Assembly: GCA_022845955.1 (NCBI GenBank)
Contig: AP025576.1
Coordinates: 5,394,001 to 5,458,000 of the forward strand
Source: Lachnospiraceae bacterium
GTDB lineage: Bacteria; Bacillota; Clostridia; Lachnospirales; Lachnospiraceae
Reading direction: 5' to 3'
Length of the DNA: 64,000 nt
The translations under genes and the position numbers were made by a program. Shown here one piece after another: positions 1 through 64,000 of this stretch. The notes beneath the pieces were generated by a model that was given only the letters and a program-made list of their open reading frames with translations, did no database searches and was not told the DNA's origin. Position 1 is the first letter of the stretch. Each line of letters starts with the position of its first letter.

Positions 1-642
1 TCTTTCCTCCTCTGAAAATTCCAAATCCCGCTTTTCCGGGCCATGCTCCATTTGAGCCATAAACCAGGGGTTTCCGGCCTGATGGATGCCGTAAAGCTTC
101 CGTCCCTTATCATAAATAATAAAATTTTCTTTCGGAAACCGGTCCGCAAAATGAGGCATCATAAAGGGAACTACATTATTCTTTGGTCCGATTTCCCCAA
201 AAAGGACGCCCCCTGCGGTCTCCTCAAAGCGCAGGAAACCCAGAAGATGATGCGCCTCGTTTCCGGCAGACCTGCTCAGTTCAAAAACACGGCGTACATC
301 GGCATTCCCCAGATGATCCTGCAGCTTCCCGCGAAACTGCCCCTTAAGCCCTTCCGCAACAGCCCTGTAGACGGCCTGCCCCTTATCTGTTTCCCAGGAG
401 GATAACGCATAACAGAACTGCTCGTAGCATTCCTCCCCGAATCGGGAAAGAATGGTCCGCCTCACCTTATCCGCCTTCTGCACATCCGGTATAATCTCCC
501 TGTATTCAGCAAACAGACGGAGGTTTCCGTCCTCCCCAATCTGTATATAGGTATTGTCATGATCACACTTTAAAGCATATGCGTCATAAATCCCGGTAAA
601 CACGCCTTCCTGGGAATCTTCACAAATAAATATCTGTTCCAT
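1..642 (-). CDS. DUF4130 / TIGR03915-type DNA repair partner protein (3' end outside window)
   Basis: The reading frame opens at the ATG at 642 (MEQIFICEDSQEGVFTGIYD) and runs off the left edge, so only about 214 N-terminal residues are present. The N-terminus, the later FLRFEET stretch and the position directly behind a radical-SAM protein match the DUF4130 family, called a putative DNA metabolism/repair protein. Family members often carry a C-terminal uracil-DNA-glycosylase-like domain, which would lie outside the window. The ATG is 25 bases after the stop of the radical-SAM gene, so the two are presumably co-transcribed from the LexA-boxed promoter upstream. The biochemical activity is unproven; the family call is by eye. 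Confidence 0.8.
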   Translation of the reverse strand, partial: MEQIFICEDSQEGVFTGIYDAYALKCDHDNTYIQIGEDGNLRLFAEYREIIPDVQKADKVRRTILSRFGEECYEQFCYALSSWETDKGQAVYRAVAEGLKGQFRGKLQDHLGNADVRRVFELSRSAGNEAHHLLGFLRFEETAGGVLFGEIGPKNNVVPFMMPHFADRFPKENFIIYDKGRKLYGIHQAGNPWFMAQMEHGPEKRDLEFSEEER

Positions 643-667
643 CCTTACACCCTCCGTATATAAACGG

Positions 668-2002
668 TTATCCCAGCTGCCTGATTTCCTGCTGTTTTGC
701 CGTAAAACGGACATCATCAAACAGCGACAGCTGCCGGAAAGACATCCCTCCGGCTTCCGCCGGCAGCTTTTCCTTCACCGACAGCAGGTTACGGGTTATA
801 TAGTCTTCCTCAATCCTGGTATTATACATCATACGCCCCTGGCAGGTTATGAAATAAAGCGCCCTCTTCAGGACCACTCCTATCTTCTTTAAATCCTCAA
901 AACGCAGGCAGGCACTCCGCCGGGCCTTTACTATCCGCTGGGCGCTTTTCACACCGATTCCGGGCACACGCAGCAGCGTGTGGTAATCGGCGCGGTTTAC
1001 CTCCACCGGAAAACATTCCAGATGCCGCAGCGCCCAATCCTCCTTGGGATCCAGCAGTACATTGAAGTTGGGCCGGCTCTCATCCAGCAGCTCCTCCGCC
1101 TGAAATCCATAAAACCGCAGAAGCCAGTCCGCCTGATACAGTCTGTGCTCCCGAAGCAGCGGAGGGCCTCCCGGCAGCGCCGGAAGCTCCTTGTCCTCAT
1201 TTACCTGCACAAAGGCTGAATAAAATACCCGTTTCAGGCTGAATTTATCATATAGATTCTGGGCCACCATCATCAGCTGGAAATCGCTCTCGCCGGTAGC
1301 ACCGATAATCATCTGTGTGGATTGTCCCGCCGGTACAAATACCGGCGCATGGCGGTAAACCGCCACCTCATTTTTGTTCTCGGTTATTCCGTTCTGTATC
1401 AGCCGCATGGGCGTGAGAATATTCTTCCTGTGCTTATTGGGGGCCAGCTTCTTCAGTCCCTCCGCGGTAGGCAGCTCCAGATTCACGCTCATCCTGTCCG
1501 CCAGGAATCCCGTAAGGCGCACCAGCTCCGGATTGGCCCCCGGTATGGCCTTTACATGAATATAACCCTGGAAATTATACTCCCTGCGCAGCTTAAAAAG
1601 CGTCCGGTACAAAAGCTCCATCGTATAATCCGGGCTGTACAGAATCCCCGAACTCAAAAACAGCCCTTCTATGTGATTCCTTCTGTAAAATTCAATGGTA
1701 AGCCTGCATACCTCCTCCGGCGTAAAAGAAGCCCGGGGAACATCGTTGGAGCAGCGGTTGATGCAGTACTTACAGTCATATATGCATTCATTGGTAAATA
1801 GAATCTTAAGCAGGCTGATACAGCGGCCGTCTCCGGAAAAGCTGTGGCAGATCCCCGCCTTAATCGCATTCCCCATACCCGTCCCGTCTCCGCTGCGATC
1901 CGTCCCGCTGCTGGTACAGGCCACATCATACTTCGCCGCATCTGTCAGGATCCCCAGCTTATCCATAATGCTCATCTGTCTGTCGGTTATTCCGTAATCC
2001 AT
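668..2002 (-). CDS. Putative DNA modification/repair radical SAM protein (TIGR03916 type)
   Basis: A 444-residue protein. Near residues 70-80 it has the radical-SAM cluster CIYDCKYCINRCSND, whose CxxxCxxC cysteines bind a 4Fe-4S cluster. The C-terminal third contains a helix-hairpin-helix stretch (LLRVPGIGVKSAQRIVKARR, about residues 340-360), a common non-specific DNA-binding element. The combination is typical of the family annotated as DNA modification/repair radical SAM proteins, distantly like spore photoproduct lyase. It is the first gene of a two-gene leftward unit with the DUF4130 protein. Two inverted GTTC-type motifs upstream suggest LexA control. The start has only a modest GGGGCAG ribosome site. 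Substrate and reaction are not known from sequence. Confidence 0.88.
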   Translation of the reverse strand: MDYGITDRQMSIMDKLGILTDAAKYDVACTSSGTDRSGDGTGMGNAIKAGICHSFSGDGRCISLLKILFTNECIYDCKYCINRCSNDVPRASFTPEEVCRLTIEFYRRNHIEGLFLSSGILYSPDYTMELLYRTLFKLRREYNFQGYIHVKAIPGANPELVRLTGFLADRMSVNLELPTAEGLKKLAPNKHRKNILTPMRLIQNGITENKNEVAVYRHAPVFVPAGQSTQMIIGATGESDFQLMMVAQNLYDKFSLKRVFYSAFVQVNEDKELPALPGGPPLLREHRLYQADWLLRFYGFQAEELLDESRPNFNVLLDPKEDWALRHLECFPVEVNRADYHTLLRVPGIGVKSAQRIVKARRSACLRFEDLKKIGVVLKRALYFITCQGRMMYNTRIEEDYITRNLLSVKEKLPAEAGGMSFRQLSLFDDVRFTAKQQEIRQLG

Positions 2003-2065
2003 TCTGCCCCTGCCTTTTCCTGCGCTTCCATCCCTTCTTACGCATGCGGAAACGCGGAGTTAAAT

Positions 2066-2105
2066 CGAACATACGTTCTTTTCCATATTATAGTACATAT
2101 GTTCG
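2066..2105 (-). promoter_or_regulatory. LexA (SOS) box and a second, weaker box
   Basis: Positions 2066-2079 read CGAACATACGTTCT, a near-perfect match to the Firmicutes LexA consensus CGAACNNNNGTTCG. A second site at 2092-2105 (AGTACATATGTTCG) keeps one perfect half. The sites start 26 bp apart and lie about 64-103 bp upstream of the radical-SAM start codon. Matching a known SOS operator in front of a DNA repair pair makes damage induction likely; this is inference from the motif. Confidence 0.75.
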
Positions 2106-2144
2106 GTTTATGCAAGTCCAAAAAAGGTAAAAATTCCTGCCGAC

Positions 2145-2176
2145 ATAAAAACCCACGGAGGAGAATCCATGGGTTT
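2145..2176 (-). terminator. Rho-independent terminator of the glycosyltransferase operon
   Basis: On the minus strand an 11-bp stem with one mismatch (AAACCCATGGA / TCCGTGGGTTT) is followed by a short T-run. It lies about 30 bases after the stop of the GT4 gene ending at 2207. Confidence 0.75.
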
Positions 2177-2206
2177 AGTCCGTGAGTATTTGCTTTCCGC
2201 TTATCC

Positions 2207-3406
2207 TTAGGAAGCTGCCGCCCCTTTAAAGCCGATGCGTATCCGGCTGCGCCTTCCCGCAAGTGCGGCCTGATATACGCCGCACACCTTTTCCCCAAAC
2301 TGTCTGGCGCCGAACTGCAGCCCTGTCCGTACCGCTCCTGCGGACAGGAAATTCTTCCAGTCCACATCCCCGGTAATTTTCAGGCATTCATCCCGGAATT
2401 CTTCAAAGGTTTCGTATTGGTAACCGTTTTCCTTATGCTTTACAATCCCTTCCACACAAGGATCTTTTCTGCATACTACCGGCAGTCCGCTGGAAAGGGC
2501 CTCCAGATAAGTAATTCCCTGGGTTTCGCTTTGCGAAGCGCTGACAAAGAGGTCTGCCGCCCGGTAATAGGCAGCGGTTTCCTCCGGTGTGGCCATCCCG
2601 GTAAAATGAATGCGGCTGCTGTTCTTCTGCTCATCCGCCAGAAGTTCCAGTTCCTTTCTGTAGGGACCGTCCCCGACGATCAGAAGCTCCAGTTCCTCCC
2701 GGTTCATCTTCCCGAAATAGGAGATGATTTCTTCTATATTTTTTTCCTTGGCAAGGCGGCCCAGAACAAGCAGCACCTTTTTTTCTTCCCCGATCCCGCA
2801 GCTTTCCCGTACTTGTTTTCTGTCCCGATCCACCGTTTCCCAGCAAACCGGCAGAAAGCGTTCCAGCCGTATACCCGTGGGAATCACCGCAATAGGGCGA
2901 TCCACGCCATAGGAATCAAGAAGCCCTTTCACCTTCTGGGTAGGAGCAATGACAAAATCCGTTTTTTCCAGGATAAACCGGGAAAACCACGCGGCCGCCT
3001 GTCTGCCCCAGGGCCTTCCGGCGCTGAAATAGTGGGTGTAGTCCTCATATACCGTGTGATAGGTATGAACGATAGGTATTCCCAGCTCTGCCGCTATTTT
3101 GCGGGCGATCAGAAAGCTGCTGAACTCGCACTGGGAATGGACGATGTCCGGCTGCCAGCCAAGCAGTTCCTCGTACAGTCTGTTTCCCGGAAAGCATACA
3201 GCCCTTGCCCCGGGATAAATCCTGCTCATATCCACGGAACGCATGTAATAGACATCCCCTTCTTTATAGGAGTGTCCCGTATCGGATAAAGTAGCCACCT
3301 TCACCTCATGCCCTCTGCGGATAAGTTCTTTTTTTAATGTGAGAACAGACGTAACGACACCGTTAATCACCGGTTCATACCAATCTGTTGTAATTACTAT
3401 TTTCAT
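2207..3406 (-). CDS. GT4-family glycosyltransferase (glycolipid-type)
   Basis: A 399-residue GT-B fold glycosyltransferase. The N-terminus (KIVITTDWYEPVINGVVTSV) is typical of GT4 enzymes that glucosylate diacylglycerol or related lipids. The C-terminal half carries the nucleotide-sugar part: VLGRLAKEKNIEEI and the E-x7-E motif in SETQGITYLEALSSG. It would transfer a hexose from an NDP- or UDP-sugar on the cytoplasmic membrane face. GAGGAGGGG lies just before the ATG, and its first 32 bases overlap the end of the preceding glycosyltransferase gene, which points to translational coupling. It is the last gene of a three-gene unit. The acceptor cannot be told from sequence. Confidence 0.85.
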   Translation of the reverse strand: MKIVITTDWYEPVINGVVTSVLTLKKELIRRGHEVKVATLSDTGHSYKEGDVYYMRSVDMSRIYPGARAVCFPGNRLYEELLGWQPDIVHSQCEFSSFLIARKIAAELGIPIVHTYHTVYEDYTHYFSAGRPWGRQAAAWFSRFILEKTDFVIAPTQKVKGLLDSYGVDRPIAVIPTGIRLERFLPVCWETVDRDRKQVRESCGIGEEKKVLLVLGRLAKEKNIEEIISYFGKMNREELELLIVGDGPYRKELELLADEQKNSSRIHFTGMATPEETAAYYRAADLFVSASQSETQGITYLEALSSGLPVVCRKDPCVEGIVKHKENGYQYETFEEFRDECLKITGDVDWKNFLSAGAVRTGLQFGARQFGEKVCGVYQAALAGRRSRIRIGFKGAAAS

Positions 3407-4415
3407 AGGTCCCCTCCTCTAATAAGCCGGAATAAATTTCAGCAAGGGCCGTTCCTATTTTACCGATACTGTTATCCCCTACCAGCCGATAGGCTTCTTC
3501 CGTCAGATCCGGAAGCTGTTTTTCCAGAATTGCCGGTATAAGCCTTTCAAAATCATCCTGCTTCTTTCCTTTATATACAGTCTTTCCATGTGTAAGCCAG
3601 CCTTCATATACAGGAATATCCCTCACAAGCACCGGCGTATGCATTGCCATGGCCTCCAGCATGACAATCCCTTCCGTTTCTTCCAACGTGGGAAAGAAGA
3701 ACAAATCGCTTCCGCTGTAGGCATCCATCAGCTTTTCTTTGCTGATATAACCCGGGAACTGCAGATTGGGAAGCTGCGTCCTGACCGCCCTCCTGATCCG
3801 CGGGGGAATCAGGGCGGTGGGTGTGGAGCCAAACCAGATAAATTCATATTGGGGATACCGTTTTGCCATTTCCACGAAATCAAGGATCCCTTTTCTTTCT
3901 ATATAATGGCCCACCCCCAGCACAACCTTCCGGGAGGCGGGAATGCAATAGGTTTCCCGGAATCTCTTGGCTCCCTCTTCGCTCTTTTTATAAACGGCCA
4001 GATCAATACCGTTGGAAAGGGGCACTATGGGTTTGTTTAATCCATAAGTCTCAAGAAGCCGTGCGGAATAAGGTGTGGGTGTAATTATCACATCCCCGCT
4101 TCTATAGCACCGGCTGATCCATCTCCGGAACAGTCCTGCGGCCATATTCGATCCCACAAAAGAATTCCTGAAATCCTCCATGGTGGAATGCCCATAATAA
4201 ACCACCGCTTTTCCCTGCATACGGGCTTTTACGCTCATCCACAGCGAATCCGGGAACACGGTATTCAGATGGACCACCGTATAATCATCTTTTGTATCAA
4301 ATGTATAAGGGATCCCCGCATTTTCCAGCGCCCGCGCCTGGTGCTCCATGGCCCGCCCCACACCGCTTTTACCTGCCACCTTCATACCGCCGTTATAAAG
4401 CAATACTTTTTGCAT
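3375..4415 (-). CDS. GT4-family glycosyltransferase
   Basis: A 346-residue glycosyltransferase beginning MQKVLLYNGGMKVAGKSGVG. It has the GT4 C-terminal signatures VLGVGHYIERKGILDFVEM and ETEGIVMLEAMAMHTPVL (E-x7-E). A GGGAG ribosome site precedes the ATG. It sits between a TVP38-like membrane protein and a second GT4 gene that overlaps its 3' end. Two successive glycosyltransferases of this type are often used to build diglycosyl-diacylglycerol, so a joint role in membrane glycolipid synthesis is a reasonable inference, but acceptor and sugar are unknown. Confidence 0.83.
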   Translation of the reverse strand: MQKVLLYNGGMKVAGKSGVGRAMEHQARALENAGIPYTFDTKDDYTVVHLNTVFPDSLWMSVKARMQGKAVVYYGHSTMEDFRNSFVGSNMAAGLFRRWISRCYRSGDVIITPTPYSARLLETYGLNKPIVPLSNGIDLAVYKKSEEGAKRFRETYCIPASRKVVLGVGHYIERKGILDFVEMAKRYPQYEFIWFGSTPTALIPPRIRRAVRTQLPNLQFPGYISKEKLMDAYSGSDLFFFPTLEETEGIVMLEAMAMHTPVLVRDIPVYEGWLTHGKTVYKGKKQDDFERLIPAILEKQLPDLTEEAYRLVGDNSIGKIGTALAEIYSGLLEEGTYENSNYNRLV

Positions 4416-4454
4416 TTTCCACTCCCTCTTTCTTTCCTGCCTGAACGAACATGC

Positions 4455-5111
4455 CTACCGGATCATCTGGAGAACCTGGGTAAATAGCAACTGCAGCCCC
4501 AGAGAATATGCCGCAATGGATAACGGCTTGCCAAGCAGAATAATTATCATAAATTTTTTAAATGACATGGATGTTACGCCGGCCAGGAAGCACAGCAGAT
4601 CATCCGGCGCTGCCGGAAAGAAAATAGCCAGTGCAAACCATTTATCAAAGGTGCCGTTTTCCATCCACTTCAGATATTTTCCATATTTCTGACCGTCAGC
4701 CGCTTTTTCCACAGCCTGCATTCCCAGCCTTCTGGATATCTGGAAGGCACAGGCCGATCCGATACAGATACCTACGTAATTATATACAAAACCCCACAAC
4801 GGCCCGAAAAGCAGCACGCCGCCCAAACAGGAAACCCCGCCCGGTATAATAGGAACCACTACCTGAACTACCTGGATTACAACAAAGATGAGAGGCCCCC
4901 ATATCCCAAAAGGCTTCAGGAACTGCTCCATAGCCTCCTGAGAGGTAAACAGCCCTTTCTGCATACCGTATATAGTAAACGCCGCACAAAACGTAATTCC
5001 CAGCGCCGTTATTACGTAAGAAGGCTTAATAAGCCTTTTCCCTTCCGTTTTTCCCCGTAATTCCATTTTCGGTTTAAATTCTGCCTTTTTCATTCCCGCC
5101 GTATATTCCAT
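4455..5111 (-). CDS. TVP38/TMEM64 (VTT-domain) membrane protein
   Basis: A 218-residue integral membrane protein with about five hydrophobic segments. The core carries the VTT/SNARE-associated signature FFPAAPDDLLCFLAGVTSMS (proline and paired aspartates followed by AG) and the conserved GGVLLFGPLWGF region. Bacterial relatives (DedA/TVP38) are linked to lipid movement across the cytoplasmic membrane. It is the first gene of a leftward unit with two glycolipid-type glycosyltransferases, which fits a job in lipid handling. The ATG at 5111 has an AGGAG site six bases upstream. The 285-bp spacer to the divergent gene at 5397 holds the promoters of both; no other gene is visible there. Confidence 0.85.
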   Translation of the reverse strand: MEYTAGMKKAEFKPKMELRGKTEGKRLIKPSYVITALGITFCAAFTIYGMQKGLFTSQEAMEQFLKPFGIWGPLIFVVIQVVQVVVPIIPGGVSCLGGVLLFGPLWGFVYNYVGICIGSACAFQISRRLGMQAVEKAADGQKYGKYLKWMENGTFDKWFALAIFFPAAPDDLLCFLAGVTSMSFKKFMIIILLGKPLSIAAYSLGLQLLFTQVLQMIR

Positions 5112-5396
5112 ACCCTGCTCCTGTTCTCCTTATACATCCGTTTCCTGACTGTCTATATCTTACCAGGCAAAGCTTAAAGAACAGCACGGTAATTTCTAAA
5201 TATTTCTTTAACAAAACTGATATTTTCACTTAAATAAGTTCCCTTACCACAGTCGTTTTTTGTTACTGTCTGAAGTATAAAACCAAATATAATATTGAAA
5301 AAATGGGGAAAATTGAATATAATGCTCCTGTAACCATAGAGAAACCGGCGGCCGCCCGCCGGACAAGTGACATAATTATTTTACAGGAGAGAAGAA

Positions 5397-5861
5397 ATGG
5401 AAAAGAAAAACAACATTCTGAAAATCGCATCCTTTATTCTGATTGCGTTTGCCGCAATTGCCCTTGTTATATCGGTAATCAATGTTACCAAAACGCTGGG
5501 CCAGATGAATAACATGGATGCGGCAACACAGGCTGCATTGGACAATGCTGTTGCCGCCAATGCCGGAAGCGGGGTATCCGCCGATATGGCAGTAGGTCTG
5601 GTAAGCGGTATCGCCTATGTAACGCTTGCAATCACGGTAATCTTCAATGTGTTGAAAATTATCATCGGCATACTGGGAATTAAGAAATCCGAAGTGATGG
5701 GAACCAATAACTTCTTTATGATATGGGGTATTATCTTCCTCGTTTTCGGTGTTTTCGGCCTGGCAGGCATCATGTCCCTGCTTGGTTTCTGCAATCTGAT
5801 GGCGGGTATTGTAGCTCCCCTTCTTTTCATCATCTTTGCAAAGCAGAAGAAAGCGGCCTGA
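5397..5861 (+). CDS. Small hypothetical four-helix membrane protein
   Basis: A 154-residue hydrophobic protein not assigned to a named family. A basic N-terminus (MEKKNN) leads into a first membrane segment. A short Ala/Asn-rich loop (about residues 38-62) follows, and then three further membrane helices to the end (…LLFIIFAKQKKAA). The ribosome site (AGGAGAG) is good and a strong hairpin terminator lies 53 bases after the stop, so it is a monocistronic gene. A TATAAT sequence at about 5289-5294 may be its -10 box. No catalytic motif is visible. Confidence 0.7.
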   Translation: MEKKNNILKIASFILIAFAAIALVISVINVTKTLGQMNNMDAATQAALDNAVAANAGSGVSADMAVGLVSGIAYVTLAITVIFNVLKIIIGILGIKKSEVMGTNNFFMIWGIIFLVFGVFGLAGIMSLLGFCNLMAGIVAPLLFIIFAKQKKAA

Positions 5862-5913
5862 TTTACAGCCGCCGCAGACCGGCACTGTCACAGTCTTTGT
5901 CCCGGAAAACAAA

Positions 5914-5977
5914 CTGCCTCACCTGCAGGCCGGATATCCTCCGGCAAATCCATAGCAGGTGAGGCAGTTATTTTTTG
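5914..5977. terminator. Bidirectional terminator with a long 13-bp stem
   Basis: CTGCCTCACCTGC at 5914-5926 pairs perfectly with GCAGGTGAGGCAG at 5955-5967, followed by TTATTTTTT. The loop holds a second small hairpin (GCCGG…CCGGC). The other strand has TTTGTTTT after the stem, so it can serve both the membrane protein gene and the convergent LacI gene. Confidence 0.85.
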
Positions 5978-6008
5978 TAACGGCAACAATACGGTGCCGT
6001 TACCAGTT

Positions 6009-7058
6009 TTATAGTTTCCTCGTTGATTCCTGTTCCAGCAGCACGCCGGCATATACCTTATGCCGGTGCCCGCTTCTTCCCGCCAGGATATCGAACAGAA
6101 GAGACACGGATTCCTCCGCGATGTCCTGTACGGGCTGGCGGATTGTGGTGAGGGTGGGATTGTAATAGCTGCACAGCTCTATTCCGTCAAAACCCGCTAC
6201 GGAATAATCCCGGGGGACATTTTTCCCTTCCTCAAATATGGCACGGCACGCGCCTACCGCCATGGTATCCGAAAGAGCGAAAATGGCAGTAAACTCTTTT
6301 CCGGAGTCCAACAGCTTTCTCGTCATCACGTAGCCGCTTTCCATGGAATAGGACTTAATATCCGCAGGCATATGGCAGATCAAATCCTCATCCGGCTGTA
6401 TGCCATGATCCTTCAATGCCTTTTTGTAGCCGTTCAGCCTCATCTTGCCGATGCTGGCGTCATTGGGCTGGGCAGCCAGAATGGCGATTTTGGTATGTCC
6501 CTGGCGGATGAGGTAATCCGTCATCCGGTAACCTTCCTTTTCATCGTCCACCGACAGGGAGGAATAATAGTCATGATGCATTCCGTCAGGCGCGCAGCCC
6601 ACGGTGGAAAGAATAAAAGGAATATGGAGCTTGCGCAGTTTTTCTTCGGAATGGGAAAAATACCCTCCCAGGAAGATTATCCCTGCAAGCCGCTTCTCTT
6701 TCACCAGTTCCAGCGCCACATCCACTTCGTCCTCGTTGGATTCCACATGCCGGATGACCATGGAATATTTTTTCCTTTTGATTTCATCCTCAATAATCTG
6801 TATGGCATCCGCAAAAAAAGGATTGGTGATACCCTTGACCAGCACAGCAACGCACTTCCCGTCCGTACGCTTCAGGTTTCTCGCACTGTTATTGGGTATA
6901 TAACCATGCTTCCGGATGGTATCCATAATCATTTTTTTCGTTTCCGGATTGATATCCGGATGGTTATTGATGGCCCTGGATACCGTGCTTACCCCCACAT
7001 TACAGAATCTGGCGATATCTCTAATCGTTATTTCTTCCACATCATGCTCTTTCCTCAT
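6009..7058 (-). CDS. LacI-family transcriptional regulator
   Basis: A 349-residue repressor. The N-terminal LacI helix-turn-helix reads TIRDIARFCNVGVSTVSRAI, followed by the hinge region (SARNLKR) and a periplasmic-binding-protein-like effector domain. The start at 7058 (MRKEHDVEE) was chosen over the longer frame from 7091 because a GGGGGA ribosome site precedes it and the extra 11 residues are not LacI-like. It lies directly downstream of a sugar ABC importer operon transcribed the same way but has its own promoter. It is the likely binder of the triple operator in front of the importer; the inducing sugar is unknown. Confidence 0.92.
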   Translation of the reverse strand: MRKEHDVEEITIRDIARFCNVGVSTVSRAINNHPDINPETKKMIMDTIRKHGYIPNNSARNLKRTDGKCVAVLVKGITNPFFADAIQIIEDEIKRKKYSMVIRHVESNEDEVDVALELVKEKRLAGIIFLGGYFSHSEEKLRKLHIPFILSTVGCAPDGMHHDYYSSLSVDDEKEGYRMTDYLIRQGHTKIAILAAQPNDASIGKMRLNGYKKALKDHGIQPDEDLICHMPADIKSYSMESGYVMTRKLLDSGKEFTAIFALSDTMAVGACRAIFEEGKNVPRDYSVAGFDGIELCSYYNPTLTTIRQPVQDIAEESVSLLFDILAGRSGHRHKVYAGVLLEQESTRKL

Positions 7059-7125
7059 ATTCAAACACCCGTCCCCCACATCTGGCGTCATATTTTACAG
7101 GTTTTGACAAAAAACCCACCTTTAT

Positions 7126-7153
7126 TTTATAGGACAGTTCTGGTGTAAGTCAA
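7126..7153 (-). promoter_or_regulatory. Sigma-A-type promoter of the LacI gene
   Basis: On the minus strand TTGACT (7148-7153) and TATAAA (7126-7131) are 16 bp apart, about 70 bp upstream of the LacI start codon. Confidence 0.6.
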
Positions 7154-7226
7154 CCCTGTCTGTTTTCCCGCGGTTTTTCTGTGACAGTCCGTTACTGTCC
7201 AGCCGGGTCTGAACCGTTACGTATTC

Positions 7227-8066
7227 CTACCCTTTCACCGCTCCCGCCACAACGCCTTCAATAATATATTTCTGGCAGACCAGATAAAAAATGATAATGG
7301 GGATAATCGCCAACACCAGAACACCCATCATAGCACCCATATCAATGGAGCCGTAGCCGCCTCTCAAATACTGGACCGCAATAGGAATGGTCTTATATTT
7401 GGTCATATCCAGAACCAGGTAAGGCAGAAGGTAATCGTTCCAGATCCACATAGCCTGGAGAATAGCCACCGTAATGCAGGTCGGCTTCAGAATAGGCATG
7501 ACTATACTGAAAAAAGTCTGGATAGGCGTACAGCCGTCGATCATGGCCGCCTCCTCTATTTCCAGCGGAATCCCTTTTACAAAGCCGCAGAACATAAAGA
7601 CCGAAAGCCCTGCTCCAAAACCCAGATAGACCACAACGATACCCAGCGGATTTCCCAGATGAAGCATATCCGCCAGCTTGGAAAGGGTAAACATAACCAT
7701 CTGGAACGGAACGATCATAGAAAACAGGCACAGGTAATACAGGCCGGTGGTAAACTTGTTTTTTACCCGGGATATATACCATGCACACATGGAAGTGCAG
7801 AGGATAATCACGGTAACGGACAAAACGGTTATGAACAGGGACGTCCAGAAGGCATCCACAAAACCGGTCTTTTTAATTCCGTTCACATAGTTTTCCAGGC
7901 CCACATACATTTTCCCCGCAGGAATGGCGAAAGGTTTTCTGCTGATATAGGCTTTTTTCTTAAAGGAGTTGATGACCACCAGTACGATGGGAAATACGTA
8001 CACCAGGGATATGAGGGTAAATACAAAGGTCAGAAGCCCGCCGTGCTTTGCTTTTCTCGCATTCAT
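7227..8066 (-). CDS. Carbohydrate ABC transporter permease (MalG type)
   Basis: A 279-residue inner-membrane permease with six predicted helices. The cytoplasmic EAA loop that docks the ATPase is visible as EEAAMIDGCTPIQTFFSIVM. The C-terminus (QKYIIEGVVAGAVKG) is the usual end of MalG/CUT1 permeases. Its start overlaps the stop of the other permease gene (TAATG), with AAGGAGG before the ATG. It is the third gene of the binding protein-permease-permease operon. No ATPase gene is nearby, so a shared MsmK-type ATPase elsewhere probably powers the importer. Confidence 0.93.
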   Translation of the reverse strand: MNARKAKHGGLLTFVFTLISLVYVFPIVLVVINSFKKKAYISRKPFAIPAGKMYVGLENYVNGIKKTGFVDAFWTSLFITVLSVTVIILCTSMCAWYISRVKNKFTTGLYYLCLFSMIVPFQMVMFTLSKLADMLHLGNPLGIVVVYLGFGAGLSVFMFCGFVKGIPLEIEEAAMIDGCTPIQTFFSIVMPILKPTCITVAILQAMWIWNDYLLPYLVLDMTKYKTIPIAVQYLRGGYGSIDMGAMMGVLVLAIIPIIIFYLVCQKYIIEGVVAGAVKG

Positions 8067-8908
8067 TACTGCTGTACCTCCTTCCTTCGTGTGATCTTAT
8101 TCTGCGCTAAGGCTATAATCGCCACCAGGATGAAGAAAACCACCGCTTTGGCCTGCCCTACGCCCTCCCAGCCGGTACGGCCGTAAAAGGTATTATAAAT
8201 ATTCAGGGCCAGCATTTCCGACATCTTGGACGGCTCCCCGTTGGTCAGCGCCAGGTTCTGGTCGAACAGCTTGAAGGAGTTGGTCAGTGTCAGGAAGGTA
8301 CAGATGGTGATGGAGGGCATGACCATAGGGATGGTCACGTTCCTGAGTATCTGCCTGGAATTGGCCCCGTCAATCTTGGCCGCTTCGATTAAATCCCCGG
8401 AAATATTCTGGATACCCGCAATATAGATAATCATCATATAGCCTACCTGCTGCCAGCACATCAGAACGATCAGCCCCCAGAAGCCATAGGTGGAGGAATA
8501 GGTCAGCGTCCGGTTGAAATACAGCAGTATGCCGTTGAGAAGGAGCTGCCAGATATAGCCCAGGATAATGCCGCCGATCAGGTTGGGCATAAAAAACACC
8601 GTCCTGAAAATATTGGTTCCCTTAAAACCTTTGGTGAGAAGCAGGGCCACCGCAAAGGCCAGTACATTGATCAGGATCACCGATACCACGGTGAATAGCG
8701 CCGTATACCAAAGCGCATGGACAAAGGACGGATCCGTAAAAATTTTAAGATAATTGGAAAAGCCGATAAATGTGGCATCCGTTACCGTAGTGAACTTGCA
8801 GAAGGATAAATAAATGCCCATGATAAATGGGGCTATGAATCCCAGGATAAAAGCAAGAAATGTAGGAAGTACAAAAATCGGCCAATACCTTCTGATTGCT
8901 TTTGCCAT
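8066..8908 (-). CDS. Carbohydrate ABC transporter permease (MalF type)
   Basis: A 280-residue permease of the CUT1 sugar-importer class. The N-terminus (AKAIRRYWPIFVLPTFLAFI) is followed by six membrane segments, and the EAA loop reads LIEAAKIDGANSRQILRNVT. It forms a heterodimer with the permease encoded next, with which it overlaps by one base. It follows the solute-binding lipoprotein gene after a 212-bp spacer that contains a GC-rich hairpin and a longer repeated element; these probably set different expression levels for binding protein and permeases. Confidence 0.93.
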   Translation of the reverse strand: MAKAIRRYWPIFVLPTFLAFILGFIAPFIMGIYLSFCKFTTVTDATFIGFSNYLKIFTDPSFVHALWYTALFTVVSVILINVLAFAVALLLTKGFKGTNIFRTVFFMPNLIGGIILGYIWQLLLNGILLYFNRTLTYSSTYGFWGLIVLMCWQQVGYMMIIYIAGIQNISGDLIEAAKIDGANSRQILRNVTIPMVMPSITICTFLTLTNSFKLFDQNLALTNGEPSKMSEMLALNIYNTFYGRTGWEGVGQAKAVVFFILVAIIALAQNKITRRKEVQQ

Positions 8909-8952
8909 TTTCTTTCCTCTCTTAATATAAAGTGTGCATCCGCTGTATGAAA

Positions 8953-8979
8953 CAGGGCGGGCACTCCTCGCCCGCCCTG
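8953..8979 (-). other. Intercistronic GC-rich hairpin
   Basis: CAGGGCGGGC pairs with GCCCGCCCTG around a 7-base loop. There is no T-run, so it looks like an mRNA-stabilising or processing hairpin between the abundant binding-protein message and the permease messages rather than a terminator. Confidence 0.55.
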
Positions 8980-9028
8980 CTCATAAGCAACTGCCGCCTC
9001 TAAACGCTGGCAGCCATTGTTCTCCGTC

Positions 9029-9117
9029 TTACGGTGAAAGCTCCGTTTCCACCGTATGGATGGCCGTTCGGCCCGGCTGCATTTTATACACTATGCTGCC
9101 CGGTAACCGGGCATGGG
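9029..9117 (-). repeat. About 90-bp structured 3' element, copy 1
   Basis: The segment resembles 34435-34525 along its whole length, for example CCATGCCCGG, GCCGGGC and GTGGAA in both copies. It begins three bases after the stop codon of the solute-binding protein. Read on the minus strand it starts with the hairpin TGCCCGGTTACCGGGCA and ends with a stem TACGGTG…CACCGTA. Both copies abut the stop codon of a glycan gene on the same strand, so it is transcribed as 3' UTR. Function unknown. Confidence 0.6.
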
Positions 9118-9120
9118 CGT

Positions 9121-10536
9121 TTATTGTGCATTTGCCGCATCGTATTCGGACTTCCATCCGTCCACGAATGCCGTTACTACGTTATCCCATTTTCCGGTGC
9201 CCTGTGCATATTCCAGAAGCGCACTGCCCACACCGTTCTTCCACTCTTCGGAAGGCATGGTTGTGAAGTTCCATGAAACGGGTGTTTTTCCGGCTTTTGT
9301 ATATTCATCGTTGGCAACAATCAGCGGATTCGTGGACTGATAGCCGTCTGCAAAAGTCTTGAAAGGAGTTACAAATCCCATCTTGTTTGCAAGGGCGTCA
9401 CGTCCTTCATCACTGGTTACCACCCAGTTCAGGAAATCAAGGGTTGCCTGGATATCTTCCGGTGCTGCGTTCTTATTTACACACCAGTAGTTTTCAGAAC
9501 CGGTACAAAGTCCCTGATTCTCTTCCCCTTCCACGCCAATGTAGATAGGAAGCATTCCCAGATCTTCGTCCGCTACTTCATTGTCCTTGATATCATTGTA
9601 AGCCCATGTGCCGTTCTGGTAGAATACCGCTTCGCCAAGTGCGAATTCGGAAGCGGCATCTTCACCGGTTTTACCGGAAAGGAGACTGGGTTCACAGGTA
9701 GCGTCTGTAATATACAGGTCAAAAATCTGTTTGTAGTTATCCAGATAGGTTCCTTTAATTGCAGGTGAGGAGGTAATTCCATCAGCCTTGTATTCATAAT
9801 AAACAGGAAGGTTGGCAAGATGGGTCTTGAATCTCCAGTCGGAGGAGGCATCAAAACCTGCGGATGTAAAGGCACCTTCTACGCCGAGATCCTCCTTGTG
9901 TGCCTGAATGCCGTCCGCAACCTTTTTCAGCGCTTCAAAATTATTCAGCTGGTCGATGGAGGTGATTTCCGCATCGGGCAGTGCAAAATAATCATTCAGC
10001 AGCGCTTTGTTATAGATGATACCGTAGGTTTCGATAACATATGCCATACCGAGAACGGAGTCGCCTTCCTTCAGTACATAGTCATCACTTTCGATATTCT
10101 TATAAACTTCACTATCCTTCAGGTCATAGCAGTAATCCTTCCAGGATGCCAGGCCTACAGGTCCGTTTACCTGGAACAGGGTAGGCGCTTCTGATTTAGC
10201 CATCTCAGACTTCAGCGTGGATTCATAGGTTCCGGAAGCCGCTGTCACTACCGTTACCGGCACACCGGTTTGCTCCGTATATACTTTAGCCAGCTCCACC
10301 CAGTCCTCTGCCTGTTCCGGTTTGAAATTCAGATAATAAACCTTGCCTTCGCCGCTTGCCGCGGTTGTCTCCGCCGTGCTTTCCGCAGGAGCCTCCGGCT
10401 CCGCCTCAGAACCCGCTTCTGCCGGTGTTTCTGCCGGTGCAGGTGTGCTTTCCGCCCCTGCCTTTGATCCGCAGCCGGCCAGAAGGGCAGAAACCATTGC
10501 TACGCTCAGTAATGCGCTGATCAGTTTCTTTTTCAT
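9121..10536 (-). CDS. Extracellular sugar-binding lipoprotein of ABC importer
   Basis: A 471-residue solute-binding protein (family 1 type). It has a lipoprotein signal peptide (MKKKLISALLSVAMVSALLA) with the lipobox LLAGC and acylated Cys22. An Ala/Glu/Pro/Thr-rich linker of about 45 residues spaces the folded domain from the membrane. The mature domain has features of maltose-type binders (GEAVFYQNGTWAYNDIK, FLNWVVTSDEG). AAAAGGAGAGG precedes the ATG. It is the first gene of the importer operon, behind a good promoter and three abutting LacI-type operators. The ligand is not predictable; no glycosidase is encoded in the same operon. Confidence 0.93.
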   Translation of the reverse strand: MKKKLISALLSVAMVSALLAGCGSKAGAESTPAPAETPAEAGSEAEPEAPAESTAETTAASGEGKVYYLNFKPEQAEDWVELAKVYTEQTGVPVTVVTAASGTYESTLKSEMAKSEAPTLFQVNGPVGLASWKDYCYDLKDSEVYKNIESDDYVLKEGDSVLGMAYVIETYGIIYNKALLNDYFALPDAEITSIDQLNNFEALKKVADGIQAHKEDLGVEGAFTSAGFDASSDWRFKTHLANLPVYYEYKADGITSSPAIKGTYLDNYKQIFDLYITDATCEPSLLSGKTGEDAASEFALGEAVFYQNGTWAYNDIKDNEVADEDLGMLPIYIGVEGEENQGLCTGSENYWCVNKNAAPEDIQATLDFLNWVVTSDEGRDALANKMGFVTPFKTFADGYQSTNPLIVANDEYTKAGKTPVSWNFTTMPSEEWKNGVGSALLEYAQGTGKWDNVVTAFVDGWKSEYDAANAQ

Positions 10537-10571
10537 AATTACCTCTCCTTTTCTTAAATTGCCTAGATTCC

Positions 10572-10607
10572 GGAAACGTTATCGGTAACGTTGTCGGTAA
10601 CGTTTCC
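10572..10607 (-). promoter_or_regulatory. Three abutting 12-bp LacI-type operators
   Basis: GGAAACGTTATC, GGTAACGTTGTC and GGTAACGTTTCC follow each other without a gap. Each is centred on the palindrome AACGTT and approximates GGWAACGTTWCC, the form expected for a LacI-family dimer. The block lies about +8 to +43 relative to the predicted start of transcription and 36 bp before the start codon. The LacI protein encoded at 6009-7058 is the obvious candidate ligand. Confidence 0.75.
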
Positions 10608-10622
10608 AATTGCTATGGTTGT

Positions 10623-10651
10623 ATATTACCACATCATATTTCTTAATGCAA
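10623..10651 (-). promoter_or_regulatory. Sigma-A promoter of the sugar importer operon
   Basis: TTGCAT (10646-10651) and TAATAT (10623-10628) are separated by exactly 17 bp on the minus strand, immediately upstream of the triple operator. Confidence 0.65.
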
Positions 10652-10951
10652 TACTTTTTTGTATATTTTTTATATTAATTTCTATTTTTCTTGTGCTTAA
10701 TATACATTTTGAATAATTATAAGTTTTTTCCACTTTTTTTACCAGCATTTTACATGTATTTTCCTTCTGTTTTCTGGGTAAAAACATGCTGTCCTTTATG
10801 ATTTTAAACATTTTTACCCGAATTATACCATTCAAAAACGCATAAAAATACATTCCGCTGCACGCCAGGCCGACGTCTGCTGCCGCCACGTTTTATACGG
10901 TCCGCGCCGCGCATATGCAGACCTGCCTGATCTGCTGCAGGTTTATCCTGC
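10652..10951. other. AT-rich intergenic stretch, no gene seen
   Basis: This segment is much richer in A+T than its neighbours. A frame of 87 codons exists on the minus strand (10626-10889) but has no ribosome site, no family resemblance and overlaps the importer promoter, so it is not called. A small CTGCAG-rich hairpin lies near the right end. Confidence 0.5.
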
Positions 10952-10987
10952 AGAAAAAAAAGAAGAAATCCCCTGCAGGATTTCTTC
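10952..10987 (-). terminator. Rho-independent terminator of the HAD phosphatase gene
   Basis: On the minus strand GAAGAAATCC pairs with GGATTTCTTC around a TGCAGG loop and is followed by eight T. It sits 17 bases after the stop codon at 11005. Confidence 0.88.
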
Positions 10988-11004
10988 TTGTGTATTTGCT
11001 GTAT

Positions 11005-11829
11005 CTACAACATATATTTTTCCATGATTATAGCTGCCCCGTCATGGTCACAGTCCTCTGTTATTTCCCGCGCCAGCGCCTTCACCCGGGGAACCGCATT
11101 CCCTACCGCAGCCGGAAATCCTGCTGCCTGCAGCATTTCCACATCGTTACTGTTATCCCCTACTGCGATGACCGCTTCCATAGGAATCTGCAGATGATTG
11201 CACAGGATTCTAAGCCCTTCCCCTTTATTAGCCCTCTGTGCATTGATCTCCAGGTTACCCGCCAGGGAGCTTGCCAGGGAAAGCGGAAGCCTTGCTATTT
11301 TCTCAAGCGCTTTCCGGCGGCTGTCGCCATCCTTAAAGAACAGATTAATTTTTTCCACCTCCATGGGATTCTCCCGGTAAAAAGAAAACAGGTTTTCTAC
11401 CTTTACCACACTCTGACGGAACACCTCGTCAAAATCCCCGAGACCGAATGCGGCAAGACGCCGCATATAGGCCGTATCCATAAACGGACGGTTTCCCATA
11501 AAAAAAGAGGTGAGGATATCCTCCCCTTCCACACAGGCAATTACCTTAAGCACAAGCCTGGGCGGTATGGGGATCCGGGCTATATGCTTCTTCTTCTGCA
11601 AATCATATACACATGCGCCGCTCTCGCATATCAGATATTTCATGGAAGGGAAAGCTTCCAGGTAAGCTTCCATTTCACGGATACATCTTCCTGTGGAGAA
11701 AACCACCTGTTTTCCCCGCCGCATGATCTCTTCCATAGCCCTTCCGGCTCTGGGCGTTATTTCCTGCCTGGAATTCAGCAGCGTCCCGTCCATATCCAGG
11801 GCAATCAGCAAATATTCCCTCTCTTTCAT
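11005..11829 (-). CDS. Cof-type HAD-superfamily phosphatase
   Basis: A 274-residue haloacid-dehalogenase hydrolase of the Cof/IIB type. Motif I is LIALDMDGTLLNS (nucleophile and acid/base aspartates), motif II is VVFSTGR, and motifs III/IV are in KGEGLRILCNHL and VIAVGDNSNDVEML. Such enzymes dephosphorylate sugar phosphates, FMN or pyridoxal phosphate in the cytoplasm; the substrate cannot be chosen here. The start at 11829 (MKEREYLL) follows a GGGAGGG site and is preferred to the upstream ATG at 11844. It is monocistronic with its own terminator. Confidence 0.92.
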   Translation of the reverse strand: MKEREYLLIALDMDGTLLNSRQEITPRAGRAMEEIMRRGKQVVFSTGRCIREMEAYLEAFPSMKYLICESGACVYDLQKKKHIARIPIPPRLVLKVIACVEGEDILTSFFMGNRPFMDTAYMRRLAAFGLGDFDEVFRQSVVKVENLFSFYRENPMEVEKINLFFKDGDSRRKALEKIARLPLSLASSLAGNLEINAQRANKGEGLRILCNHLQIPMEAVIAVGDNSNDVEMLQAAGFPAAVGNAVPRVKALAREITEDCDHDGAAIIMEKYML

Positions 11830-11965
11830 CTGTGACCCTCCCATCCTGCCGTAATGCCTATTGATAGTTTACAATATTTCAGCCGGTTTGTCCCGTGTTT
11901 TTTTAGGGCAGAGCGGCTGCGGAAGGATTCAAAGTTACTGAGCACGGAGGGAACAGTAACGATAC

Positions 11966-11998
11966 AAAAAAGAAGGGCATGCTGTTGTCATCCCCTTC
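11966..11998 (-). terminator. Terminator of the 28-residue peptide gene
   Basis: On the minus strand GAAGGG…CCCTTC with a 15-base loop is followed by six T, 20 bases after the stop of the small gene ending at 12018. Confidence 0.7.
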
Positions 11999-12017
11999 CT
12001 CCCAGGTGCTGCCTGTC

Positions 12018-12104
12018 TTATCTTTTTATATTTTCATAATAGACACCGCCGACCACACCTGCCACTATAATAATCACCGATAAAATTGACCAGATATCCC
12101 ACAT
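12018..12104 (-). CDS. 28-residue single-pass membrane micro-protein
   Basis: The frame reads MWDIWSILSVIIIVAGVVGG then VYYENIKR and stop. One hydrophobic helix (residues 5-21) ends in a short basic tail, as expected for a small membrane peptide with its C-terminus on the positive (cytoplasmic) side. The start has an excellent GACAGGAGG site nine bases upstream and a terminator follows closely, so it looks like a complete transcription unit. It lies between a HAD phosphatase and an esterase, all leftward. It could be a regulatory micro-protein or a type I toxin-like peptide; no antisense RNA signal was identified. Confidence 0.65.
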   Translation of the reverse strand: MWDIWSILSVIIIVAGVVGGVYYENIKR

Positions 12105-12198
12105 TGTCTGCTGCCTCCTGTCCGCATTATGTATCTTTCACAGATACCATAGCATGACTGGCAGACAAATACGATATTCCGGGGAGTTCCTTAACGCA

Positions 12199-13182
12199 TT
12201 ATGAACGTGTTATTAGCGGGATCTTAGCGAATGCCCTCTTCATAACGAGACAGCGCCTTGTTACAGACAGCTGTACCAGTTTGTTTTTGTCAAATAAAAC
12301 ATCATATCCATTAAAGGTGCCGCGTATTTCATTCAGCTCCACAGGGACTCCCGCACGTGCCAGACGGTCCGCATAGGCATTTCCCTCATCCCGCAGGCAG
12401 TCAATTTCCTGGGTTTCCACATAAGCGGGCGGAAGCTTCTCCAAAGAAGCGGCGCATAAGGGTGCGGCATACTGCGGTTTGCCGAAATCCCCCTTCTGCA
12501 GATATAAATCCCACATCTGACGGTTCAGATTGGCATTCCATCCGGGCGAATCCACAAACTGACGCATGGACCAGGAGGTCATGCTCCTGTCCGTTACCGG
12601 GTTAATCAGCATCTGAAAACAGATGGGCGGGCCTTTTCTGTCTCTGGCAAGCAGCGTCACAGCCGCCGCGAGGGCACCTCCTGCGCTGTCACCGATCACC
12701 GCTATCCTGTCCTTATCAATTCCCAGCTTTGCGGCATTTCGGGATATCCAGGCAAAAGCCCCGTAGCAATCCTTCACAGGATCCGGATAAGGCTCTCCCA
12801 GCCGGTAATGTACCATAATTACCTTACATCTTATATTTTCCGAATACACCTGGGCCAGCCGGTGTGTGGACGGCCTGTCCCTTAATACAAAAGCGCCTCC
12901 ATGATAATAAATCATACAGGGGGCATTTTTACTGATATTGGCCGGTTCATATATGGTCAGCCCGATTTTTCCGCCGTCTGCAGTACGGATGCTTTTCTTA
13001 CTCCGCTTCATCCCTTTGGCAGGGCGCTGCAGGAAAACACCGGCCTGAAACCACCGGTTTATCAGCCATACCTTTTTCGGCGTTATAATATAGTCCCTGA
13101 AATCGATACGACTCCAGAGACCTCCCACATCCTTTAACTCTTTATCCAATGCATATTTCGAAAACATGTATCCCTTGTGCAT
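12199..13182 (-). CDS. Alpha/beta hydrolase, hormone-sensitive-lipase family esterase
   Basis: A 327-residue cytoplasmic esterase. The oxyanion-hole motif HGGAF is at residues 94-98 and the nucleophile elbow GDSAGG at 164-169 gives Ser166, both characteristic of the bacterial HSL (family IV) group. The later triad acid is expected in the EIDCLRDEG region (D-x-L-R-D-E), as in relatives. The final His is less clear, because the C-terminal part (RGTFNGYDVLFD) lacks the usual H-x-F motif and carries Asn-Gly instead, so activity may be reduced. GAGGTAACC precedes the ATG. Natural substrate unknown. Confidence 0.88.
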   Translation of the reverse strand: MHKGYMFSKYALDKELKDVGGLWSRIDFRDYIITPKKVWLINRWFQAGVFLQRPAKGMKRSKKSIRTADGGKIGLTIYEPANISKNAPCMIYYHGGAFVLRDRPSTHRLAQVYSENIRCKVIMVHYRLGEPYPDPVKDCYGAFAWISRNAAKLGIDKDRIAVIGDSAGGALAAAVTLLARDRKGPPICFQMLINPVTDRSMTSWSMRQFVDSPGWNANLNRQMWDLYLQKGDFGKPQYAAPLCAASLEKLPPAYVETQEIDCLRDEGNAYADRLARAGVPVELNEIRGTFNGYDVLFDKNKLVQLSVTRRCLVMKRAFAKIPLITRS

Positions 13183-13426
13183 ACCGGTTACCTCTTCAAG
13201 AAAAACACGCTATACTGCTTTACAGTACTAATATATCATAACTTCGGTTATAAAATCTACCCCTTTTCCAAAATTCGCTCTTACTGACAACTATAACAGA
13301 TGTAACCGTTCAGATACACCCCTGCTGCCTGTAATATCACGGGCAAAAGGTTATTTCCAAATAAAAACGGGAATACTTTTCTATATATGTAAATGGATAA
13401 TATAAACCGTAAGGCAGGGAGAAAAT

Positions 13427-13975
13427 ATGTTCAGGAAAAAATACAGTTACACAATTTGGGGCATCTTGTTTACAGCCGTACTTGGCACTCTTCTTCATTT
13501 CTTATATGAATGGTCGGGGGAACTCCCCTTGACAGCTCTGTTTTCTCCGGTCAACGAATCTGTCTGGGAGCATCTGAAGCTGCTTTATTTTCCCTTTGTC
13601 CTGTATACACTCTGGGAATTATTCCACGCCTCCCGCGATCCCGCGGTTTTTCTTCCTTCCAGGACCATAGGCCTGGCGGCAGGGCTGATCCTTATTCCCT
13701 TGTTTTTTTATTCCTATACCGCCGTTCTTGGCACCAATTATCTGGCGCTGGACATCACCGTGTTTTTGCTGAGTATCCTGCTGGCATTTTTTCTCAGCAG
13801 CCTGGCAGAAAGAAAAGCCGCTTATCCCAATAAGGATAAGGTCGTGTCCCGCCTTCTCCCCTATCTGAGCCTGGCTGTACTTATTCTGTTATCCGTACTC
13901 TTTATTTATTTCACCTTCCGTGCTCCCCGGCTGCCTCTGTTCCGTGATCCGGTAAAGGGAAGTTACGGGCTTTAA
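13427..13975 (+). CDS. DUF6512-like integral membrane protein
   Basis: A 182-residue membrane protein with about five hydrophobic segments. The conserved-looking N-terminal block includes LLHFLYEWSG and FSPVNESVWEHLKLLYFPF, which I recognise from a widespread Clostridia family listed as DUF6512; no function is known. The ribosome site GGGAG is close to the ATG. It is monocistronic, with hairpins and a terminator after the stop. The 244-bp spacer to the divergent esterase holds only promoter-like A+T-rich sequence. Confidence 0.72.
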   Translation: MFRKKYSYTIWGILFTAVLGTLLHFLYEWSGELPLTALFSPVNESVWEHLKLLYFPFVLYTLWELFHASRDPAVFLPSRTIGLAAGLILIPLFFYSYTAVLGTNYLALDITVFLLSILLAFFLSSLAERKAAYPNKDKVVSRLLPYLSLAVLILLSVLFIYFTFRAPRLPLFRDPVKGSYGL

Positions 13976-14018
13976 GAAATAACAGGTCGTTTCTATAATA
14001 TAGAAACCACAGTAAAAA

Positions 14019-14056
14019 ACAGCGATGCCTTCATTAATGAAGATGCCGCTGTTTCT
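14019..14056 (+). terminator. Hairpin terminator after the DUF6512-like gene
   Basis: ACAGCG pairs with CGCTGT, with an inner stem TTCAT/ATGAA, followed by TTTCT. A further small hairpin (GTTTCTATAATATAGAAAC) lies just upstream. Confidence 0.6.
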
Positions 14057-14091
14057 CTGTAATGAGACACGGGGATCCCAACCATTATTAG

Positions 14092-14451
14092 TTATTCGGT
14101 AATATACCGGTAATCAATATTTTGAATGGAAATTGTAGAACTTGGATTGCCCAGTTTTTCCCTTACTTCCTTGGTAATATTTACATACGAATTCCAAAAA
14201 GCCTCCTGGCTTCTTACTTCAACAGGATTTCTTACCGTTGTTATTATGTGTGCAGTATCTCCTAATGTACATCCTCTTATTTTTCCGCATACAAGCCTGT
14301 CAATGCTTATTAACGCCGTTATGAATATTCCCGATTTTCGGAATTCTTTATTTGCACTTTCTTCCTAAAGATAGGCAATAAATTCTTTTGTGTAAAATTT
14401 AGAATCAACACCAAAAAAGACAATTGTATACCGTTCTGTTTCTGTTATCAC
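14092..14451 (-). pseudogene. Decayed unidentified gene with an internal TAG
   Basis: On the minus strand a single frame runs from a GTG at 14451 to TAA at 14092-14094 (120 codons), interrupted only at codon 29 by TAG (14365-14367). The predicted peptide before the stop ends FYTKEFIAYL, and after it continues EESANKEFRKSG and later SIQNIDYRYITE. Composition is protein-like throughout. There is no ATG or ribosome site at the 5' end, and base composition is richer in A+T than nearby genes. I read it as a remnant of an acquired gene next to the tRNA operon. The family was not recognised. Confidence 0.6.
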
Positions 14452-14591
14452 ACTATTATATAACCTGATATCTTTTTATAATTATTTTATGTTTATTACA
14501 TTATCCCGTTACTCTTTTGTCAATTTACGTGTTTATGGGCAGTCATCAAATACATCCGTCATGGCTGCGGAATATGGGCCGTTAAGAACAC

Positions 14592-14619
14592 AAAAAAAGC
14601 CCTGTAAAACCAAGGCTTT
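14592..14619 (-). terminator. Terminator of the six-gene tRNA operon
   Basis: On the minus strand AAAGCC…GGCTTT with a short loop is followed by a run of T, six bases after the 3' end of tRNA-Lys. Confidence 0.8.
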
Positions 14620-14624
14620 CGAAG

Positions 14625-14697
14625 TGAAGCACGGGGGATTCGAACCCCCGACAACCTGATTAAAAGTCAGGTGCTCTACCGACTGAGCTAGTGCTCC
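14625..14697 (-). tRNA. tRNA-Lys (anticodon TTT)
   Basis: A 73-base cloverleaf. The acceptor GGAGCAC pairs with GTGCTTC (one G-U), the anticodon loop CTTTTAA gives TTT, and the T loop is GTTCGAATC. CCA is not encoded. It is the last gene of the tRNA operon. Confidence 0.96.
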
Positions 14698-14795
14698 TCA
14701 TCTTATTCAGTTACCTTTCCCCAAATTGTAAAAAGTATACATCCGGAAAAAAGAATAAAAAAAAGAATCATATACAAAAGATTCCTTTTGTGCAA

Positions 14796-14867
14796 CTGGG
14801 CTAGCTGGATTCGAACCAGCGAATGCAGGAGTCAAAGTCCTGTGCCTTACCGCTTGGCGATAGCCCA
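14796..14867 (-). tRNA. tRNA-Gln (anticodon TTG)
   Basis: A 72-base cloverleaf with acceptor TGGGCTA/TAGCCCA, an anticodon loop containing TTG, T loop GTTCGAATC and discriminator G. Confidence 0.96.
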
Positions 14868-14871
14868 AGAA

Positions 14872-14946
14872 GGTGGATAAAGGGATTCGAACCCTTGGCC
14901 TCCAGAGCCACAATCTGGCGCGCTAACCAACTGCGCTATACCCACC
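14872..14946 (-). tRNA. tRNA-His (anticodon GTG)
   Basis: The acceptor GTGGGTA pairs with TATCCAC. The anticodon arm CCAGA-TTGTGGC-TCTGG gives GTG. The extra G at position -1, opposite discriminator C, is encoded and included, as expected for tRNA-His. Confidence 0.96.
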
Positions 14947-14977
14947 ATATGGATTATGAAAATTCTCATAACCTCAA

Positions 14978-15051
<74 letters not shown>

Positions 15052-15223
15052 ATATTACGGGAACGCCTGGCGATTAAACAACAGGACTACTCTGACTGAT
15101 GCCGGCAGCTGAAATCTGCCAATCGGGCAGCCGCTTACAAATGCCTGTCCCAAAAAGGACCGCCAGTAAACAGATAATCTACCCGCAAACGGGAAATTAC
15201 CAACAAACAGTTAATCACCCGCA

Positions 15224-15294
15224 AGCGGGTGATGGGAATCGAACCCACGTATCCAGCTTGGAAGGCTGGTGTTCTACCATTGAACTACACCCGC
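15224..15294 (-). tRNA. tRNA-Gly (anticodon TCC)
   Basis: A 71-base cloverleaf with acceptor GCGGGTG/CACCCGC and anticodon arm CCAGC-CTTCCAA-GCTGG giving TCC. Confidence 0.96.
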
Positions 15295-15336
15295 ATATAT
15301 CAAACAAAAACCGTGTACAACTAAAAGTATGGGTAA

Positions 15337-15411
15337 TCGGGGTGACAGGATTCGAACCTGCGACCTCCTGGTCCCAAACCAGGCGCTCTAGCCAAGCTGA
15401 GCCACACCCCG
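15337..15411 (-). tRNA. tRNA-Pro (anticodon TGG)
   Basis: A 75-base cloverleaf with acceptor CGGGGTG/CACCCCG and anticodon arm CCTGG-TTTGGGA-CCAGG giving TGG. It is the first gene of the tRNA operon. Confidence 0.96.
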
Positions 15412-15445
15412 GTTTCTGCTCACCTTTAGCCGTGACGCAGAAGTT

Positions 15446-15474
15446 ATTATATAACACCCATCAGCATATGTCAA
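15446..15474 (-). promoter_or_regulatory. Strong sigma-A promoter of the tRNA operon
   Basis: On the minus strand consensus TTGACA (15469-15474) and TATAAT (15446-15451) are spaced by exactly 17 bp, 35 bp before tRNA-Pro. Confidence 0.9.
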
Positions 15475-15504
15475 CGGATATTTTGAATTTTCTTACCAAT
15501 TTTT

Positions 15505-15984
15505 TTACAAAAAATTCAAATGGTAATGAACCTGGCCGTCCCTGTCAAGATCCATAAGGATATAAGAGGGCCTGCGCCCTTCCTGGCGCGGAAACGAAAG
15601 GCTGCCCGGATTGATCGCGGTAACCTCCTTGTCCACATCGATGACCGGCTTATGGGTGTGGCCATACATAACTATATCAACGCCTCTGGCCCTGGCTTCC
15701 TCCTTCAGTATGGAATTTCCCATGGATACATAGTAATTATGGCCATGGGTAAGCCATACCCTGTATTTCCCCACATCAAATTCCCTTTCCCTGGGAAGAT
15801 CCGTAAAAAAATCGTTATTACCGGCCACAATTTCCACCGGGCAGTCCGCACCGGCCTTATAAAGCTCCTCGCTTCCTTCGGAATCGCCGCAGTGTATAAG
15901 CATATCTATAGGTTTTATGCGTTCTATTAAAGCAAGGAATCTGTCATCTCTGCGATGGGTATCGCTGATTATCAATACCTTCAT
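15505..15984 (-). CDS. YfcE/MJ0936-type metallophosphoesterase
   Basis: A 159-residue cytoplasmic phosphodiesterase. All calcineurin-like metal motifs are present: ISDTH (residues 6-10), HCGD, GNND, TH and GHTH. The family hydrolyses model phosphodiesters with Mn2+; the physiological substrate is uncertain. It follows the rdgB gene by 39 bases and is probably co-transcribed with it and the upstream RNA methyltransferase. A GAGGGAACAGAGG ribosome region precedes the ATG. Confidence 0.92.
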   Translation of the reverse strand: MKVLIISDTHRRDDRFLALIERIKPIDMLIHCGDSEGSEELYKAGADCPVEIVAGNNDFFTDLPREREFDVGKYRVWLTHGHNYYVSMGNSILKEEARARGVDIVMYGHTHKPVIDVDKEVTAINPGSLSFPRQEGRRPSYILMDLDRDGQVHYHLNFL

Positions 15985-16023
15985 CCTCTGTTCCCTCTTT
16001 CCTCATGTGTACCGGAATCCGGA

Positions 16024-16632
16024 CTACAGGATTCCGTCAAGACGCTCCTTCATCATGCGCAGCGCATTCCCTCTGTGGCTGATTTGGTTCTTTGTCACGC
16101 TGTCCAGCTCCGCGGTGGAACAGCCGTATTCCTCCACATAAAAAATAGGATCATAACCAAAGCCATTGGTACCCTTTTCTTCCCAGCCGATATATCCCTC
16201 AATGATACCTCTGACCACAAACTCCTCCGGTTCATCGCCCGGTATGACCGCGGCAATGGCACAAACAAACCTGGCTGTACGCTCTTCTTTGGGGACGCCG
16301 TCTAAGCGGCCTATCAGATTTGCATTTTTAATCCGGTACGAGGTGTCTTCGCCCATATATCTGGCGGAATAAATGCCCGGCTCCCCGCCCAGGTAATCAA
16401 TCTCCAGGCCGGAATCGTCCGCCAGGACAATATCGCCCTTACCGGCACAGGCGGCCACCGCCCTTGCCTTAATCAGTGCATTTTCCTCAAAGGTACTTCC
16501 ATCCTCCACAATATCAGCCGCTATCCCGGCTTCCTTCATAGACAGCACCTGCAGTTCCGGATTATCAAGAATCATGCGGATTTCCCGCATCTTCCCTTCG
16601 TTTCCCGTAGCAAAAATAACTCTCCTGCTCAT
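16024..16632 (-). CDS. rdgB: XTP/dITP diphosphatase (Ham1/RdgB)
   Basis: A 202-residue Ham1-family pyrophosphatase that removes non-canonical purine nucleotides (dITP, XTP) from the pool. Signatures are ATGNEGKMREI near the N-terminus, DDSGLEIDYLGGEPGIYSAR in the middle and FGYDPIFY plus SHRGNALRMM at the end; SHR closes the substrate pocket. The length is typical. It sits between an RNA methyltransferase and a YfcE-type phosphodiesterase in one leftward series, an arrangement common in Clostridia. Confidence 0.96.
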   Translation of the reverse strand: MSRRVIFATGNEGKMREIRMILDNPELQVLSMKEAGIAADIVEDGSTFEENALIKARAVAACAGKGDIVLADDSGLEIDYLGGEPGIYSARYMGEDTSYRIKNANLIGRLDGVPKEERTARFVCAIAAVIPGDEPEEFVVRGIIEGYIGWEEKGTNGFGYDPIFYVEEYGCSTAELDSVTKNQISHRGNALRMMKERLDGIL

Positions 16633-16658
16633 TTATCCTGTACTCCATCCGTTTTATT

Positions 16659-16702
16659 CCCGCGGACAAGGGGCCAAGTTCGCCTTGGCGGCTGCCGCCG
16701 GG
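16659..16702. repeat. Short palindromic intergenic repeat (CGCGG…GCCAA/TTGGCG…CTGCCG)
   Basis: CCCGCGGACAAGGGGCCAAG faces CTTGGCGGCTGCCGCCGGG across a tiny loop. A longer copy of the same design lies at 32340-32418, and part of the arm (TTGGCGACTGC) also occurs in the 25585-25842 family. It fills the gap between rdgB and the methyltransferase gene. Confidence 0.45.
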
Positions 16703-16710
16703 TATCTGGC

Positions 16711-17868
16711 CTAGTCTTCCTGCTTCTGCCGTTTCGGCGGCCTGGGGCCTAAATACTGGTAAAAATAGGTCTTCATCATCCCATTATATATTTTCCTGTT
16801 TTTATCCGCTTTTCTTCCGATATCACGTTCTGCGTTTTCATAAGCGGTAATCAGATACATGGACCAGGAATCCAGACCGGCGAACCGTTCCCCGATTTCC
16901 TTATATAAGGCTGGCAGGGCGGCTTTTTCTTCAAGCCTTTCCCCATAGGGAGGATTGGTAATCAGGAAACCATACTTCTTGGGATGACTGAGCTGCGACA
17001 AAGGGCGGCGCTGGAAATGGATCAGCTTTTCCACACCCGCAAGACGCGCATTCTCCCTGGCAATGGAAACCATCTTGTCATCAATATCATAGCCCTGGAT
17101 ATCCGTTACCACATCCAGGTCCACCATGTCTCCCGCTTCGTCCACCGCATCGTACCAGTTCCTTCTGGCAACCACCTCCGGCCAGTTCTCCGCCGTAAAG
17201 CTGCGGTTCATGCCGGGAGCCATGTTGGCCGCCATCAAAGCCGCTTCAATGGGAAATGTCCCGCTGCCGCAGAAAGGATCCACCAATATCCGATCCCCCC
17301 TCCAGGGTGTCAGCATGATAAGGGAAGCGGCCAGATTCTCCGCAATGGGTGCCTTTGCCGTCAATTTACGGTACCCCCTCTTATGAAGGGATTCCCCCGT
17401 AGTATCCAGCCCTACCGTCACCTCATCCTTCATCAGGAACACGCGCACTGGAAAAGAAGCTCCGTTTTCCTCAAACCAGCCCGCATGATAGCTTTCCTTC
17501 AGGCGTTCCACCATCGCTTTTTTCATAATGGACTGGATATCTGAAGGGCTGAACAGCTTGCTCTTCACACTGGCGGCCTTAGCCACCCAGAATTTTCCGT
17601 CCCGGGGGATATATTCCTCCCAGGCCAGGCCTTTCGTCCCCTGAAACAATTCTTCAAAGGTTTCCGCATGAAAGCTTCCCACCTTAATCAGAATACGCTC
17701 CGCACTGCGCAGAAACACATTTGCCCGGCTGACCGCTTCTTCATCCCCGAAAAACGTAATCCGCCCGTCCTCCACCTGAAGCACATCATACCCCAGATCA
17801 ATAATTTCTTTTTTTAATACCGCCTCCAGCCCAAAATGGCAGGGCGCAATCAACTCAAATTTTCTCAT
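16711..17868 (-). CDS. THUMP-domain class I RNA methyltransferase (RlmL/YpsC type)
   Basis: A 385-residue enzyme with an N-terminal THUMP RNA-binding region (about residues 50-155) and a C-terminal Rossmann methyltransferase. The methyltransferase part contains the bipartite SAM-site motif DPFCGSGTFPIEAAL and the catalytic motif LITNPPYGERL, typical of N2-guanine rRNA methyltransferases. The likely substrate is a guanine in 23S rRNA; the exact position is inferred only from the family. It is upstream of rdgB and yfcE-like genes on the same strand. The start codon has a poor ribosome site. Confidence 0.88.
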   Translation of the reverse strand: MRKFELIAPCHFGLEAVLKKEIIDLGYDVLQVEDGRITFFGDEEAVSRANVFLRSAERILIKVGSFHAETFEELFQGTKGLAWEEYIPRDGKFWVAKAASVKSKLFSPSDIQSIMKKAMVERLKESYHAGWFEENGASFPVRVFLMKDEVTVGLDTTGESLHKRGYRKLTAKAPIAENLAASLIMLTPWRGDRILVDPFCGSGTFPIEAALMAANMAPGMNRSFTAENWPEVVARRNWYDAVDEAGDMVDLDVVTDIQGYDIDDKMVSIARENARLAGVEKLIHFQRRPLSQLSHPKKYGFLITNPPYGERLEEKAALPALYKEIGERFAGLDSWSMYLITAYENAERDIGRKADKNRKIYNGMMKTYFYQYLGPRPPKRQKQED

Positions 17869-17933
17869 AGCTATATATTACGTTTATTTCTTTTTCCCGT
17901 CAATGATATTTTGATCTATCTCCAGCCGGCCCC

Positions 17934-17967
17934 GCAGGAGGCGGACACAGAGGCATCCGCCTCCTGC
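17934..17967. other. 12-bp perfect hairpin upstream of the methyltransferase
   Basis: GCAGGAGGCGGA and TCCGCCTCCTGC flank a 10-base loop. There is no T-run on either strand, so it is not an ordinary terminator; it may form in the 5' leader of the methyltransferase mRNA. Confidence 0.5.
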
Positions 17968-17988
17968 AAAGTCCGGGTTCCTGTATGT

Positions 17989-18034
17989 AAAAAGCCGGGA
18001 AGGGCGGATATCTCCGCGCCTTCCCGGCTTTTTT
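17989..18034. terminator. Bidirectional terminator after the micro-protein gene
   Basis: AAAAAGCCGGGAAGG pairs with CCTTCCCGGCTTTTT with an inner GCGGA/TCCGC stem. T-runs are present on both strands. It lies 14 bases after the stop of the Asn/Gln-rich gene. Confidence 0.88.
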
Positions 18035-18047
18035 CAGCTATTGTAGA

Positions 18048-18218
18048 TTAATAATTGTTCTCTTTGCTGCTGTCTTTTCCGCTGTGGCAGTCAGAAGAGC
18101 TGTTCTTGCTCTGGTTGTTCTGATTCTTCTGGCTGTTGCTGCTGGAATTCTCAGACTTATTCTGCTGGTTCTGCTTTTCGCTGTTCTGGCTGTTCTGGTT
18201 GTAATCATTCTTAGACAT
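18048..18218 (-). CDS. 56-residue Asn/Gln/Ser-rich low-complexity protein
   Basis: The frame starts MSKNDYNQNSQNSEKQNQQN and ends SSKENNY, then TAA. About two thirds of residues are Asn, Gln or Ser, with scattered Lys/Glu and a single Cys-His pair near residue 44. It has no hydrophobic segment, so it should be a soluble, disordered, cytoplasmic peptide. AGGAGG precedes the ATG and a strong terminator follows, so it is very likely expressed. Small hydrophilic spore or desiccation proteins of Clostridia look similar, but no named family is recognised. Confidence 0.75.
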   Translation of the reverse strand: MSKNDYNQNSQNSEKQNQQNKSENSSSNSQKNQNNQSKNSSSDCHSGKDSSKENNY

Positions 18219-18292
18219 AATATAAAACCTCCTGATTCATTTTTGTTACAGGAGTAGTATTTGAAAAAACAGCTTTTTTATGCACAATAATT

Positions 18293-18769
18293 TTATTTTT
18301 TTCGAAAGAGCCGGATAATATATACCACCAGTACGATAGGAATCAGATAAGGCAGAACGGCCCACATTAGGGAACCGACCACGCTGATGACCACCACCAC
18401 CGCCATCAGGACCAGGATAGCTATCAGCCACCCGGGCATATGCACCCGGTTCACAGTACCTCCGGTTCTTTGGGTAAATTTTTCTTCCTGGTAATCATTC
18501 TGGCTGCCCGGACCTCCGGCCGCCCGGAATTGTGTCTCGTTGGCTTCATGGGCATATTCATCTCCGGCACGTTCTGCCGCATCTATCAGGGTTCTTGCCA
18601 GAATCCGGGGATCCCCAAGTCCGGACAGGATATCGGATTCCGTCCTTCCTTTCGCCGTCTCTGTTTTAAAATAGGTATCATAAAATGTAAGATTATCTTC
18701 CACGGATGCAGCCGCCATATTCCCGTTCAGTGCACGCCGCAGAGCTTCCAGGAATTCTGTTTTTGTCAT
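18293..18769 (-). CDS. HAAS-domain (DUF1700) membrane protein
   Basis: A 158-residue protein. The N-terminal HAAS region reads MTKTEFLEALRRAL…YDTYF…GLGDPRILARTLI, which matches DUF1700/HAAS proteins. A hydrophilic linker and two adjacent membrane helices (about residues 110-150) follow, then a basic tail (LFRKK). HAAS proteins normally work with a PadR-like regulator or an adhesin-like partner, neither of which is adjacent here. The start at 18769 follows AAAGGAGATAAG and is preferred to the ATG 12 codons upstream. Function unknown. Confidence 0.78.
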   Translation of the reverse strand: MTKTEFLEALRRALNGNMAAASVEDNLTFYDTYFKTETAKGRTESDILSGLGDPRILARTLIDAAERAGDEYAHEANETQFRAAGGPGSQNDYQEEKFTQRTGGTVNRVHMPGWLIAILVLMAVVVVISVVGSLMWAVLPYLIPIVLVVYIIRLFRKK

Positions 18770-18922
18770 CTGCTTATCTCCTTTTTTACTTCCTATTCGT
18801 ATCATACCCCACTAAAGGCTATATTACAAGAAAACGGTTTATGAAAAAAAGATTAAAAAATACTAAAGTCATGGGACTGTGAACAGGAATAAAGTTATAC
18901 CAATACGGAGGGGCGCGTGTTC

Positions 18923-18965
18923 CAAAAAGGCCCGCCCGGTTATCATACACCGGACGGACCTTTTT
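18923..18965. terminator. Terminator downstream of the alpha-xylosidase gene
   Basis: An imperfect stem AAAGGCCCGCCCGGT / ACCGGACGGACCTTT with T-runs on both strands, about 50 bases after the stop at 19013. Confidence 0.7.
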
Positions 18966-19012
18966 ATTTCTGCTTTCCTGTTTCCGTTAGGAAAGCGAAT
19001 CCCGTGAACTTA

Positions 19013-21385
19013 TTAACTAATAGTAACCGTCACCTTCCGGGTGCTACCGGAAACAGCTATGGAAACGGTATTTTCCCCGGCATCTGCAAGGATTTCCCCG
19101 CCTTCCGCCTTACTTTCCCCGCCGATGCCGTGAAGCACCAGGGTGAGGCCGTCCATGTCCGCATCCGCCGCAAAGGTAATGGTATCCCCGTTTCTGTCTG
19201 CGGTTACCACGGTCACCGTGTTTCCTTTCTGATCCACCAGACGGCAGCTGCAGGAAGCGCCTTCCGCCAGTTCATACAGATGCAGGGCAGCGCCTTCCCT
19301 GTAGTCATAATCCGGTCTGTCATTTACGCTGCCGAGGGCAAGAAGGGTATTTTCCCTGACATAGAGCGGCAGGGAAAAATAATCATATTCGCCTTCATAG
19401 TAACGGCCTCCGGTTTTTACCTCACCGGTGAAATAATCCGTCCATCTGCCTTCCGGAAGATAATACTGCGCTTTTTTATCCGCACGGAGCACGGGGGCTG
19501 CCAGAATGGCATCGCCCAGCATATACTGGGTTTCCAGATAGGCGGCTGCCGGATCGGCGGGGAATTCAAATACCATGGGACGCATCATGGGGGTTCCTTC
19601 TTCATGGGCCTCCACAGCCTTGGCGTACAGATAAGGCATCATGGTGCATTTCAGCCTGGAGAAGAAACGGACAACATCACTCGCTTCGTCGTCAAATAAC
19701 CACGGCACTCTGTAGCTTCCGGATCCATGCAGCCTGCTGTGGGAGGAAAGCAGTCCGAAGGCCGCCCATCTCTTATACAAATCCGGGCTGGCGGTGCTTT
19801 CAAAACCGGATATGTCATGGCTCCAGAAGGAGAAGCCGGACATGGAGAAGGAAAGTCCTCCCCGGATGGTTTCCGCCATGGAAGGGTAATTGGCGGAACA
19901 GTCACCGCCCCAGTGTACCGGGAACTGCTGTCCGCCTGCCGCCGCGCTTCTTGCAAAAAGGACGGCTTCCCCTTCTCCCTTCACTTCCTTCAGCAGATGG
20001 AACACACACTGGTTATACAGATATGTGTAATAGTTGTGCATGCTTCCCTGATCGCTTCCGTCAAACCATTCCACATCCACGGGGATTCGTTCACCGAAGT
20101 CGGTCTTAAAGCAGTCAACCCCCATATCCAAAAGGGTTTTCAGCTTGTCGGCGTACCATTTGCAGGCGGCGGGGTTCGTGAAATCCACCAGGCCCATTCC
20201 GGCCTGCCAGTTGTCGGTCTGCCATACGCCTCTGCCGTCGGCCCTTTTTACCAGATAGCCGTTTTCAGCCCCTTCTTTAAAGAAAGGGGTTCCCTGGGCA
20301 ATATATGGATTAATCCAGACACAGATTTTCAGCCCTTTGTCATGGTATCTTTTCAGCATTCCTTCCGTATCCGGGAATACTCTCTTGTCCCAGGTAAAAT
20401 CGCACCACTGGAATTCCTTCATCCAGAAGCAGTCAAAGTGGAATACGCTCAAAGGGATATCCCTGTCAGCCATTCCCTGGATAAAGGAGCTTGTTGTTTC
20501 CTCATCATAATTGGTGGTAAAGGAGGTGGACAGCCACAGCCCGAAGCTCCATGCGGGAGGCAGGGCGGGACGTCCGGTATAGGCGGTATAGGATTTGAGG
20601 ACTTCCTTGGGTGAGGGTCCGTAGATAAAGCAGTAGCGCAGCTCTTCCCCGGGAACGGAGAATCCCACATATTCCACTTTTTCACTCGCCACTTCAAAGG
20701 AAACATTATCGGTATGATCCACATAAATACCGTAGCCTTTGTTGGTCATATAGAAAGGGACGCTCTTATAGGCCACCTGGGATGCGGTGCCGCCGTCTTC
20801 GTTCCAGGTTTCCACCACTTGTCCGTTTTTCACAAAGGAGGTGAACCGTTCCCCGAAACCGTATACATTTTCCCCTACCTGCAGGGAGAGTTCATTTACC
20901 ATATAAGGCTTTCCGTTTTCCGTCAGATAATTGTCCGCCGGAAACATGGTGGAAGGCGTTCTGTCCCAACGGGCATACCCAAGGTTATGGAAACCGCATC
21001 TGGTAAGCTCTTTTCCTTCCGCTTCAAAAGAATAGCCCCATTCCTTCCGGTTCACACGTACGGCAACCTTTCCTGCCCTCATAACGGCTTCTTCTTCCCC
21101 GATTTCCACATGGACCTCCACAGGCTGGGGATGCTTGGGGCAGACAGGCTCCTTTTTATCATAGCCTTCATGATGCCATGCCCTTACCGCTATCATGTTT
21201 TCCATAGGAGCGGTGAATTCCAGGGTAATGGTGGGCATATTCAGGGTTGCCCCCCTGGAGCTGATATATCCCACCGGGGCAAGCACCCTCATTCCTCCCG
21301 GGATTTCCTGCACATCATATGCCTGTGATGCATATAAAATATTGGCTTTTTCACTGCGCAGCCAATATCCTTCCGTAAATTTCAT
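19013..21385 (-). CDS. GH31 alpha-xylosidase (YicI type)
   Basis: A 790-residue cytoplasmic glycoside hydrolase. The GH31 nucleophile sits in CFKTDFGERIP (Asp429) and the acid/base in HWGGDC (Asp495). The KTDFGERIP wording is that of alpha-xylosidases related to E. coli YicI rather than alpha-glucosidases. An N-terminal galactose-mutarotase-like beta domain (about residues 1-270) and C-terminal beta domains flank the barrel. Expected reaction: release of alpha-linked xylose from isoprimeverose or xyloglucan oligosaccharides. It follows a LacI gene by 86 bp in the same unit and is divergent from a cellobiose phosphorylase, which would handle the beta-glucan backbone. Confidence 0.92.
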   Translation of the reverse strand: MKFTEGYWLRSEKANILYASQAYDVQEIPGGMRVLAPVGYISSRGATLNMPTITLEFTAPMENMIAVRAWHHEGYDKKEPVCPKHPQPVEVHVEIGEEEAVMRAGKVAVRVNRKEWGYSFEAEGKELTRCGFHNLGYARWDRTPSTMFPADNYLTENGKPYMVNELSLQVGENVYGFGERFTSFVKNGQVVETWNEDGGTASQVAYKSVPFYMTNKGYGIYVDHTDNVSFEVASEKVEYVGFSVPGEELRYCFIYGPSPKEVLKSYTAYTGRPALPPAWSFGLWLSTSFTTNYDEETTSSFIQGMADRDIPLSVFHFDCFWMKEFQWCDFTWDKRVFPDTEGMLKRYHDKGLKICVWINPYIAQGTPFFKEGAENGYLVKRADGRGVWQTDNWQAGMGLVDFTNPAACKWYADKLKTLLDMGVDCFKTDFGERIPVDVEWFDGSDQGSMHNYYTYLYNQCVFHLLKEVKGEGEAVLFARSAAAGGQQFPVHWGGDCSANYPSMAETIRGGLSFSMSGFSFWSHDISGFESTASPDLYKRWAAFGLLSSHSRLHGSGSYRVPWLFDDEASDVVRFFSRLKCTMMPYLYAKAVEAHEEGTPMMRPMVFEFPADPAAAYLETQYMLGDAILAAPVLRADKKAQYYLPEGRWTDYFTGEVKTGGRYYEGEYDYFSLPLYVRENTLLALGSVNDRPDYDYREGAALHLYELAEGASCSCRLVDQKGNTVTVVTADRNGDTITFAADADMDGLTLVLHGIGGESKAEGGEILADAGENTVSIAVSGSTRKVTVTIS

Positions 21386-21471
21386 ATTCGTTTTCCTCTC
21401 TTTCTTAAGTCAGACACCCCGGCGTAAGCAACAGGGTATCCGTCTGCCCGCTGTCCGCGGGAATCCGTGCA

Positions 21472-22494
21472 TCATAATTCCAGACTGCCTACAGACCCGC
21501 CTTCAAAAACCTCCCCTTTAACCACAAGGATTTCCGGGACGCTGGTTTTCGGGCTTTCGATCTGTCCAATCAGCTTTTCTGCGGCAAAGCTCCCCAGTTT
21601 GCCGGTATCCTGCTTTAAGGTGGTAAGCTTCGGATCCACATGCCTTCCTATCCGCAGGCCGTCATATCCTGCGATGGAAATATCCTCCGGGATCCGGAAC
21701 CCCTTTTCCCGCAGGATGTTCATTCCTCCCAGACAGGCGAAATCATCCGGGTATAAAATGCAGGTGGGCGGGCAGGGGAGCTTGAGCAGCTCCTCTGTGG
21801 CAGCGGCGGCGCCGTCCGTATCCCGATAGCCGGCTTCCAGCACATACTCGTCCGGAATATCCAGCCCCAGCTCCCCGGCCGTCTTATAAAATGAAGAAAG
21901 CCTGCTGCCGGTTACGGAGGACGCATGGCCGTGGATATAGGCGATCCGCCTGTGCCCTTTGTGGTAAATAAACTGCAGCAGGGAGCGCATACCCTTGACA
22001 TTATCGGACATTACAGCGATCCGGTTATTGAAAATATGATCGATTGTCACCACCGGAATGTCGCTTGCCACAAGCTGGGACACCTCCGGATCCTCAAAAT
22101 CCACACAGGCGATAACCACGCCGTCAAAGCCCCGGTATCTGGCATGCTCCAGATAGGTCATCTGCCTGCGCCGTTCCTTATTCCGGTTGACAAAGGTGAT
22201 ATCGTAATCCTTTTTTTCAGCCGTTTCCTTAAAGCTTTCCAGCACACTTGCAAAATAATCGTGCGTCAGTCCGCTGTTCGCTTCATCGGCAAACAGGACT
22301 CCCAGATTATAGCTCCGGTTGGTTTTGAGGGTCCTGGCTACGGAATTGGGGAAATACCCCATTTCCTTCGCCGTCCGGCGGATTAACTGCCTGGTTTCTT
22401 CCCCGATATCGGTATGGTTATTCAGCGCCTTACTCACGCTTGCCACGGAAACCCCGCAGGCCCGGGCGATATCCTTCATGGAAACCATCTGCAT
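21472..22494 (-). CDS. LacI-family regulator of the GH31/GH94 locus
   Basis: A 340-residue LacI-type repressor. The N-terminal HTH reads SMKDIARACGVSVASVSKAL, the hinge SVARTLKTN, followed by the effector-binding domain. The start at 22494 is chosen because the longer frame (22542) begins inside the predicted -10 box, while AAGGAG precedes 22494; an ATG at 22488 is a close alternative. It heads an operon with the alpha-xylosidase. The same 14-bp motif occurs just downstream of its own promoter and downstream of the divergent GH94 promoter, suggesting it represses both. Confidence 0.92.
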   Translation of the reverse strand: MQMVSMKDIARACGVSVASVSKALNNHTDIGEETRQLIRRTAKEMGYFPNSVARTLKTNRSYNLGVLFADEANSGLTHDYFASVLESFKETAEKKDYDITFVNRNKERRRQMTYLEHARYRGFDGVVIACVDFEDPEVSQLVASDIPVVTIDHIFNNRIAVMSDNVKGMRSLLQFIYHKGHRRIAYIHGHASSVTGSRLSSFYKTAGELGLDIPDEYVLEAGYRDTDGAAAATEELLKLPCPPTCILYPDDFACLGGMNILREKGFRIPEDISIAGYDGLRIGRHVDPKLTTLKQDTGKLGSFAAEKLIGQIESPKTSVPEILVVKGEVFEGGSVGSLEL

Positions 22495-22516
22495 CACACT
22501 CCTTCCGCCGTTTTTT

Positions 22517-22530
22517 CTTAATCGTTTTCG
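22517..22530 (-). promoter_or_regulatory. Putative LacI operator (copy 1)
   Basis: CTTAATCGTTTTCG is identical to 22820-22833. It begins seven bases after the -10 box of the LacI-GH31 promoter, a repressing position. Confidence 0.65.
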
Positions 22531-22537
22531 CCCTTCT

Positions 22538-22567
22538 ATCATAGCTCACTTTCCCCCGGTATTTCAA
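22538..22567 (-). promoter_or_regulatory. Promoter of the LacI-GH31 operon
   Basis: On the minus strand TTGAAA (22562-22567) and TATGAT (22538-22543) are 18 bp apart. Confidence 0.65.
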
Positions 22568-22760
22568 TAGAAATATTTGTTTTTCACAGCAGCTTGACCA
22601 TTTTTGTCATTTTTATATAAATAACCTCTTTTTTTCTATGCATAATAACCACAACACCGCTCGCCGCAAAGGCCGCAGGTTTTGCGCGCGTAAATTTCGG
22701 GTATTCTTTTTACCTGTGAAAGCACACGGGACAGTTACCTTATTTTTTTGGGATTACCTC

Positions 22761-22789
22761 TTGAAAAACCGGGAATTTTTCTATATAAT
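22761..22789 (+). promoter_or_regulatory. Promoter of the cellobiose phosphorylase gene
   Basis: TTGAAA (22761-22766) and TATAAT (22784-22789) are separated by exactly 17 bp, about 155 bp before the GH94 start codon. Confidence 0.75.
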
Positions 22790-22816
22790 CCATGTCATAA
22801 GCAGTTTTATACGCTT

Positions 22817-22836
22817 TTACTTAATCGTTTTCGTAA
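22817..22836 (+). promoter_or_regulatory. Putative LacI operator (copy 2)
   Basis: TTACTTAATCGTTTTCGTAA matches its own reverse complement at 14 of 20 positions and contains the 14-mer also present at 22517-22530. It lies about 20-40 bp downstream of the predicted transcription start. Confidence 0.65.
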
Positions 22837-22944
22837 TGATGTTGTCACTTTGTATCCTGTCTGAAACCGGCAGGGAGGCAGGACATGGAAAAAGCCTTCC
22901 CTTACCGAAAGCAACGTCCGCCGTGCGGACAGAAAGGTGTTTGT

Positions 22945-25374
22945 ATGAAATATGGATTTTTTGATGACCGCAGCTGTGAATATGTGATCACCACTCCCGA
23001 AACTCCTCTTCCCTGGATTAACTATCTGGGCTGCAAGGATTTTTTCACCCTGATTTCCAATACCTGCGGAGGTTATTCCTTCTATAAGGACGCCAAGCTT
23101 CTCCGCCTGACCCGTTATCGTTACAACAATGTACCCTATGACAATAACGGACAGTATTTTTATATCAAAGACGGCGCAAGCATCTGGAATCCGGGCTGGC
23201 AGCCCACCCAGACAAAGCTGGACTCCTACGAATGCCGGCACGGCCTTGGCTACAGCAGCTTCACCGGAGCCCTGAACCAGGTGAAGGCTCAGGTTCTCAC
23301 CTTCGTACCTCTGCATGATACCTGTCAGGTGACCAGTCTGACGCTGACCAATGAAAGCGGTGAAGCCAGAAGTCTTTCCCTGTTCTCCTACGTGGAATGG
23401 TGTCTCTGGAATGCCGATGATGACATGAAGAATTTCCAGCGTAATTTAAGCACCGGAGAGCTGGAGGTGGAAGGCTCCACAATCTATCATAAAACAGAGT
23501 ACAGGGAGCGCAGGAACCATTATGCTCTCTATTCGGTTAACACGCCTGTGGATGGCTTTGATACCAGCAGGGATGCTTTCTTAGGCACCTACGGAACCCC
23601 CGCCGCACCGGCCGTCGTAAAAGAAGGAAAGGCTTCCAATTCTGAAGCGCATGGCTGGTCCCCTATCGCCTCCCACCAGATCAATGTCACCCTGGCTCCC
23701 GGGGAAAGCCGTACCTATGTCTTTGTGCTGGCCTATGTGGAAAATGAGGAAGAGGAAAAGTGGGAATCTCCCGGTATCATCAACAAGGCACGCGCCCATG
23801 CGCTTTTATCCCGCTATGCGTCCGTAGAAAACGTGGAAAAAGCGTTTACGGAATTAAAGGACTACTGGCAGGAACTTCTTTCCGGCTACCAGGTTGTTTC
23901 CGGCTGTGAGGAAGTTAACCGTATGGTGAACATCTGGAATCAGTACCAGTGTATGGTAACCTTCAATATGTCCCGCAGCGCTTCCTATTACGAATCCGGT
24001 ATCGGAAGGGGAATGGGCTTCCGGGATTCCTGCCAGGATTTGCTGGGTTTTGTCCATCTGATTCCGGAAAGGGCCAGGGAACGTATCCTGGATATCGCTT
24101 CCGCCCAGTTCGGCGACGGCAGTACCTATCACCAGTACCAGCCTCTTACCAAAAAAGGGAATGCGGATATCGGCGGCGGCTTCAACGACGATCCGCTGTG
24201 GCTGATTGCCGGAACCAGCGCCTATATCAAAGAAACCGGCGATACCTCCATCCTGTCCGAAATGGTTGCCTTTGACGACGGCGGGGAAGGCACGCTGTTT
24301 GAGCATCTGACCCGATCTTTTACATTTACAGTAACCCACAAAGGCCCTCATGGCCTTCCGCTCATCGGCCGCGCCGACTGGAACGATTGTCTGAACTTAA
24401 ACTGCTTCTCCGCACAGCCGGGAGAATCCTTCCAGACCTTCGGCCCCAGTGAAGGACCTGTGGCGGAATCCGTTTTCATCGGCGGAATGTTCGTAAAATA
24501 CGGGGAGGAATACGCACAGCTGGCCGAGCTTCAGGGACTTGCGGATATTGCAGCCAGTGCCCGCAGGGAAGTATCCGCCATGTATGATACGCTTCTGGAC
24601 GCCGGCTGGGACGGTGACTGGTTCCTCCGTGCCTACGATGCCAGCAGCCATAAGGTGGGTTCCTCCGAATGTGAGGAGGGGCAGATCTTTATCGAGCCCC
24701 AGGGCTTCTGCGTACTGGCCGGTGTAGGCGTCAAAGAAGGCAAAGCAAAGCGCGCCCTGGACAGTGTAAAGGAACGTCTTGACACCCCATACGGCATCAT
24801 GCTTCTGCAGCCAGCTTATACCCGTTATCACCTGGAGCTTGGGGAAATCACCTCTTATCCCCCGGGATACAAGGAAAACGCAGGAATTTTCTGTCATAAC
24901 AATCCCTGGATTTCCATCGCAGAAGCCGTAATCGGCAGAGGGGACAGGGCCTTTGAGGTATACCGGAAAACCTGTCCGGCTTTCCTGCAGGATATCAGTG
25001 AAATCCACCGCACCGAACCTTACTGCTATTCCCAGATGATCGCAGGCAGGGATGCCGCCACCCATGGAGAGGCGAAGAACAGCTGGCTGACAGGTACTGC
25101 CGCCTGGACCTTCGTAAACATTTCCCAGTACATCCTGGGCATCCAGCCAGGCCTGACAGGACTGTGCATCGATCCCTGCGTCCCCGGGGACTTCGGTGAT
25201 TTCACCATCACCAGACGGTTCCGGGGAGCGGTTTACCATATCGAGGTGAAAAACCCCAACCGGCTGGAAAAGGGCGTATCTTCACTCTTGGTAGACGGTG
25301 AAACGGTGGAAGGGAATGTGGTTCCTTTTGTGGAAGGGAAAAAAGAATACCATGTAACGGCGGTTATCGGATAA
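22945..25374 (+). CDS. GH94 cellobiose phosphorylase
   Basis: An 809-residue cytoplasmic phosphorylase that converts cellobiose plus phosphate to glucose 1-phosphate and glucose. The start at 22945 gives the family-typical N-terminus [20 protein letters not shown]; the longer frame from 22885 adds 20 unlikely residues. Key features are [12 protein letters not shown] (about 410) and the catalytic loop [12 protein letters not shown] with Asp481 as general acid. The wording and length favour cellobiose phosphorylase over chitobiose or laminaribiose enzymes. It is transcribed alone, divergent from LacI-GH31, and ends at a strong terminator. Confidence 0.9.
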
Positions 25375-25442
25375 GCGCGATCCCTGCGGCCCGTAAATGG
25401 TCTGCGCTTCAGCAGGCAGACATAAGCCTGTCTTTTCCATAA

Positions 25443-25495
25443 AAAGCCGGAACCGGCTGTCCTTTTAATAAGGGCCGCCGGTTCCGGCTTTCTTC
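25443..25495 (+). terminator. Terminator of the cellobiose phosphorylase gene
   Basis: AAAGCCGGAACCGGC (25443-25457) pairs perfectly with GCCGGTTCCGGCTTT (25477-25491) and is followed by CTTCCTTTC. Confidence 0.8.
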
Positions 25496-25584
25496 CTTTC
25501 AAGCGCTTTTCCTGTGTCATTGCTGTTAAACGTAATATCTCCGTCACCCTTATGGCAAGCCCACGACATAAAAATACGTAAAGT

Positions 25585-25842
25585 ACTCAAACTTCGCAGT
25601 TGCCGAATGGCCCTCCGCCGGCTGTCTGTGCGGCGTTCCCGGGACTGAAAAGGATTTTCGCAGGTCCGTCAGCCTGGACATTCCGATGAGCCCAGAGGCG
25701 TCAATTGTGTCAGATGAGGCTGACACAATTGACTGGTCTCATCTCCATAGGCTGAAAGGTGCCTGTGAAAATTCCTTTTCAGTCCCGGGAACGCCGCACA
25801 GACAGCCGGCGGAGGGCCATTCGGCAACTGCGAAGTTTGAGT
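25585..25842. repeat. 258-bp near-perfect palindromic element
   Basis: The outer 70 bp (25585-25654) are an exact inverted copy of 25773-25842. The centre is another exact stem, TCAATTGTGTCAG/CTGACACAATTGA around a 6-base loop, and the region between is partly paired. The arm sequence (ACTCAAACTTCGCAGTTGCC…) recurs alone at 38335-38377 and in a shortened palindrome at 28972-29019. TAAAGT occurs at both borders. No protein is encoded. It lies between the GH94 terminator and a toxin gene. Confidence 0.9.
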
Positions 25843-25873
25843 AAAGTAAAAAAAGAGGACGTTTTCCCGTCCT

Positions 25874-26134
25874 CTAATCGTCATAATGTCCCCGACACGA
25901 TATTATTTCCAATACTCCGTTGCTAATACGATAAACAAAACGATTTGTGTCATCAATATGCCTACTCCAAAATCCACTCAACTCACCTTTCAATGGTTCG
26001 GGCTTGCCTATACCATCAAAATACCCTCGCTCTATATCCTTTAACAAGGCATTGATACGTTTCAGAGTTTTCCTATCCTGCATCTGCCAGTAGAGATAAT
26101 CGTCCCATGCCTCATCAAACCATACTTTCTTCAT
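25874..26134 (-). CDS. yoeB: YoeB/Txe-family mRNA interferase toxin
   Basis: An 86-residue RelE-fold toxin. The sequence FDEAWDDYLYWQMQDRKTLKRI, EPLKGELSGFWSRHIDDTNR and the C-terminal IISCRGHYDD match YoeB; the Glu, Arg, His and final Tyr are the ribosome-dependent RNase residues. When free it cleaves mRNA in the ribosomal A site. Its ATG overlaps the antitoxin stop by four bases (ATGA), so translation is coupled. The partner is a RelB/DinJ-type antitoxin rather than YefM. Confidence 0.92.
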   Translation of the reverse strand: MKKVWFDEAWDDYLYWQMQDRKTLKRINALLKDIERGYFDGIGKPEPLKGELSGFWSRHIDDTNRFVYRISNGVLEIISCRGHYDD

Positions 26135-26388
26135 TCACCCTCTACCTCAATTGGCTCATGCTCTACACCTTTTCCAGCATTAAGGGCGGAAATACCACGC
26201 CGTAGGTGCGCCATATTGCTTTCGGAATAGAACGGGTCAGCAGATAATTCAAAAGGTATACGCCGCTCTCTGGCAACTTTTTTTAAAAAGATATTTATTG
26301 CCGCTGACATACTTATACCAATATCATCAAAGGTTTGCTCTGCGCCACGCTTAACGTCATCATCAACACGCAAACTAATCTGTACCAT
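26131..26388 (-). CDS. RelB/DinJ-family antitoxin
   Basis: An 85-residue antitoxin. The N-terminal ribbon-helix-helix reads VQISLRVDDDVKRGAEQTFDDIG and GISMSAAINIFLKKVARER; the acidic C-terminus (HEPIEVEGE) would wrap the toxin. The start at 26388 follows AAGGAGTG and is preferred to the longer frame starting in the -35 region. It should neutralise the downstream YoeB protein and repress the shared promoter through the palindrome overlapping the -35 box. Confidence 0.9.
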   Translation of the reverse strand: MVQISLRVDDDVKRGAEQTFDDIGISMSAAINIFLKKVARERRIPFELSADPFYSESNMAHLRRGISALNAGKGVEHEPIEVEGE

Positions 26389-26413
26389 AAAATCACTCCT
26401 TCCTTGTGCTTTT

Positions 26414-26464
26414 ATTATACTACATTCAGAAGCAACATACAAGCATTTTTATATACATATGCTT
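26414..26464 (-). promoter_or_regulatory. Promoter and palindromic operator of the toxin-antitoxin pair
   Basis: On the minus strand TTGTAT (26437-26442) and TATAAT (26414-26419) are 17 bp apart. AAGCAT…ATATGCTT (26441-26464) is an inverted repeat touching the -35 box, as expected for autorepression by a ribbon-helix-helix antitoxin. Confidence 0.7.
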
Positions 26465-26555
26465 TTCTATTACAGTATACCGGTCTGCTTGTATTTGATA
26501 CTAAATAACATAAATAATTTATTAAAGATGAATATTTCATGTGCTTTTTAAGTAG

Positions 26556-26800
26556 ATACTGTCGCTTTAATTCCGACAAACTCCAATCATTTTTGCTGCC
26601 TCTATCTCATAAAAATGACGTTCGTCAATATTGGCGATTCTCATCAATTGTAAATAATGAGACCAACTCAAGAAAAACTTACGGTCTATATTTACTTTTG
26701 GAAGATTTTCAAATTGGTCAGACACTATCTGACCAATTTGATCACTAGAATAAACCATATAAAACTGCCGCATTTGTTTTAAATTTGTAACAGAAAAACC
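26556..26800 (-). pseudogene. Fragment of a DUF1016/YhcG-type PD-(D/E)XK nuclease gene
   Basis: Read on the minus strand from 26800, the frame gives GFSVTNLKQMRQFYMVYS, then an Asp/Gln-rich piece, then LSWSHYLQLMRI, DERHFYEIEAAK. After that a one-base shift is needed to continue NDWSLSELKRQY. These are conserved N-terminal blocks of YhcG (DUF1016) nucleases in the right order. The 5' side is cut off by a stop and, 26 bp further, by a 134-bp palindromic element; the 3' two thirds of the gene are missing. It is a dead remnant. Confidence 0.8.
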
Positions 26801-26826
26801 TTAGTAATATATTCGGTATTATATAA

Positions 26827-26960
26827 CAGTTCAGACGGTTCTTTGTGCCCTGCAGCATCCCCCTCCCCTGCATTTCCCTGGGGCGGCGTTGCTGCAAGGT
26901 TCCTTGCAGAGAAAAGCAGGGGAGAGGGATGCCGCAGGGCACAAAGGGCCGTCTGAACTG
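26827..26960. repeat. 134-bp palindromic element
   Basis: 45-base arms (26827-26871 and 26916-26960) are almost perfect inverted copies starting CAGTTCAGACGG and ending CCGTCTGAACTG. The loop contains a second exact hairpin (CTGCAAGG/CCTTGCAG). ATTATAT occurs on both flanks (26818-26824 and 26968-26974), as a target duplication would. It carries no gene and resembles a small non-autonomous element. Confidence 0.75.
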
Positions 26961-27033
26961 CTACGACATTATATGATACAGATTTTAATCGTATTCTAAC
27001 ATATTCTGTCGAATCATGCCATCACCCTCTCCG

Positions 27034-28593
27034 TCAGTGCTGCACATCCCGGGCATGTAAAGCCATCAGGTCAAACGGAGGCAGAATCTCGTCCAAAAAA
27101 GCCAAAAGCTCATCATCAAAGTTATGGCGCACCTCACATACCCGGTCAAATATCATGGTAGGCTCCTCTTCCGGCGTTACCGGCGGCCATGCTGCAAGAC
27201 CATCATGATTGGGATTTCCAAAGCGGGCAAACTGCATGGCCGCTTCGAAGATCTGCTTCTCCAGTTCCCCGGAAACCCCGTCAATATTGCAGACCTCCAC
27301 TTTGTCCGTATTGTGGAAAATAAAAGGGATATCGGAGCAGTGCCAGGCTGCTTTTCCATATTGATACGGGAAGTTCAGAGTGAAGAGATACAGGTAAGAC
27401 GGCGCTTTCCCTCCCCGGGCGTGGAGTTTTGCAAGAGATTTGGAGGGTTGTCTGAAAACCCGATCCACATCCAGCACATCCAATGCATTTTTACCCGGAT
27501 ACGCCTTTTGGAAAAGCGCCTTTACCTTTTCTGCATGTTCCCCGTATTCCCGGGAAAGGATGGCATCTGTCTCCGCATCCGTCAGGCTGTCTTTCCGGAA
27601 GGGGGAGGGCCGGAAGGAAAATTCCCCGAACACGGTTCCCACCAGAAGAGGAATTGTCTTGGCGTGCTCCCGGAAACCAGTCAGCAAGGGTTCCCCCAGA
27701 TAATAATCATTGACAACAGGCATCCCTCCCACATAGATACCCCGGCCTGCCAGAGCCGGGGAGACGGTGTTATAAGCCCTGGCCAGTTCATAATAGGGTA
27801 CGGTTTCCAGCTTTTCCACCTCTCCCCGGGGAATCCCCAGCTCCTTCAGAAGGGCTTCTGCAATCTCCGTTCCGTCTCCGGGAAGAACAGGAATCACTTT
27901 GCCGTCCGATACGCCGCTCATCACAATGGCCCGATGGAACAGGCCGTCCGCTTCCGGTATCTGCATCAGCCCGGTCACCTTCATTCCGCCGCCGGACTGT
28001 CCGAACAGCGTAACATTGTCAGGGTCTCCGCCGAATGCTTCTATATTAGTATGTATCCAGCGCAAGGCGGCCACCAGGTCGGCAAGCCCGGCATTACCGG
28101 AATTTTTATATTTTTCTCCATAGGTTGACAGGTCGAGGAATCCCAGGATATTCAGCCGGTGGTTAACGGTTACCACCACCACATCTCCTTTGCTGCACAT
28201 ATTAAAACCGTCATAGGCCACCTGTTCAATGGAAGATCCTGCGGCATAACCGCCGCCGTGCAGCCATACCATGACCGGTTTTTTCGCCTTTTTATCCAAA
28301 GCGGGCGTCCACAGATTCAGGTTCTGGCAGTTTTCATCCTGGGGCCAGTACCGGTGCGGCACCAGCAGCTCCCCGGAGGGCGTGTCCTGTGTCAGCAAAG
28401 GACATACAAAACCATAGGATGAGGTTTCCTTCACCCCTTCCCAGCTTTCCGTTTCCCTTGGCATCTGAAAACGTTCCGCTTTTGCATAGGGGATCCCTTT
28501 GAATATACAGACGCCGTCCCATTCATAACCCTTCACCTTACCTGCCTTTGTCTCCACCGCGGGTATTTCATCATACCGAAATACATGTGCCAT
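27034..28593 (-). CDS. Type-B carboxylesterase
   Basis: A 519-residue carboxylesterase/lipase. The N-terminal block VKGYEWDGVCIFKGIPYAKA is family-typical. The oxyanion motif HGGGY is at 112-116, the nucleophile elbow GQSGGG gives Ser200, and the triad Glu/His are expected near FGEFSF and AWHCSDIPFIF. There is no signal peptide, so it is cytoplasmic. It hydrolyses carboxylic esters; in a glycan-degrading neighbourhood it may remove acyl groups from oligosaccharides, but this is inference. GGAGGAG lies close to the ATG. It is transcribed alone. Confidence 0.9.
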   Translation of the reverse strand: MAHVFRYDEIPAVETKAGKVKGYEWDGVCIFKGIPYAKAERFQMPRETESWEGVKETSSYGFVCPLLTQDTPSGELLVPHRYWPQDENCQNLNLWTPALDKKAKKPVMVWLHGGGYAAGSSIEQVAYDGFNMCSKGDVVVVTVNHRLNILGFLDLSTYGEKYKNSGNAGLADLVAALRWIHTNIEAFGGDPDNVTLFGQSGGGMKVTGLMQIPEADGLFHRAIVMSGVSDGKVIPVLPGDGTEIAEALLKELGIPRGEVEKLETVPYYELARAYNTVSPALAGRGIYVGGMPVVNDYYLGEPLLTGFREHAKTIPLLVGTVFGEFSFRPSPFRKDSLTDAETDAILSREYGEHAEKVKALFQKAYPGKNALDVLDVDRVFRQPSKSLAKLHARGGKAPSYLYLFTLNFPYQYGKAAWHCSDIPFIFHNTDKVEVCNIDGVSGELEKQIFEAAMQFARFGNPNHDGLAAWPPVTPEEEPTMIFDRVCEVRHNFDDELLAFLDEILPPFDLMALHARDVQH

Positions 28594-28923
28594 TTCAACT
28601 CCTCCTTTTTTCTGAAGGAAAAATCCCTGTCCACTTATGCAGACATAGAATTTGTCCTTCCATTTTTAATGGTTATCCCTTTATCAGGCTTCCTTTTACA
28701 GGTATCCGCCGTCCGCCCGTACCGGATATTTGTTCCTGTCTCCTTAAGTCGGCCTCCTGTTTCATTATATAACATGTCTATAATTAAAACCAGACAAGGT
28801 ATGGATAAAGGCGATATTTCATTACATAGTAATTATATAGGACAGAGCAGCGTTAAAGTATCCAAATAATTACCATTTGATGTCGTTTATATGACCATTT
28901 CCCCATTTTTATGCCATACTAAA
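28594..28923. other. Intergenic stretch, no gene seen
   Basis: About 330 bp upstream of the carboxylesterase gene. It should hold its promoter, but I see no convincing -35/-10 pair, no RNA gene and no protein-like frame. Confidence 0.4.
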
Positions 28924-28968
28924 ATGACAGGAGTCTGCTGTCCCTTTTCGATAGCATACTCCTGTCAT
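28924..28968 (-). terminator. Terminator of the BlaI-M56-lipoprotein operon
   Basis: ATGACAGGAGT (28924-28934) pairs exactly with ACTCCTGTCAT (28958-28968). On the minus strand it is followed by TTTTAGT. It lies 80 bases after the lipoprotein stop. Confidence 0.65.
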
Positions 28969-28971
28969 GAT

Positions 28972-29019
28972 TCAAACTTCACAGCCGGCAGGGGTCATTT
29001 GGCGACTGCGAAGTTTAAG
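28972..29019. repeat. Short copy of the ACTCAAACTTCGCAGT repeat
   Basis: On the minus strand it reads ACTTAAACTTCGCAGTCGCC, then AAATGACCCCTGCCGGCTGT, closely matching the arm at 25585-25625. It then closes on itself with GAAGTTTGAA. It sits between the lipoprotein stop and its terminator. Confidence 0.65.
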
Positions 29020-29047
29020 TCATTATCCGTTCCGCGGGACAACGGCA

Positions 29048-30607
29048 CTATTCGCCGTAATCCTCCATATACAGGTAATCCACCTCACAGCCGGTATATT
29101 CGATATAGGAATTTCCGGCCGTCTTACCAGCGTTATCTATTACCTTTTTCAGCTGCGCTTCCTCCATTCCTCCTTTTCCGAATACACGGTCGATCTCTTC
29201 CTTCACCGCCTGTGTCACCGCTTTCAGGAAGGCATCCCGGGCGCTTACGGTAAGCTTATCCGCATCCAGGATACGGTAGGTGAAGCTGTAATACCCCTCT
29301 GCCATCTGTACCACCATCTTGTCTCCGAATACGTCCTCCTCCCTTGATGATTCAACCCGAACCTCATAAGAAGGATCCACCTGTTTTTGGGAATACAGTT
29401 CTCTCTGGCGTGCATAGTATTCATCCTGGGAGGCCCGGACTGTTGTACGGAGGAACTCCGCATTCCCGTCCGTATCCTCAAGATGCTCCATGACATAATC
29501 ATAGGCATCATAAAAATCTTCTTTTTCCTCCTCATAGCCGTTGAATACCGCATTGATTTTCCGGTTAAATTCCGCTATGGACATTTCTTCATAGTCCGGG
29601 AATTTCAGCTCATTCATGACAATCTCGTACTGCTTCGCCGGATCCACAGACTTTTCCTCTTCTGTGTCCTCATCCCAATCTTCGGTCTTTTCTTTATCAT
29701 ATACATCATCCCAGTAATAAGAAAGTTTCTTGCCGCCCTCCCATACCAGCTGTCCGTCCAGAGCCTTCAGGATACGCTCCAGCTCCCCATCCGCCGCTTT
29801 TTCCATGGCTTCTTCCTTCTGCAGGTCCGCCGGAGTCTGTTTTTGCAGGAAAGCCTGCATTTTTTCATCCACACCTTTCAGGATGCTGTCCCGCTGGGCC
29901 ACGGTTACCTTCTGTTCCTCCGGAATCCGGTAATCATAGGAATAATCCGCATAGCCTCCGGACAGGAATTCTTTATCCCCGAACACATCTCCATAGGTTT
30001 CCAGAAAAGCTTCTCCGCTGTGCCATGGATTTTTCTGTCTCTGACAGACTCCGTAATGCTTTCTTTCACATTCGTCCCAGGTATTAGAAAGAGTACCATA
30101 TACAAAATCCGCAACCGGATCCGTATCCGCCAGAGAGGAATAAACACGCTGGAGAACTTCTTCCGCTTTATGGAAGGTTTCCTCATCCTCCCAGTCCATA
30201 ACCATGCGGTTGAACTCTGCAACACTGCTGTTTTCGTATCCCGCAGTCTGCCAGGAAAGGATTTGTTCATAATCTTCTTTGGTATATTTATTGGTGCCTC
30301 TCCACCATCCGTAGCGTGATCTGCCGGATTGAAAGGAATCACAGCTGCTGTCCGAAGTTGCTTCCCCTTCCCCCGCCGATGCGGATTCTGTTTCCGTGCC
30401 TGCCTGTAAAGCGGTTTCTGCTGCCTCCTGCGGGGAATCCTGCGCTTTTGTATCCGCTACGGCATCCCCCTGCGTCTTTGTGTCCGCTGCGGCATCCCCT
30501 TCCGATGTTTTGGGGCCGCAGGCCGCCAGCAGAACAGTCAGGAGGATAACCGCGGGAAGTGCCGCTTTCCGTGACTTCTTCCTCCCCATTAGCTTTCTTA
30601 TCTTCAT
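29048..30607 (-). CDS. Lipoprotein with two copies of a 'SIAEFNR' domain
   Basis: A 519-residue protein with a lipoprotein signal peptide; the lipobox LLAAC gives Cys30. An Ala/Thr/Glu-rich linker reaches to about residue 100. Two related domains follow: domain 1 has SVAEFNR (128-134), DVFGD (207-211) and YRIPEEQKVTVAQRDSIL (226-243); domain 2 has SIAEFNR (343-349), DVFGD (425-429), YRILDADKLTVSARDAFL (444-461) and TGCEVDYLYMED (505-516). The same domain forms the ectodomain of the M56 protease encoded two bases upstream. It is anchored outside the membrane. I know no named family for the domain; a ligand- or inhibitor-like role beside the M56 sensor is inference. Confidence 0.8.
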   Translation of the reverse strand: MKIRKLMGRKKSRKAALPAVILLTVLLAACGPKTSEGDAAADTKTQGDAVADTKAQDSPQEAAETALQAGTETESASAGEGEATSDSSCDSFQSGRSRYGWWRGTNKYTKEDYEQILSWQTAGYENSSVAEFNRMVMDWEDEETFHKAEEVLQRVYSSLADTDPVADFVYGTLSNTWDECERKHYGVCQRQKNPWHSGEAFLETYGDVFGDKEFLSGGYADYSYDYRIPEEQKVTVAQRDSILKGVDEKMQAFLQKQTPADLQKEEAMEKAADGELERILKALDGQLVWEGGKKLSYYWDDVYDKEKTEDWDEDTEEEKSVDPAKQYEIVMNELKFPDYEEMSIAEFNRKINAVFNGYEEEKEDFYDAYDYVMEHLEDTDGNAEFLRTTVRASQDEYYARQRELYSQKQVDPSYEVRVESSREEDVFGDKMVVQMAEGYYSFTYRILDADKLTVSARDAFLKAVTQAVKEEIDRVFGKGGMEEAQLKKVIDNAGKTAGNSYIEYTGCEVDYLYMEDYGE

Positions 30608-30609
30608 GT

Positions 30610-32304
30610 TCAGTAATCCTCTCTTTCATATACTTCGAAATCAAAGACTTCACAGCCGGTGAAGCTGATTTTATCATTGGTAATCTTTTCTCCTTCGTTT
30701 TGCAGTTTTTCCTGCATTTCCTGCTGTGTGGCATCTTTTATCCCATCCGATTCCAGCATATCCCGGGCCGCCTGCATGACTTTCTGAAGAAATGCATCTC
30801 TTTCCCCTACCGTAAGATTATCCTGATCCAGGATACGGTAGGTGAATTCATAATCCATCCAGATCTGTCCGGCTTCCACGCTGTCCCCGAACACATCCGC
30901 CATGGTTACCAGCTCCGCCGTGGCTGAAAAGCTGGGATCCTTTCTCACTCCGGAATAAACCTCATCCACACGGCTTTGGTATTCTTCCCGGGAAGCCGGT
31001 ATGGTATTGCGCAGGTACCCTGCATTGGGGTCCGTGACGGGCAGATTGGACACCACGGAATCATAAAGATAATAAAGGGCTCCGTCTTCAGCGTCATCCT
31101 CTTCCATAATCTTGTTTATGGTACGGTTGAATTCCGCTATCGACATTTTTTCATAGGCTTCGGGTTTGACAGCGCTAATCAGCTGATCATACTGTTCCTG
31201 CGTATATCCGTCCATATACCCTTCTTCTTTCCAGGAATCCCTTACATCCCATACATAGTCCATTCCGGCAGGCAGCGCTTTCTCTTCGCCGTCTCCTTCC
31301 TCCCCCTCTTCTCCGTTGTTTTTCACCAACTGGTTTTCCTCAAGATTCCGACGGACCGATCCGGCTTGTTTTTCCATCGCCGAAGTGGCGAACAGGATTA
31401 TAACAGCGCATACGATCACCAGGGCGCATACAATACCTGCAACCGTCAGTTTCTTGGCCTTCATGATAGCATCGATCCGCTCCTTCAGGGCATTCTTGCT
31501 GAAGCTGGAGGAAAGAGGGGTCAGGTAGGTGCGCTTTTCTTCCATTTCCAGAAGCGCCAGGGCATAGGAAGGGCAGGACTGGATTCCATACTGGCGGATT
31601 ACCGCCTCATCACAGGCCAGCTCCAGATCCCGGTTGGACAGAATATACATGACCCAGACCAGGGGATTGAACCAATGGACACACAGCATGGCCGCAAGCA
31701 GCCACTTCGTAAGGGCATCAAACCGGCGGATATGGGACATTTCATGGGCCAGTATGAACCCCATGGTCTCTTCATCCCTCCAGTCCGCATCCGCGGGCAG
31801 CAGGATTACCGGCCAAAGAATCCCATAAGTAAGAGGCGACTCTATTCTGTCCGAACAGCGTACCTGTACCGGCCTGCGCAGCCGGTGTTCCTCTATCCAT
31901 TCTTTGGCAAAGGGGTGTTCCACAGGCAGGGAGGCGGCATATATCCGGCGCCCCCGCAGATGCATGACCAGAATAGCAAGTGCCAGCAGGGCAGCGCCCC
32001 CTGTCCAAAACAGCAGCCAGGGTGACAGGGCCGACGCTGAAGCGGCCTGCGCCGCATTCTCCGAAAGAAGCAGGCCGGGACGCCGCCAATTCTGACCGGC
32101 TCCCCGGATAGCCCCCTGCCCCACTGCGGTATAAACACTCACCGGGGAAGGAATGCGCACCGGCAGAATCAGACAGAAGAAAGCCGCTCCCCACAATGCC
32201 AGAAAAGCTGTCTTCGGCAGCCGGTTCACTGCCAGCGCCCTCACTATAATAATTACCCCTATCATCACTGCACCGCTTATACTCATTTCAAGCAACGTTT
32301 GCAT
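30610..32304 (-). CDS. M56-family (BlaR1/MecR1-like) sensor metalloprotease with SIAEFNR ectodomain
   Basis: A 564-residue membrane protease. The N-terminal part has the BlaR1 layout of membrane helices, with the zinc site HEMSH at 187-191 and a further ligand in DLELACDEA (Glu228). A last membrane helix lies near 290-308. The extracellular C-terminus is not a penicillin-binding domain: it has SIAEFNR (388-394), DVFGD (470-474), YRILDQDNLTVGERDAFL (489-506) and TGCEVFDFEVYE (549-560), as in the following lipoprotein. By analogy with BlaR1, ectodomain sensing would activate the protease to inactivate the BlaI repressor encoded upstream. Confidence 0.88.
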   Translation of the reverse strand: MQTLLEMSISGAVMIGVIIIVRALAVNRLPKTAFLALWGAAFFCLILPVRIPSPVSVYTAVGQGAIRGAGQNWRRPGLLLSENAAQAASASALSPWLLFWTGGAALLALAILVMHLRGRRIYAASLPVEHPFAKEWIEEHRLRRPVQVRCSDRIESPLTYGILWPVILLPADADWRDEETMGFILAHEMSHIRRFDALTKWLLAAMLCVHWFNPLVWVMYILSNRDLELACDEAVIRQYGIQSCPSYALALLEMEEKRTYLTPLSSSFSKNALKERIDAIMKAKKLTVAGIVCALVIVCAVIILFATSAMEKQAGSVRRNLEENQLVKNNGEEGEEGDGEEKALPAGMDYVWDVRDSWKEEGYMDGYTQEQYDQLISAVKPEAYEKMSIAEFNRTINKIMEEDDAEDGALYYLYDSVVSNLPVTDPNAGYLRNTIPASREEYQSRVDEVYSGVRKDPSFSATAELVTMADVFGDSVEAGQIWMDYEFTYRILDQDNLTVGERDAFLQKVMQAARDMLESDGIKDATQQEMQEKLQNEGEKITNDKISFTGCEVFDFEVYEREDY

Positions 32305-32339
32305 ATTATCCTCCTTATGTGACTATGGTGTTGCTGTTT

Positions 32340-32418
32340 ATTTCCGCGGGCAACGAGCCAAACGGATGCACTCGCATAGAACCGAAGGTTCTATTATCCG
32401 CTTGGCGACTGCCGCGAG
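32340..32418. repeat. Palindromic intergenic repeat, longer copy
   Basis: CGCGGGCAACGAGCCAAACG faces CGCTTGGCGACTGCCGCG around an inner hairpin AGAACCGAAGGTTCT. The design matches 16659-16702. Immediately right of it, GTCAAATCCCC faces GGGGTATTTGAC at the end of the BlaI gene, so most of the BlaI-M56 spacer can fold. Confidence 0.5.
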
Positions 32419-32483
32419 GGTCAAATCCCCATACACATTAGTGTATTGCGCTTGCTGCGTAACAAGTTTTATGCCCTGTCAGC

Positions 32484-32858
32484 TCACTGTGGGGTATTTG
32501 ACTTCCAATTTTTAATCCGTTCCTTCATTCGTGTGATCTCATCCTGTGACAGCCGTTTGCTTCCCAGCAGGGATGCGACAAGCAAGTCCGCTGATCCCTC
32601 GAAATTACGCTGTATCAGCTCTTCCGTTTCCTGTTCCTGCACGCGTTCCCTGCTTATCAGCGGGTGGCAGATGAAACCCGGCTCCCGTCTTTCAACGGCT
32701 TCCTTTTCCACACATTTGCGGATGATGGTATAGGTGGTGGTTTTACTCCAGCCCACCTTTTTATTGAGCCGCTCCGCAATCTCCTTTGCACTCAGCTCCC
32801 CTTCGTCCCATAAGCATTCCATTACCCGACGTTCCGAATCAAATAATTTACCAATCAT
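32484..32858 (-). CDS. BlaI/MecI/CopY-family repressor
   Basis: A 124-residue winged-helix repressor. Features are LFDSERRVMECLWDEGELSA, the recognition helix region KVGWSKTTTYTIIRKCVEK and the C-terminal dimer helices (ETEELIQRNF…). In BlaI the cleavable bond lies between DNA-binding and dimer parts. The start at 32858 follows GGAGG, inside the longer frame beginning at 32891, which would overlap the operator. Its promoter carries two TACTCCAGTA palindromes, so it should repress itself together with the M56 protease and lipoprotein genes. Confidence 0.9.
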   Translation of the reverse strand: MIGKLFDSERRVMECLWDEGELSAKEIAERLNKKVGWSKTTTYTIIRKCVEKEAVERREPGFICHPLISRERVQEQETEELIQRNFEGSADLLVASLLGSKRLSQDEITRMKERIKNWKSNTPQ

Positions 32859-32875
32859 ATCTTCAACCTCCATTT

Positions 32876-32911
32876 TACTCCAGTAGAACATATTGTCATT
32901 CTACTCCAGTA
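32876..32911 (-). promoter_or_regulatory. Two BlaI-type operators (TACTCCAGTA)
   Basis: The palindrome TACTCCAGTA occurs at 32876-32885 and 32902-32911, 26 bp apart. The distal copy overlaps the -10 box and the proximal one covers the leader, matching the paired TACT…AGTA operators of Bla/Mec systems. Confidence 0.82.
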
Positions 32912-32926
32912 AAACAGAAGTGTCAA
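32898..32926 (-). promoter_or_regulatory. Promoter of the BlaI-M56-lipoprotein operon
   Basis: On the minus strand consensus TTGACA (32921-32926) and TAGAAT (32898-32903) are exactly 17 bp apart. Confidence 0.85.
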
Positions 32927-32937
32927 TAGGATAATAA

Positions 32938-33001
32938 AAAATAGCTTTACAGACGACGGCGGGAAACCAATCCGTCCCCGCCGTCGTCTATAAAGCTATT
33001 T
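32938..33001. terminator. Very strong bidirectional terminator
   Basis: AAATAGCTTTACAGACGACG and the rest of a 25-bp arm pair with 32977-33001 with one mismatch, around a 13-base loop. T-runs lie on the minus-strand side. It insulates the BlaI promoter from the ArsR unit on its right. Confidence 0.88.
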
Positions 33002-33106
33002 ACTTTCCCATGCCTCATTCACAATGGCCAGCAGCCGTTCCGTTTGTTCCAAAGATATATGTTCTGCAAGCCTTGCCCCTGCAATAACAGGCATCCAGGC
33101 CGGCAT
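32996..33106 (-). pseudogene. Possible C-terminal gene remnant (36 codons)
   Basis: A short frame MPAWMPVIAGARLAEHISLE continuing to NEAWESK and a stop that lies inside the terminator stem. The sequence looks protein-like and the terminator follows directly, as after a real gene. There is no ribosome site, and the piece looks like the tail of a larger deleted gene. Family not recognised. Confidence 0.35.
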
Positions 33107-33156
33107 AGCTGCCTGGCTCGTTGCTCGCGGGAATAAAGCGCTGCCAGTTCCGCCCT

Positions 33157-34077
33157 CTACTCCTCTATCCCGCTGTAATTCATTTTCACGTTGATATCCT
33201 GATTATAGTTTCCAAAGGACTTTCCAAAAATAGTCAGGCCCCCTACATGGGCGGAGTCCTCATCCACTGCCAAACGCAGCCGCAATGTACTCTTATAATC
33301 CAAATGCAGCTGCCGGATATCCACGTTGGAAATCTTCAGGCCATCGATAAAGGTGCCTTTGCCATTCACCACCAGGAGTTTGAGCATACCATACTGGTTC
33401 CAGTTGGGATACCACCAGTCCGGGGTAAAAAGCCCCCGCACATCGCCGAAATCACCCGGCGATGTCCACTTTCCCAGAAGCACACCGTTCAGGTAAAAGC
33501 TGATATCCGAAGGCCAGTTGTCATTCACGCCCGGCGCTTCGCTTCCCAGCTCCAGGGATATGGATATCTGATCGATTTTGTTGCCGGAAGGGATGAAATT
33601 AGGGATGATATATTCCACATACCCTCTGGTAAACCAGAGGATCTCCGCATTATACCGGTCCGGGTGGGCAAAATACCGGGTATCGTCTACCGCCCCAATC
33701 AGTGCGGAGGAGGTTGCCATCCCGCAGGTGGGATAGACCTCATAGCCGGCAAAATGGCCCACTTTCAGATCGGTGTCGTAAATATTCTTTTCTTCCTCCC
33801 GGCTGTTCACCTCAATCAGAATCTTATCCAGCGCCACGGCGCATTTTTTCTGGTTGCCATGCCCCGCGGACTCGCTGGTAACCGTGATTATCCCGCTGTC
33901 CTCCAGCTTTTTGATATGGCTGGTCAGCGCGCCGTTGGTAATCTTAAGCCGAGATGCCAGCTCGTTCATATTCATATCCTGGTTTTCCAGAAGGATTTTT
34001 ATGATTTCTATTCGTATTTCGGAGCCTAAGGCCTTAAATACTTCAAGCCCCTCCTCCAACGCTTTTATATGCAGCAT
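33157..34077 (-). CDS. ArsR-type HTH regulator with a large C-terminal beta-rich domain
   Basis: A 306-residue protein. Residues 1-80 form a winged helix of the ArsR type (VFKALGSEIRIEIIKILLEN, KITNGALTSHIKKLEDSGII). The remaining 225 residues are far longer than in metal-sensing ArsR proteins and look beta-rich (DISFYLNGVLLGKW, GLFTPDWWYPNWNQYG), a carbohydrate-binding-like texture. No CxC metal motif is present at the usual place. It lies next to GH51/GH43 arabinan/xylan genes on the same strand, so sensing a sugar or glycoside is a reasonable inference. Confidence 0.8.
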   Translation of the reverse strand: MLHIKALEEGLEVFKALGSEIRIEIIKILLENQDMNMNELASRLKITNGALTSHIKKLEDSGIITVTSESAGHGNQKKCAVALDKILIEVNSREEEKNIYDTDLKVGHFAGYEVYPTCGMATSSALIGAVDDTRYFAHPDRYNAEILWFTRGYVEYIIPNFIPSGNKIDQISISLELGSEAPGVNDNWPSDISFYLNGVLLGKWTSPGDFGDVRGLFTPDWWYPNWNQYGMLKLLVVNGKGTFIDGLKISNVDIRQLHLDYKSTLRLRLAVDEDSAHVGGLTIFGKSFGNYNQDINVKMNYSGIEE

Positions 34078-34146
34078 ACTTATCCCCCAGATCCCTCTCT
34101 ATCCCGGCGCATTGTGCATCTCTTCCAAAACCCGCCGTATGCCCTG

Positions 34147-34410
34147 TCACTCCTGCCACTTATCATAAGGACAGCCATTTTTTCTGATGACCGCCCGCAG
34201 CTCCACAAAACAGCCGCAGGCCCTGCACATTCCTTCCAGGAGCATATCACACTGCTTACAGACGGCGAGCCTTTCTTCATAAAGCCCGCCGTCCGCTTTG
34301 ATATCCTCATCCAGACCGGCAATATAATCGTGCAGGTTTTGAAAATAAGCGTCTTGATCCATCTCCCTGAGAAGACATTTCAGACAATGCTTTTTTCCTT
34401 CTGCTTCCAT
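34147..34410 (-). CDS. DUF6171-like cysteine-rich protein
   Basis: An 87-residue protein starting MEAEGKKHCLKCLLREMDQD. The start at 34410 has AGGAG seven bases upstream; the longer frame from 34569 is not family-like. It has four cysteine pairs or near pairs (HCLKC, CKQC, CRACGCF, CPYDKW), which would bind one or two zinc ions. The pattern matches a small Clostridia family listed as DUF6171, function unknown. It sits between the GH51 and ArsR genes, all leftward. Confidence 0.78.
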   Translation of the reverse strand: MEAEGKKHCLKCLLREMDQDAYFQNLHDYIAGLDEDIKADGGLYEERLAVCKQCDMLLEGMCRACGCFVELRAVIRKNGCPYDKWQE

Positions 34411-34434
34411 CGCTTCTCCTGTCTGTATCTGTAA

Positions 34435-34525
34435 ATTACCGGGAAAGCGCCGCTTCCACAGTAGGGATAGCCATTCAGCCCGGCTTCTTTCATGTATGGT
34501 GTTACCCGGCGGACCGGGCATGGGG
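34435..34525 (-). repeat. About 90-bp structured 3' element, copy 2
   Basis: Counterpart of 9029-9117. On the minus strand it starts right after the arabinofuranosidase stop with CATGCCCGGTCCGCCGGGTA, continues through GCCGGGCTGAATGGC and ends in a stem GGAAGC…GCTTTCC. Differences between copies often keep the stems paired. Confidence 0.6.
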
Positions 34526-36016
34526 TTACTGTACGCGCACCAAAACCACGCTGGAAGCCGGGATAACAAATTTCAGCCCCTTTTCCGTCAGTTCATATGC
34601 GGTGAATTCTTCTTCCTTCACCCGTTCCGGATCCTCAAAGGTGTTATAGGCATCCATTTTCTGTGTAAGGATGCTGGCAGTTACGCGGGAAGGAGAAAGC
34701 TCTGCAAAGCTGACTTCCACTTCGCTGTCCCCCGTAACGGACAGGTTATTCAGGGTCAGATTAACGGTTCCGTCCGCAGAAACGGATACCGATTCATGCA
34801 GGGAAGGTACGCGGTACTGCTCCTCGCTGATTTCCTTTACGCCTTCCGCATAGCTTTCCACCAGATCCGCATCCTGATGGTATTTGTACATATGGAATAC
34901 ATGATAGGTAGGTGTTTTTATCATCTTGGGGCCTTCCGTCAGGATCACGGACTGAAGCACATTCACCATCTGGGCGATACAGGCCATTTTCACCCTGTCG
35001 CAGTGTTTGTTGAAAATATCCAGGGTAATTCCTGCAACCAGCGCGTCACGCATCGTATTCTGCTGATATAAAAAGCCCGGATTGGTGCCCGGCTCCACAT
35101 CAAACCAGTCGCCCCACTCATCCACGATAAGGCCGATTTTCTTTTCCGGATCAAACTGATCCATGACAGCGCCGTGACGGTTCACCAGCTCTTCCATGTA
35201 AAGGGCCTTCGCCATGGTCTTGTACCAGGTCTTCTCGTCAAACTGTGTGGCGCTTCCCTTCTCCTCCCATCCGTCCGGATGCACATAATAATGCAGGGAA
35301 AGGCCGTTCATCAGGCGGGCGGGGTCAGGAGAGCAGGTATCAAGCACTTTGTTTGTCCAGTTATAATCCGCCACATTGGGACCGCCGCATACTTTATAAA
35401 TGGGGGCATCCTGGTGATACTGGCGCACATAGGTCTGGTACCTGCGGTACAGGTTGGCATAGTATTCCGGTGTCATGTTTCCGCCGCAGCCCCAGTTTTC
35501 ATTGCCCACGCCGAAGAAGTCAATTTTCCAGGGCTTCTCATGTCCATTCTGTTTTCTCAGATCTGCCATAGGGGAAACGCCTTCAAAGGTGATGTATTCC
35601 ACCCATTCCGACATTTCCTGCACCGTACCGCTGCCCACATTGCCGTTTACATAGGTCTTGCAGCCCAGCTGTTCGCAAAGTTCAAAGAATTCATGGGTGC
35701 CGAAGCTGTTGTCTTCCACAACACCGCCCCAATGGGTATTGATCTTTTTTTTCCGGTTTTCTTTGGGACCGATGCCGTCCTTCCAGTGATATTCATCTGC
35801 AAAGCAGCCGCCCGGCCAGCGCAGCACGGGAATCTGCATCTCCTTCAGCGCTTCCACCACATCCGTCCTCATGCCGTTTACATTGGGGATATCGGAATTT
35901 TCGCCCACATAAAGCCCCTCATAAATACAGCGTCCCAGATGCTCGCTGAAATGTCCGTAAATTTCCGGATTGATGTGTCCTTTTTTCTTCTTTTCATTGA
36001 TAAAAATCTTGGCCAT
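34526..36016 (-). CDS. GH51 alpha-L-arabinofuranosidase
   Basis: A 496-residue cytoplasmic enzyme. The N-terminus ([20 protein letters not shown]) and WPGGCFAD are GH51 signatures. The acid/base is Glu173 in GVGNENWG and the nucleophile Glu300 in IVDEWGDW. It removes terminal alpha-L-arabinofuranose from arabinan or arabinoxylan oligosaccharides. It is followed by a structured repeat and a DUF6171 gene and preceded by a GH43 gene 75 bp upstream, with which it probably forms an operon. Confidence 0.95.
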
Positions 36017-36091
36017 TTTTTGTCCGTCCCTCTCTTTTTTTTGTTATTTATGTTCTTGAAAACAACGGCTGTATGCGCTGCTTCCAGGTGT

Positions 36092-37042
36092 TTACCGGTA
36101 AGAAAAAACCGGTTTCCCTTCTTCGTTCCACCGTACCTTCATCAGCATCGTATGCCGGTTGGGGTTGTAGAGGGGATCCCCTTCTATAACCGCTTCTTTT
36201 CTGGCATGGTAGACGCAGATATCTCCGCCTTCCTCATCCGTGGTAAAGGAATTGTGCCCCGGGCCGTAAATCTCCAACGTTTCATCGGAAGCGAGCACGG
36301 GGTATCTTTCCTTACTCCAGGAAGCGGGATCCAGAAGATCCGCATCCTCCGGCGCACTCAGCATCCCCATGCAGTAACAGGCCCCCGTGGCGCTTGCGGA
36401 ATAGGTGAGGAAGATCCGGCCGTTCCGTTTGATGACGGCAGGGCCTTCATTGACCCAGAAATCCACCCTCTCCCAGTCATAATCCGGCGTGGTGAGCAAT
36501 ACCTGTACTGTCTCCAGGCGGTTCGGCGAAGCCATGCGGGCAATGTACAGATTGGAAATCATCTTTCCCACACCCACCTTTTCCGCCCATACATAATAAC
36601 GGCTCCCTTTGTTCTCAAACACGGTGGCATCCAGGGAAAAAGCGCGGAAGGAAAATTCATCCCCGTCGGCACACTGCATTTTCCCCAGCTCCGTCCACGT
36701 TCCGGTTATGGGATCTTCATCGGCACATTCCAGCACAAAGGGCCGGATCGCCCAGATATCCTCCGCCTCTCCCGCGGCAAAATAAAGATACCATTTGCCA
36801 TCCAGATAATGCAGCTCCGGCGCCCAGATATGTTCGGACATAACGCCGCTTTCATGCTTCCTCCATACGGTATTCTCTGCGGCATCCGCAAGACCGGCAA
36901 GGCTGTCCGCCCGGCGCAGGATGATTCTGTCATAGGCCGGTACGGATGCGGTGAAATAATACCTGCCGTCCGTATGGCGGTATATGTACGGATCCGCCCT
37001 CTGCATAATCCATGGCTCATTCCATTTCAGCTGTTCTTTCAT
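36092..37042 (-). CDS. GH43-family beta-xylosidase/arabinofuranosidase
   Basis: A 316-residue five-bladed propeller enzyme without signal peptide. The three GH43 carboxylates are visible: Asp17 in QRADPYIYR (base), the pKa-modulating Asp in FSLDATVFE and the acid Glu in WVNEGPAVIK. HIWAPELHYLDGKWYLYF is a family hallmark. It would cut arabino- or xylo-oligosaccharides in the cytoplasm together with the GH51 enzyme encoded next. GGGAGAG precedes the ATG. Confidence 0.93.
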   Translation of the reverse strand: MKEQLKWNEPWIMQRADPYIYRHTDGRYYFTASVPAYDRIILRRADSLAGLADAAENTVWRKHESGVMSEHIWAPELHYLDGKWYLYFAAGEAEDIWAIRPFVLECADEDPITGTWTELGKMQCADGDEFSFRAFSLDATVFENKGSRYYVWAEKVGVGKMISNLYIARMASPNRLETVQVLLTTPDYDWERVDFWVNEGPAVIKRNGRIFLTYSASATGACYCMGMLSAPEDADLLDPASWSKERYPVLASDETLEIYGPGHNSFTTDEEGGDICVYHARKEAVIEGDPLYNPNRHTMLMKVRWNEEGKPVFSYR

Positions 37043-37168
37043 TTTTATGCTCTCCCGTCTTTATTTTAGATATATTTAAAATAATTGACTTTATACTAAA
37101 TTATATAATCTATGGGCGGATTTGGCAATACGGAAACATAAAAAAAACAGGCAATACGAACAGTAACC

Positions 37169-37309
37169 GTTACTGTTCACTCAGTACTGTGCATTTACTG
37201 CACAGTACGTGAGAAAGTGATGCAAGGGTGCATAAATCCCATCGCCGCAGGCGATTTTAAATGGATTTATGCAGGTTACTGGTCACGGAGTGACCAGTGA
37301 CCAGTAACC
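37169..37309. repeat. MITE-like 140-bp repeat, copy 1
   Basis: Nearly identical, in inverted orientation, to 45459-45590. It contains an exact hairpin GTACTGTGC/GCACAGTAC, a longer stem TGCATAAA…TTTATGCA enclosing CGCCGCAGGCG, and ends in GTTACTGGTCAC…GTGACCAGTAAC. The start GTTACTGTTCACTC is the reverse of GAGTGAACAGTAA at the end of the other copy, so the element has terminal inverted repeats. It has no coding capacity and lies between GH43 and GNAT genes. Confidence 0.78.
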
Positions 37310-37439
37310 AGTTCAGGCGGTCCTCCGTAATCGGACAGACCGCCTGGCTGTGACATTCCCCGCCGTATTTATTCCCGTTTTAACAGCTGTTTGCCGTATG
37401 GGTTACCTGCTGAAAACAGGCTGAAAAGGGAGGAAATTA

Positions 37440-38306
37440 TTATTCAAATTGCAGCATGAGCGAATCACATACCGCTCTATATCCTATTTCCTGATAAATA
37501 TGATTTGATGTGGGATTCAATAAATCCGTATATAATACACATCTTTTGAAGCCTTTGTCTAATGCCATCCGGCTGATTTGAGCCACACATGAGGTGGCAT
37601 AGCCTTTTCCCCGGTAGTAAGGAGGGGTATAGACAAACGCCACACCCACAGCCGTCTGCATTTCCCTTGTATATCCCGCCATAGAAACCGGTATCCCCTT
37701 GTCTTCCAGAATATAGAGCTTCTTAGTCGATAGCCGGTATTGATATGGTTCGGCATCCCGGGGAATGGACATTTGCGTTTGTCCGTAAACAGTTGCCGCA
37801 TGGAATGCTTCCTCCCAAAACGGGAAAAAAGGCATGTCTTTTTCCTCCAGCAGCCGGACGGCACCAAATTGATTTATAGCCGGGTTTACCGCAGTCAGTT
37901 CATAAATCCGCTGGCTCATAGATGTTTTACAGGTCAATCCCCTGCAGGCGGTATATTTCGCAGCAAAATACTCTGCCAGTTTTTTTTCGGTGGTCACGCC
38001 GGGAATTTCATGGTTTTTCAGCCCGTCTATCATACAGTCCACCGCTTTGGGATCCACGATGTTGTCCGTAGCATAAAGTGTGAGATTATGCGGAGGCGTC
38101 ATCAGCGCGGTAAGCCGTATCCCGTCCGCATCCGAAACCGCTGCCATAAGCCAGTTCACCGGATCCCGCCAGTCTGTTTTATCTTTTCCTTCATGGCCGA
38201 TAATGATGTTGCCGAGGGGTATCATATTCTGCGCTTCGTGGTGCATGAACACATCATAGGTATCCCTGTAAAACGTATGTACGTCTGTATACAAATGGAA
38301 CTGCAT
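37440..38306 (-). CDS. GNAT-family N-acetyltransferase
   Basis: A 288-residue protein with a C-terminal GNAT fold. The acetyl-CoA loop is VAFVYTPPYYRGKGYATSCV (R-G-K-G-Y-A type of motif A), followed by CVLYTDLLNPTSNHIYQEIG. The N-terminal 150 residues are less conserved, as in the two-domain Clostridia group. The start at 38306 follows GAGGGAGG. Substrate unknown. It stands alone between two repeat elements. Confidence 0.88.
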   Translation of the reverse strand: MQFHLYTDVHTFYRDTYDVFMHHEAQNMIPLGNIIIGHEGKDKTDWRDPVNWLMAAVSDADGIRLTALMTPPHNLTLYATDNIVDPKAVDCMIDGLKNHEIPGVTTEKKLAEYFAAKYTACRGLTCKTSMSQRIYELTAVNPAINQFGAVRLLEEKDMPFFPFWEEAFHAATVYGQTQMSIPRDAEPYQYRLSTKKLYILEDKGIPVSMAGYTREMQTAVGVAFVYTPPYYRGKGYATSCVAQISRMALDKGFKRCVLYTDLLNPTSNHIYQEIGYRAVCDSLMLQFE

Positions 38307-38334
38307 TGCTATACCTCCCTCATTACACAAGATC

Positions 38335-38377
38335 ACTCAAACTTCGTAGTTGCCCAATGGCCCTTCGCCCGCTGTTT
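38335..38377. repeat. Single-arm copy of the ACTCAAACTTCGCAGT repeat
   Basis: ACTCAAACTTCGTAGTTGCC followed by CAATGGCCCTTCGCCCGCTGT matches the arm at 25585-25625 with only a few changes. The opposite arm is missing here. Confidence 0.65.
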
Positions 38378-38442
38378 GATTATATCATAAACAGCTATAC
38401 TTTTGTATGTTGAACCGGATTTAACAAGGGTAATTTATACTG

Positions 38443-40983
38443 TCACGCCATATCATCCCGGAGTACATCAATAATATTTTCTTTTCTGATTTTGTCCACC
38501 GCATACAGCATGGTAATAAATACGATGAAGAATACGCCCAGCACACTGACCGCCATGCTGCTCCACGGGAAAACAAAGGAAACTTCCCCGCCGCCTTCCT
38601 GCATCCCCTTATAAATCAAGCAGGAAATGATTCCTGAAAGGGGCAGCCCCCAGGCAAATGTCCGCACGCCGTAAAGAATACATTCAAAACGCATCATCTT
38701 ATTAAAATCCCGGTCGGACATTCCCACCGAACGGAGCATGGCAAGCTCCCGTCTGCGCAGCTTGATATTGGTGGAAATTGTGTTAAATACATTCGCAACC
38801 GCAATCAGCGATATCATTGCGATAAAAACCGCAGAGAACAGGTTGACTATAAACAGCATATTACGGTTTTGTTCCAATATTCCGTAAACATTATACAGAC
38901 TATAATCCGCGGTGATACCGGCACTCTCAATTATTTCCTGCATCCGGGCCACGGAACCGCCTGCATTTTCCGATTCGAAGGTCATGCCCAGCTTTGTCGG
39001 TATGACCGTGGCATCTAAAACGTCAAACTGCGGCTTCATCCCGTAAGGAGCGATTACCAGAAGCTCATATCCCGGCCACTCCCCCGGATCTGTGGGCAGC
39101 AGATCCGGATAGTCCTTTACAAAGGAGGTCCGGATTGTTTTCGTCTGCATGCTGTCTTTGGATCGGATCGTGAATTCCATAGGTTCTTCCTGCGTATACC
39201 AGTATCCGGGCAATATTCCGGCAATAATCATATTATCCTCCTGCCCGGTATACTCCGCAGCGGACAGACCGAGGCCTGCAAGCAGGTCCTGATACACTTT
39301 ATCCTCCACAAACTGAATATCCAGCTTCACTTCCATCGTTCCGCTTTCTCCGTCATATCCTGCCGGGCCGCCGAATTCCTCCAGGAAATGATCGGATAAC
39401 TCATTTACATCAAGCCGGCAGGAATATGTGGAAAGTGCCTGACAGGAGCTTTTCGTGACAGAGACAGCCGTTTTCATTTCCTCATAAAGCCGGAAAAACT
39501 CGCTTTCCTCCATATCCCTCGTATAGAAGCAGATATCATAATCCTCAACCACCTCCGCCGAGCTTTCCGCGATCTGGTTCAGATATGTCCCAAAGGAGCC
39601 TGCCGCCACAAACAGCACGACGCTTAACGTAAGCGACAGGACAATACTGCGGTAGCGCCGCTTGTTCCGCTTGAAATTTTTTAACGCGAGCATTTCCTCC
39701 AGGCCGTAAAAATGTCTCGCAAACCAGGAAGTCCTAACCGCCTTCGCTTCCACCCTGACCTCGTTCGTCTGACGGATGCACTCCATCACAGGCATACCGG
39801 CCGCCTTTTTTGCCGGGAGATACGCTGAAATCAGAATGGTGATCATGCTGATTACCACCGCAGCCGCAATCGCCGGCGCAGATACCACCAAAGTAAGCGG
39901 AACATTGTCATACATGATATTGGCAAAATTCTTTGCCACAAGGGAGAGCACAAGCCGGATACTCGGTAACCCGATCAGAATCCCCAGCGGAATGCCGATG
40001 ATACCGATGCAGAACCCTTCAAAAAGCACGGAATTGCGCAGCTGCTTTTCCGTAGCCCCCACCGACATGAGTATACCGAACTGATGTGTCCGTTCATTTA
40101 ATGAAATATGGAACGAATTATAAATCAGGAACACCGATCCCAGCATGACAAGGGCTATCAAAATACCGCCTATGGTGTACAAAAGCGCCATGAGCAGCTT
40201 TTCGCCCGACAGCCCCATAAAACGCAGCACATCATCGTTCAGGACATATCCCCCGCCGTCCGTCAGGCCGGATGCATAGGAATGGACCTGATACGGATTC
40301 TTCAAAGTGATAAATACGGTAAGGCTGTCCGGGTCCGTCTCATCCGCTGCCGTGATCAGGGTATATCCCGGTGCCATATATTCCTCGACAGCCGGCCGCT
40401 GGCAGATCCCCACAACCGTATATTCTTTTTCTGCCAGGGGCACAAGCGTTTCTTCCCCGGAACGGTACGGATCATGCTGGCTGAGCTTGCTCTCCCCGCT
40501 CATACGGTTTCCCACCGCGAGCGGAAGCACATCGCCCACGGATATCTTCACGCCCCCGTTGGCCGCAATATGTGCCGGTATCACCACCTCGCTGCTGGTT
40601 TCCGGCAGCCTTCCGGAAAGCATTTTCAGAGGCAGCTCCTCCAAAGCCTCCCTGTCCCATCCGGTCACAAACAAATAGGGCTTGTCGGGATTTTGTCCGC
40701 CTTCCAGCGCCGCATACCCGATGTTGCGCAGCACAGCCGCATGTTCCACCCGGCTGTCCGCCTCCTGTTTTGACACGAATGAAGAATCCGCAGCGGGAAC
40801 CTGGACATGCCATCCGCCATATTTGGCGACCGCCCCCTTTATCATATAATTCTGCAATGATACCGCAAAGGTTGCTACCGCCGTTACCAGGGCCGCCGAC
40901 AGCGCTACGCCGATAATGGTGACAAACGTTTGTGTACGGTTTTTCCGCAGTCCCTGCAGAGCAACTTTATTAAAAATATTCAT
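38443..40983 (-). CDS. FtsX/MacB-type ABC transporter permease
   Basis: An 846-residue permease with the duplicated layout of Clostridia peptide-efflux ABC permeases: a first helix and ectodomain, a helix block (about 265-400), a second helix and ectodomain, and a final block of three helices. FtsX signatures are NERTHQFGILMSVGATEKQL and LRRRELAMLRSVGMSDRDFN. Such pumps move antimicrobial peptides, lipopeptides or lipids out of the membrane. It overlaps the ATPase gene by one base (TAATG). No sensor kinase is adjacent. Confidence 0.92.
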   Translation of the reverse strand: MNIFNKVALQGLRKNRTQTFVTIIGVALSAALVTAVATFAVSLQNYMIKGAVAKYGGWHVQVPAADSSFVSKQEADSRVEHAAVLRNIGYAALEGGQNPDKPYLFVTGWDREALEELPLKMLSGRLPETSSEVVIPAHIAANGGVKISVGDVLPLAVGNRMSGESKLSQHDPYRSGEETLVPLAEKEYTVVGICQRPAVEEYMAPGYTLITAADETDPDSLTVFITLKNPYQVHSYASGLTDGGGYVLNDDVLRFMGLSGEKLLMALLYTIGGILIALVMLGSVFLIYNSFHISLNERTHQFGILMSVGATEKQLRNSVLFEGFCIGIIGIPLGILIGLPSIRLVLSLVAKNFANIMYDNVPLTLVVSAPAIAAAVVISMITILISAYLPAKKAAGMPVMECIRQTNEVRVEAKAVRTSWFARHFYGLEEMLALKNFKRNKRRYRSIVLSLTLSVVLFVAAGSFGTYLNQIAESSAEVVEDYDICFYTRDMEESEFFRLYEEMKTAVSVTKSSCQALSTYSCRLDVNELSDHFLEEFGGPAGYDGESGTMEVKLDIQFVEDKVYQDLLAGLGLSAAEYTGQEDNMIIAGILPGYWYTQEEPMEFTIRSKDSMQTKTIRTSFVKDYPDLLPTDPGEWPGYELLVIAPYGMKPQFDVLDATVIPTKLGMTFESENAGGSVARMQEIIESAGITADYSLYNVYGILEQNRNMLFIVNLFSAVFIAMISLIAVANVFNTISTNIKLRRRELAMLRSVGMSDRDFNKMMRFECILYGVRTFAWGLPLSGIISCLIYKGMQEGGGEVSFVFPWSSMAVSVLGVFFIVFITMLYAVDKIRKENIIDVLRDDMA

Positions 40984-41669
40984 TATCGCGCCACCTGCCT
41001 CTCATCCCTTATCACTTTCCCGTCCGCAATCGTAATAATACGGTCTGCCTGCAAAGCTATTTTCTCATCATGCGTGACCATAAGCAAGGTCTGGTTAAAT
41101 TTTTTATGGCTTTCCTTTAACAGCCGGATGATTTCTTCCCCGTTCCGGCTGTCCAGACTTCCGGTGGGTTCATCCGCAAGGCAGACCTGCGGCGCATTCA
41201 TCAAAGCCCGCCCGATCGCCACACGCTGCTGCTGCCCTCCGGACAGCTGATTCGGCAGATGCGTCCTTCTCTCCTGCAGGCCCAGCAGATCCAGCAGTTC
41301 ATTCAGCCTTTCCTTATCCACCTTCCGTTTATCCATCAGAATCGGCAGCGTGATATTCTCCTCCACATTTAAAGTCGGGATCAGATTATGAAACTGATAA
41401 ATCAGCCCCACCTTCCGTCTCCGGAAAACCGCAAGCGCTTCATGATCCCCCGCATACACATCTTCCCCGTCCAGGAAAACCTTTCCTCCCGAAGGCACAT
41501 CCACCCCTGCAATCACATGCAGCAATGTAGATTTCCCCGATCCCGAGGATCCGATAATCGCCGTAAAATCCCCCTTGTCAATCGTGAGGGAAACATGATT
41601 AAGCGCTTTAACCTGATTCTCTCCCTTACCATATACCTTGGACAAATTAACAACCTTTAAAAATTCCAT
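40983..41669 (-). CDS. ABC transporter ATP-binding protein (MacB/LolD type)
   Basis: A 228-residue ATPase. Walker A is GSSGSGKSTLLH, the signature LSGGQQQRVAIGRAL, Walker B VCLADEPTGSLD and the H-loop VTHD. It drives the FtsX-type permease encoded by the overlapping next gene. AGGAGGC precedes the ATG. The promoter region has four 7-base repeats with an 11-bp period, suggesting control by an OmpR-type response regulator encoded elsewhere. Confidence 0.95.
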   Translation of the reverse strand: MEFLKVVNLSKVYGKGENQVKALNHVSLTIDKGDFTAIIGSSGSGKSTLLHVIAGVDVPSGGKVFLDGEDVYAGDHEALAVFRRRKVGLIYQFHNLIPTLNVEENITLPILMDKRKVDKERLNELLDLLGLQERRTHLPNQLSGGQQQRVAIGRALMNAPQVCLADEPTGSLDSRNGEEIIRLLKESHKKFNQTLLMVTHDEKIALQADRIITIADGKVIRDERQVAR

Positions 41670-41719
41670 TATATGAGCCTCCTATCGTTCTTTTCGTTAT
41701 CTCATATAATAGAACCGCA

Positions 41720-41759
41720 TCCTTACATCTGCGTGACTTTTGGGTGAGAGATCCGTCAC
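41720..41759 (-). promoter_or_regulatory. Four 11-bp-spaced repeats upstream of the ABC operon
   Basis: On the minus strand GTGACGG, CTCACCC, GTCACGC and GTAAGGA are each separated by four bases. Direct repeats in phase with the DNA helix are typical binding sites for OmpR-family response regulators. A TATTAT sequence follows as a possible -10 box. Confidence 0.5.
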
Positions 41760-41775
41760 ATTCCCCCTCTCTGTT

Positions 41776-41810
41776 TAAAAAGAGGAAAGCATCTGCGCTT
41801 TCCCCTTTTT
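41776..41810. terminator. Terminator of the VOC-protein gene
   Basis: AAAAAGAGGAAAGC pairs with GCTTTCCCCTTTTT around a 6-base loop; T-runs are present on both strands. It abuts the stop codon at 41812. Confidence 0.8.
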
Positions 41811-41811
41811 C

Positions 41812-42240
41812 CTATCTCAGTGCAAATCCCTCACTGTCAAACATTTCCTTCATATTACACAGACAAAACGGATGCCCCTCCGGATCAAACATCACTCTCC
41901 ACCCGTCCGAAAACTGCTGCTCCGCGATCACCGCTCCGCAGGCAAGCGCATGCGCCACCGCTTGTTCCAGATCATTCACCGCAAAGTCCAGATGGGCCAT
42001 CTGCTGCTGCGCTCCGGGTTCTTCCGGCCACACGGGAGACACATATGCAGGGTTGCGCTGAAACAGGATGCCCGGATACGCCCCCTGCGCCGCTCCCGGT
42101 ACCCCCACGCATGCCCAGTCCTCATCGTGGTACGGGATTTCCCACTTGAGCAGTTTCGCATAAAATTTCGCCAATTCGTATGGCTCCCTGCAGTCTGCCG
42201 TGAATGTGTACATTTTGATTTTTAGTTCCTTTTCTGCCAT
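41812..42240 (-). CDS. VOC-superfamily (glyoxalase/bleomycin-resistance-like) protein
   Basis: A 142-residue protein of two beta-alpha-beta-beta-beta modules. The start (KMYTFTADCREPYELAKFYA), HLDFAVNDLEQAVAHALACG and the end FDPEGHPFCL are typical of the VOC group with an N-terminal glyoxalase-like region. It has His and Glu at metal-ligand positions, but no specific activity can be assigned. The start at 42240 follows GGGAGG. It is transcribed alone. Confidence 0.82.
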   Translation of the reverse strand: MAEKELKIKMYTFTADCREPYELAKFYAKLLKWEIPYHDEDWACVGVPGAAQGAYPGILFQRNPAYVSPVWPEEPGAQQQMAHLDFAVNDLEQAVAHALACGAVIAEQQFSDGWRVMFDPEGHPFCLCNMKEMFDSEGFALR

Positions 42241-42362
42241 AATACCGCCTCCCGCTGATTCTCCCAGCCCCATTCCTGTCCTTTATTTCCGCAGGCTATT
42301 TGGCTTGATGTCCGCCAAACGAGCCTTTTTTATACGGTACCATACAAAAGGAAAAAATACTA

Positions 42363-43949
42363 TCATACTGTCTGAAACAGAAAAACGAGTACTATCAAGA
42401 GAAGAAGGATACCCAGCAGAGGCAGCAGCATTCCCGGGCGGAATGCTTTTGCCCCGCCCTGTTCCTTTTCAGGTTCCAACAGCATCCCCCAGGGGCTGTA
42501 TGGGCTTAGGGGCCATTGCAGATAAGGGATATTTTCCCCGCCGATAGACCCAAGGAACTGGTTCCAGTCCCTTTCCAGTTCCTTTTTCCCTTTTTCCCAA
42601 TCCTGGCCGGCATCCTCCGCTCCCGTCAGGGCGGAAAAGAAACCGGTGGACTGCCTGGCTTTTTTACCGGTACGGTTTTCCCTGTTTTCTGCGGTGCCAT
42701 AAAATTCACCCGCCGCATATTTCAGCCCTTCTTCCAGTGTCCTGCCCGGCTCCTGTTCCTTCATAAACAACTGGATGACATGATAATAAACCCGGCGGAC
42801 TCCTGACATGTCCGTTTTCTTTCCGTCATTTCCCCCGTCCGGTCCCTGCCGGTCAAAGCGCTGGTTCATATAAACGTCAACGAGCCGCTGGAAGGCCTGC
42901 CGGATGTCCCGTGCCATATCCAGCCCCACTCCGGCATGCTCCGAATAAACCTGGGCCTTTACCATACTCTCCGCCAGCAAAAAACCGGCCAGCGCTTCAT
43001 TGCCCCGCAGAGCCGGCAGCCTTTGGAACAAATCCCCTTTCCCTGTAAAATACGTGAGGAACCGTTCTGTCCGTTCCAAATCGGTTGCTGTATAATGCTT
43101 ATTTTTCAGCTGGCGGACATCGGCCTGGGAATACAGCCTGATACAGGTCTGCTCTCTTTTGCGGATATGCTCCCGGTAGCCCGTTTCCGCCCGGATCCCC
43201 TTTCCTTCCCCTTTCCGGTAAAGCACACCCTCCGGAAATTCCTCCCGCTTTTGCGGGCCTTCCTGATAAATATCCCTCTCCGCGTTACCCCGATCTTTAG
43301 AAATAAGCACCGCATTATCACTGATCTGCTTTAAAAGCTGGAAGCGGAGGATATCGGCCGCCCCTTTCTCGCCGCAGCGGGACAGGAACGCCAAAAGAGC
43401 CGGATATCTGGCGGCGGACACCTTTCCTACCGCTTCCAGTAAAAGGGAATTCAGCTGCTTTGTATACAAAGCCTGCTCCTTTCCCGACAGCCCCTCAAAA
43501 AGTCCCTCCAGAAGTTGGTGGTAAACATCTTTCAGACAGGCAAGTTCCTGAGACAGCCCAAGAAACGGACGGTCCTGCCAGCCCTCCAGCATCTCCCAGG
43601 CTTCCCGGAAACGTTCCTCCGGCAGACCGTCCGCCCCCTCTTCCGTCCCATTTTGGCCCTCCGTCCCCCCCTGGCTGCGCAGCGCATCCCGGGAAAGCGC
43701 CGCTTCATCGGAACGTATCCCGTCCGCTTCCGTCTCCGTCCGGGCAGGCTGCGTTTTCGGAACCGGAGTTCCCGATCCGCCCATTTTTTCAAGCGCCTCA
43801 TCCACCGCTTCTCCTGACGCTTTGATAAAATTTTTACCGATAGCCAGGGCCGCCTCTTTTTCCAAATCCGCAAGCTTCTCATTTCCGGAACCGGTAAGCC
43901 CGGTTTTCCGCTCCGTTTTCTCCGGATACTTTACAGGGAATATCTCCAT
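42363..43949 (-). CDS. Unknown 528-residue tail-anchored protein
   Basis: The protein starts MEIFPVKYPEKTERKTGLTG with GGGAGG before the ATG. Residues 1-110 are charged and low in hydrophobics. A mostly helical region of about 330 residues follows (LLEAVGKVSAARYPALLAFL, and later GLDMARDIRQAFQRLVDVYM). One hydrophobic helix (about 503-526, LLPLLGILLLLIVLVFLFQTV region) ends the chain, so the bulk should face the cytoplasm on a C-terminal anchor. No signal peptide or catalytic motif is visible and no family was recognised. It has no obvious operon partner. Confidence 0.7.
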   Translation of the reverse strand: MEIFPVKYPEKTERKTGLTGSGNEKLADLEKEAALAIGKNFIKASGEAVDEALEKMGGSGTPVPKTQPARTETEADGIRSDEAALSRDALRSQGGTEGQNGTEEGADGLPEERFREAWEMLEGWQDRPFLGLSQELACLKDVYHQLLEGLFEGLSGKEQALYTKQLNSLLLEAVGKVSAARYPALLAFLSRCGEKGAADILRFQLLKQISDNAVLISKDRGNAERDIYQEGPQKREEFPEGVLYRKGEGKGIRAETGYREHIRKREQTCIRLYSQADVRQLKNKHYTATDLERTERFLTYFTGKGDLFQRLPALRGNEALAGFLLAESMVKAQVYSEHAGVGLDMARDIRQAFQRLVDVYMNQRFDRQGPDGGNDGKKTDMSGVRRVYYHVIQLFMKEQEPGRTLEEGLKYAAGEFYGTAENRENRTGKKARQSTGFFSALTGAEDAGQDWEKGKKELERDWNQFLGSIGGENIPYLQWPLSPYSPWGMLLEPEKEQGGAKAFRPGMLLPLLGILLLLIVLVFLFQTV

Positions 43950-44064
43950 AATGCCTCCCGCCTTCCTTTACCTCTTTTATCGGCAGGTTTTTCCGGAAGA
44001 TAACCGCTGTGTACCTGTTCCGTCCTGCGGCTTTCTCAGAGTCCGGCCGTAAGCGCCTATCTTT

Positions 44065-45411
44065 CTACCAGGATTTCAGCTTTTTCATCCGGTAGCAATA
44101 GCTGGTAACCAGAATCACATCGGCTCCCACCCAGGCCAGTATCTCCGCATAAAATATCCCTTCCTCCCCCATCAGCAAGGGAAGCAGGATTGCGGTACCG
44201 GTGCGCATTGCAAATTCCGCGATTCCGGAAACCATGGGAAGCAGGGTGTCTCCCATCCCCTGAAGGGCGGATCGGGTCACATGCAGCACATAAAGGACAG
44301 GCAGAAATACACTCATGATTGCCAGATAATGATAAGCAATTCCCAGAGTCGCCGTCACATCCTCCGGTGAACCGGATATAAAGCAGCCCAGGATAGCCTT
44401 CCCGAAAAGAAGCATCGCCCCCGCAATGACGGCGGAGGTCACCATGGCTACAAGCAGAGCGGAGCGCATCCCCTTGCTGATCCGGCCGACTTTCTTTGCT
44501 CCCAGGTTCTGCCCCACATAGGTCACCATGGCATAGCCATAGGAGGTGGCGGCCACCTCCAGGATTCCGTACAGCTTATTGGTAGCCGTAAAGCCTGCGA
44601 TAAAGAGGACGCCGAAGCCGTTCACCACAAATTGCACGATCATGCCGCCAACCGCGATTATGGCATTCTGGAAAGCCATGGGAAGGCCAAGCTTCATCAG
44701 ATAAACACACAGGGACCGCTCCATCCGGAAATCCTCTTTGGAAAAAGCAAGCACCTCAACCCGCAGGATAGCGAACAGGCAGAAAATACCGGAACAGATC
44801 TGAGCGATGACCGTAGCCCCTGCCGCTCCCTGGATCCCCCAGTGAAAAACAAGGACAAATACCAGATCCAGGACCACGTTGATGACTGCTGCAACTATCA
44901 TCGCATACAGAGGCGTTTTGCCGTCTCCCAGGGCACGGAGTATGGAAGCCAGGATATTATAAGCCATTACTACCGGAATTCCCAGGAACATGATCCGCAG
45001 ATAAGCCAGCGAATCCTCTATGATGGAATCCGGTGTCTGCAGCAGTTCCAGCACCGGCCTCGCAAGAAGCTGGCTGAACGCCAGGAGCAGCACCGAAGTC
45101 CCAAGCGCCAGGAGAAGGGAATTCGCCACGGTTTTACGCAGCCTTTTATAGTCGCCCGCTCCGAATTCATGGGACATTTTTATGGAAAAGCCCTGGGTAA
45201 AGCCCTGGATCGTACCCAGAATCATCCAGTTCAGCCAGTCGGCAGCCCCCAGTGCCGCAAGCGCCCCGACACCCAGCGCCTGTCCCACCACCATCGTATC
45301 CACAACGGTATAGAACTGCTGAAATACATTTCCGATCATCAGCGGCAAAGAAAAAGCCAGGATAAGTTTTAACGGTTTTCCCTCCGTCATGTTCTGAATA
45401 CGTGCTGCCAT
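44065..45411 (-). CDS. MATE-family efflux transporter
   Basis: A 448-residue, 12-helix antiporter. The N-terminus MTEGKPLKLILAFSLPLMIG and NVFQQFYTVVDTMVVGQALG are typical of the DinF/NorM-like MATE group of Clostridia. It exports cationic drugs or metabolites in exchange for Na+ or H+. The start at 45411 follows GGAGTGGCGA; the ATG at 45450 has no ribosome site. It is divergent from a second MATE gene, with a MITE-like repeat in the spacer. Confidence 0.92.
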   Translation of the reverse strand: MAARIQNMTEGKPLKLILAFSLPLMIGNVFQQFYTVVDTMVVGQALGVGALAALGAADWLNWMILGTIQGFTQGFSIKMSHEFGAGDYKRLRKTVANSLLLALGTSVLLLAFSQLLARPVLELLQTPDSIIEDSLAYLRIMFLGIPVVMAYNILASILRALGDGKTPLYAMIVAAVINVVLDLVFVLVFHWGIQGAAGATVIAQICSGIFCLFAILRVEVLAFSKEDFRMERSLCVYLMKLGLPMAFQNAIIAVGGMIVQFVVNGFGVLFIAGFTATNKLYGILEVAATSYGYAMVTYVGQNLGAKKVGRISKGMRSALLVAMVTSAVIAGAMLLFGKAILGCFISGSPEDVTATLGIAYHYLAIMSVFLPVLYVLHVTRSALQGMGDTLLPMVSGIAEFAMRTGTAILLPLLMGEEGIFYAEILAWVGADVILVTSYCYRMKKLKSW

Positions 45412-45458
45412 TCGCCACTCCAACCTTTCTGTCTGTTTCGAATTGTTCATTCATAACC

Positions 45459-45590
45459 TTACTGTTCACTCCGTGACCAGTAACATGCATAAATCCATTT
45501 AAAACCGCCTGCGGCGTTTGTGTTTATGCACTCTTGAATCACTTTCTCACGTACTGTGCAGTAAATGCACAGTACTGAGTGAACCGTAAC
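45459..45590. repeat. MITE-like repeat, copy 2 (inverted relative to copy 1)
   Basis: The reverse complement matches 37169-37309 almost throughout, including GTACTGTGCATTTACTGCAC and ATGGATTTATGCA. The ends GTTACGGTTCACTC and GAGTGAACAGTAA are inverted copies of each other. It fills most of the spacer between the divergent MATE genes, so it may affect either promoter. Confidence 0.78.
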
Positions 45591-45700
45591 TTAATAACCG
45601 TTCCATGCAAAAGGAAACCTGCACCGCCTTTACAAAGGCCGCATGCAAGTTTATAATCACACTATATCAGAAAATACAGGAAAACAAAAGAGGCGGATTT

Positions 45701-47104
45701 ATGGTTCAGGAAAATACGGTAAATGATTTTTCCAAGGGGAGTGTGGTTAAAAATATACTTACCCTGGCACTGCCCATGACATTAGCCCAGCTAATCAATA
45801 TCCTTTATAATATTGTAGACCGGATGTATATCGGACGTATTCCGGAGCATGCCACGCTGTCGCTCACCGGCCTTGGCCTGTCCATGCCTATTATTACCGT
45901 GATCATTGCCTTTGCCAACCTGTTCGGCGTGGGGGGTGCCCCGCTGTGTTCCATAGCCAGGGGGAAAGGGGATATCAAAGGGGCTGAAAGTATCGTTGGC
46001 AATGCTTTTACGATGCTTTTGGTCACTGGAGTCCTGCTGACCGCGGCGGGACTATTCTTCAGGAAACCCCTGCTGTATGCTTTCGGGGCGAGTGAAGCCA
46101 CTTTTCCCTATGCCGACAGTTATCTTTCCATTTATCTGCTGGGAAGCACCTTTGTGACCGTCAGCCTGGGAATGAACAGTTATATTAATGCCCAGGGTTT
46201 TGCACGGATGGGTATGGTTACGACGCTCATAGGGGCGGTTCTCAATATCCTTTTGGATCCTCTTTTTATCTTTACTCTGGATATGGGAATCCGGGGTGCG
46301 GCCATTGCCACGGTGATATCCCAGCTGGCCTCCGCCCTATGGACGTTGCATTTCCTCACAAGTCCCAAGGCCATCCTTCGCATCCGCCTTTCCTGCATGC
46401 GGCCCTGCCTGAAAACTATCCGGGATATCACGGCACTGGGGCTTTCCAATTTTATGATGGCAATTACCAACAGTATCGTCCAGGTGGTCTGCAACGCCAC
46501 CCTTTCTATATATGGCGGGGATTTATATGTAGGGGTTATGACAGTGATTAACTCCATCCGCGAAATCGTTTCCATGCCGGTTTCCGGTGTGACCAACGGT
46601 TCCCAGCCGGTTATCAGCTTTAATTACGGCGCGGAAAAATATGACCGGATTAAGACCGCTATCCGTTTTATGGCGGTCAGCTGTATTGCCTATACCACCG
46701 CTGTCTGGGGAATCCTGCATTTATTTCCCGTTTTCTTCATCCATATCTTTAACACGCAGGCCGATCTGGTGGAAGCGGCGGTTCCCTCCATGCAGATTTA
46801 TTATTTCGGCTTTTTCATGATGTCTCTTCAGTTTTCCGGGCAGACGGTCTTCCAGGCTTTGGGAAAAGCAAAATATGCCATCTTTTTTTCCATTCTCCGC
46901 AAAGTTGTTATTGTGGCCCCTCTCACCATCCTTCTGCCCAGATGGATCTCGCCTTCCGTGAACGGTGTCTTTCTTGCGGAGCCTGTATCCAATTTTATCG
47001 GAGGCACCGCCTGCTTTGTTACCATGCTGATTGTTGTGGGCAGGGAATTAAAGGCCGCGCAGAAAATGCAGATCGATACGGCTGAGAATACGGGCAGAGG
47101 ATAA
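45701..47104 (+). CDS. MATE-family efflux transporter
   Basis: A 467-residue MATE antiporter. It has NDFSKGSVVKNILTLALPMT at the start, then LAQLINILYNIVDRMYIGRI and the second-half repeat MPVSGVTNGSQPVISFNYGA, all typical of the family. The start at 45701 follows GAGGCGG; an upstream frame from 45605 has no such site. Substrate unknown. It is unrelated at close range to the divergent MATE gene, so this is not a recent duplication. Confidence 0.92.
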   Translation: MVQENTVNDFSKGSVVKNILTLALPMTLAQLINILYNIVDRMYIGRIPEHATLSLTGLGLSMPIITVIIAFANLFGVGGAPLCSIARGKGDIKGAESIVGNAFTMLLVTGVLLTAAGLFFRKPLLYAFGASEATFPYADSYLSIYLLGSTFVTVSLGMNSYINAQGFARMGMVTTLIGAVLNILLDPLFIFTLDMGIRGAAIATVISQLASALWTLHFLTSPKAILRIRLSCMRPCLKTIRDITALGLSNFMMAITNSIVQVVCNATLSIYGGDLYVGVMTVINSIREIVSMPVSGVTNGSQPVISFNYGAEKYDRIKTAIRFMAVSCIAYTTAVWGILHLFPVFFIHIFNTQADLVEAAVPSMQIYYFGFFMMSLQFSGQTVFQALGKAKYAIFFSILRKVVIVAPLTILLPRWISPSVNGVFLAEPVSNFIGGTACFVTMLIVVGRELKAAQKMQIDTAENTGRG

Positions 47105-47156
47105 GGCCGGCAGTACCCTCGTGACAGCGTTTGGCCCCTTTTCTCGCGGTCTGCCC

Positions 47157-47235
47157 AGTAGATGTGCAGAACTGTTACGACCTGTTTGCATTATTACCAT
47201 TCAAAGGTAAATTTAATATTGCAGAATTGATAATA
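47157..47235. repeat. 79-bp direct repeat, left copy (target-site duplication)
   Basis: Identical base for base to 49185-49263. It borders the left end of the insertion sequence. Confidence 0.95.
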
Positions 47236-47285
47236 CCTGTCTTTGGTATCAGACATTAAAAAATGGCGTTAACTGATTGAAAAAT

Positions 47286-47326
47286 AAAAGCTGTTGCGGT
47301 GAATGTGAAACCCGCAACAGCTTTTT
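47286..47326. terminator. Terminator of the transposase gene
   Basis: AAAAGCTGTTGCGG pairs exactly with CCGCAACAGCTTTT around a 12-base loop, just after the transposase stop. Confidence 0.85.
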
Positions 47327-47341
47327 AAGTGTGAGCGATAT

Positions 47342-49018
47342 TCAAATTTTCTGGTTTAATATTGTCTTTATCTGGCTTTCCGTCAGGAAGTAATTCATCA
47401 GAGGGAGCTTTAGCCTTTCGGACAGTTCGTTGATGATGTCACTGGAGGTGGCTGTATTTATATATTTGGTTTCTGCCTTAGTGACCTTGAAATCTTTCAT
47501 GAAACGAAAAATCTCAGATGTGGAATATCGGTTCTCCAGCACCTTGAACTGGAAGATGCGTTCCAGAAGCACAGCAAGGTAGCAGATTAAGAAATGTCCT
47601 TTTATTGTGCTTTCCTTCTGGCAGAATGCCGGTCTTGCGTCCAGATCAGATTTCATGATCTTGAAGGATTCCTCGATCCTCCAAAGATTATGGTATGTGT
47701 TGTAGATATCCCGGTCAGCCATCTCGACCTCCGAGGTCACTAACAGGTTGTAGCCGGCAAACGCCAAGTCTTTATCGATAGCATCCTGTCTGATATGCAT
47801 CTCTGCTTTTTTTCCATCTTTATCCTTGAAGTCTACATATTTCCCGGATTCCCCGTATTCGGACCTCTTTGCCCTGGAAGCGGTCAGTGAGCGGGCTTTT
47901 TCAACCAGCCGGTTAATCTCATATCTTTTTTTTGAGGCAAGGGAAGGATTATATGTAAGCAGGCGTTTCTCGCTAAGCCTCACTAGGAATTCCTTTCCTT
48001 CGTGTTCCACTTTGTAAGGAAAACTGTCAACGCAGGATTTATAGCGGTACAGAAGCTTTCCCTTTTTGTCTTTCACATCCGTCCAGCCTTCATCCAAAAG
48101 TACCCATGTCTTTTCTGTTTCAGGAAGTCCTTTCACAGACTTGGAAAAAAGGTAGCCATCCCCGTTCTTCTTTGAGGATGCGATATTCTGGGCACAGTTG
48201 AGGCCCTTATCAGCGACATGGATGGTCTTCCCGGTGACATTGTTCTGTGATTTCAGGCTGCCTATCACGTCCCGCAGGACAGGCTTTTCAGATTCGTTTC
48301 CGGGGTACATCCTCATGCCGATTGGGATCTGGTTGCTGTCAAGCAAAAGGCCAAGGCCGACGATCGGCTCTTTCTTCCCCTCTTTGCTTGGCCCTTTCTT
48401 CCGGAAGTCATCTTCCCGGTCAATCTCGAAGTAAAAGTTTGTACAGTCGAAATAGGTTTTGGAAGTATCCAGACCATAAACTTTCCTTGTTTGTACCGTG
48501 AATATCTCAACGAATTTCATGTAATCGTTGCCGATAAAAGACAGGCCATCCATAAGTTGGTCATAGGAGTAATGAACCGTGTCATAGAGATTTGGCAGTA
48601 CCTCATGGAAGGTCCGGTGCTTGCTGCAGGGATTGACCGTCCTGGCATAGATGAGGGATGAAAGCAGCTCGTAAAGATCAAACTGGAAGTCATGTGTAAG
48701 TTGGAAATAATCCACATATTTCTTGATGTGTAGTTTTTCAAGAATAGACTTGCAAGGAAAATACCCCAGATAGAGGACCGGAGAGACATCAGAGATTTTC
48801 CTGGAATTCATCTGGGAGCGTTCCTGGTTTAAGGAATCAACCTCCTTTTGGAAATGGGAGATTGGATCATGGATGCCCTTGGCCATCCATGTTTCGACTG
48901 AACCGAGGGACATGTAGCATCGGTGTGCAGTACCTTTCTTTTCATGGCTGTAGAAACTCTCATCAATGGAGAGATAGGTACGGCCTTTGAGCTTTGTTTT
49001 TTTGAGATAGAATGCCAT
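47342..49018 (-). CDS. IS1634-family (DDE, IS4-like) transposase
   Basis: A 558-residue transposase. The N-terminus (YLKKTKLKGRTYLSIDESFY) and the central block YFDCTNFYFEIDREDDFRKKG give the first catalytic Asp. GKTIHVADKGLNCAQN gives the second Asp. The IS4-type Y-(2)-R-(3)-E-(6)-K signature is in YNTYHNLWRIEESFKIMKSD. The length is typical of intact family members and there is no frameshift, so it is probably active. GGAGGATAAA precedes the ATG. Confidence 0.93.
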   Translation of the reverse strand: MAFYLKKTKLKGRTYLSIDESFYSHEKKGTAHRCYMSLGSVETWMAKGIHDPISHFQKEVDSLNQERSQMNSRKISDVSPVLYLGYFPCKSILEKLHIKKYVDYFQLTHDFQFDLYELLSSLIYARTVNPCSKHRTFHEVLPNLYDTVHYSYDQLMDGLSFIGNDYMKFVEIFTVQTRKVYGLDTSKTYFDCTNFYFEIDREDDFRKKGPSKEGKKEPIVGLGLLLDSNQIPIGMRMYPGNESEKPVLRDVIGSLKSQNNVTGKTIHVADKGLNCAQNIASSKKNGDGYLFSKSVKGLPETEKTWVLLDEGWTDVKDKKGKLLYRYKSCVDSFPYKVEHEGKEFLVRLSEKRLLTYNPSLASKKRYEINRLVEKARSLTASRAKRSEYGESGKYVDFKDKDGKKAEMHIRQDAIDKDLAFAGYNLLVTSEVEMADRDIYNTYHNLWRIEESFKIMKSDLDARPAFCQKESTIKGHFLICYLAVLLERIFQFKVLENRYSTSEIFRFMKDFKVTKAETKYINTATSSDIINELSERLKLPLMNYFLTESQIKTILNQKI

Positions 49019-49184
49019 AAATTTATCCTCCGAAATATAACGCCACTAACGCCATTATTGTAACACAGAAAAATAAATTTTGCAAGTGTTTGAAGCAATA
49101 AAAAAAGCCTTATTTCAAGGCGTTTGTGAGGAATATATGTTGTTTTTGCTCCCAAAGAATATGGTGTTAACTTCTAAAGACGGG

Positions 49185-49263
49185 AGTAGATGTGCAGAAC
49201 TGTTACGACCTGTTTGCATTATTACCATTCAAAGGTAAATTTAATATTGCAGAATTGATAATA
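49185..49263. repeat. 79-bp direct repeat, right copy (target-site duplication)
   Basis: Exact copy of 47157-47235 at the right border of the insertion sequence. It also forms part of the leader upstream of the Rpn gene. Confidence 0.95.
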
Positions 49264-49448
49264 ATATGCTAAAGTGAATATAAGCATAATTTTCTATGAA
49301 TCCTGGCGTAAGCCGTCTTATTTCTATTCTCTATTCAGAAACTCTATGCTTACCATCCAAACGAAACAGGCAGGAGTTGCTGGACAGAAGCGGTTTACGC
49401 ATATTCTTTCAGACAGCTTCCTGCCGCAATTGCAGAAAGGAGTTGTCT

Positions 49449-50399
49449 ATGGAAGAAAACTATTCCAGGGAAGAAAAGGAACTACATGTGGTGAGGAACC
49501 ACAAAGATACGGTATTCCGTTTGCTGTATCAAAACAGGGAAAAACTGTTGGAACTATACAACGCACTGAACGGAACCGCTTATGAGGACTCCGGCGCTGT
49601 GGAAATCTGTACGCTGGAAAACGCTATTTATATGGAGGTAAAGAACGATGTTTCTTTCCTGTTTGATTCACAAATGAGTCTGTACGAACATCAGTCCACC
49701 TTCAACCCGAACATGCCGCTGCGGGATCTCTTTTATATCGCCAGGCAGCTGGAGAAGTATACGCTGGGAAAGAGCCTGTATTCCGGCAAGCTACGGAAAA
49801 TCCCCGTTCCCCGGTTTGTCGTGTTTTATAACGGGACGCAGGAGCAGCCGGAAAGCCGGATACTGAAGCTGTCCGATGCGTTTGAAAAGAAGGTCCCATC
49901 CCCCGAGCTGGAAGTAAAGGTAACGATGCTTAATATTAATCTGGGGAAAAACCGGGAACTGATGGAGAAGTGCAGAACCCTTAGGGAATACTGTATGTTT
50001 GTGGAGCGTATCCGGGGATACGCCAAAGAGCTGGAGATTGCGGACGCCGTGGAGCGGGCGGTGACAGAATGTATCCGGGAAGATATTCTTGCGGATTTTT
50101 TATCCGCACAGAGGGCGGAGGTTATAGCCATGTCAATCTTTGAATATAACAAAGAAGAAGAAATGAAGAAAATCCGGGCCGACGAATTCAGTATTGGAAA
50201 AGATGCGGGAAAAGCGGAAGGAAAGGCAGAAGATGTGCTTGATCTGCTGGAGGATCTGGGTGAAATTCCGATTGGGCTGCGGGAGAAAATCCTTTCGGAA
50301 ACCGACCTTGCGCTTTTGAATCAGTGGCATAAGCAGGCGGCTAAAGCAGGAACTATACGGGTATTCATAGAAAAGGCAGGATTGCCTGACATCCTCTGA
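49449..50399 (+). CDS. Rpn-family PD-(D/E)XK nuclease / putative transposase
   Basis: A 316-residue protein. The core HKDTVFRLLYQNREKLLELY, AIYMEVKNDVSFLFDSQMSL and RFVVFYNGTQ matches the large Lachnospiraceae branch of Rpn (recombination-promoting nuclease, PDDEXK) proteins; the D…E-x-K residues fall in these blocks. The C-terminus is acidic and helical (GKAEGKAEDVLDLLEDLGEI). The start at 49449 follows AAAGGAG; the frame upstream to 49296 is not conserved-looking. E. coli Rpn proteins promote RecA-independent recombination; the role here is unknown. Confidence 0.88.
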   Translation: MEENYSREEKELHVVRNHKDTVFRLLYQNREKLLELYNALNGTAYEDSGAVEICTLENAIYMEVKNDVSFLFDSQMSLYEHQSTFNPNMPLRDLFYIARQLEKYTLGKSLYSGKLRKIPVPRFVVFYNGTQEQPESRILKLSDAFEKKVPSPELEVKVTMLNINLGKNRELMEKCRTLREYCMFVERIRGYAKELEIADAVERAVTECIREDILADFLSAQRAEVIAMSIFEYNKEEEMKKIRADEFSIGKDAGKAEGKAEDVLDLLEDLGEIPIGLREKILSETDLALLNQWHKQAAKAGTIRVFIEKAGLPDIL

Positions 50400-50545
50400 A
50401 TCTTCGTGTAAATTCACGCTTCTATCATATACCCTGTCCTCCGGCCTGCCCTGAATGCATGATGCGTACAGAGGCAGGCCCAGAAACGGGGTCTGAACTG
50501 TTACAAAAATTGTCACAAAAATTTATATTTTTTCCCAAACCCCTA

Positions 50546-50574
50546 TTGACATTTATTACTGTATCGGGTAAAAT
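50546..50574 (+). promoter_or_regulatory. Sigma-A promoter of tRNA-Arg
   Basis: TTGACA (50546-50551) and TAAAAT (50569-50574) are exactly 17 bp apart, about 35 bp before the tRNA. Confidence 0.8.
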
Positions 50575-50608
50575 ATAGAACGTTGCTGGAGTTAATACGT
50601 AACACAAT

Positions 50609-50682
<74 letters not shown>

Positions 50683-50691
50683 CTGACAGAG

Positions 50692-50733
50692 AATGCTGCA
50701 GAATGATTATTTATCATTTTGCAGTATTTTTTT
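50692..50733 (+). terminator. Terminator of tRNA-Arg
   Basis: ATGCTGCAGAATGAT pairs with ATCATTTTGCAGTAT and is followed by seven T. Confidence 0.88.
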
Positions 50734-50770
50734 ACCTCCGGAAGCCGTCGGGCAATTCGGAGGTTTTTTA
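50734..50770 (+). terminator. Second, tandem terminator
   Basis: ACCTCCG pairs with CGGAGGT and is followed by TTTTTTA, directly after the first terminator. Confidence 0.75.
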
Positions 50771-50875
50771 TATCCGTTCAGACAGGTTCGCGCATTCACT
50801 GCACAGACCTTAAAAAGCGTGGCGGCACCTTTTTTAAAGCGGACAGCGCGCGGAGCGCGTCATCCGCTTTTTTTC

Positions 50876-51722
50876 TTAATACAAACCGTTGCTGTATACA
50901 TTGGATGCATTGGAAACCGCCATCAGGAGATCCACCGCTTCTACCGGACCCGCTGCATGGAAACGGCTGGTAATGGGATCCATCATTTCCACTCCCGGAA
51001 TGGAGGCGGCGGCAAGGGCAAAACCGGGGAATTTATAAGTGATTTCCACATCAACTTCCTCCAGCTTTACCGGCGGTATCTCCCGGCAGCATTTCACCAT
51101 TCTTTCCGTCGTTTCTTTGATGCTGCGGGTGACAGTCTCAGGATGCAGACAATTGGCGCAGCTCCGGTTTATCGCATTCTTTGTGGTAACATAGCCGATA
51201 GCCGGATTCCATTCCTTCACTTCTTCCTGCAGGCAGTCATCACCGGATACCAGGATGACAGGCACCCCATAGGCGCCCGCCAAAGCGGCATTTATGGCAA
51301 ATTCGCCGGCCGGCTTTCCGTTATAGCTGACATTGAAAAAAACGCCGCCGCTGATTGTGTGTGCCAGCACACCGCCCGTCCCGCTGCGGCTGTGGTAGCC
51401 CACAAACACCGCGGCATCGAAACTGCCGTCCAGTCCGCACATCATCATCTGGGGTTTGGGATAGCCGGAAATCAGCCGGGCCGCCGGATGGATATCCTCA
51501 ATACACAGGTTGCGCATCGTACCGTGGGCATCATTTACCACGATTTCATCCGCGCCGGCCAGCAGGGCTCCCTCAATGGCTGCATTCACATCACCGGCCA
51601 TAAGCTTCCTCCCCCTTTCGTACTCCTCCCTACCAGGAGCAAGTGCCTTTTCAAGGCACTGGGAAGTTTTTATGGGTGATTCCGGTTATTCCTTCCATAT
51701 CCGCAGAAATATAAATCTTCAT
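50876..51722 (-). pseudogene. Frameshifted M55-family D-aminopeptidase (DppA-like)
   Basis: From the ATG at 51722 the first 23 codons read MKIYISADMEGITGITHKNF…, the classic M55 N-terminus with metal ligands Asp8 and Glu10, then hit TGA at 51651-51653. The rest of the enzyme continues in another frame (EKALAPGREEYERGRKLMAG, DVNAAIEGALLAGADEIVVN, DAHG, VFVGYHS, LAHT) to the stop at 50876. A later ATG at 51601 has a strong GGGGGAGGA site but a product from it would lack both N-terminal ligands. A single-base insertion or a sequence error is the simplest explanation. It follows the GH95 gene by 37 bp. Confidence 0.8.
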
Positions 51723-51759
51723 AGCACATATCCCGCCTTTCTTTTTTTATGCAACCGGA

Positions 51760-53925
51760 TTACTCTTTCCCGTAGATCCGGTGCTGTGTCTCTTTCCCAT
51801 CCTTCCAGGAGATATCCACGCATTTTCTTCCCTTGATGCACAGCCCCCTCACATAGCCTTCCTGAAACTGCCGGGGAAGCGCCGGCAGCAGCGACACCCT
51901 GCCTCCTCTGTCCTGTACCAGCATATTGGCAATCCCTGCGGTACCGCCGAAGTTGCCGTCTATCTGGAACGGCGGATGGGCATCCCACAGGTTGGGATAG
52001 GTGGAACGGGTGAGCAGGGTACGCAGGTATTCATAGGCTTTCTCTCCATCCCGGAGTACGGCAAACAGATTAATGATCCAGGCACAGCTCCACCCGGTAT
52101 GGCCGCCGCCGTTTTCCAGCCGGTGCATAAGGGATACCCGGCAGGCTTCCGTAAGCTTTTCATCCCCGGCAAACAGCTCCGAAGGGAATAAACCGTATAG
52201 GTGGGATGCATGGCGGTGCCCGGGCTCCGGCTCTTCGTATTCTTCATGCCATTCCAGAAGCTGTCCGAAGCTTCCCGTACGGAAAGGGGCAAGGCGGGGC
52301 AGCTTCTCCCGGATTTCGTGGTAAAGCACATCCTGGGTACCCAGAATCTCACAGATCTTACAGTAATGGGTGAACACCTCTTTAACGATTGCCATATCCA
52401 TGGAGGACGCATAGGTTACACCGGTGGTCCGCCCGTCCGGTAGACGGAACTGGTTTTCCGGAGAGGTGGAAGGGCAGGTTACCCATTCCCCCTGGTATTC
52501 CACCAGCCAGTCATTGAGAAAGAGCGCAGATTCCCGGATGACGGGGGCTGCCGTATCCCTAAGATAATCCTCATCCCCGCTGTATTCATAGGCCCGGAAA
52601 ATTTCCTGGGTCAGCCAGGCCCCGCCCATAGGCCAGAAAGCCCAGTTTACACAGCCGTCTCCTCCTGCCGTTTCTCCGGGGAGCAGGCCCACAGGGCTGG
52701 TGTTCCCCCAGTAATCCACATTATGGTGGGCTACGCTTCCTCTGCAATGATAATTGACTGCAGCTGTTTTCTTTCCTTCCCCGCACACCTTTTCCACAAA
52801 ACGGATATACGGCTCCAGACATTCCTCCAGGTTACAGCTCAGGGCATGCCAATAATTCATCTGGGTATTGATATTAATGGTCCAGTTGCTGCTCCAGGGC
52901 GCACGCAGCTCCCAGCTCCAGATTCCCTGCAGATTGGCAGGCAGGCTCCCTTTCCGGGAGGACGCAATGAGCAGGTATCTCCCATATTGGAAATACAGGG
53001 CGTAAAGTCCGTTATCCGTTTCCCCTTTCTTCAACCGCTCCAGACGTTCGTCCGTGGGAAGCGCTTTCTGTTCTCCCAGATACAGCTCCACTTTATCATA
53101 AATCTTGCGGTAATCCCGGATATGCTCTTCCTTCAGGACTTCATAATCTGCATTTTCCCCTGCTGTCTCCCGCTTCATGGCAGAAAGCATCAGTACGCAG
53201 CGGGAAGCTTCCGCGATATGGATCTTGTCTCCCTCTTCTGTGATACGGCCGTCGCAGTCCAGCACACGGACCGCCGCCTCCACATGCATTCCCCGGGTTC
53301 CCTGGATGACGGAAGTCTCCCGCAGGGGGACATAAGAGGGATCCACATGCTCCGGGCACTGTCCCGTAATCTGCAGCGCACGGTTTTCCGCCTTCACCGA
53401 AACGCACAGCCGGGAGTCAAAGGATGCAGTAAAACCCAGAATCGGTTTGTCCGCCGTAAGCTGGACAAAAATAGCCTTTGCCGGGTAGCTGGCAAAATAT
53501 TCCCGTTCATATTTCACTCCGCCGCAGGTGTAGGAAACCCGGGCCACCGCACGTTCCAGATCCAGCTCCCTCCTGTATGCCTCCGCGTTTTCCCCACCGC
53601 CGCCTTCCCGGGCAAACTGCAGCAGCAGATTCCCCAGGGGCAGATAGGACTCGTTGTATTCTCCAAGCATATTATTTTGAATCAGCCGTTCCGCTTCCTT
53701 GTTTTTCCCGGAAAAAACAAGCCTGCGCACTTCCTCCAGGCAGGCCGCGGCCTTTTCGTTATTCTTATCCTGATAATAGCCCGACCACAGGCTTTCTTCA
53801 TTCAGTCCCAGGACTTCCTCCCCGACGCCTCCCATAATCATGGCCCCGAAGCTGCCGTTTCCGATAGGCAGGCTCTCTTCCTGGCACCGGGCGCTTTTTT
53901 GATACCAAAGCAGCATATCCTTCAT
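51760..53925 (-). CDS. GH95-family alpha-L-fucosidase-like glycosidase
   Basis: A 721-residue cytoplasmic enzyme. The N-terminal GH95 block reads KSARCQEESLPIGNGSFGAM, MGGVGEEVLGLNEESLWSG. The (alpha/alpha)6 domain has NLQGIWSWELRAPWSSNWTI, NINTQMNYWHALSCNLEECL and CPSTSPENQF, which hold the substrate-binding Asn pair and the catalytic acid region. GH95 members act on alpha-1,2-L-fucosides or alpha-L-galactosides by inversion. The region joining the two halves is shorter than usual and no signal peptide is present. It precedes the broken M55 gene. Confidence 0.88.
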   Translation of the reverse strand: MKDMLLWYQKSARCQEESLPIGNGSFGAMIMGGVGEEVLGLNEESLWSGYYQDKNNEKAAACLEEVRRLVFSGKNKEAERLIQNNMLGEYNESYLPLGNLLLQFAREGGGGENAEAYRRELDLERAVARVSYTCGGVKYEREYFASYPAKAIFVQLTADKPILGFTASFDSRLCVSVKAENRALQITGQCPEHVDPSYVPLRETSVIQGTRGMHVEAAVRVLDCDGRITEEGDKIHIAEASRCVLMLSAMKRETAGENADYEVLKEEHIRDYRKIYDKVELYLGEQKALPTDERLERLKKGETDNGLYALYFQYGRYLLIASSRKGSLPANLQGIWSWELRAPWSSNWTININTQMNYWHALSCNLEECLEPYIRFVEKVCGEGKKTAAVNYHCRGSVAHHNVDYWGNTSPVGLLPGETAGGDGCVNWAFWPMGGAWLTQEIFRAYEYSGDEDYLRDTAAPVIRESALFLNDWLVEYQGEWVTCPSTSPENQFRLPDGRTTGVTYASSMDMAIVKEVFTHYCKICEILGTQDVLYHEIREKLPRLAPFRTGSFGQLLEWHEEYEEPEPGHRHASHLYGLFPSELFAGDEKLTEACRVSLMHRLENGGGHTGWSCAWIINLFAVLRDGEKAYEYLRTLLTRSTYPNLWDAHPPFQIDGNFGGTAGIANMLVQDRGGRVSLLPALPRQFQEGYVRGLCIKGRKCVDISWKDGKETQHRIYGKE

Positions 53926-54020
53926 TTTTTTCCTCTCTTTCCTTAGGAGCTGTCACGGCAGTTTCCTAACCACAGGGCGGCGGCACAAGGGGCCGTGAAC
54001 AGCAATAAAACCTTACTTGT

Positions 54021-57000
54021 TCAGACACGCAGAATTTCCATCAGCTCTTCCCTGGTAAAGGAGGCCGTTCCCATTTCCTCTCCTCCCAGAATCTGGTCTG
54101 CCAGCTCTTTCTTTTTCTCCTGAAGCTCCACGATCTTTTCTTCTATCGTCCCTTTGGCAATCAGCTTGTATACCGTCACCACATTCTTCTGGCCGATGCG
54201 GTGCGCCCGATCGGTGGCCTGGTTCTGGACCGCCGCATTCCACCAGGGATCAAAGTGGATGACAATATCCGCCGCCGTCAGATTCAGCCCGGTTCCCCCC
54301 GCCTTCAAAGATATGCAGAACACCTGGGTTTCCTCTTTGTTAAAGCGTTCCACCAGCTCCATTCGTTTCAGCTTCGGCGTACTCCCGTCCAGGGCATAAA
54401 AGCTGATTTTCTCCTGAAGCAGCCCCTGTTTCAGCCGTTCCAGCATGGAGGTGAACTGGGAAAAAAGCAGGATTTTATGTCCGCCCTCCACCGCATTGCG
54501 TATCAGCTCCATGCAAAGCCGGGTCTTGGCCGAGTCTCCCGCATAGCCTTCAAACAACAGGGCCGGATCGCAGCAGATCTGCCGCAGCTTGGTAAGCTCT
54601 GCCAGCACCTGGATCTGCGCGCCGGCAAATTCCTGCTCCGTCTGTTTGGAAAGGATTGCCAGAAGCCGCTGTACATGGGCATCATACAGGCTGCTTTGCT
54701 CCCCTTCCAGAACAGCCACCATATGTTTCTCGATTTTATCCGGCAGATCCGTGAGCACATCCTTTTTCAGCCTCCGAAGGACAAAGGGACGGATCATCCG
54801 GTGCAGGCGCGCCGCCGTCTCTTCCTCCCTTCCGGTCACAATGGGAGTTTCCAGCTCCTCCCGGAAACGGCTGTAGGAAAAAAGGAATCCCGGCATGAGG
54901 AAATCGAAAATACTCCAAAGCTCGCTGAGACGGTTTTCCACCGGCGTACCGGTGAGGGCCAGCCGAAAGTCCGCGGTGATCTGTTTTACCGCCCTGGATG
55001 CCTGGGTGGCATGGTTTTTGATAAACTGGGCCTCATCTATTACCTCACAGGCAAAGCTTATTTTTTCATAAAGCAGGACATCCCGCCGCAGAAGGTCATA
55101 AGAGGTGATTATCACGCCCTTTCCGTCCTTCTCTGCCCTTCGCAGGAGAGCCTCCCGTTCCCCGGCATTTCCGGCGGCCGTGTACACGGGAAGGGCCGGG
55201 GAAAAACGTTCCAGCTCGCTTTTCCAGTTATAAACAAGGGAAGCGGGGCACACGATCAGCCAGGGCTTTCCCGGTTTTCCCCCGCTTTCCTTCCATTCCG
55301 AAAGGAGGAAGGCTATGACCTGCAGGGTTTTCCCTAGCCCCATATCGTCTGCCAGAATGCCGCCGAAACCGTTGGCTTTCAGGGTTTTAATCCATAAAAA
55401 GCCCTGCTTCTGGTATCCCCGGAGAATGCTGTCCAGTTCCTGCGGTATCTCAAAATCATTGTCCTCCACTGTTTTCATGTTCCGCACAAGGGAACGGAAG
55501 CTTTTATTTTTCTGCAGGGAAAGACTGCTGTTTTCCTTAAGGCTGTTGTCCAGATACATGGCACGGTAACGGGGAAGCTCCGCTCTGCCGTCCTTTATGG
55601 CAGAATCGGTTAACATAAGATCCTGTTTCAGCCTGCCCAGTGTGCGGAGGCCGTCATCACTCAGATCCACAAAGCTGCCGTTTTTCAGCCGGTAATATTT
55701 CTTGCGCCTGTCATATCTGGACAGGATATCAACCAGCTGATCCACCGGCATTTCTTCCGACTGCAGCGTGAGCTCCAGCAAATCCCCCTCCAGGGATACT
55801 CCTACATTCACATGGGGCGCAGGAAGCACACGCATGCCTCTGACCGCATCGGAAATATACACATCGCAAAGCTCCTGGAGCCGGGGAATCCCCTCCTGAA
55901 GAAACGTGAAAAGCCGATCTTCATCCGCTGAAATCACCATCTGATGCTTATCGGGATCATAAGCATTGAAAAAACCGCCCACCAGCCCCGCCATCTTCAT
56001 CTCTCTGTGGGCGTCCCGCCGGTCCGCCAGATTGAAATTCTCATAAAGATTATGTTTTTCCTCCCCATAGACGGAATACAGTTCACAGGTGAGCAGATCC
56101 CTCTGAGGCGCGTCCAGATAAATCTCAAATACAACTTCTTCCGGAAGGTATTCCTTTGGTACGAAATTCTGCATTTTCACGGAAAAATGCTCCCGGAGCA
56201 CAGGAAGCATATCCCGGACAAAAGCCGGCAGCTCCCCTGCCGCCACATAAAGCCCGTTCTTTCCGAAGCTGTCCATATAGAGAAGGAATTCCCGTATCTC
56301 CTCGATCCGCTCCCTGTCCGTCTTCCAGATAATCCCGCCGTCAAAAAAACAGGCGTATCGTTTTCCGGTCATAAGGGACATGCGCTGCAGCTTTATGGAA
56401 ATCCCGGCTTTGTCCCCATGGATTTCCAGAAGCCGTTCCGGTTCCCCTTCCCTGATTTCCCATTCACAGCTTTCCCCATCCTCCGTCATACCGGAAAGAG
56501 GGGCATTTTCCGCAGCTTCCAGGAAATCGTCCGCCAAATCCCCCGTAATGGTCAGCTCTCTTTTGTATACGGCAGACAGATAATTCCCCATATAGCTGCT
56601 GCCCTTGAGAAGCGTATACTGCAGGAACCGTACCATCGGCCTGCACTCCGGTGCAAAAGCCTCGGGATGATGGTAGAATTCCAGTTCCTTTCCATAGTTC
56701 ACCCGTTCATTGCGGGCAACCGCATTTACAAAATCCCCGATGTTTTTCAGCACATACATCCTTGTGATCCCTATCCGGAATTCCACCTTCATGACCCCTC
56801 CAACCAGTTGGAAAAAAGGTTCCAGCCGTACTTTTCCCAGGATTTCCTGCTGCATCAGGTTCACCTTGTCCCGCATCATATACTGCCCCAGTATTCCGTC
56901 AAAGCCATAGGTCGTGGCGCGGACGGAGGGAATCTGCGCCCTGCTCACGGGCACGGCCCCTGATACCGTCTTACCGGCCTTACGCATATCCAGATACGTA

Positions 57001-57287
57001 AGCAGGACAGCCGTGCAATGCTTACACAGCCCCGCATAATTATAAAAAGCAGGGCATTCACACTCGTATTCCAGAATCTCCCTGTAGTCTTCGTCTATTT
57101 TAATTTTCACTTCATAAAGGTTTCCATGGCTGCCGTTCACACCGGCCTTCATAGAAACCACTTCGAAGCCGTCTTCTTTTTCCTTTGTCCAGTTAAGGTT
57201 TCGCACGGATCCTCTCCGGCTTAATTCTTCCCCTTTTTGAAAGGTGCCCTTATGACATTCCCGACGGATATCTGTCCGGTTAAGCAT
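54021..57287 (-). CDS. SNF2-family helicase with SWIM zinc finger
   Basis: A protein of about 1088 residues. The N-terminal SWIM finger reads CECPAFYNYAGLCKHC (Cx1C…CxH form). A 450-residue SNF2-associated region follows, then the ATPase: Walker A DDMGLGKT, box II DEAQ, LTGTPVENRLSELWSIFDFL, and the helicase C part with LLFSQFTSML and QATDRAHRIGQ. Bacterial SNF2 proteins translocate on double-stranded DNA; the role is unknown. I prefer the start at 57287 (MLNRTDIRRE, GGAGG upstream) to the ATG at 57359, whose extra 24 residues are Pro-rich and lack a ribosome site. It is a lone gene, not in a recognised defence cluster. Confidence 0.88.
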   Translation of the reverse strand: MLNRTDIRRECHKGTFQKGEELSRRGSVRNLNWTKEKEDGFEVVSMKAGVNGSHGNLYEVKIKIDEDYREILEYECECPAFYNYAGLCKHCTAVLLTYLDMRKAGKTVSGAVPVSRAQIPSVRATTYGFDGILGQYMMRDKVNLMQQEILGKVRLEPFFQLVGGVMKVEFRIGITRMYVLKNIGDFVNAVARNERVNYGKELEFYHHPEAFAPECRPMVRFLQYTLLKGSSYMGNYLSAVYKRELTITGDLADDFLEAAENAPLSGMTEDGESCEWEIREGEPERLLEIHGDKAGISIKLQRMSLMTGKRYACFFDGGIIWKTDRERIEEIREFLLYMDSFGKNGLYVAAGELPAFVRDMLPVLREHFSVKMQNFVPKEYLPEEVVFEIYLDAPQRDLLTCELYSVYGEEKHNLYENFNLADRRDAHREMKMAGLVGGFFNAYDPDKHQMVISADEDRLFTFLQEGIPRLQELCDVYISDAVRGMRVLPAPHVNVGVSLEGDLLELTLQSEEMPVDQLVDILSRYDRRKKYYRLKNGSFVDLSDDGLRTLGRLKQDLMLTDSAIKDGRAELPRYRAMYLDNSLKENSSLSLQKNKSFRSLVRNMKTVEDNDFEIPQELDSILRGYQKQGFLWIKTLKANGFGGILADDMGLGKTLQVIAFLLSEWKESGGKPGKPWLIVCPASLVYNWKSELERFSPALPVYTAAGNAGEREALLRRAEKDGKGVIITSYDLLRRDVLLYEKISFACEVIDEAQFIKNHATQASRAVKQITADFRLALTGTPVENRLSELWSIFDFLMPGFLFSYSRFREELETPIVTGREEETAARLHRMIRPFVLRRLKKDVLTDLPDKIEKHMVAVLEGEQSSLYDAHVQRLLAILSKQTEQEFAGAQIQVLAELTKLRQICCDPALLFEGYAGDSAKTRLCMELIRNAVEGGHKILLFSQFTSMLERLKQGLLQEKISFYALDGSTPKLKRMELVERFNKEETQVFCISLKAGGTGLNLTAADIVIHFDPWWNAAVQNQATDRAHRIGQKNVVTVYKLIAKGTIEEKIVELQEKKKELADQILGGEEMGTASFTREELMEILRV

Positions 57288-57567
57288 ATTCTCGGTTTCC
57301 TCCGCTGTCCTTGTGTTTTTCCCGTCCGGTCCCGGTACAGGATGAACCGGGTTAATCATATCATTTTTTTCGGGAAATATCTATAAAAAATGTATCACGG
57401 GAGGGTTGATATTATGTTATGTTGCAGGCGGAATATAAAAAACACAAAAAATAGGTGTTCTCCGCAGTGAGAAACGGATATAATTGAGAGGCAGCCGAAG
57501 GCATAGGCGCAGGAGTTTTTTCCTGATGCCTTCAGTTAACCCGCGGGAATAAGGAGCGACGATTTCT

Positions 57568-58269
57568 ATGGACGGCAGGATTTTGCTTGTGGATGATGAA
57601 AAGGATATTGTGGATCTGCTGGAAGAGGTTTTGGGGAAGGATGGGTTTTCATGTGTGGAGAAGGCATATTGCGGGATGGACGCCATCAGGATGTGCAGGG
57701 AATTTTGTCCGGATATTGTGATTCTGGATGTGATGCTTCCAGATCTGGACGGCCTGGAGGTTTGTAAGAAAATACGGGAATTTTCTTATTGTTCTGTTCT
57801 TTTCCTTTCTTCACGGAACGATGATATTGATAAAATCCTGGGACTGGCCTGCGGAGGGGATGATTACATTACCAAGCCCTTCAGCCCGCGGGAGGTGGTT
57901 TACCGTGTCAGGGCGCAGCTGAGGAGGCAGCAGTATCAGTCCGCTTCTTCCCGGGACACAGGTCTTCTGGCGGCAGGCCCGCTGACTCTGGACAGAGAAA
58001 GCGGACGTGCCTATAAGGAAGGGCGGGAACTGTGCCTGACAGGACGGGAATTTCTGCTGCTGGCCTGTCTGATGGAGCATGCGGACCGGATTCTCAGTAA
58101 GGAACAGCTTTATGAGCAGGTTTGGGGGGAATACAGCAGTATCTGTGACAATACGATAATGGTCCACATCCGGCATCTGCGTGAAAAGATAGAGGACACG
58201 CCCTCTGATCCACGGCAGCTTGTTACGGTAAAGGGACTGGGTTATAAGTTAAAGAAAAGGATGGGATAA
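57568..58269 (+). CDS. OmpR-family response regulator
   Basis: A 233-residue regulator. The receiver has the acidic pair (VDDEKD, residues 8-13), the phosphorylated Asp54 in VILDVMLPD, and Lys in DYITKPFSPREV. The C-terminal winged helix is typical of OmpR/PhoB (LTGREFLLLACLMEHADRIL, VWGEYSSICDNTIMVHIRHL). It is followed six bases later by its histidine kinase and then by an ABC transporter, the Bce/Vra-like layout for antimicrobial peptide response. TTAAGGTT boxes after the kinase gene are its likely target. Confidence 0.95.
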   Translation: MDGRILLVDDEKDIVDLLEEVLGKDGFSCVEKAYCGMDAIRMCREFCPDIVILDVMLPDLDGLEVCKKIREFSYCSVLFLSSRNDDIDKILGLACGGDDYITKPFSPREVVYRVRAQLRRQQYQSASSRDTGLLAAGPLTLDRESGRAYKEGRELCLTGREFLLLACLMEHADRILSKEQLYEQVWGEYSSICDNTIMVHIRHLREKIEDTPSDPRQLVTVKGLGYKLKKRMG

Positions 58270-58275
58270 GGCGAG

Positions 58276-59688
58276 ATGAACAGCTCCGGTTACCGTACGG
58301 TTTTTCATATTTACCTGATTTTTTTCCTGTCGTTTACAGGGGCGCTGGCGGCGGCATTCGTACTATTTTTCCTGCTCTTTTCACTGCGCAGGCCGGATGG
58401 GACTCTGGTAAGGAGTGACTGGCCCGCCGCGTTTACGGAACAGTTCCGGGAGCAGATCGTTATTTCGGACGGACAGCCGCAGCTGCGTCAGGCGGGAATG
58501 AGGCTATTGCAGGAAGAAGGCGTCGGGCTGCAGATCCTGGACGAATCCGGCCGGGAGCTTTACAGCTTCCGGAAGCCGGAGCAGGCGCCTGACATCTATT
58601 CTGCCCCGGATTTGCTGCTGCTTTCCGGAGAAGGACGGATACGGGAGGGGCAGGGCAGCTGTTTCGCCGCTTCGGTATCGGAAAACGGCAGGGACTATTG
58701 TTATCTCCTCCATTTTCCCATGAAAGTTTCCAAAACCACCATGTATCTGAACGGTCTGCGGTTCACCGGCGGAAAAACGGTTATCCTGACTGCTGCCGGC
58801 GTGCTTTTTCTCGTTGTGCTGTTTTCGGGGCTTGCTTATGGTGTCTTTACCACCCATAGTATGAAGCGGCTGACCGTCTCCGTGGAGGAAATTGCAACCC
58901 GCAGCTACCTGCCGGTAAAAAGCGGGGGCGCTTTTCGTGATCTCTATGACAGCCTGAACGCCCTGGATCGGGAAATCCGTGCCGGTGACCGGCTGCGGGA
59001 GCAGACCGATACCATGAGGGAGGAATGGATAGCCAATATCACCCATGACCTGAAAACGCCCCTCTCCCCTGTCCGGGGCTATGCGGAGCTTATGCAGGAC
59101 GGCTCCCCGCTCAAAGAGGAGCAGCGCCGGCAATATGCGCGGATCATCCTGAAAAACACTTCGTATATGGAAACCCTCATCGATGATCTGAAGCTGACCT
59201 ACCAGCTGAAAAACGGCATGATCCCTCTAAAGAAGGAAGAACAGAACCTGGTCCGTTTTCTCCGGGAACTGGTCATCGACATCCTGAACACCCCCGAATA
59301 TGAGCAGCGCCTTATCCACTTTGAGACCGCCGGGGATACGCTCCTTTTTTCCTTTGATTCCACTCTCCTTACCAGAGCGTTCCGGAATCTCATCCTGAAT
59401 GCCTTTCTCCATGGTGAGCCGGATACCCAGGTGTCCCTGCATATCAGCAGGGAGGGCAATACCCAACTTATCCTTGTATCCGACGACGGGAGGGGGATTC
59501 CCGAACAAGATCTGGAGAACGTCTTCTGCCGCTATTACCGGGGGACCGGTGCCGGTGCAAAACCGGAAGGGAGCGGCCTGGGGCTTGCCATCGCTCAAAA
59601 CATCGTACAACTGCACGGCGGCACCATTTCCGTTTCCAGCCGTCCGGGGGAAGGGACCTCTTTCCGTATCTGTTTCCCCTTGTCTTAA
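58276..59688 (+). CDS. Sensor histidine kinase with HAMP-type linker
   Basis: A 470-residue membrane kinase. Two membrane helices (about 10-37 and 168-190) enclose an extracellular sensor region of roughly 130 residues. A HAMP-like linker leads to the H box ITHDLKTPLSPVRGYAELMQ with His257. The ATP-binding domain shows N box NLILNAFLHG, G1 VSDDGRGIPEQDLE and G2 GSGLGLAIAQNIVQLHGG. It partners the response regulator directly upstream. The extracellular domain is larger than in intramembrane BceS-type sensors, so it probably senses a ligand itself. Confidence 0.95.
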   Translation: MNSSGYRTVFHIYLIFFLSFTGALAAAFVLFFLLFSLRRPDGTLVRSDWPAAFTEQFREQIVISDGQPQLRQAGMRLLQEEGVGLQILDESGRELYSFRKPEQAPDIYSAPDLLLLSGEGRIREGQGSCFAASVSENGRDYCYLLHFPMKVSKTTMYLNGLRFTGGKTVILTAAGVLFLVVLFSGLAYGVFTTHSMKRLTVSVEEIATRSYLPVKSGGAFRDLYDSLNALDREIRAGDRLREQTDTMREEWIANITHDLKTPLSPVRGYAELMQDGSPLKEEQRRQYARIILKNTSYMETLIDDLKLTYQLKNGMIPLKKEEQNLVRFLRELVIDILNTPEYEQRLIHFETAGDTLLFSFDSTLLTRAFRNLILNAFLHGEPDTQVSLHISREGNTQLILVSDDGRGIPEQDLENVFCRYYRGTGAGAKPEGSGLGLAIAQNIVQLHGGTISVSSRPGEGTSFRICFPLS

Positions 59689-59724
59689 GGTTAATTAAGG
59701 TTGCCTGAAAATGTAGTTAAGGTT
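59685..59724 (+). promoter_or_regulatory. Three TTAAGGTT response-regulator boxes
   Basis: TTAAGGTT occurs at 59685-59692, 59695-59702 and 59717-59724. The first pair is spaced 10 bp and includes the kinase stop codon; the third lies 18 bp before TATGAT (59743-59748), a possible -10 box. Direct repeats of this kind are typical OmpR-family targets, so the ABC genes probably have their own regulated promoter. Confidence 0.7.
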
Positions 59725-59765
59725 GGCCGTTTATCATGTTCCTATGATAACCGTCAACCTTTTTT
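59719..59765 (+). terminator. Terminator between the kinase and ABC genes
   Basis: AAGGTTGGCCGTTTATCAT pairs with ATGATAACCGTCAACCTT around a 6-base loop, with small internal mismatches, and is followed by TTTTTT. It overlaps the third response-regulator box and the -10 box of the ABC promoter. Confidence 0.8.
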
Positions 59766-59787
59766 CGCATCGTAAGGAGGTGCAACC

Positions 59788-62268
59788 TTGCCTGTTATAT
59801 GGAAATACATTCTCACCAACGTAAAGGAACGAAAAATGCGTACCGTGGTCATGCTGCTTTCTATCCTGCTGTCCTCCATGCTGCTTTTTGTGTCTTTTTC
59901 CATCGGTGCATCCTATGAAAGCGCCCAGCGGAAAATGGCCCGGGGAATGGCCGGCAGCGCCGTTCTGTCCGTTGCCTCATCCGATCCTGCCGGCTTTACC
60001 GCGCCTGACGCCATCCCCGATCTCCCTTCTGTCCGGGCAGACGTGGAAATCCTGGAGGCCGCGGCCCTCTATCAGGAAAATGGCTATTTCGAAACCATTG
60101 ATCTGGTAGCCGCACCTCTGGAGCAGCTGAACGAAATCAATCCGCCCCGCCTGGTAAGCGGTGAAGAGCTTTCCGGTTTTACCGGAAACCGTATCCTGCT
60201 GCCTGAGCGTTTTACTTCCAAATATGGGATTGCAAAAGGAGATATCATCACTGTGCAGCTGAAAGGAGAAGCCGTGAGCTTGGAAGTGGCGGATATCGCT
60301 GCCTACGATACCGTTTTTCTGCGTCACACAAGAGGAGCCACCGCCCTTCTTCCTATGGACACCCTGGCCGGGCTGCTTGGTGCGGGAGACGGCTGCAGCC
60401 GGATCCTGGTGGAACCTTCGGATGGGGTGCCTGCACAAGCCCTGAAGCAGGAACTGGAGGCAGCCCTTCCTGACGGCTTGTATCAGGTAACCGAGGTGGT
60501 GGATGAAACCAGCGTCGCCGCACAAGCGAGGCAGAAATCCATGCCCTTTTTCCTGATCAGCTTCTTCTCTCTCACCATGAGTATCTTCCTCATTTTCAGC
60601 AGCTATAAGGTTATTACCCTGGACCGCCTGCCCGTTATCGGCACCTTTCGCAGCATCGGCGCCACCCGGAAAGCGGTCTCCGGTATCCTTTTGCTGGAAA
60701 GCCTCCTGTACGGCTTTACCGGAGGGCTGCTTGGCATACCCTGCGGCATCCTGGTTCTGCGTTTTCTGCTGCAGGGCATGGGCGAAACCCTTTCCCAGGG
60801 CATCGCCATACCGGTGGTGATATCCCCTGCGGGCATCCTCTGTTCCCTGTCCGTAGCCGTTATCATCTCCCTTCTGAGCGCCTGGCTGCCGGTACACAGG
60901 GCGAGCCGCCTGCCGGTAAAAGAAGTGGTGCTTGGAACCGTGGAAGAAAAACAGGTGTCCCGCCCGCTGCTGCTCCTTATAGGTGCCGGCCTGTTTCTTC
61001 TTTCCATCCTGCTGCCCAAAGCAGCCCCCGATAACCTGCTTTATCCGGCGGGTGCCCTATCTCTGCTGGGACTGCTCTGTGCGGCAATCATGCTTGTCCC
61101 GATGCTGACCAATGCGGCTTCCCGGTTACTGGAATTCCTCTATGGTTTCCTTCCCGGAAATGAAGGCCGGCTCGCTGCCAGAAATATGAGGGACAACAAA
61201 AATATCACCCAGAATGTCACGCTGCTGTTCATCAGCATATCCGCCGTCATTGCCATCCAGGTTGTGGGAAACTTTGTAACCACCTATGTAAGCGATGTTT
61301 TCAACGGCGCCGCGTTGGAGGGTTTTGCGGACGGGACCATGGATCAGGGTTTTGTGGATGCGGTGAAAGCCATGGGCGGAGTGGAGGATGTCCTGCCTCT
61401 GTATGTTTTTGACAAGCAGCTGCAGGGAAACGGCCACTCATTTTCCCGCCTGGAAGCCGCTCCGGATTTGGAATTATACAACGCCATGTTCGCCATTCAT
61501 TATACCGATCCGGATAAAAAAGAACAGGCGGTTGACGCCTTCGGTTCCGGCCGTGCCATCCTTCTGAGCAAGGACTGTATGGAGCGCACCGGCTTCTGTG
61601 CGGGGGACACCATAACCCTGTCCGACGGAAACGTACAGAAAGACTATACCGTGGCGGGAAGCTTTCAATCCAGGGCAACCGATGTGGAAGCCGTCATTCC
61701 CTCCGCCTGTGCCGCCACCGATTTCACCCCTTCGGCTTATGGCTTCCTCGCCTATACCGCTGCCGATCCTGAAGCCGTCATGGTACAGATACGCAGCCTT
61801 TTCGCCGACACTCCCAACTGGAGCCGGACGGTGGAAGAATTCAATACGGACGCGCTTTCCACCGTCGGCGCTTTCCTGCAGCCCATGCACAGCATGACCT
61901 ATTTTATTCTGCTTCTGGCTGCCGTAGGCGTGATCAACAACCTGCTGATCAACTATATGCAGAAACGGCGTGTCATCGCCATGTATAAATCCGTAGGTTT
62001 AAGCTGCCGCCAAAACCTGATTATGACCTTGCTGGAAGGGTTCTCCTCGGGTCTGCTGGGCGCCCTGCTCGCTATGGTTATCTCCTGGCAGGAAATACAG
62101 ACAATCTTTCTCGCAGCCGGTCCGAAAATATCCATGTCCCCCCGTCTGGAAGCCTCCGACTTTCTGGCAGCCGGACTGATGGGAATCCTGGTAACACTGA
62201 TCGGCTCCGCTGTCCCTGTCTGGAAAAGCCGCCGTATGCACCTGATTGAAGAAATAAAATTTGAATAA
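59788..62268 (+). CDS. FtsX/MacB-type ABC transporter permease
   Basis: An 826-residue permease starting at TTG with AAGGAGG seven bases upstream. It has the duplicated design helix-ectodomain-three helices twice: KMRTVVMLLSILLSSMLLFV at the start, FRSIGATRKAVSGILLLESL in the first block and YMQKRRVIAMYKSVGLSCRQ in the second. It exports or detaches peptides or lipids at the membrane together with the ATPase encoded next. It is expected to be induced through the two-component system upstream. Confidence 0.92.
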   Translation: MPVIWKYILTNVKERKMRTVVMLLSILLSSMLLFVSFSIGASYESAQRKMARGMAGSAVLSVASSDPAGFTAPDAIPDLPSVRADVEILEAAALYQENGYFETIDLVAAPLEQLNEINPPRLVSGEELSGFTGNRILLPERFTSKYGIAKGDIITVQLKGEAVSLEVADIAAYDTVFLRHTRGATALLPMDTLAGLLGAGDGCSRILVEPSDGVPAQALKQELEAALPDGLYQVTEVVDETSVAAQARQKSMPFFLISFFSLTMSIFLIFSSYKVITLDRLPVIGTFRSIGATRKAVSGILLLESLLYGFTGGLLGIPCGILVLRFLLQGMGETLSQGIAIPVVISPAGILCSLSVAVIISLLSAWLPVHRASRLPVKEVVLGTVEEKQVSRPLLLLIGAGLFLLSILLPKAAPDNLLYPAGALSLLGLLCAAIMLVPMLTNAASRLLEFLYGFLPGNEGRLAARNMRDNKNITQNVTLLFISISAVIAIQVVGNFVTTYVSDVFNGAALEGFADGTMDQGFVDAVKAMGGVEDVLPLYVFDKQLQGNGHSFSRLEAAPDLELYNAMFAIHYTDPDKKEQAVDAFGSGRAILLSKDCMERTGFCAGDTITLSDGNVQKDYTVAGSFQSRATDVEAVIPSACAATDFTPSAYGFLAYTAADPEAVMVQIRSLFADTPNWSRTVEEFNTDALSTVGAFLQPMHSMTYFILLLAAVGVINNLLINYMQKRRVIAMYKSVGLSCRQNLIMTLLEGFSSGLLGALLAMVISWQEIQTIFLAAGPKISMSPRLEASDFLAAGLMGILVTLIGSAVPVWKSRRMHLIEEIKFE

Positions 62269-62287
62269 GAAAGCGAAGGCAGATACT

Positions 62288-62971
62288 ATGAAAGCAGAAA
62301 AAAATATTGCCGTGGAAGGCAGACATCTTGTCAAAGATTTTAATCCGGGCGGCACCCCCACAAAGGTGCTCAAAGACGTTTCCCTTAAGGTGGCGCAGGG
62401 GGAATTCGCAGCCATCATGGGGCCTTCCGGCTCCGGAAAAAGCACGCTCCTCTATATCCTGGGCGGCCTGGACTCCCCCACGTCCGGATCCGTCCTTCTC
62501 AACGGAACCGATATTTCCCGGTTTGACGATGCAAAAATGAGCCGGATCCGCAGACAGAAAATCGGGTTTGTTTTTCAGTTTTACAACCTCATACCCAACC
62601 TGAGCGTGGAAGAAAACATCCTGCTCCCCCTGCTGCTGGACGGCAGGAAAAAGCAGGAATATAAAAAGGATCTGGAACACATCCTTGAGGTCGTGGGCCT
62701 CTCCCACCGCCGCAGGCATACCCCCCGGGAATTATCCGGCGGCCAGCAGCAGCGGGTGGCCATCGCCAGAGCCTTGATCGGCAGGCCCGAAATCCTTTTT
62801 GCCGACGAGCCTACCGGCAACCTGGATACCGGAACCGGCGCCGAAATCATGGAGCTTCTCCGGGAAATAAACCGGGACAGCGGCCAGACTATCCTCATGG
62901 TCACCCACTCGCCGGAGGCCGCGGAAAGCAGCAGCCGGATCATAACGGTACGGGACGGGGTTATCTGTTGA
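62288..62971 (+). CDS. ABC transporter ATP-binding protein (MacB/LolD type)
   Basis: A 227-residue ATPase. Walker A is GPSGSGKSTLLY, signature LSGGQQQRVAIARAL, Walker B EILFADEPTGNLD, H-loop VTHS. The start is taken at the ATG at 62288 (MKAEKNIAVEGR); the longer frame begins with an internal TTG overlapping the permease stop. It energises the permease of the same operon. Confidence 0.95.
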   Translation: MKAEKNIAVEGRHLVKDFNPGGTPTKVLKDVSLKVAQGEFAAIMGPSGSGKSTLLYILGGLDSPTSGSVLLNGTDISRFDDAKMSRIRRQKIGFVFQFYNLIPNLSVEENILLPLLLDGRKKQEYKKDLEHILEVVGLSHRRRHTPRELSGGQQQRVAIARALIGRPEILFADEPTGNLDTGTGAEIMELLREINRDSGQTILMVTHSPEAAESSSRIITVRDGVIC

Positions 62972-62983
62972 TATATCCTCCAA

Positions 62984-63074
62984 AAGGCCGGACAGCTTAT
63001 AACAAAGAAACGTAACTGTTCAGTACCCTCACAGTTACAAAGAAACAACAATTGCAGGCGGCCTGTCCGGCCTT
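62984..63074. terminator. Nested hairpin between the ABC operon and the convergent esterase
   Basis: AAGGCCGGACAG (62984-62995) pairs exactly with CTGTCCGGCCTT (63063-63074). The 67-base loop contains another exact stem GTAACTGT/ACAGTTAC, itself flanked by the 10-base direct repeat ACAAAGAAAC (63002-63011 and 63037-63046). T-runs are weak, so termination strength is uncertain. Confidence 0.6.
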
Positions 63075-63097
63075 AAGCGTATTTTCCCTTCTATGCC

Positions 63098-63973
63098 TTA
63101 CAGCATTCGATCCAGGAACTCCAGAATCCTCTGTGACATCTCCTCCTGGTAAAATTCCATCCCCATATGCCCGGCCCCCTGTATGCGGTAATAGTCCACA
63201 GGCACCTTATTCTGTGTCAGGACCTCATAAAAGGCATCACTGCCTGAAATATCCACCAGCGTATCCCCGGTTCCGTGGGCCAGGAAAAACGGAACCGTAT
63301 TCTCATTGACATAGTACTGTGCTTCCATTTTTGCCGCCCTTTCGGGTTCCGTCTCCGGATCAAAGCCCAGAAGCTGGACTGTGCGGGAATCGCCTGTGGT
63401 TTCCGGCAGCGGCACTCCGTCCATGGACTGCCGTGCCGGTTTCCGTCTCAGGGCTGCGGGACCATAATAATTTACCACAGCCGATACCCGGCTGGACTGT
63501 TCCTGATATTCTCCCACATCAAAGGCAGAAATACCGTTTGTGACACCCACCATAGCTGCCAGATTACCGCCGGCGGATTCGCCTCCGACAGCGATCCGCT
63601 CCGGATCAATCCTGAATTCACCGGCATGTGCCCTCAAAAAACGGATCGCCTTTTTGGCATCCTCGATTTGCGCCGGAAAATGGGCGCTGTTGGACAGCCG
63701 GTATTCAATACTCGCCGCCGCATATCCCCTTTTTGCAAAATAGGTCAGCCATGGAATATAAGCGGAACGTTCCATTGTTGCAAAACCTCCTCCGCATAGC
63801 CAAACAAACAACGGCCTTTTCTCTCCCTCCTCCGGTCTGAAGGGCAGAAGGAGATCCAGCTTCAGATCCTTATAGTTATAAAAGGGAAACCAGTAAGGCA
63901 CTCTGGCGAACGTAATGCCGGACAGCAAAGTGATCGGCGTGCCGGTCAACGGTACATAAATATTTTTTTTCAT
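63098..63973 (-). CDS. Alpha/beta hydrolase (BD-FAE-like esterase)
   Basis: A 291-residue cytoplasmic esterase. The nucleophile elbow GESAGG gives Ser133, and HGTGDTLVDISGSD and AGHMGMEF supply the expected Asp and His. The oxyanion-hole motif reads LCGGGF, with Cys where most relatives have His. The fold group includes carbohydrate and feruloyl esterases that deacylate plant oligosaccharides, plausible for this glycan-rich region but not proven. AAGGAGG precedes the ATG. Upstream sequence ends at the window edge. Confidence 0.88.
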   Translation of the reverse strand: MKKNIYVPLTGTPITLLSGITFARVPYWFPFYNYKDLKLDLLLPFRPEEGEKRPLFVWLCGGGFATMERSAYIPWLTYFAKRGYAAASIEYRLSNSAHFPAQIEDAKKAIRFLRAHAGEFRIDPERIAVGGESAGGNLAAMVGVTNGISAFDVGEYQEQSSRVSAVVNYYGPAALRRKPARQSMDGVPLPETTGDSRTVQLLGFDPETEPERAAKMEAQYYVNENTVPFFLAHGTGDTLVDISGSDAFYEVLTQNKVPVDYYRIQGAGHMGMEFYQEEMSQRILEFLDRML

Positions 63974-64000
63974 AGGAAAGCCTCCTTCACAGAAAATGAT

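Follow-up and report, generated by a model that had tools for sequence, protein, structure and literature searches.

An undescribed extracytoplasmic domain shared by the M56 protease and the lipoprotein of a BlaI-type operon in a Lachnospiraceae bacterium

The window, a 64,000-nucleotide stretch of a Lachnospiraceae bacterium genome, carries on its minus strand, at positions 29048-32926, an operon consisting of a BlaI-type repressor gene, a BlaR1-like M56 metalloprotease gene and a lipoprotein gene, the last two of which are separated by two bases (Table 1). The coordinates and gene order are those given in the initial annotation, as is the absence of a beta-lactamase from the operon, since none of the three genes belonged to one in a family search. 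The 179-bp spacer between blaI and the M56 gene showed only 24-base matches to the window and nine other genome stretches.

Table 1. Features of the operon (type A, BlaI-M56 plus lipoprotein; lipN and lipC, groups of lipoprotein domain copies)
Feature	Position	Strand	Basis
-35 box TTGACA	32921..32926	-	same promoter architecture in six genomes
-10 box TAGAAT, overlapping operator 1	32898..32903	-	17 bp from -35; kept in relatives
Putative BlaI operator 1, palindrome TTTTACTGGAGTAGAA	32899..32914	-	kept in type A relatives
Putative BlaI operator 2, TTCTACTGGAGTAAAA	32873..32888	-	26 bp from operator 1
BlaI-type repressor gene	ORF 32484-32891, likely 32484..32858	-	PF03965, 3.5e-25; start by comparison with E. 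tayi
BlaR1-like M56 metalloprotease, 564 aa	30610..32304	-	PF05569, 1.1e-45; alignment to BlaR1 8exp
M56 ectodomain, single copy of the new domain, residues 356-564	30613..31239	-	homology; model
Lipoprotein, 519 aa, lipobox LLAAC with Cys30 (by motif)	29048..30607	-	ORF, motif, model
Lipoprotein N-terminal domain copy, residues 97-304, lipN group	29696..30319	-	homology
Lipoprotein C-terminal domain copy, residues 314-517, lipC group, nearest to the M56 copy	29057..29668	-	homology

By motif positions and alignment to BlaR1 (8exp), for which HEXXH...E, Asp, Arg and LSHS/F are given in an excerpt of PMC9834060, the M56 protein has HEMSH at residues 187-191, Glu228, Asp232 and Arg276. Hydrophobicity places TM-like segments at residues 8-26, 33-51, 96-114 and 288-306, and LSSS/F aligns with LSHS/F of 8exp, which suggests a putative autocleavage position at Ser267-Phe268 in the loop that precedes the final TM segment; a Phe at this position can be seen in 16 of the 17 M56 proteins, L077 among them. 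At the C-terminus, a profile search for a penicillin-binding sensor matched no transpeptidase family, and blaR1_generic scored 92 bits, against a cutoff of 400, over residues 97-313 only. With the M56 and BlaI families matched and no transpeptidase family found, the initial proposal of a Bla/Mec-like layout with a non-penicillin sensor is borne out. The window genome has nine M56 loci, including BlaI-M56 pairs with varied C-terminal domains; ectodomains were assigned in four of the eight other loci (DUF4825+Big_14, DUF4097, RCC1 and DUF3048), and the new domain was detected in none of the eight (13-kb stretch each).

The M56 ectodomain aligned with the C-terminal half of the lipoprotein at 41% identity over 185 residues (127 bits) and with the N-terminal half at 32% over 174 (72 bits), and the two halves aligned with each other at 34% over 134 (58 bits; BLASTP throughout). 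Profile-profile probabilities among the three domain groups were 99.6-100%. Non-significant similarity had been named in advance as a finding against the proposed relationship; the observed similarity is highly significant, and these results indicate that the sensor and the lipoprotein are genuinely homologous, far beyond chance. The M56 protein carries SIAEFNR at 388, DVFGD at 470, YRILDQD at 489 and TGCEV at 549, and the lipoprotein carries SVAEFNR at 128 and SIAEFNR at 343, DVFGD at 207 and 425, YRI at 226 and 444, and TGCEV at 505 only. The description of the same blocks occurring twice in the lipoprotein therefore holds for SVAEFNR/SIAEFNR, DVFGD and YRI, but is slightly generous for the first copy, which has no TGCEV.

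In keeping with the initial impression that the sensing part is new, the domain has no significant Pfam, NCBIfam or PDB sequence match. Scans of 19 domain copies against Pfam and NCBIfam yielded no significant family (best single stray matches, E 0.0073 and 0.0078), the 19-row alignment gave no PDB match up to E 5 in a profile search, and nothing significant was found with the gamma alignment (best E 0.049). PdaC (2 of 19 copies, best E 0.27) and, by sequence, Band_7 (1 of 19, E 0.12) were rejected as the domain family. In open PubMed Central literature on BlaR1/M56 ectodomains, BlaI-like regulons and Eisenbergiella with BlaR1, neither the domain nor the operon was found in titles and abstract starts.

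The structure model of the M56 ectodomain (pLDDT 91.4, pTM 0.87) predicts a helix-rich domain with three long strands; the last 430 residues of the lipoprotein were also modelled (pLDDT 84.8, pTM 0.73). The C-terminal part of the ectodomain (approximately residues 101-208) aligned with stomatin/SPFH/FliL folds at Z 8.0-9.8, where models without a clear match usually reach 7-8; the best SPFH alignment had Z 9.8 and rmsd 2.6 over 92 residues, and the set of folds compared barely probed the N-terminal helical half (approximately 1-100). SPFH and FliL folds oligomerise. Foldseek returned no match at E 0.001 or better (best E 0.018) for both models against the PDB and for the ectodomain against viral models.

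Upstream of blaI, exact TACTCCAGTA sites at 32876-32885 and 32902-32911 coincide with both of the operators proposed initially, which are still putative. The promoter, which had been called perfect, is near-perfect, as TTGACA - 17 bp - TAGAAT is one base off consensus. The window contains four TACTCCAGTA sites at one mismatch or fewer, and 9 of 100 shuffles reach that number; the case for the operators thus lies in the twin arrangement and its conservation, not in the 10-mer by itself. BlaI probably starts at the inner Met (Met12 of the ORF) at 32858, because the first ATG sits at the operator and the inner position is where BlaI begins in E. tayi. An Asn-Phe at ORF residues 96-97 of BlaI is close to the staphylococcal BlaI cleavage position; three of the five intact type A repressors have Asn-Phe and the other two Asn-Tyr, and Ile/Val-Tyr stands in its place in the nine type B BlaI proteins.

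Across relatives, the new domain is, as judged from sequence comparison, a portable module that occurs in three wirings, the genome counts for which are lower bounds, since few candidates were scored per genome and the family, order and phylum searches are samples. Type A, BlaI-M56 followed by the lipoprotein, was found in five species, one of which falls outside the order of the window, and in one decayed form; the gene order, whose conservation had been marked for checking, is thus kept in other species. Type B, in which two domain copies are fused into the M56 protein and the lipoprotein is absent, was found at nine loci. For type D, a gamma lipoprotein lies directly behind a response regulator-histidine kinase pair, and it follows the kinase gene in all four full gamma-type loci with a readable upstream region; the domain was not detected in the adjacent kinases by profile comparison (three of three tested). 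LanFEG-like ABC transporter genes lie upstream of the kinase operon at one of the four kinase loci (L161). M56 proteins with the domain and with no lipoprotein in the stretch, which had also been named in advance as counting against the proposal, do occur, at 12 of 23 domain-bearing loci (the nine two-copy fused forms and three with one detected copy). In the tree, lipC and the type A M56 ectodomain form one clade (support 99/98), whereas the lipN copies of five species group separately (100/100), which makes at least one duplication old.

In Eisenbergiella, a gene for a surface protease (subtilase) at a distant site is probably under the control of this circuit as well. Twin operators of one type precede the operon in six genomes and a distant lipoprotein subtilase gene in two Eisenbergiella. 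A pattern for a single operator, drawn up when the subtilase had not yet been noticed, pointed to the subtilase promoter of the window genome (G000:C1:2018084-2018137), which has a second operator 26 bp away and TTGACA; the promoter of the E. tayi ortholog (78% identical), inspected afterwards, likewise shows TTGACA, with a pair of operators at a distance of 29 bp. A lipobox-like sequence stands at the start of the subtilase, whose Asp/His/Ser residues align with those of subtilisins. A 42-base twin pattern at up to three mismatches matched twice in the window genome, which is 7.29 Mb long (reversed control, none), and TTGACAN6TTYTANNNNANTAGAAT at zero mismatches matched eight sites in six genomes, the six operon promoters and the two subtilase promoters. 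The former pattern was drawn up with the subtilase promoter already in view and the latter with both in view, and therefore these patterns test only that few other places match. At two mismatches, the latter pattern gave 21 sites, with 0-2 per genome in reversed controls, and one of the sites lies just before a subtilase remnant in G004. The twin pattern, with its 26-bp spacing, does not recover the subtilase promoter of E. tayi, and the single-operator pattern mentioned above matched at the control rate (four sites versus three), one of the sites (1671809) falling at the 3' terminus of an ORF of 233 aa. Another BlaI of the window genome could also act at the subtilase operators. Neither the tandem-fused M56 proteins nor the two-component wiring nor a second promoter with twin operators appears in the initial annotation.

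In G004, a 150-contig draft and the third genome of the same genus, the M56 gene is mostly deleted, the lipoprotein is truncated and the subtilase is a 79-residue remnant, which suggests that the decay of the sensor and that of the subtilase are linked. The subtilase was not found in seven of ten genomes searched, including type A F. orotica, G261 and Clostridium sp. D33t1, and is therefore not an obligate output. When remote targets were sought for type B systems and related ones, matches came from 11 of 13 genomes and a reversed-control site from 2 of 13; no remote target comparable to the subtilase was seen in type B systems in these 13 genomes, the three-mismatch site G461 C90 being left out. 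By eye, the extra sites were an M56 fragment (G284 C121), another BlaI-M56 operon (G461 C111) and a three-mismatch site with no clear context (G1121 C19), and all three were rejected.

We give a probability of about one in two to a switch of the BlaR1 kind that senses something other than penicillin and that induces a surface protease together with a further protein binding the sensor's own cue. Sequence analysis shows the homology, the architectures and the conservation of the catalytic and cleavage-site residues and of the twin-operator promoters at both loci; activation, BlaI binding and cleavage, ligand binding and the roles of the lipoprotein and the subtilase are what we infer. The penicillin sensor of a BlaR1/BlaI-type switch would be replaced by the undescribed extracytoplasmic domain, and an extracellular cue, at a guess a peptide or envelope molecule, would bind the M56 ectodomain. 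The activated cytoplasmic metalloprotease would clear its own Ser-Phe autocleavage loop and cut BlaI, releasing the twin operators, so that transcription of blaI-M56-lipoprotein and, in Eisenbergiella, of the distant lipoprotein subtilase would rise. The induced lipoprotein, with its two sensor-like domains, would bind the same cue at the surface, sequester it and damp the signal, much as PBP2a has penicillin binding in common with its sensor, and the subtilase may act as the counterpart of a beta-lactamase by breaking down the cue or its source.

How the lipoprotein relates to the sensor can be read in other ways. The initial suggestion that it is a ligand of the protease is consistent with the common clade of lipC and the type A ectodomain and with the subtilase, which lies behind operators of the same type, also being a putative lipoprotein of the surface; the signal would then be how abundant the lipoprotein is, whether it is lipidated or whether it has been cleaved, perhaps by the subtilase. 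This suggestion is weakened by the M56-only loci and by the lipoproteins beside kinases without a detected domain, and we consider it improbable. Homotypic binding as the common function of the domain is lowered likewise, as many loci have only one side, and cue binding is favoured over homotypic contact because binding of a common cue fits both kinds of locus. A co-receptor needed for activation, which would capture the cue and hand it over to the ectodomain of M56, perhaps through like domains assembling together, is possible if somewhat doubtful, the sequences fitting a decoy equally well: the adjacency of lipoprotein and M56 in five species, the gamma lipoproteins placed directly behind kinase genes as are the accessory lipoproteins of sae and cse, and the SPFH/FliL-like C-terminal part would all suit it. 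However, no lipoprotein lies in the stretch of the nine fused M56 proteins and of the three others with one detected copy, the Z of the fold match exceeds the usual best value only somewhat, and the effects of SaePQ and CseA are negative in the excerpts of PMC8774646 and PMC6767563.

That the lipoprotein is purely an effector outside signalling, an immunity-like binder of a peptide antibiotic in a LanI-like role, is doubtful. It lies behind the same promoter as blaI-M56, the NisI immunity lipoprotein likewise has two like domains according to an excerpt of PMC4828448, and L161 has its LanFEG-like genes; but these genes were noted at only one of four kinase loci, which told against a lantibiotic-immunity reading drawn from them, and the NisI domains are described in that excerpt as a seven-stranded beta-sheet, whereas the new domain is predicted to be helix-rich. 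Quite improbable is an ordinary duplication that left paralogs with separate tasks and no present link, which would agree with an old duplication but not with the persistence of the operon across five species, including one from outside the window's order, with the common promoter or with the joint decay in G004.

An extension of the switch reading is tentative, namely that the domain family has been exchanged between M56/BlaI and HK/RR chassis, and that the Eisenbergiella circuit is defence-like, its sensor, binder and cue-destroying subtilase mirroring BlaR1, PBP2a and BlaZ against a proteinaceous threat in place of a beta-lactam one. On such an exchange, the domain would sometimes be fused to the receptor and sometimes carried by a lipoprotein, the two chassis being unrelated. 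The exchange would provide an independent handle on what the domain binds. To our knowledge, the M56 systems worked out so far are beta-lactam sensors, whereas this single genome has nine M56 loci. Ligand and output are directly testable here, since the sensor domain comes with an operator that is defined, with a candidate for a further target gene and with a partner made of the same domain.

Among known systems, accessory-lipoprotein two-component systems (SaePQRS and sigE-cseABC) resemble the type D relatives, whose lipoprotein lies in an RR-HK operon; the window operon has no kinase, and the new domain, unlike theirs, also serves as an M56 ectodomain, a likeness drawn from gene arrangement, with roles as given in the excerpts of PMC8774646 and PMC6767563. 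NisI/SpaI immunity lipoproteins share the two like domains on a lipoprotein but differ in predicted secondary structure, compared with the NisI fold as described in the excerpt of PMC4828448. SPFH/Band 7 and FliL proteins align with the C-terminal part at Z up to 9.8, with no significant sequence match. In the broad sense of BlaI-M56 systems, the locus combines BlaI and M56 in an operon whose promoter carries palindromes of the BlaI type, and residues that would permit BlaI cleavage by M56 are present in the window proteins. The operon resembles BlaR1-BlaI and MecR1-MecI in the HEXXH...E of M56, the Ser-Phe autocleavage position, the adjacent BlaI with Asn-Phe and the twin palindromes at its own promoter. 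In contrast to BlaR1 and MecR1, it has a different ectodomain in which no penicillin-binding sensor was found, two copies of that domain in the partner lipoprotein and no beta-lactamase or PBP2a in the operon, the other twin-operator promoter preceding the subtilase as a putative output. Overall, the BlaR1/BlaI-type switch layout is known, and the ectodomain family, by its sequence, is new.

In the ectodomain of the window M56 protease and in the lipoprotein, no Pfam match was above the curated cutoff, and the BlaR1 equivalog model scored 92 bits on the protease against a cutoff of 400, covering residues 97-313. In BLASTP, the M56 ectodomain matched the C-terminal half of the lipoprotein with 127 bits (41%) and the N-terminal half with 72 bits (32%), and the two halves matched each other with 58 bits (34%), which bears out the proposal of the initial annotation that the sensor protease and the lipoprotein have a domain in common. 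The same blocks had also been described twice in the lipoprotein; they are present in the second copy (lipC), but the first (lipN) lacks the TGCEV block. The blaI-M56 spacer (window 32305-32483, 179 bp) exceeds that of Eisenbergiella tayi and is matched elsewhere by short repeats only. Two small overlapping genes at window 25874-26442 are toxin-antitoxin-like (putative YoeB/RelB-like, by eye).

In the alignment with S. aureus BlaR1 (8exp), the window M56 protease keeps the HEXXH motif (187-191), Glu228, Asp232, and Arg276, and its autocleavage loop reads LSSS/F in place of LSHS/F. According to PMC9834060, BlaR1 is cut at Ser283-Phe284 and BlaI at Asn101-Phe102; the window BlaI has Asn96-Phe97 (ORF numbering). 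Among the 17 domain-bearing M56 proteins compared, HEXXH is present in all, the loop Phe in 16 (it is not clear in L072, a type C locus), and a preceding Ser in 8. The BlaI Asn-Phe pair is seen in three of the five intact type A repressors (window, L051, and L053) and is Asn-Tyr in the other two, while all nine type B repressors have Ile/Val-Tyr there. Common to the type A promoters is TTGACA, six bases and an operator overlapping the -10 box, followed by a second operator 26 bp on; the window promoter, initially called perfect, was correctly observed, but its -10 box is TAGAAT. Because the protease and operator parts are conserved, the window operon is very likely a BlaR1-type switch.

When the twin sites of the window operon were used as a pattern, the window gave the only match. 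A looser single-operator pattern, derived from the type A promoters, gave 4 sites, 2 of them the operon's own, and 3 in the reversed control. One further site is located where an ORF ends; the other precedes a 428-aa lipoprotein-like subtilase gene, whose promoter contains TTGACA and, at a distance of 26 bp, a degenerate second operator. In E. tayi, the promoter of the ortholog, which was examined subsequently, also contains TTGACA, with two operators spaced 29 bp from each other. A 42-base twin pattern, written after the window-genome subtilase promoter, was found with at most 3 mismatches in 7/7 genome handles (G1099 and G1119 being one genome), at one place per genome and two in the window genome, and nowhere in the reversed control; owing to the spacing there, the E. 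tayi subtilase promoter escapes this pattern. A -35/operator pattern, written after both subtilase promoters, gave 8 sites with zero mismatches in 6 genomes, six at the operons and two at the subtilase genes.

The subtilase matches PF00082 (7.9e-9), and its Asp, His, and Ser, presumably the catalytic residues as in subtilisins, align with those of subtilisins, the Ser stretch weakly. By eye, both genes share as neighbours a 154-156 aa gene and a glycosidase-like gene (453 and at least 396 aa); of the two, only the window genome has ABC-transporter genes inserted there. Three of the 10 genomes searched have the subtilase; the gene is intact in two of them and a 79-residue remnant (L109) in the third, G004. 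In the G004 operon, promoter, operators, and BlaI are retained, but half of the lipoprotein is missing, as is most of M56. Thus, as read from the sequence, the sensor and its putative output decayed together in G004.

Features and loci of the domain and of its putative operator
Feature	Position or loci	Strand	Remark
Window BlaI repressor gene	upstream of M56 gene	minus	Pfam Penicillinase_R 3.5e-25
Window M56 protease gene	30610-32304	minus	Pfam Peptidase_M56 1.1e-45, residues 3-280
Window lipoprotein gene	29048-30607	minus	2 bases from M56 gene
Lipoprotein-like subtilase, twin-operator promoter of window-operon type	L095, G000:C1:2018084-2019501		conserved in E. tayi (L108)
Response regulator-kinase-lipoprotein operons	L054 4725-8809; L069 4982-7923; L070 6407-11416; L161 3576-6570
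Type A, BlaI-M56 (one copy)-lipoprotein (two)	window, L051, L052, L053, L065; L080 (G004:C84 6937-8342)		L080 decayed
Type B, BlaI-M56 with two copies, without lipoprotein	L055, L056, L066, L067, L068, L074, L075, L076, L079		later: L165, L167
Type C, M56 with one detected copy, without lipoprotein	L071, L072, L077		later: L166
Type D, domain protein, no M56 in stretch	L054, L069, L070, L073, L078		later: L161
Fragment loci	L162-L164		later

A profile of the three window copies (E <= 0.001) detected the domain in 16 of 397 family-sample genomes, window genome counted, and a gamma-type profile (E <= 1e-5) in 17 of 397; combined, the lists comprise 20 genomes. With a 19-row profile, 5/392 order-sample and 2/398 phylum-sample genomes were positive, the window genome counted in each. 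Six loci came from a scan of named genomes, including E. tayi, Faecalicatena orotica, and Clostridium sp. D33t1; G1099, which holds the D33t1 contig, belongs to the window's class but is placed outside its order. The architecture count covers 23 domain-bearing loci; L161-L168 were added by a later survey, L168 repeating L052. The automatic lipobox test missed the L052 and L065 lipoproteins, whose starts are secreted- or lipoprotein-like by eye, and the L071 BlaI, absent from the architecture listing, was seen on promoter inspection. In the L071 M56 protein, about 250 ectodomain residues ahead of the beta copy (residues 384-632) have no assigned domain. At L075 (6540-11575), two close BlaI-M56 pairs lie in opposite orientation, one with an alpha-beta ectodomain and one with none detected.

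In a tree built from 46 of the 47 copies (one was left out for length), lipC and the M56 copies of type A loci fall into a single clade (99/98) that separates them only in part, and lipN forms a separate clade (100/100). All nine type B M56 proteins have an alpha and a beta copy; the type D lipoproteins of L054 and L070 have a gamma copy in addition to alpha and beta, those of L069 and L073 have gamma alone, and the L078 copy is a long lone branch. Well-supported branches force at least 3 changes between M56 and lipoprotein labels, the best tree has 6, and profile-profile comparison linked six author-defined copy sets with probabilities of 96.9-100%. Thus, the same domains have moved between the protease and the lipoproteins.

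Genes for a response regulator and a HAMP-HisKA-HATPase kinase precede the gamma lipoproteins of L054, L069, L070, and L161, which are all of the full gamma lipoproteins whose contig extends over 1 kb upstream (4/4); L073 has just 114 bp of contig ahead of its lipoprotein. None of the three kinases tested (L054, L069, and L070) showed the domain. The L161 kinase was read in two frames, and at L070 a small two-gene pair sits between kinase and lipoprotein. No kinase was seen at the fragment loci L163 and L164 or at L078, a weak beta-like copy. L162 is a remnant adjoining a BlaI-M56 pair (G041), its gamma-like domain, at about 5306-5404, containing stop codons. Upstream of the L161 operon, LanFEG-like ABC transporter genes (128-2454; best match TIGR03740, below cutoff) include a weak MutE-like permease. 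The response regulator-kinase-lipoprotein operons possibly represent a new accessory-lipoprotein two-component family.

The AlphaFold2 model of the ectodomain (19 sequences; pLDDT 91.4, pTM 0.87) predicts helices, a long beta-hairpin, two helices, and a final strand, and that of the lipoprotein (four sequences; pLDDT 84.8, pTM 0.73) repeats these elements twice. Foldseek matched nothing at E 0.001. In VIA-align, about residues 101-208 superpose on SPFH domains (prohibitin/stomatin; Z up to 9.8) and on FliL (Z 8.0); because models without a clear match reach best Z values of 7-8, this likeness is suggestive.

Since type B and C M56 proteins occur without the lipoprotein, and domain-bearing lipoproteins adjoin kinases in which the domain was not detected, the simplest property shared by all copies would be binding of an outside cue, rather than of the domain itself. 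If so, the lipoprotein, co-made with the sensor, would act as an additional binder, taking up the cue and thereby damping the signal. In the Mec system, too, sensor and effector have ligand binding in common (PMC7593790), and negative effects are reported for SaePQ and CseA, which are encoded together with kinase systems (PMC8774646, PMC6767563). The subtilase might destroy the cue.

BlaI-M56 systems as such are known, and four of the eight other M56 proteins of the window genome have other assigned ectodomains; the eight pairs (L057-L064) include DUF4825+Big_14, DUF4097, RCC1, and DUF3048, four being without an assigned ectodomain. Searches of open-access papers on BlaR1/M56 ectodomains, BlaI-like regulons, and Eisenbergiella with BlaR1 brought up nothing on the domain or operon, as judged by titles and the beginnings of abstracts. 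New in this system are the domain family, the presence of two copies in a partner lipoprotein through duplication, the apparent exchange of the domain between M56 and two-component systems, and a second gene that is a candidate target.
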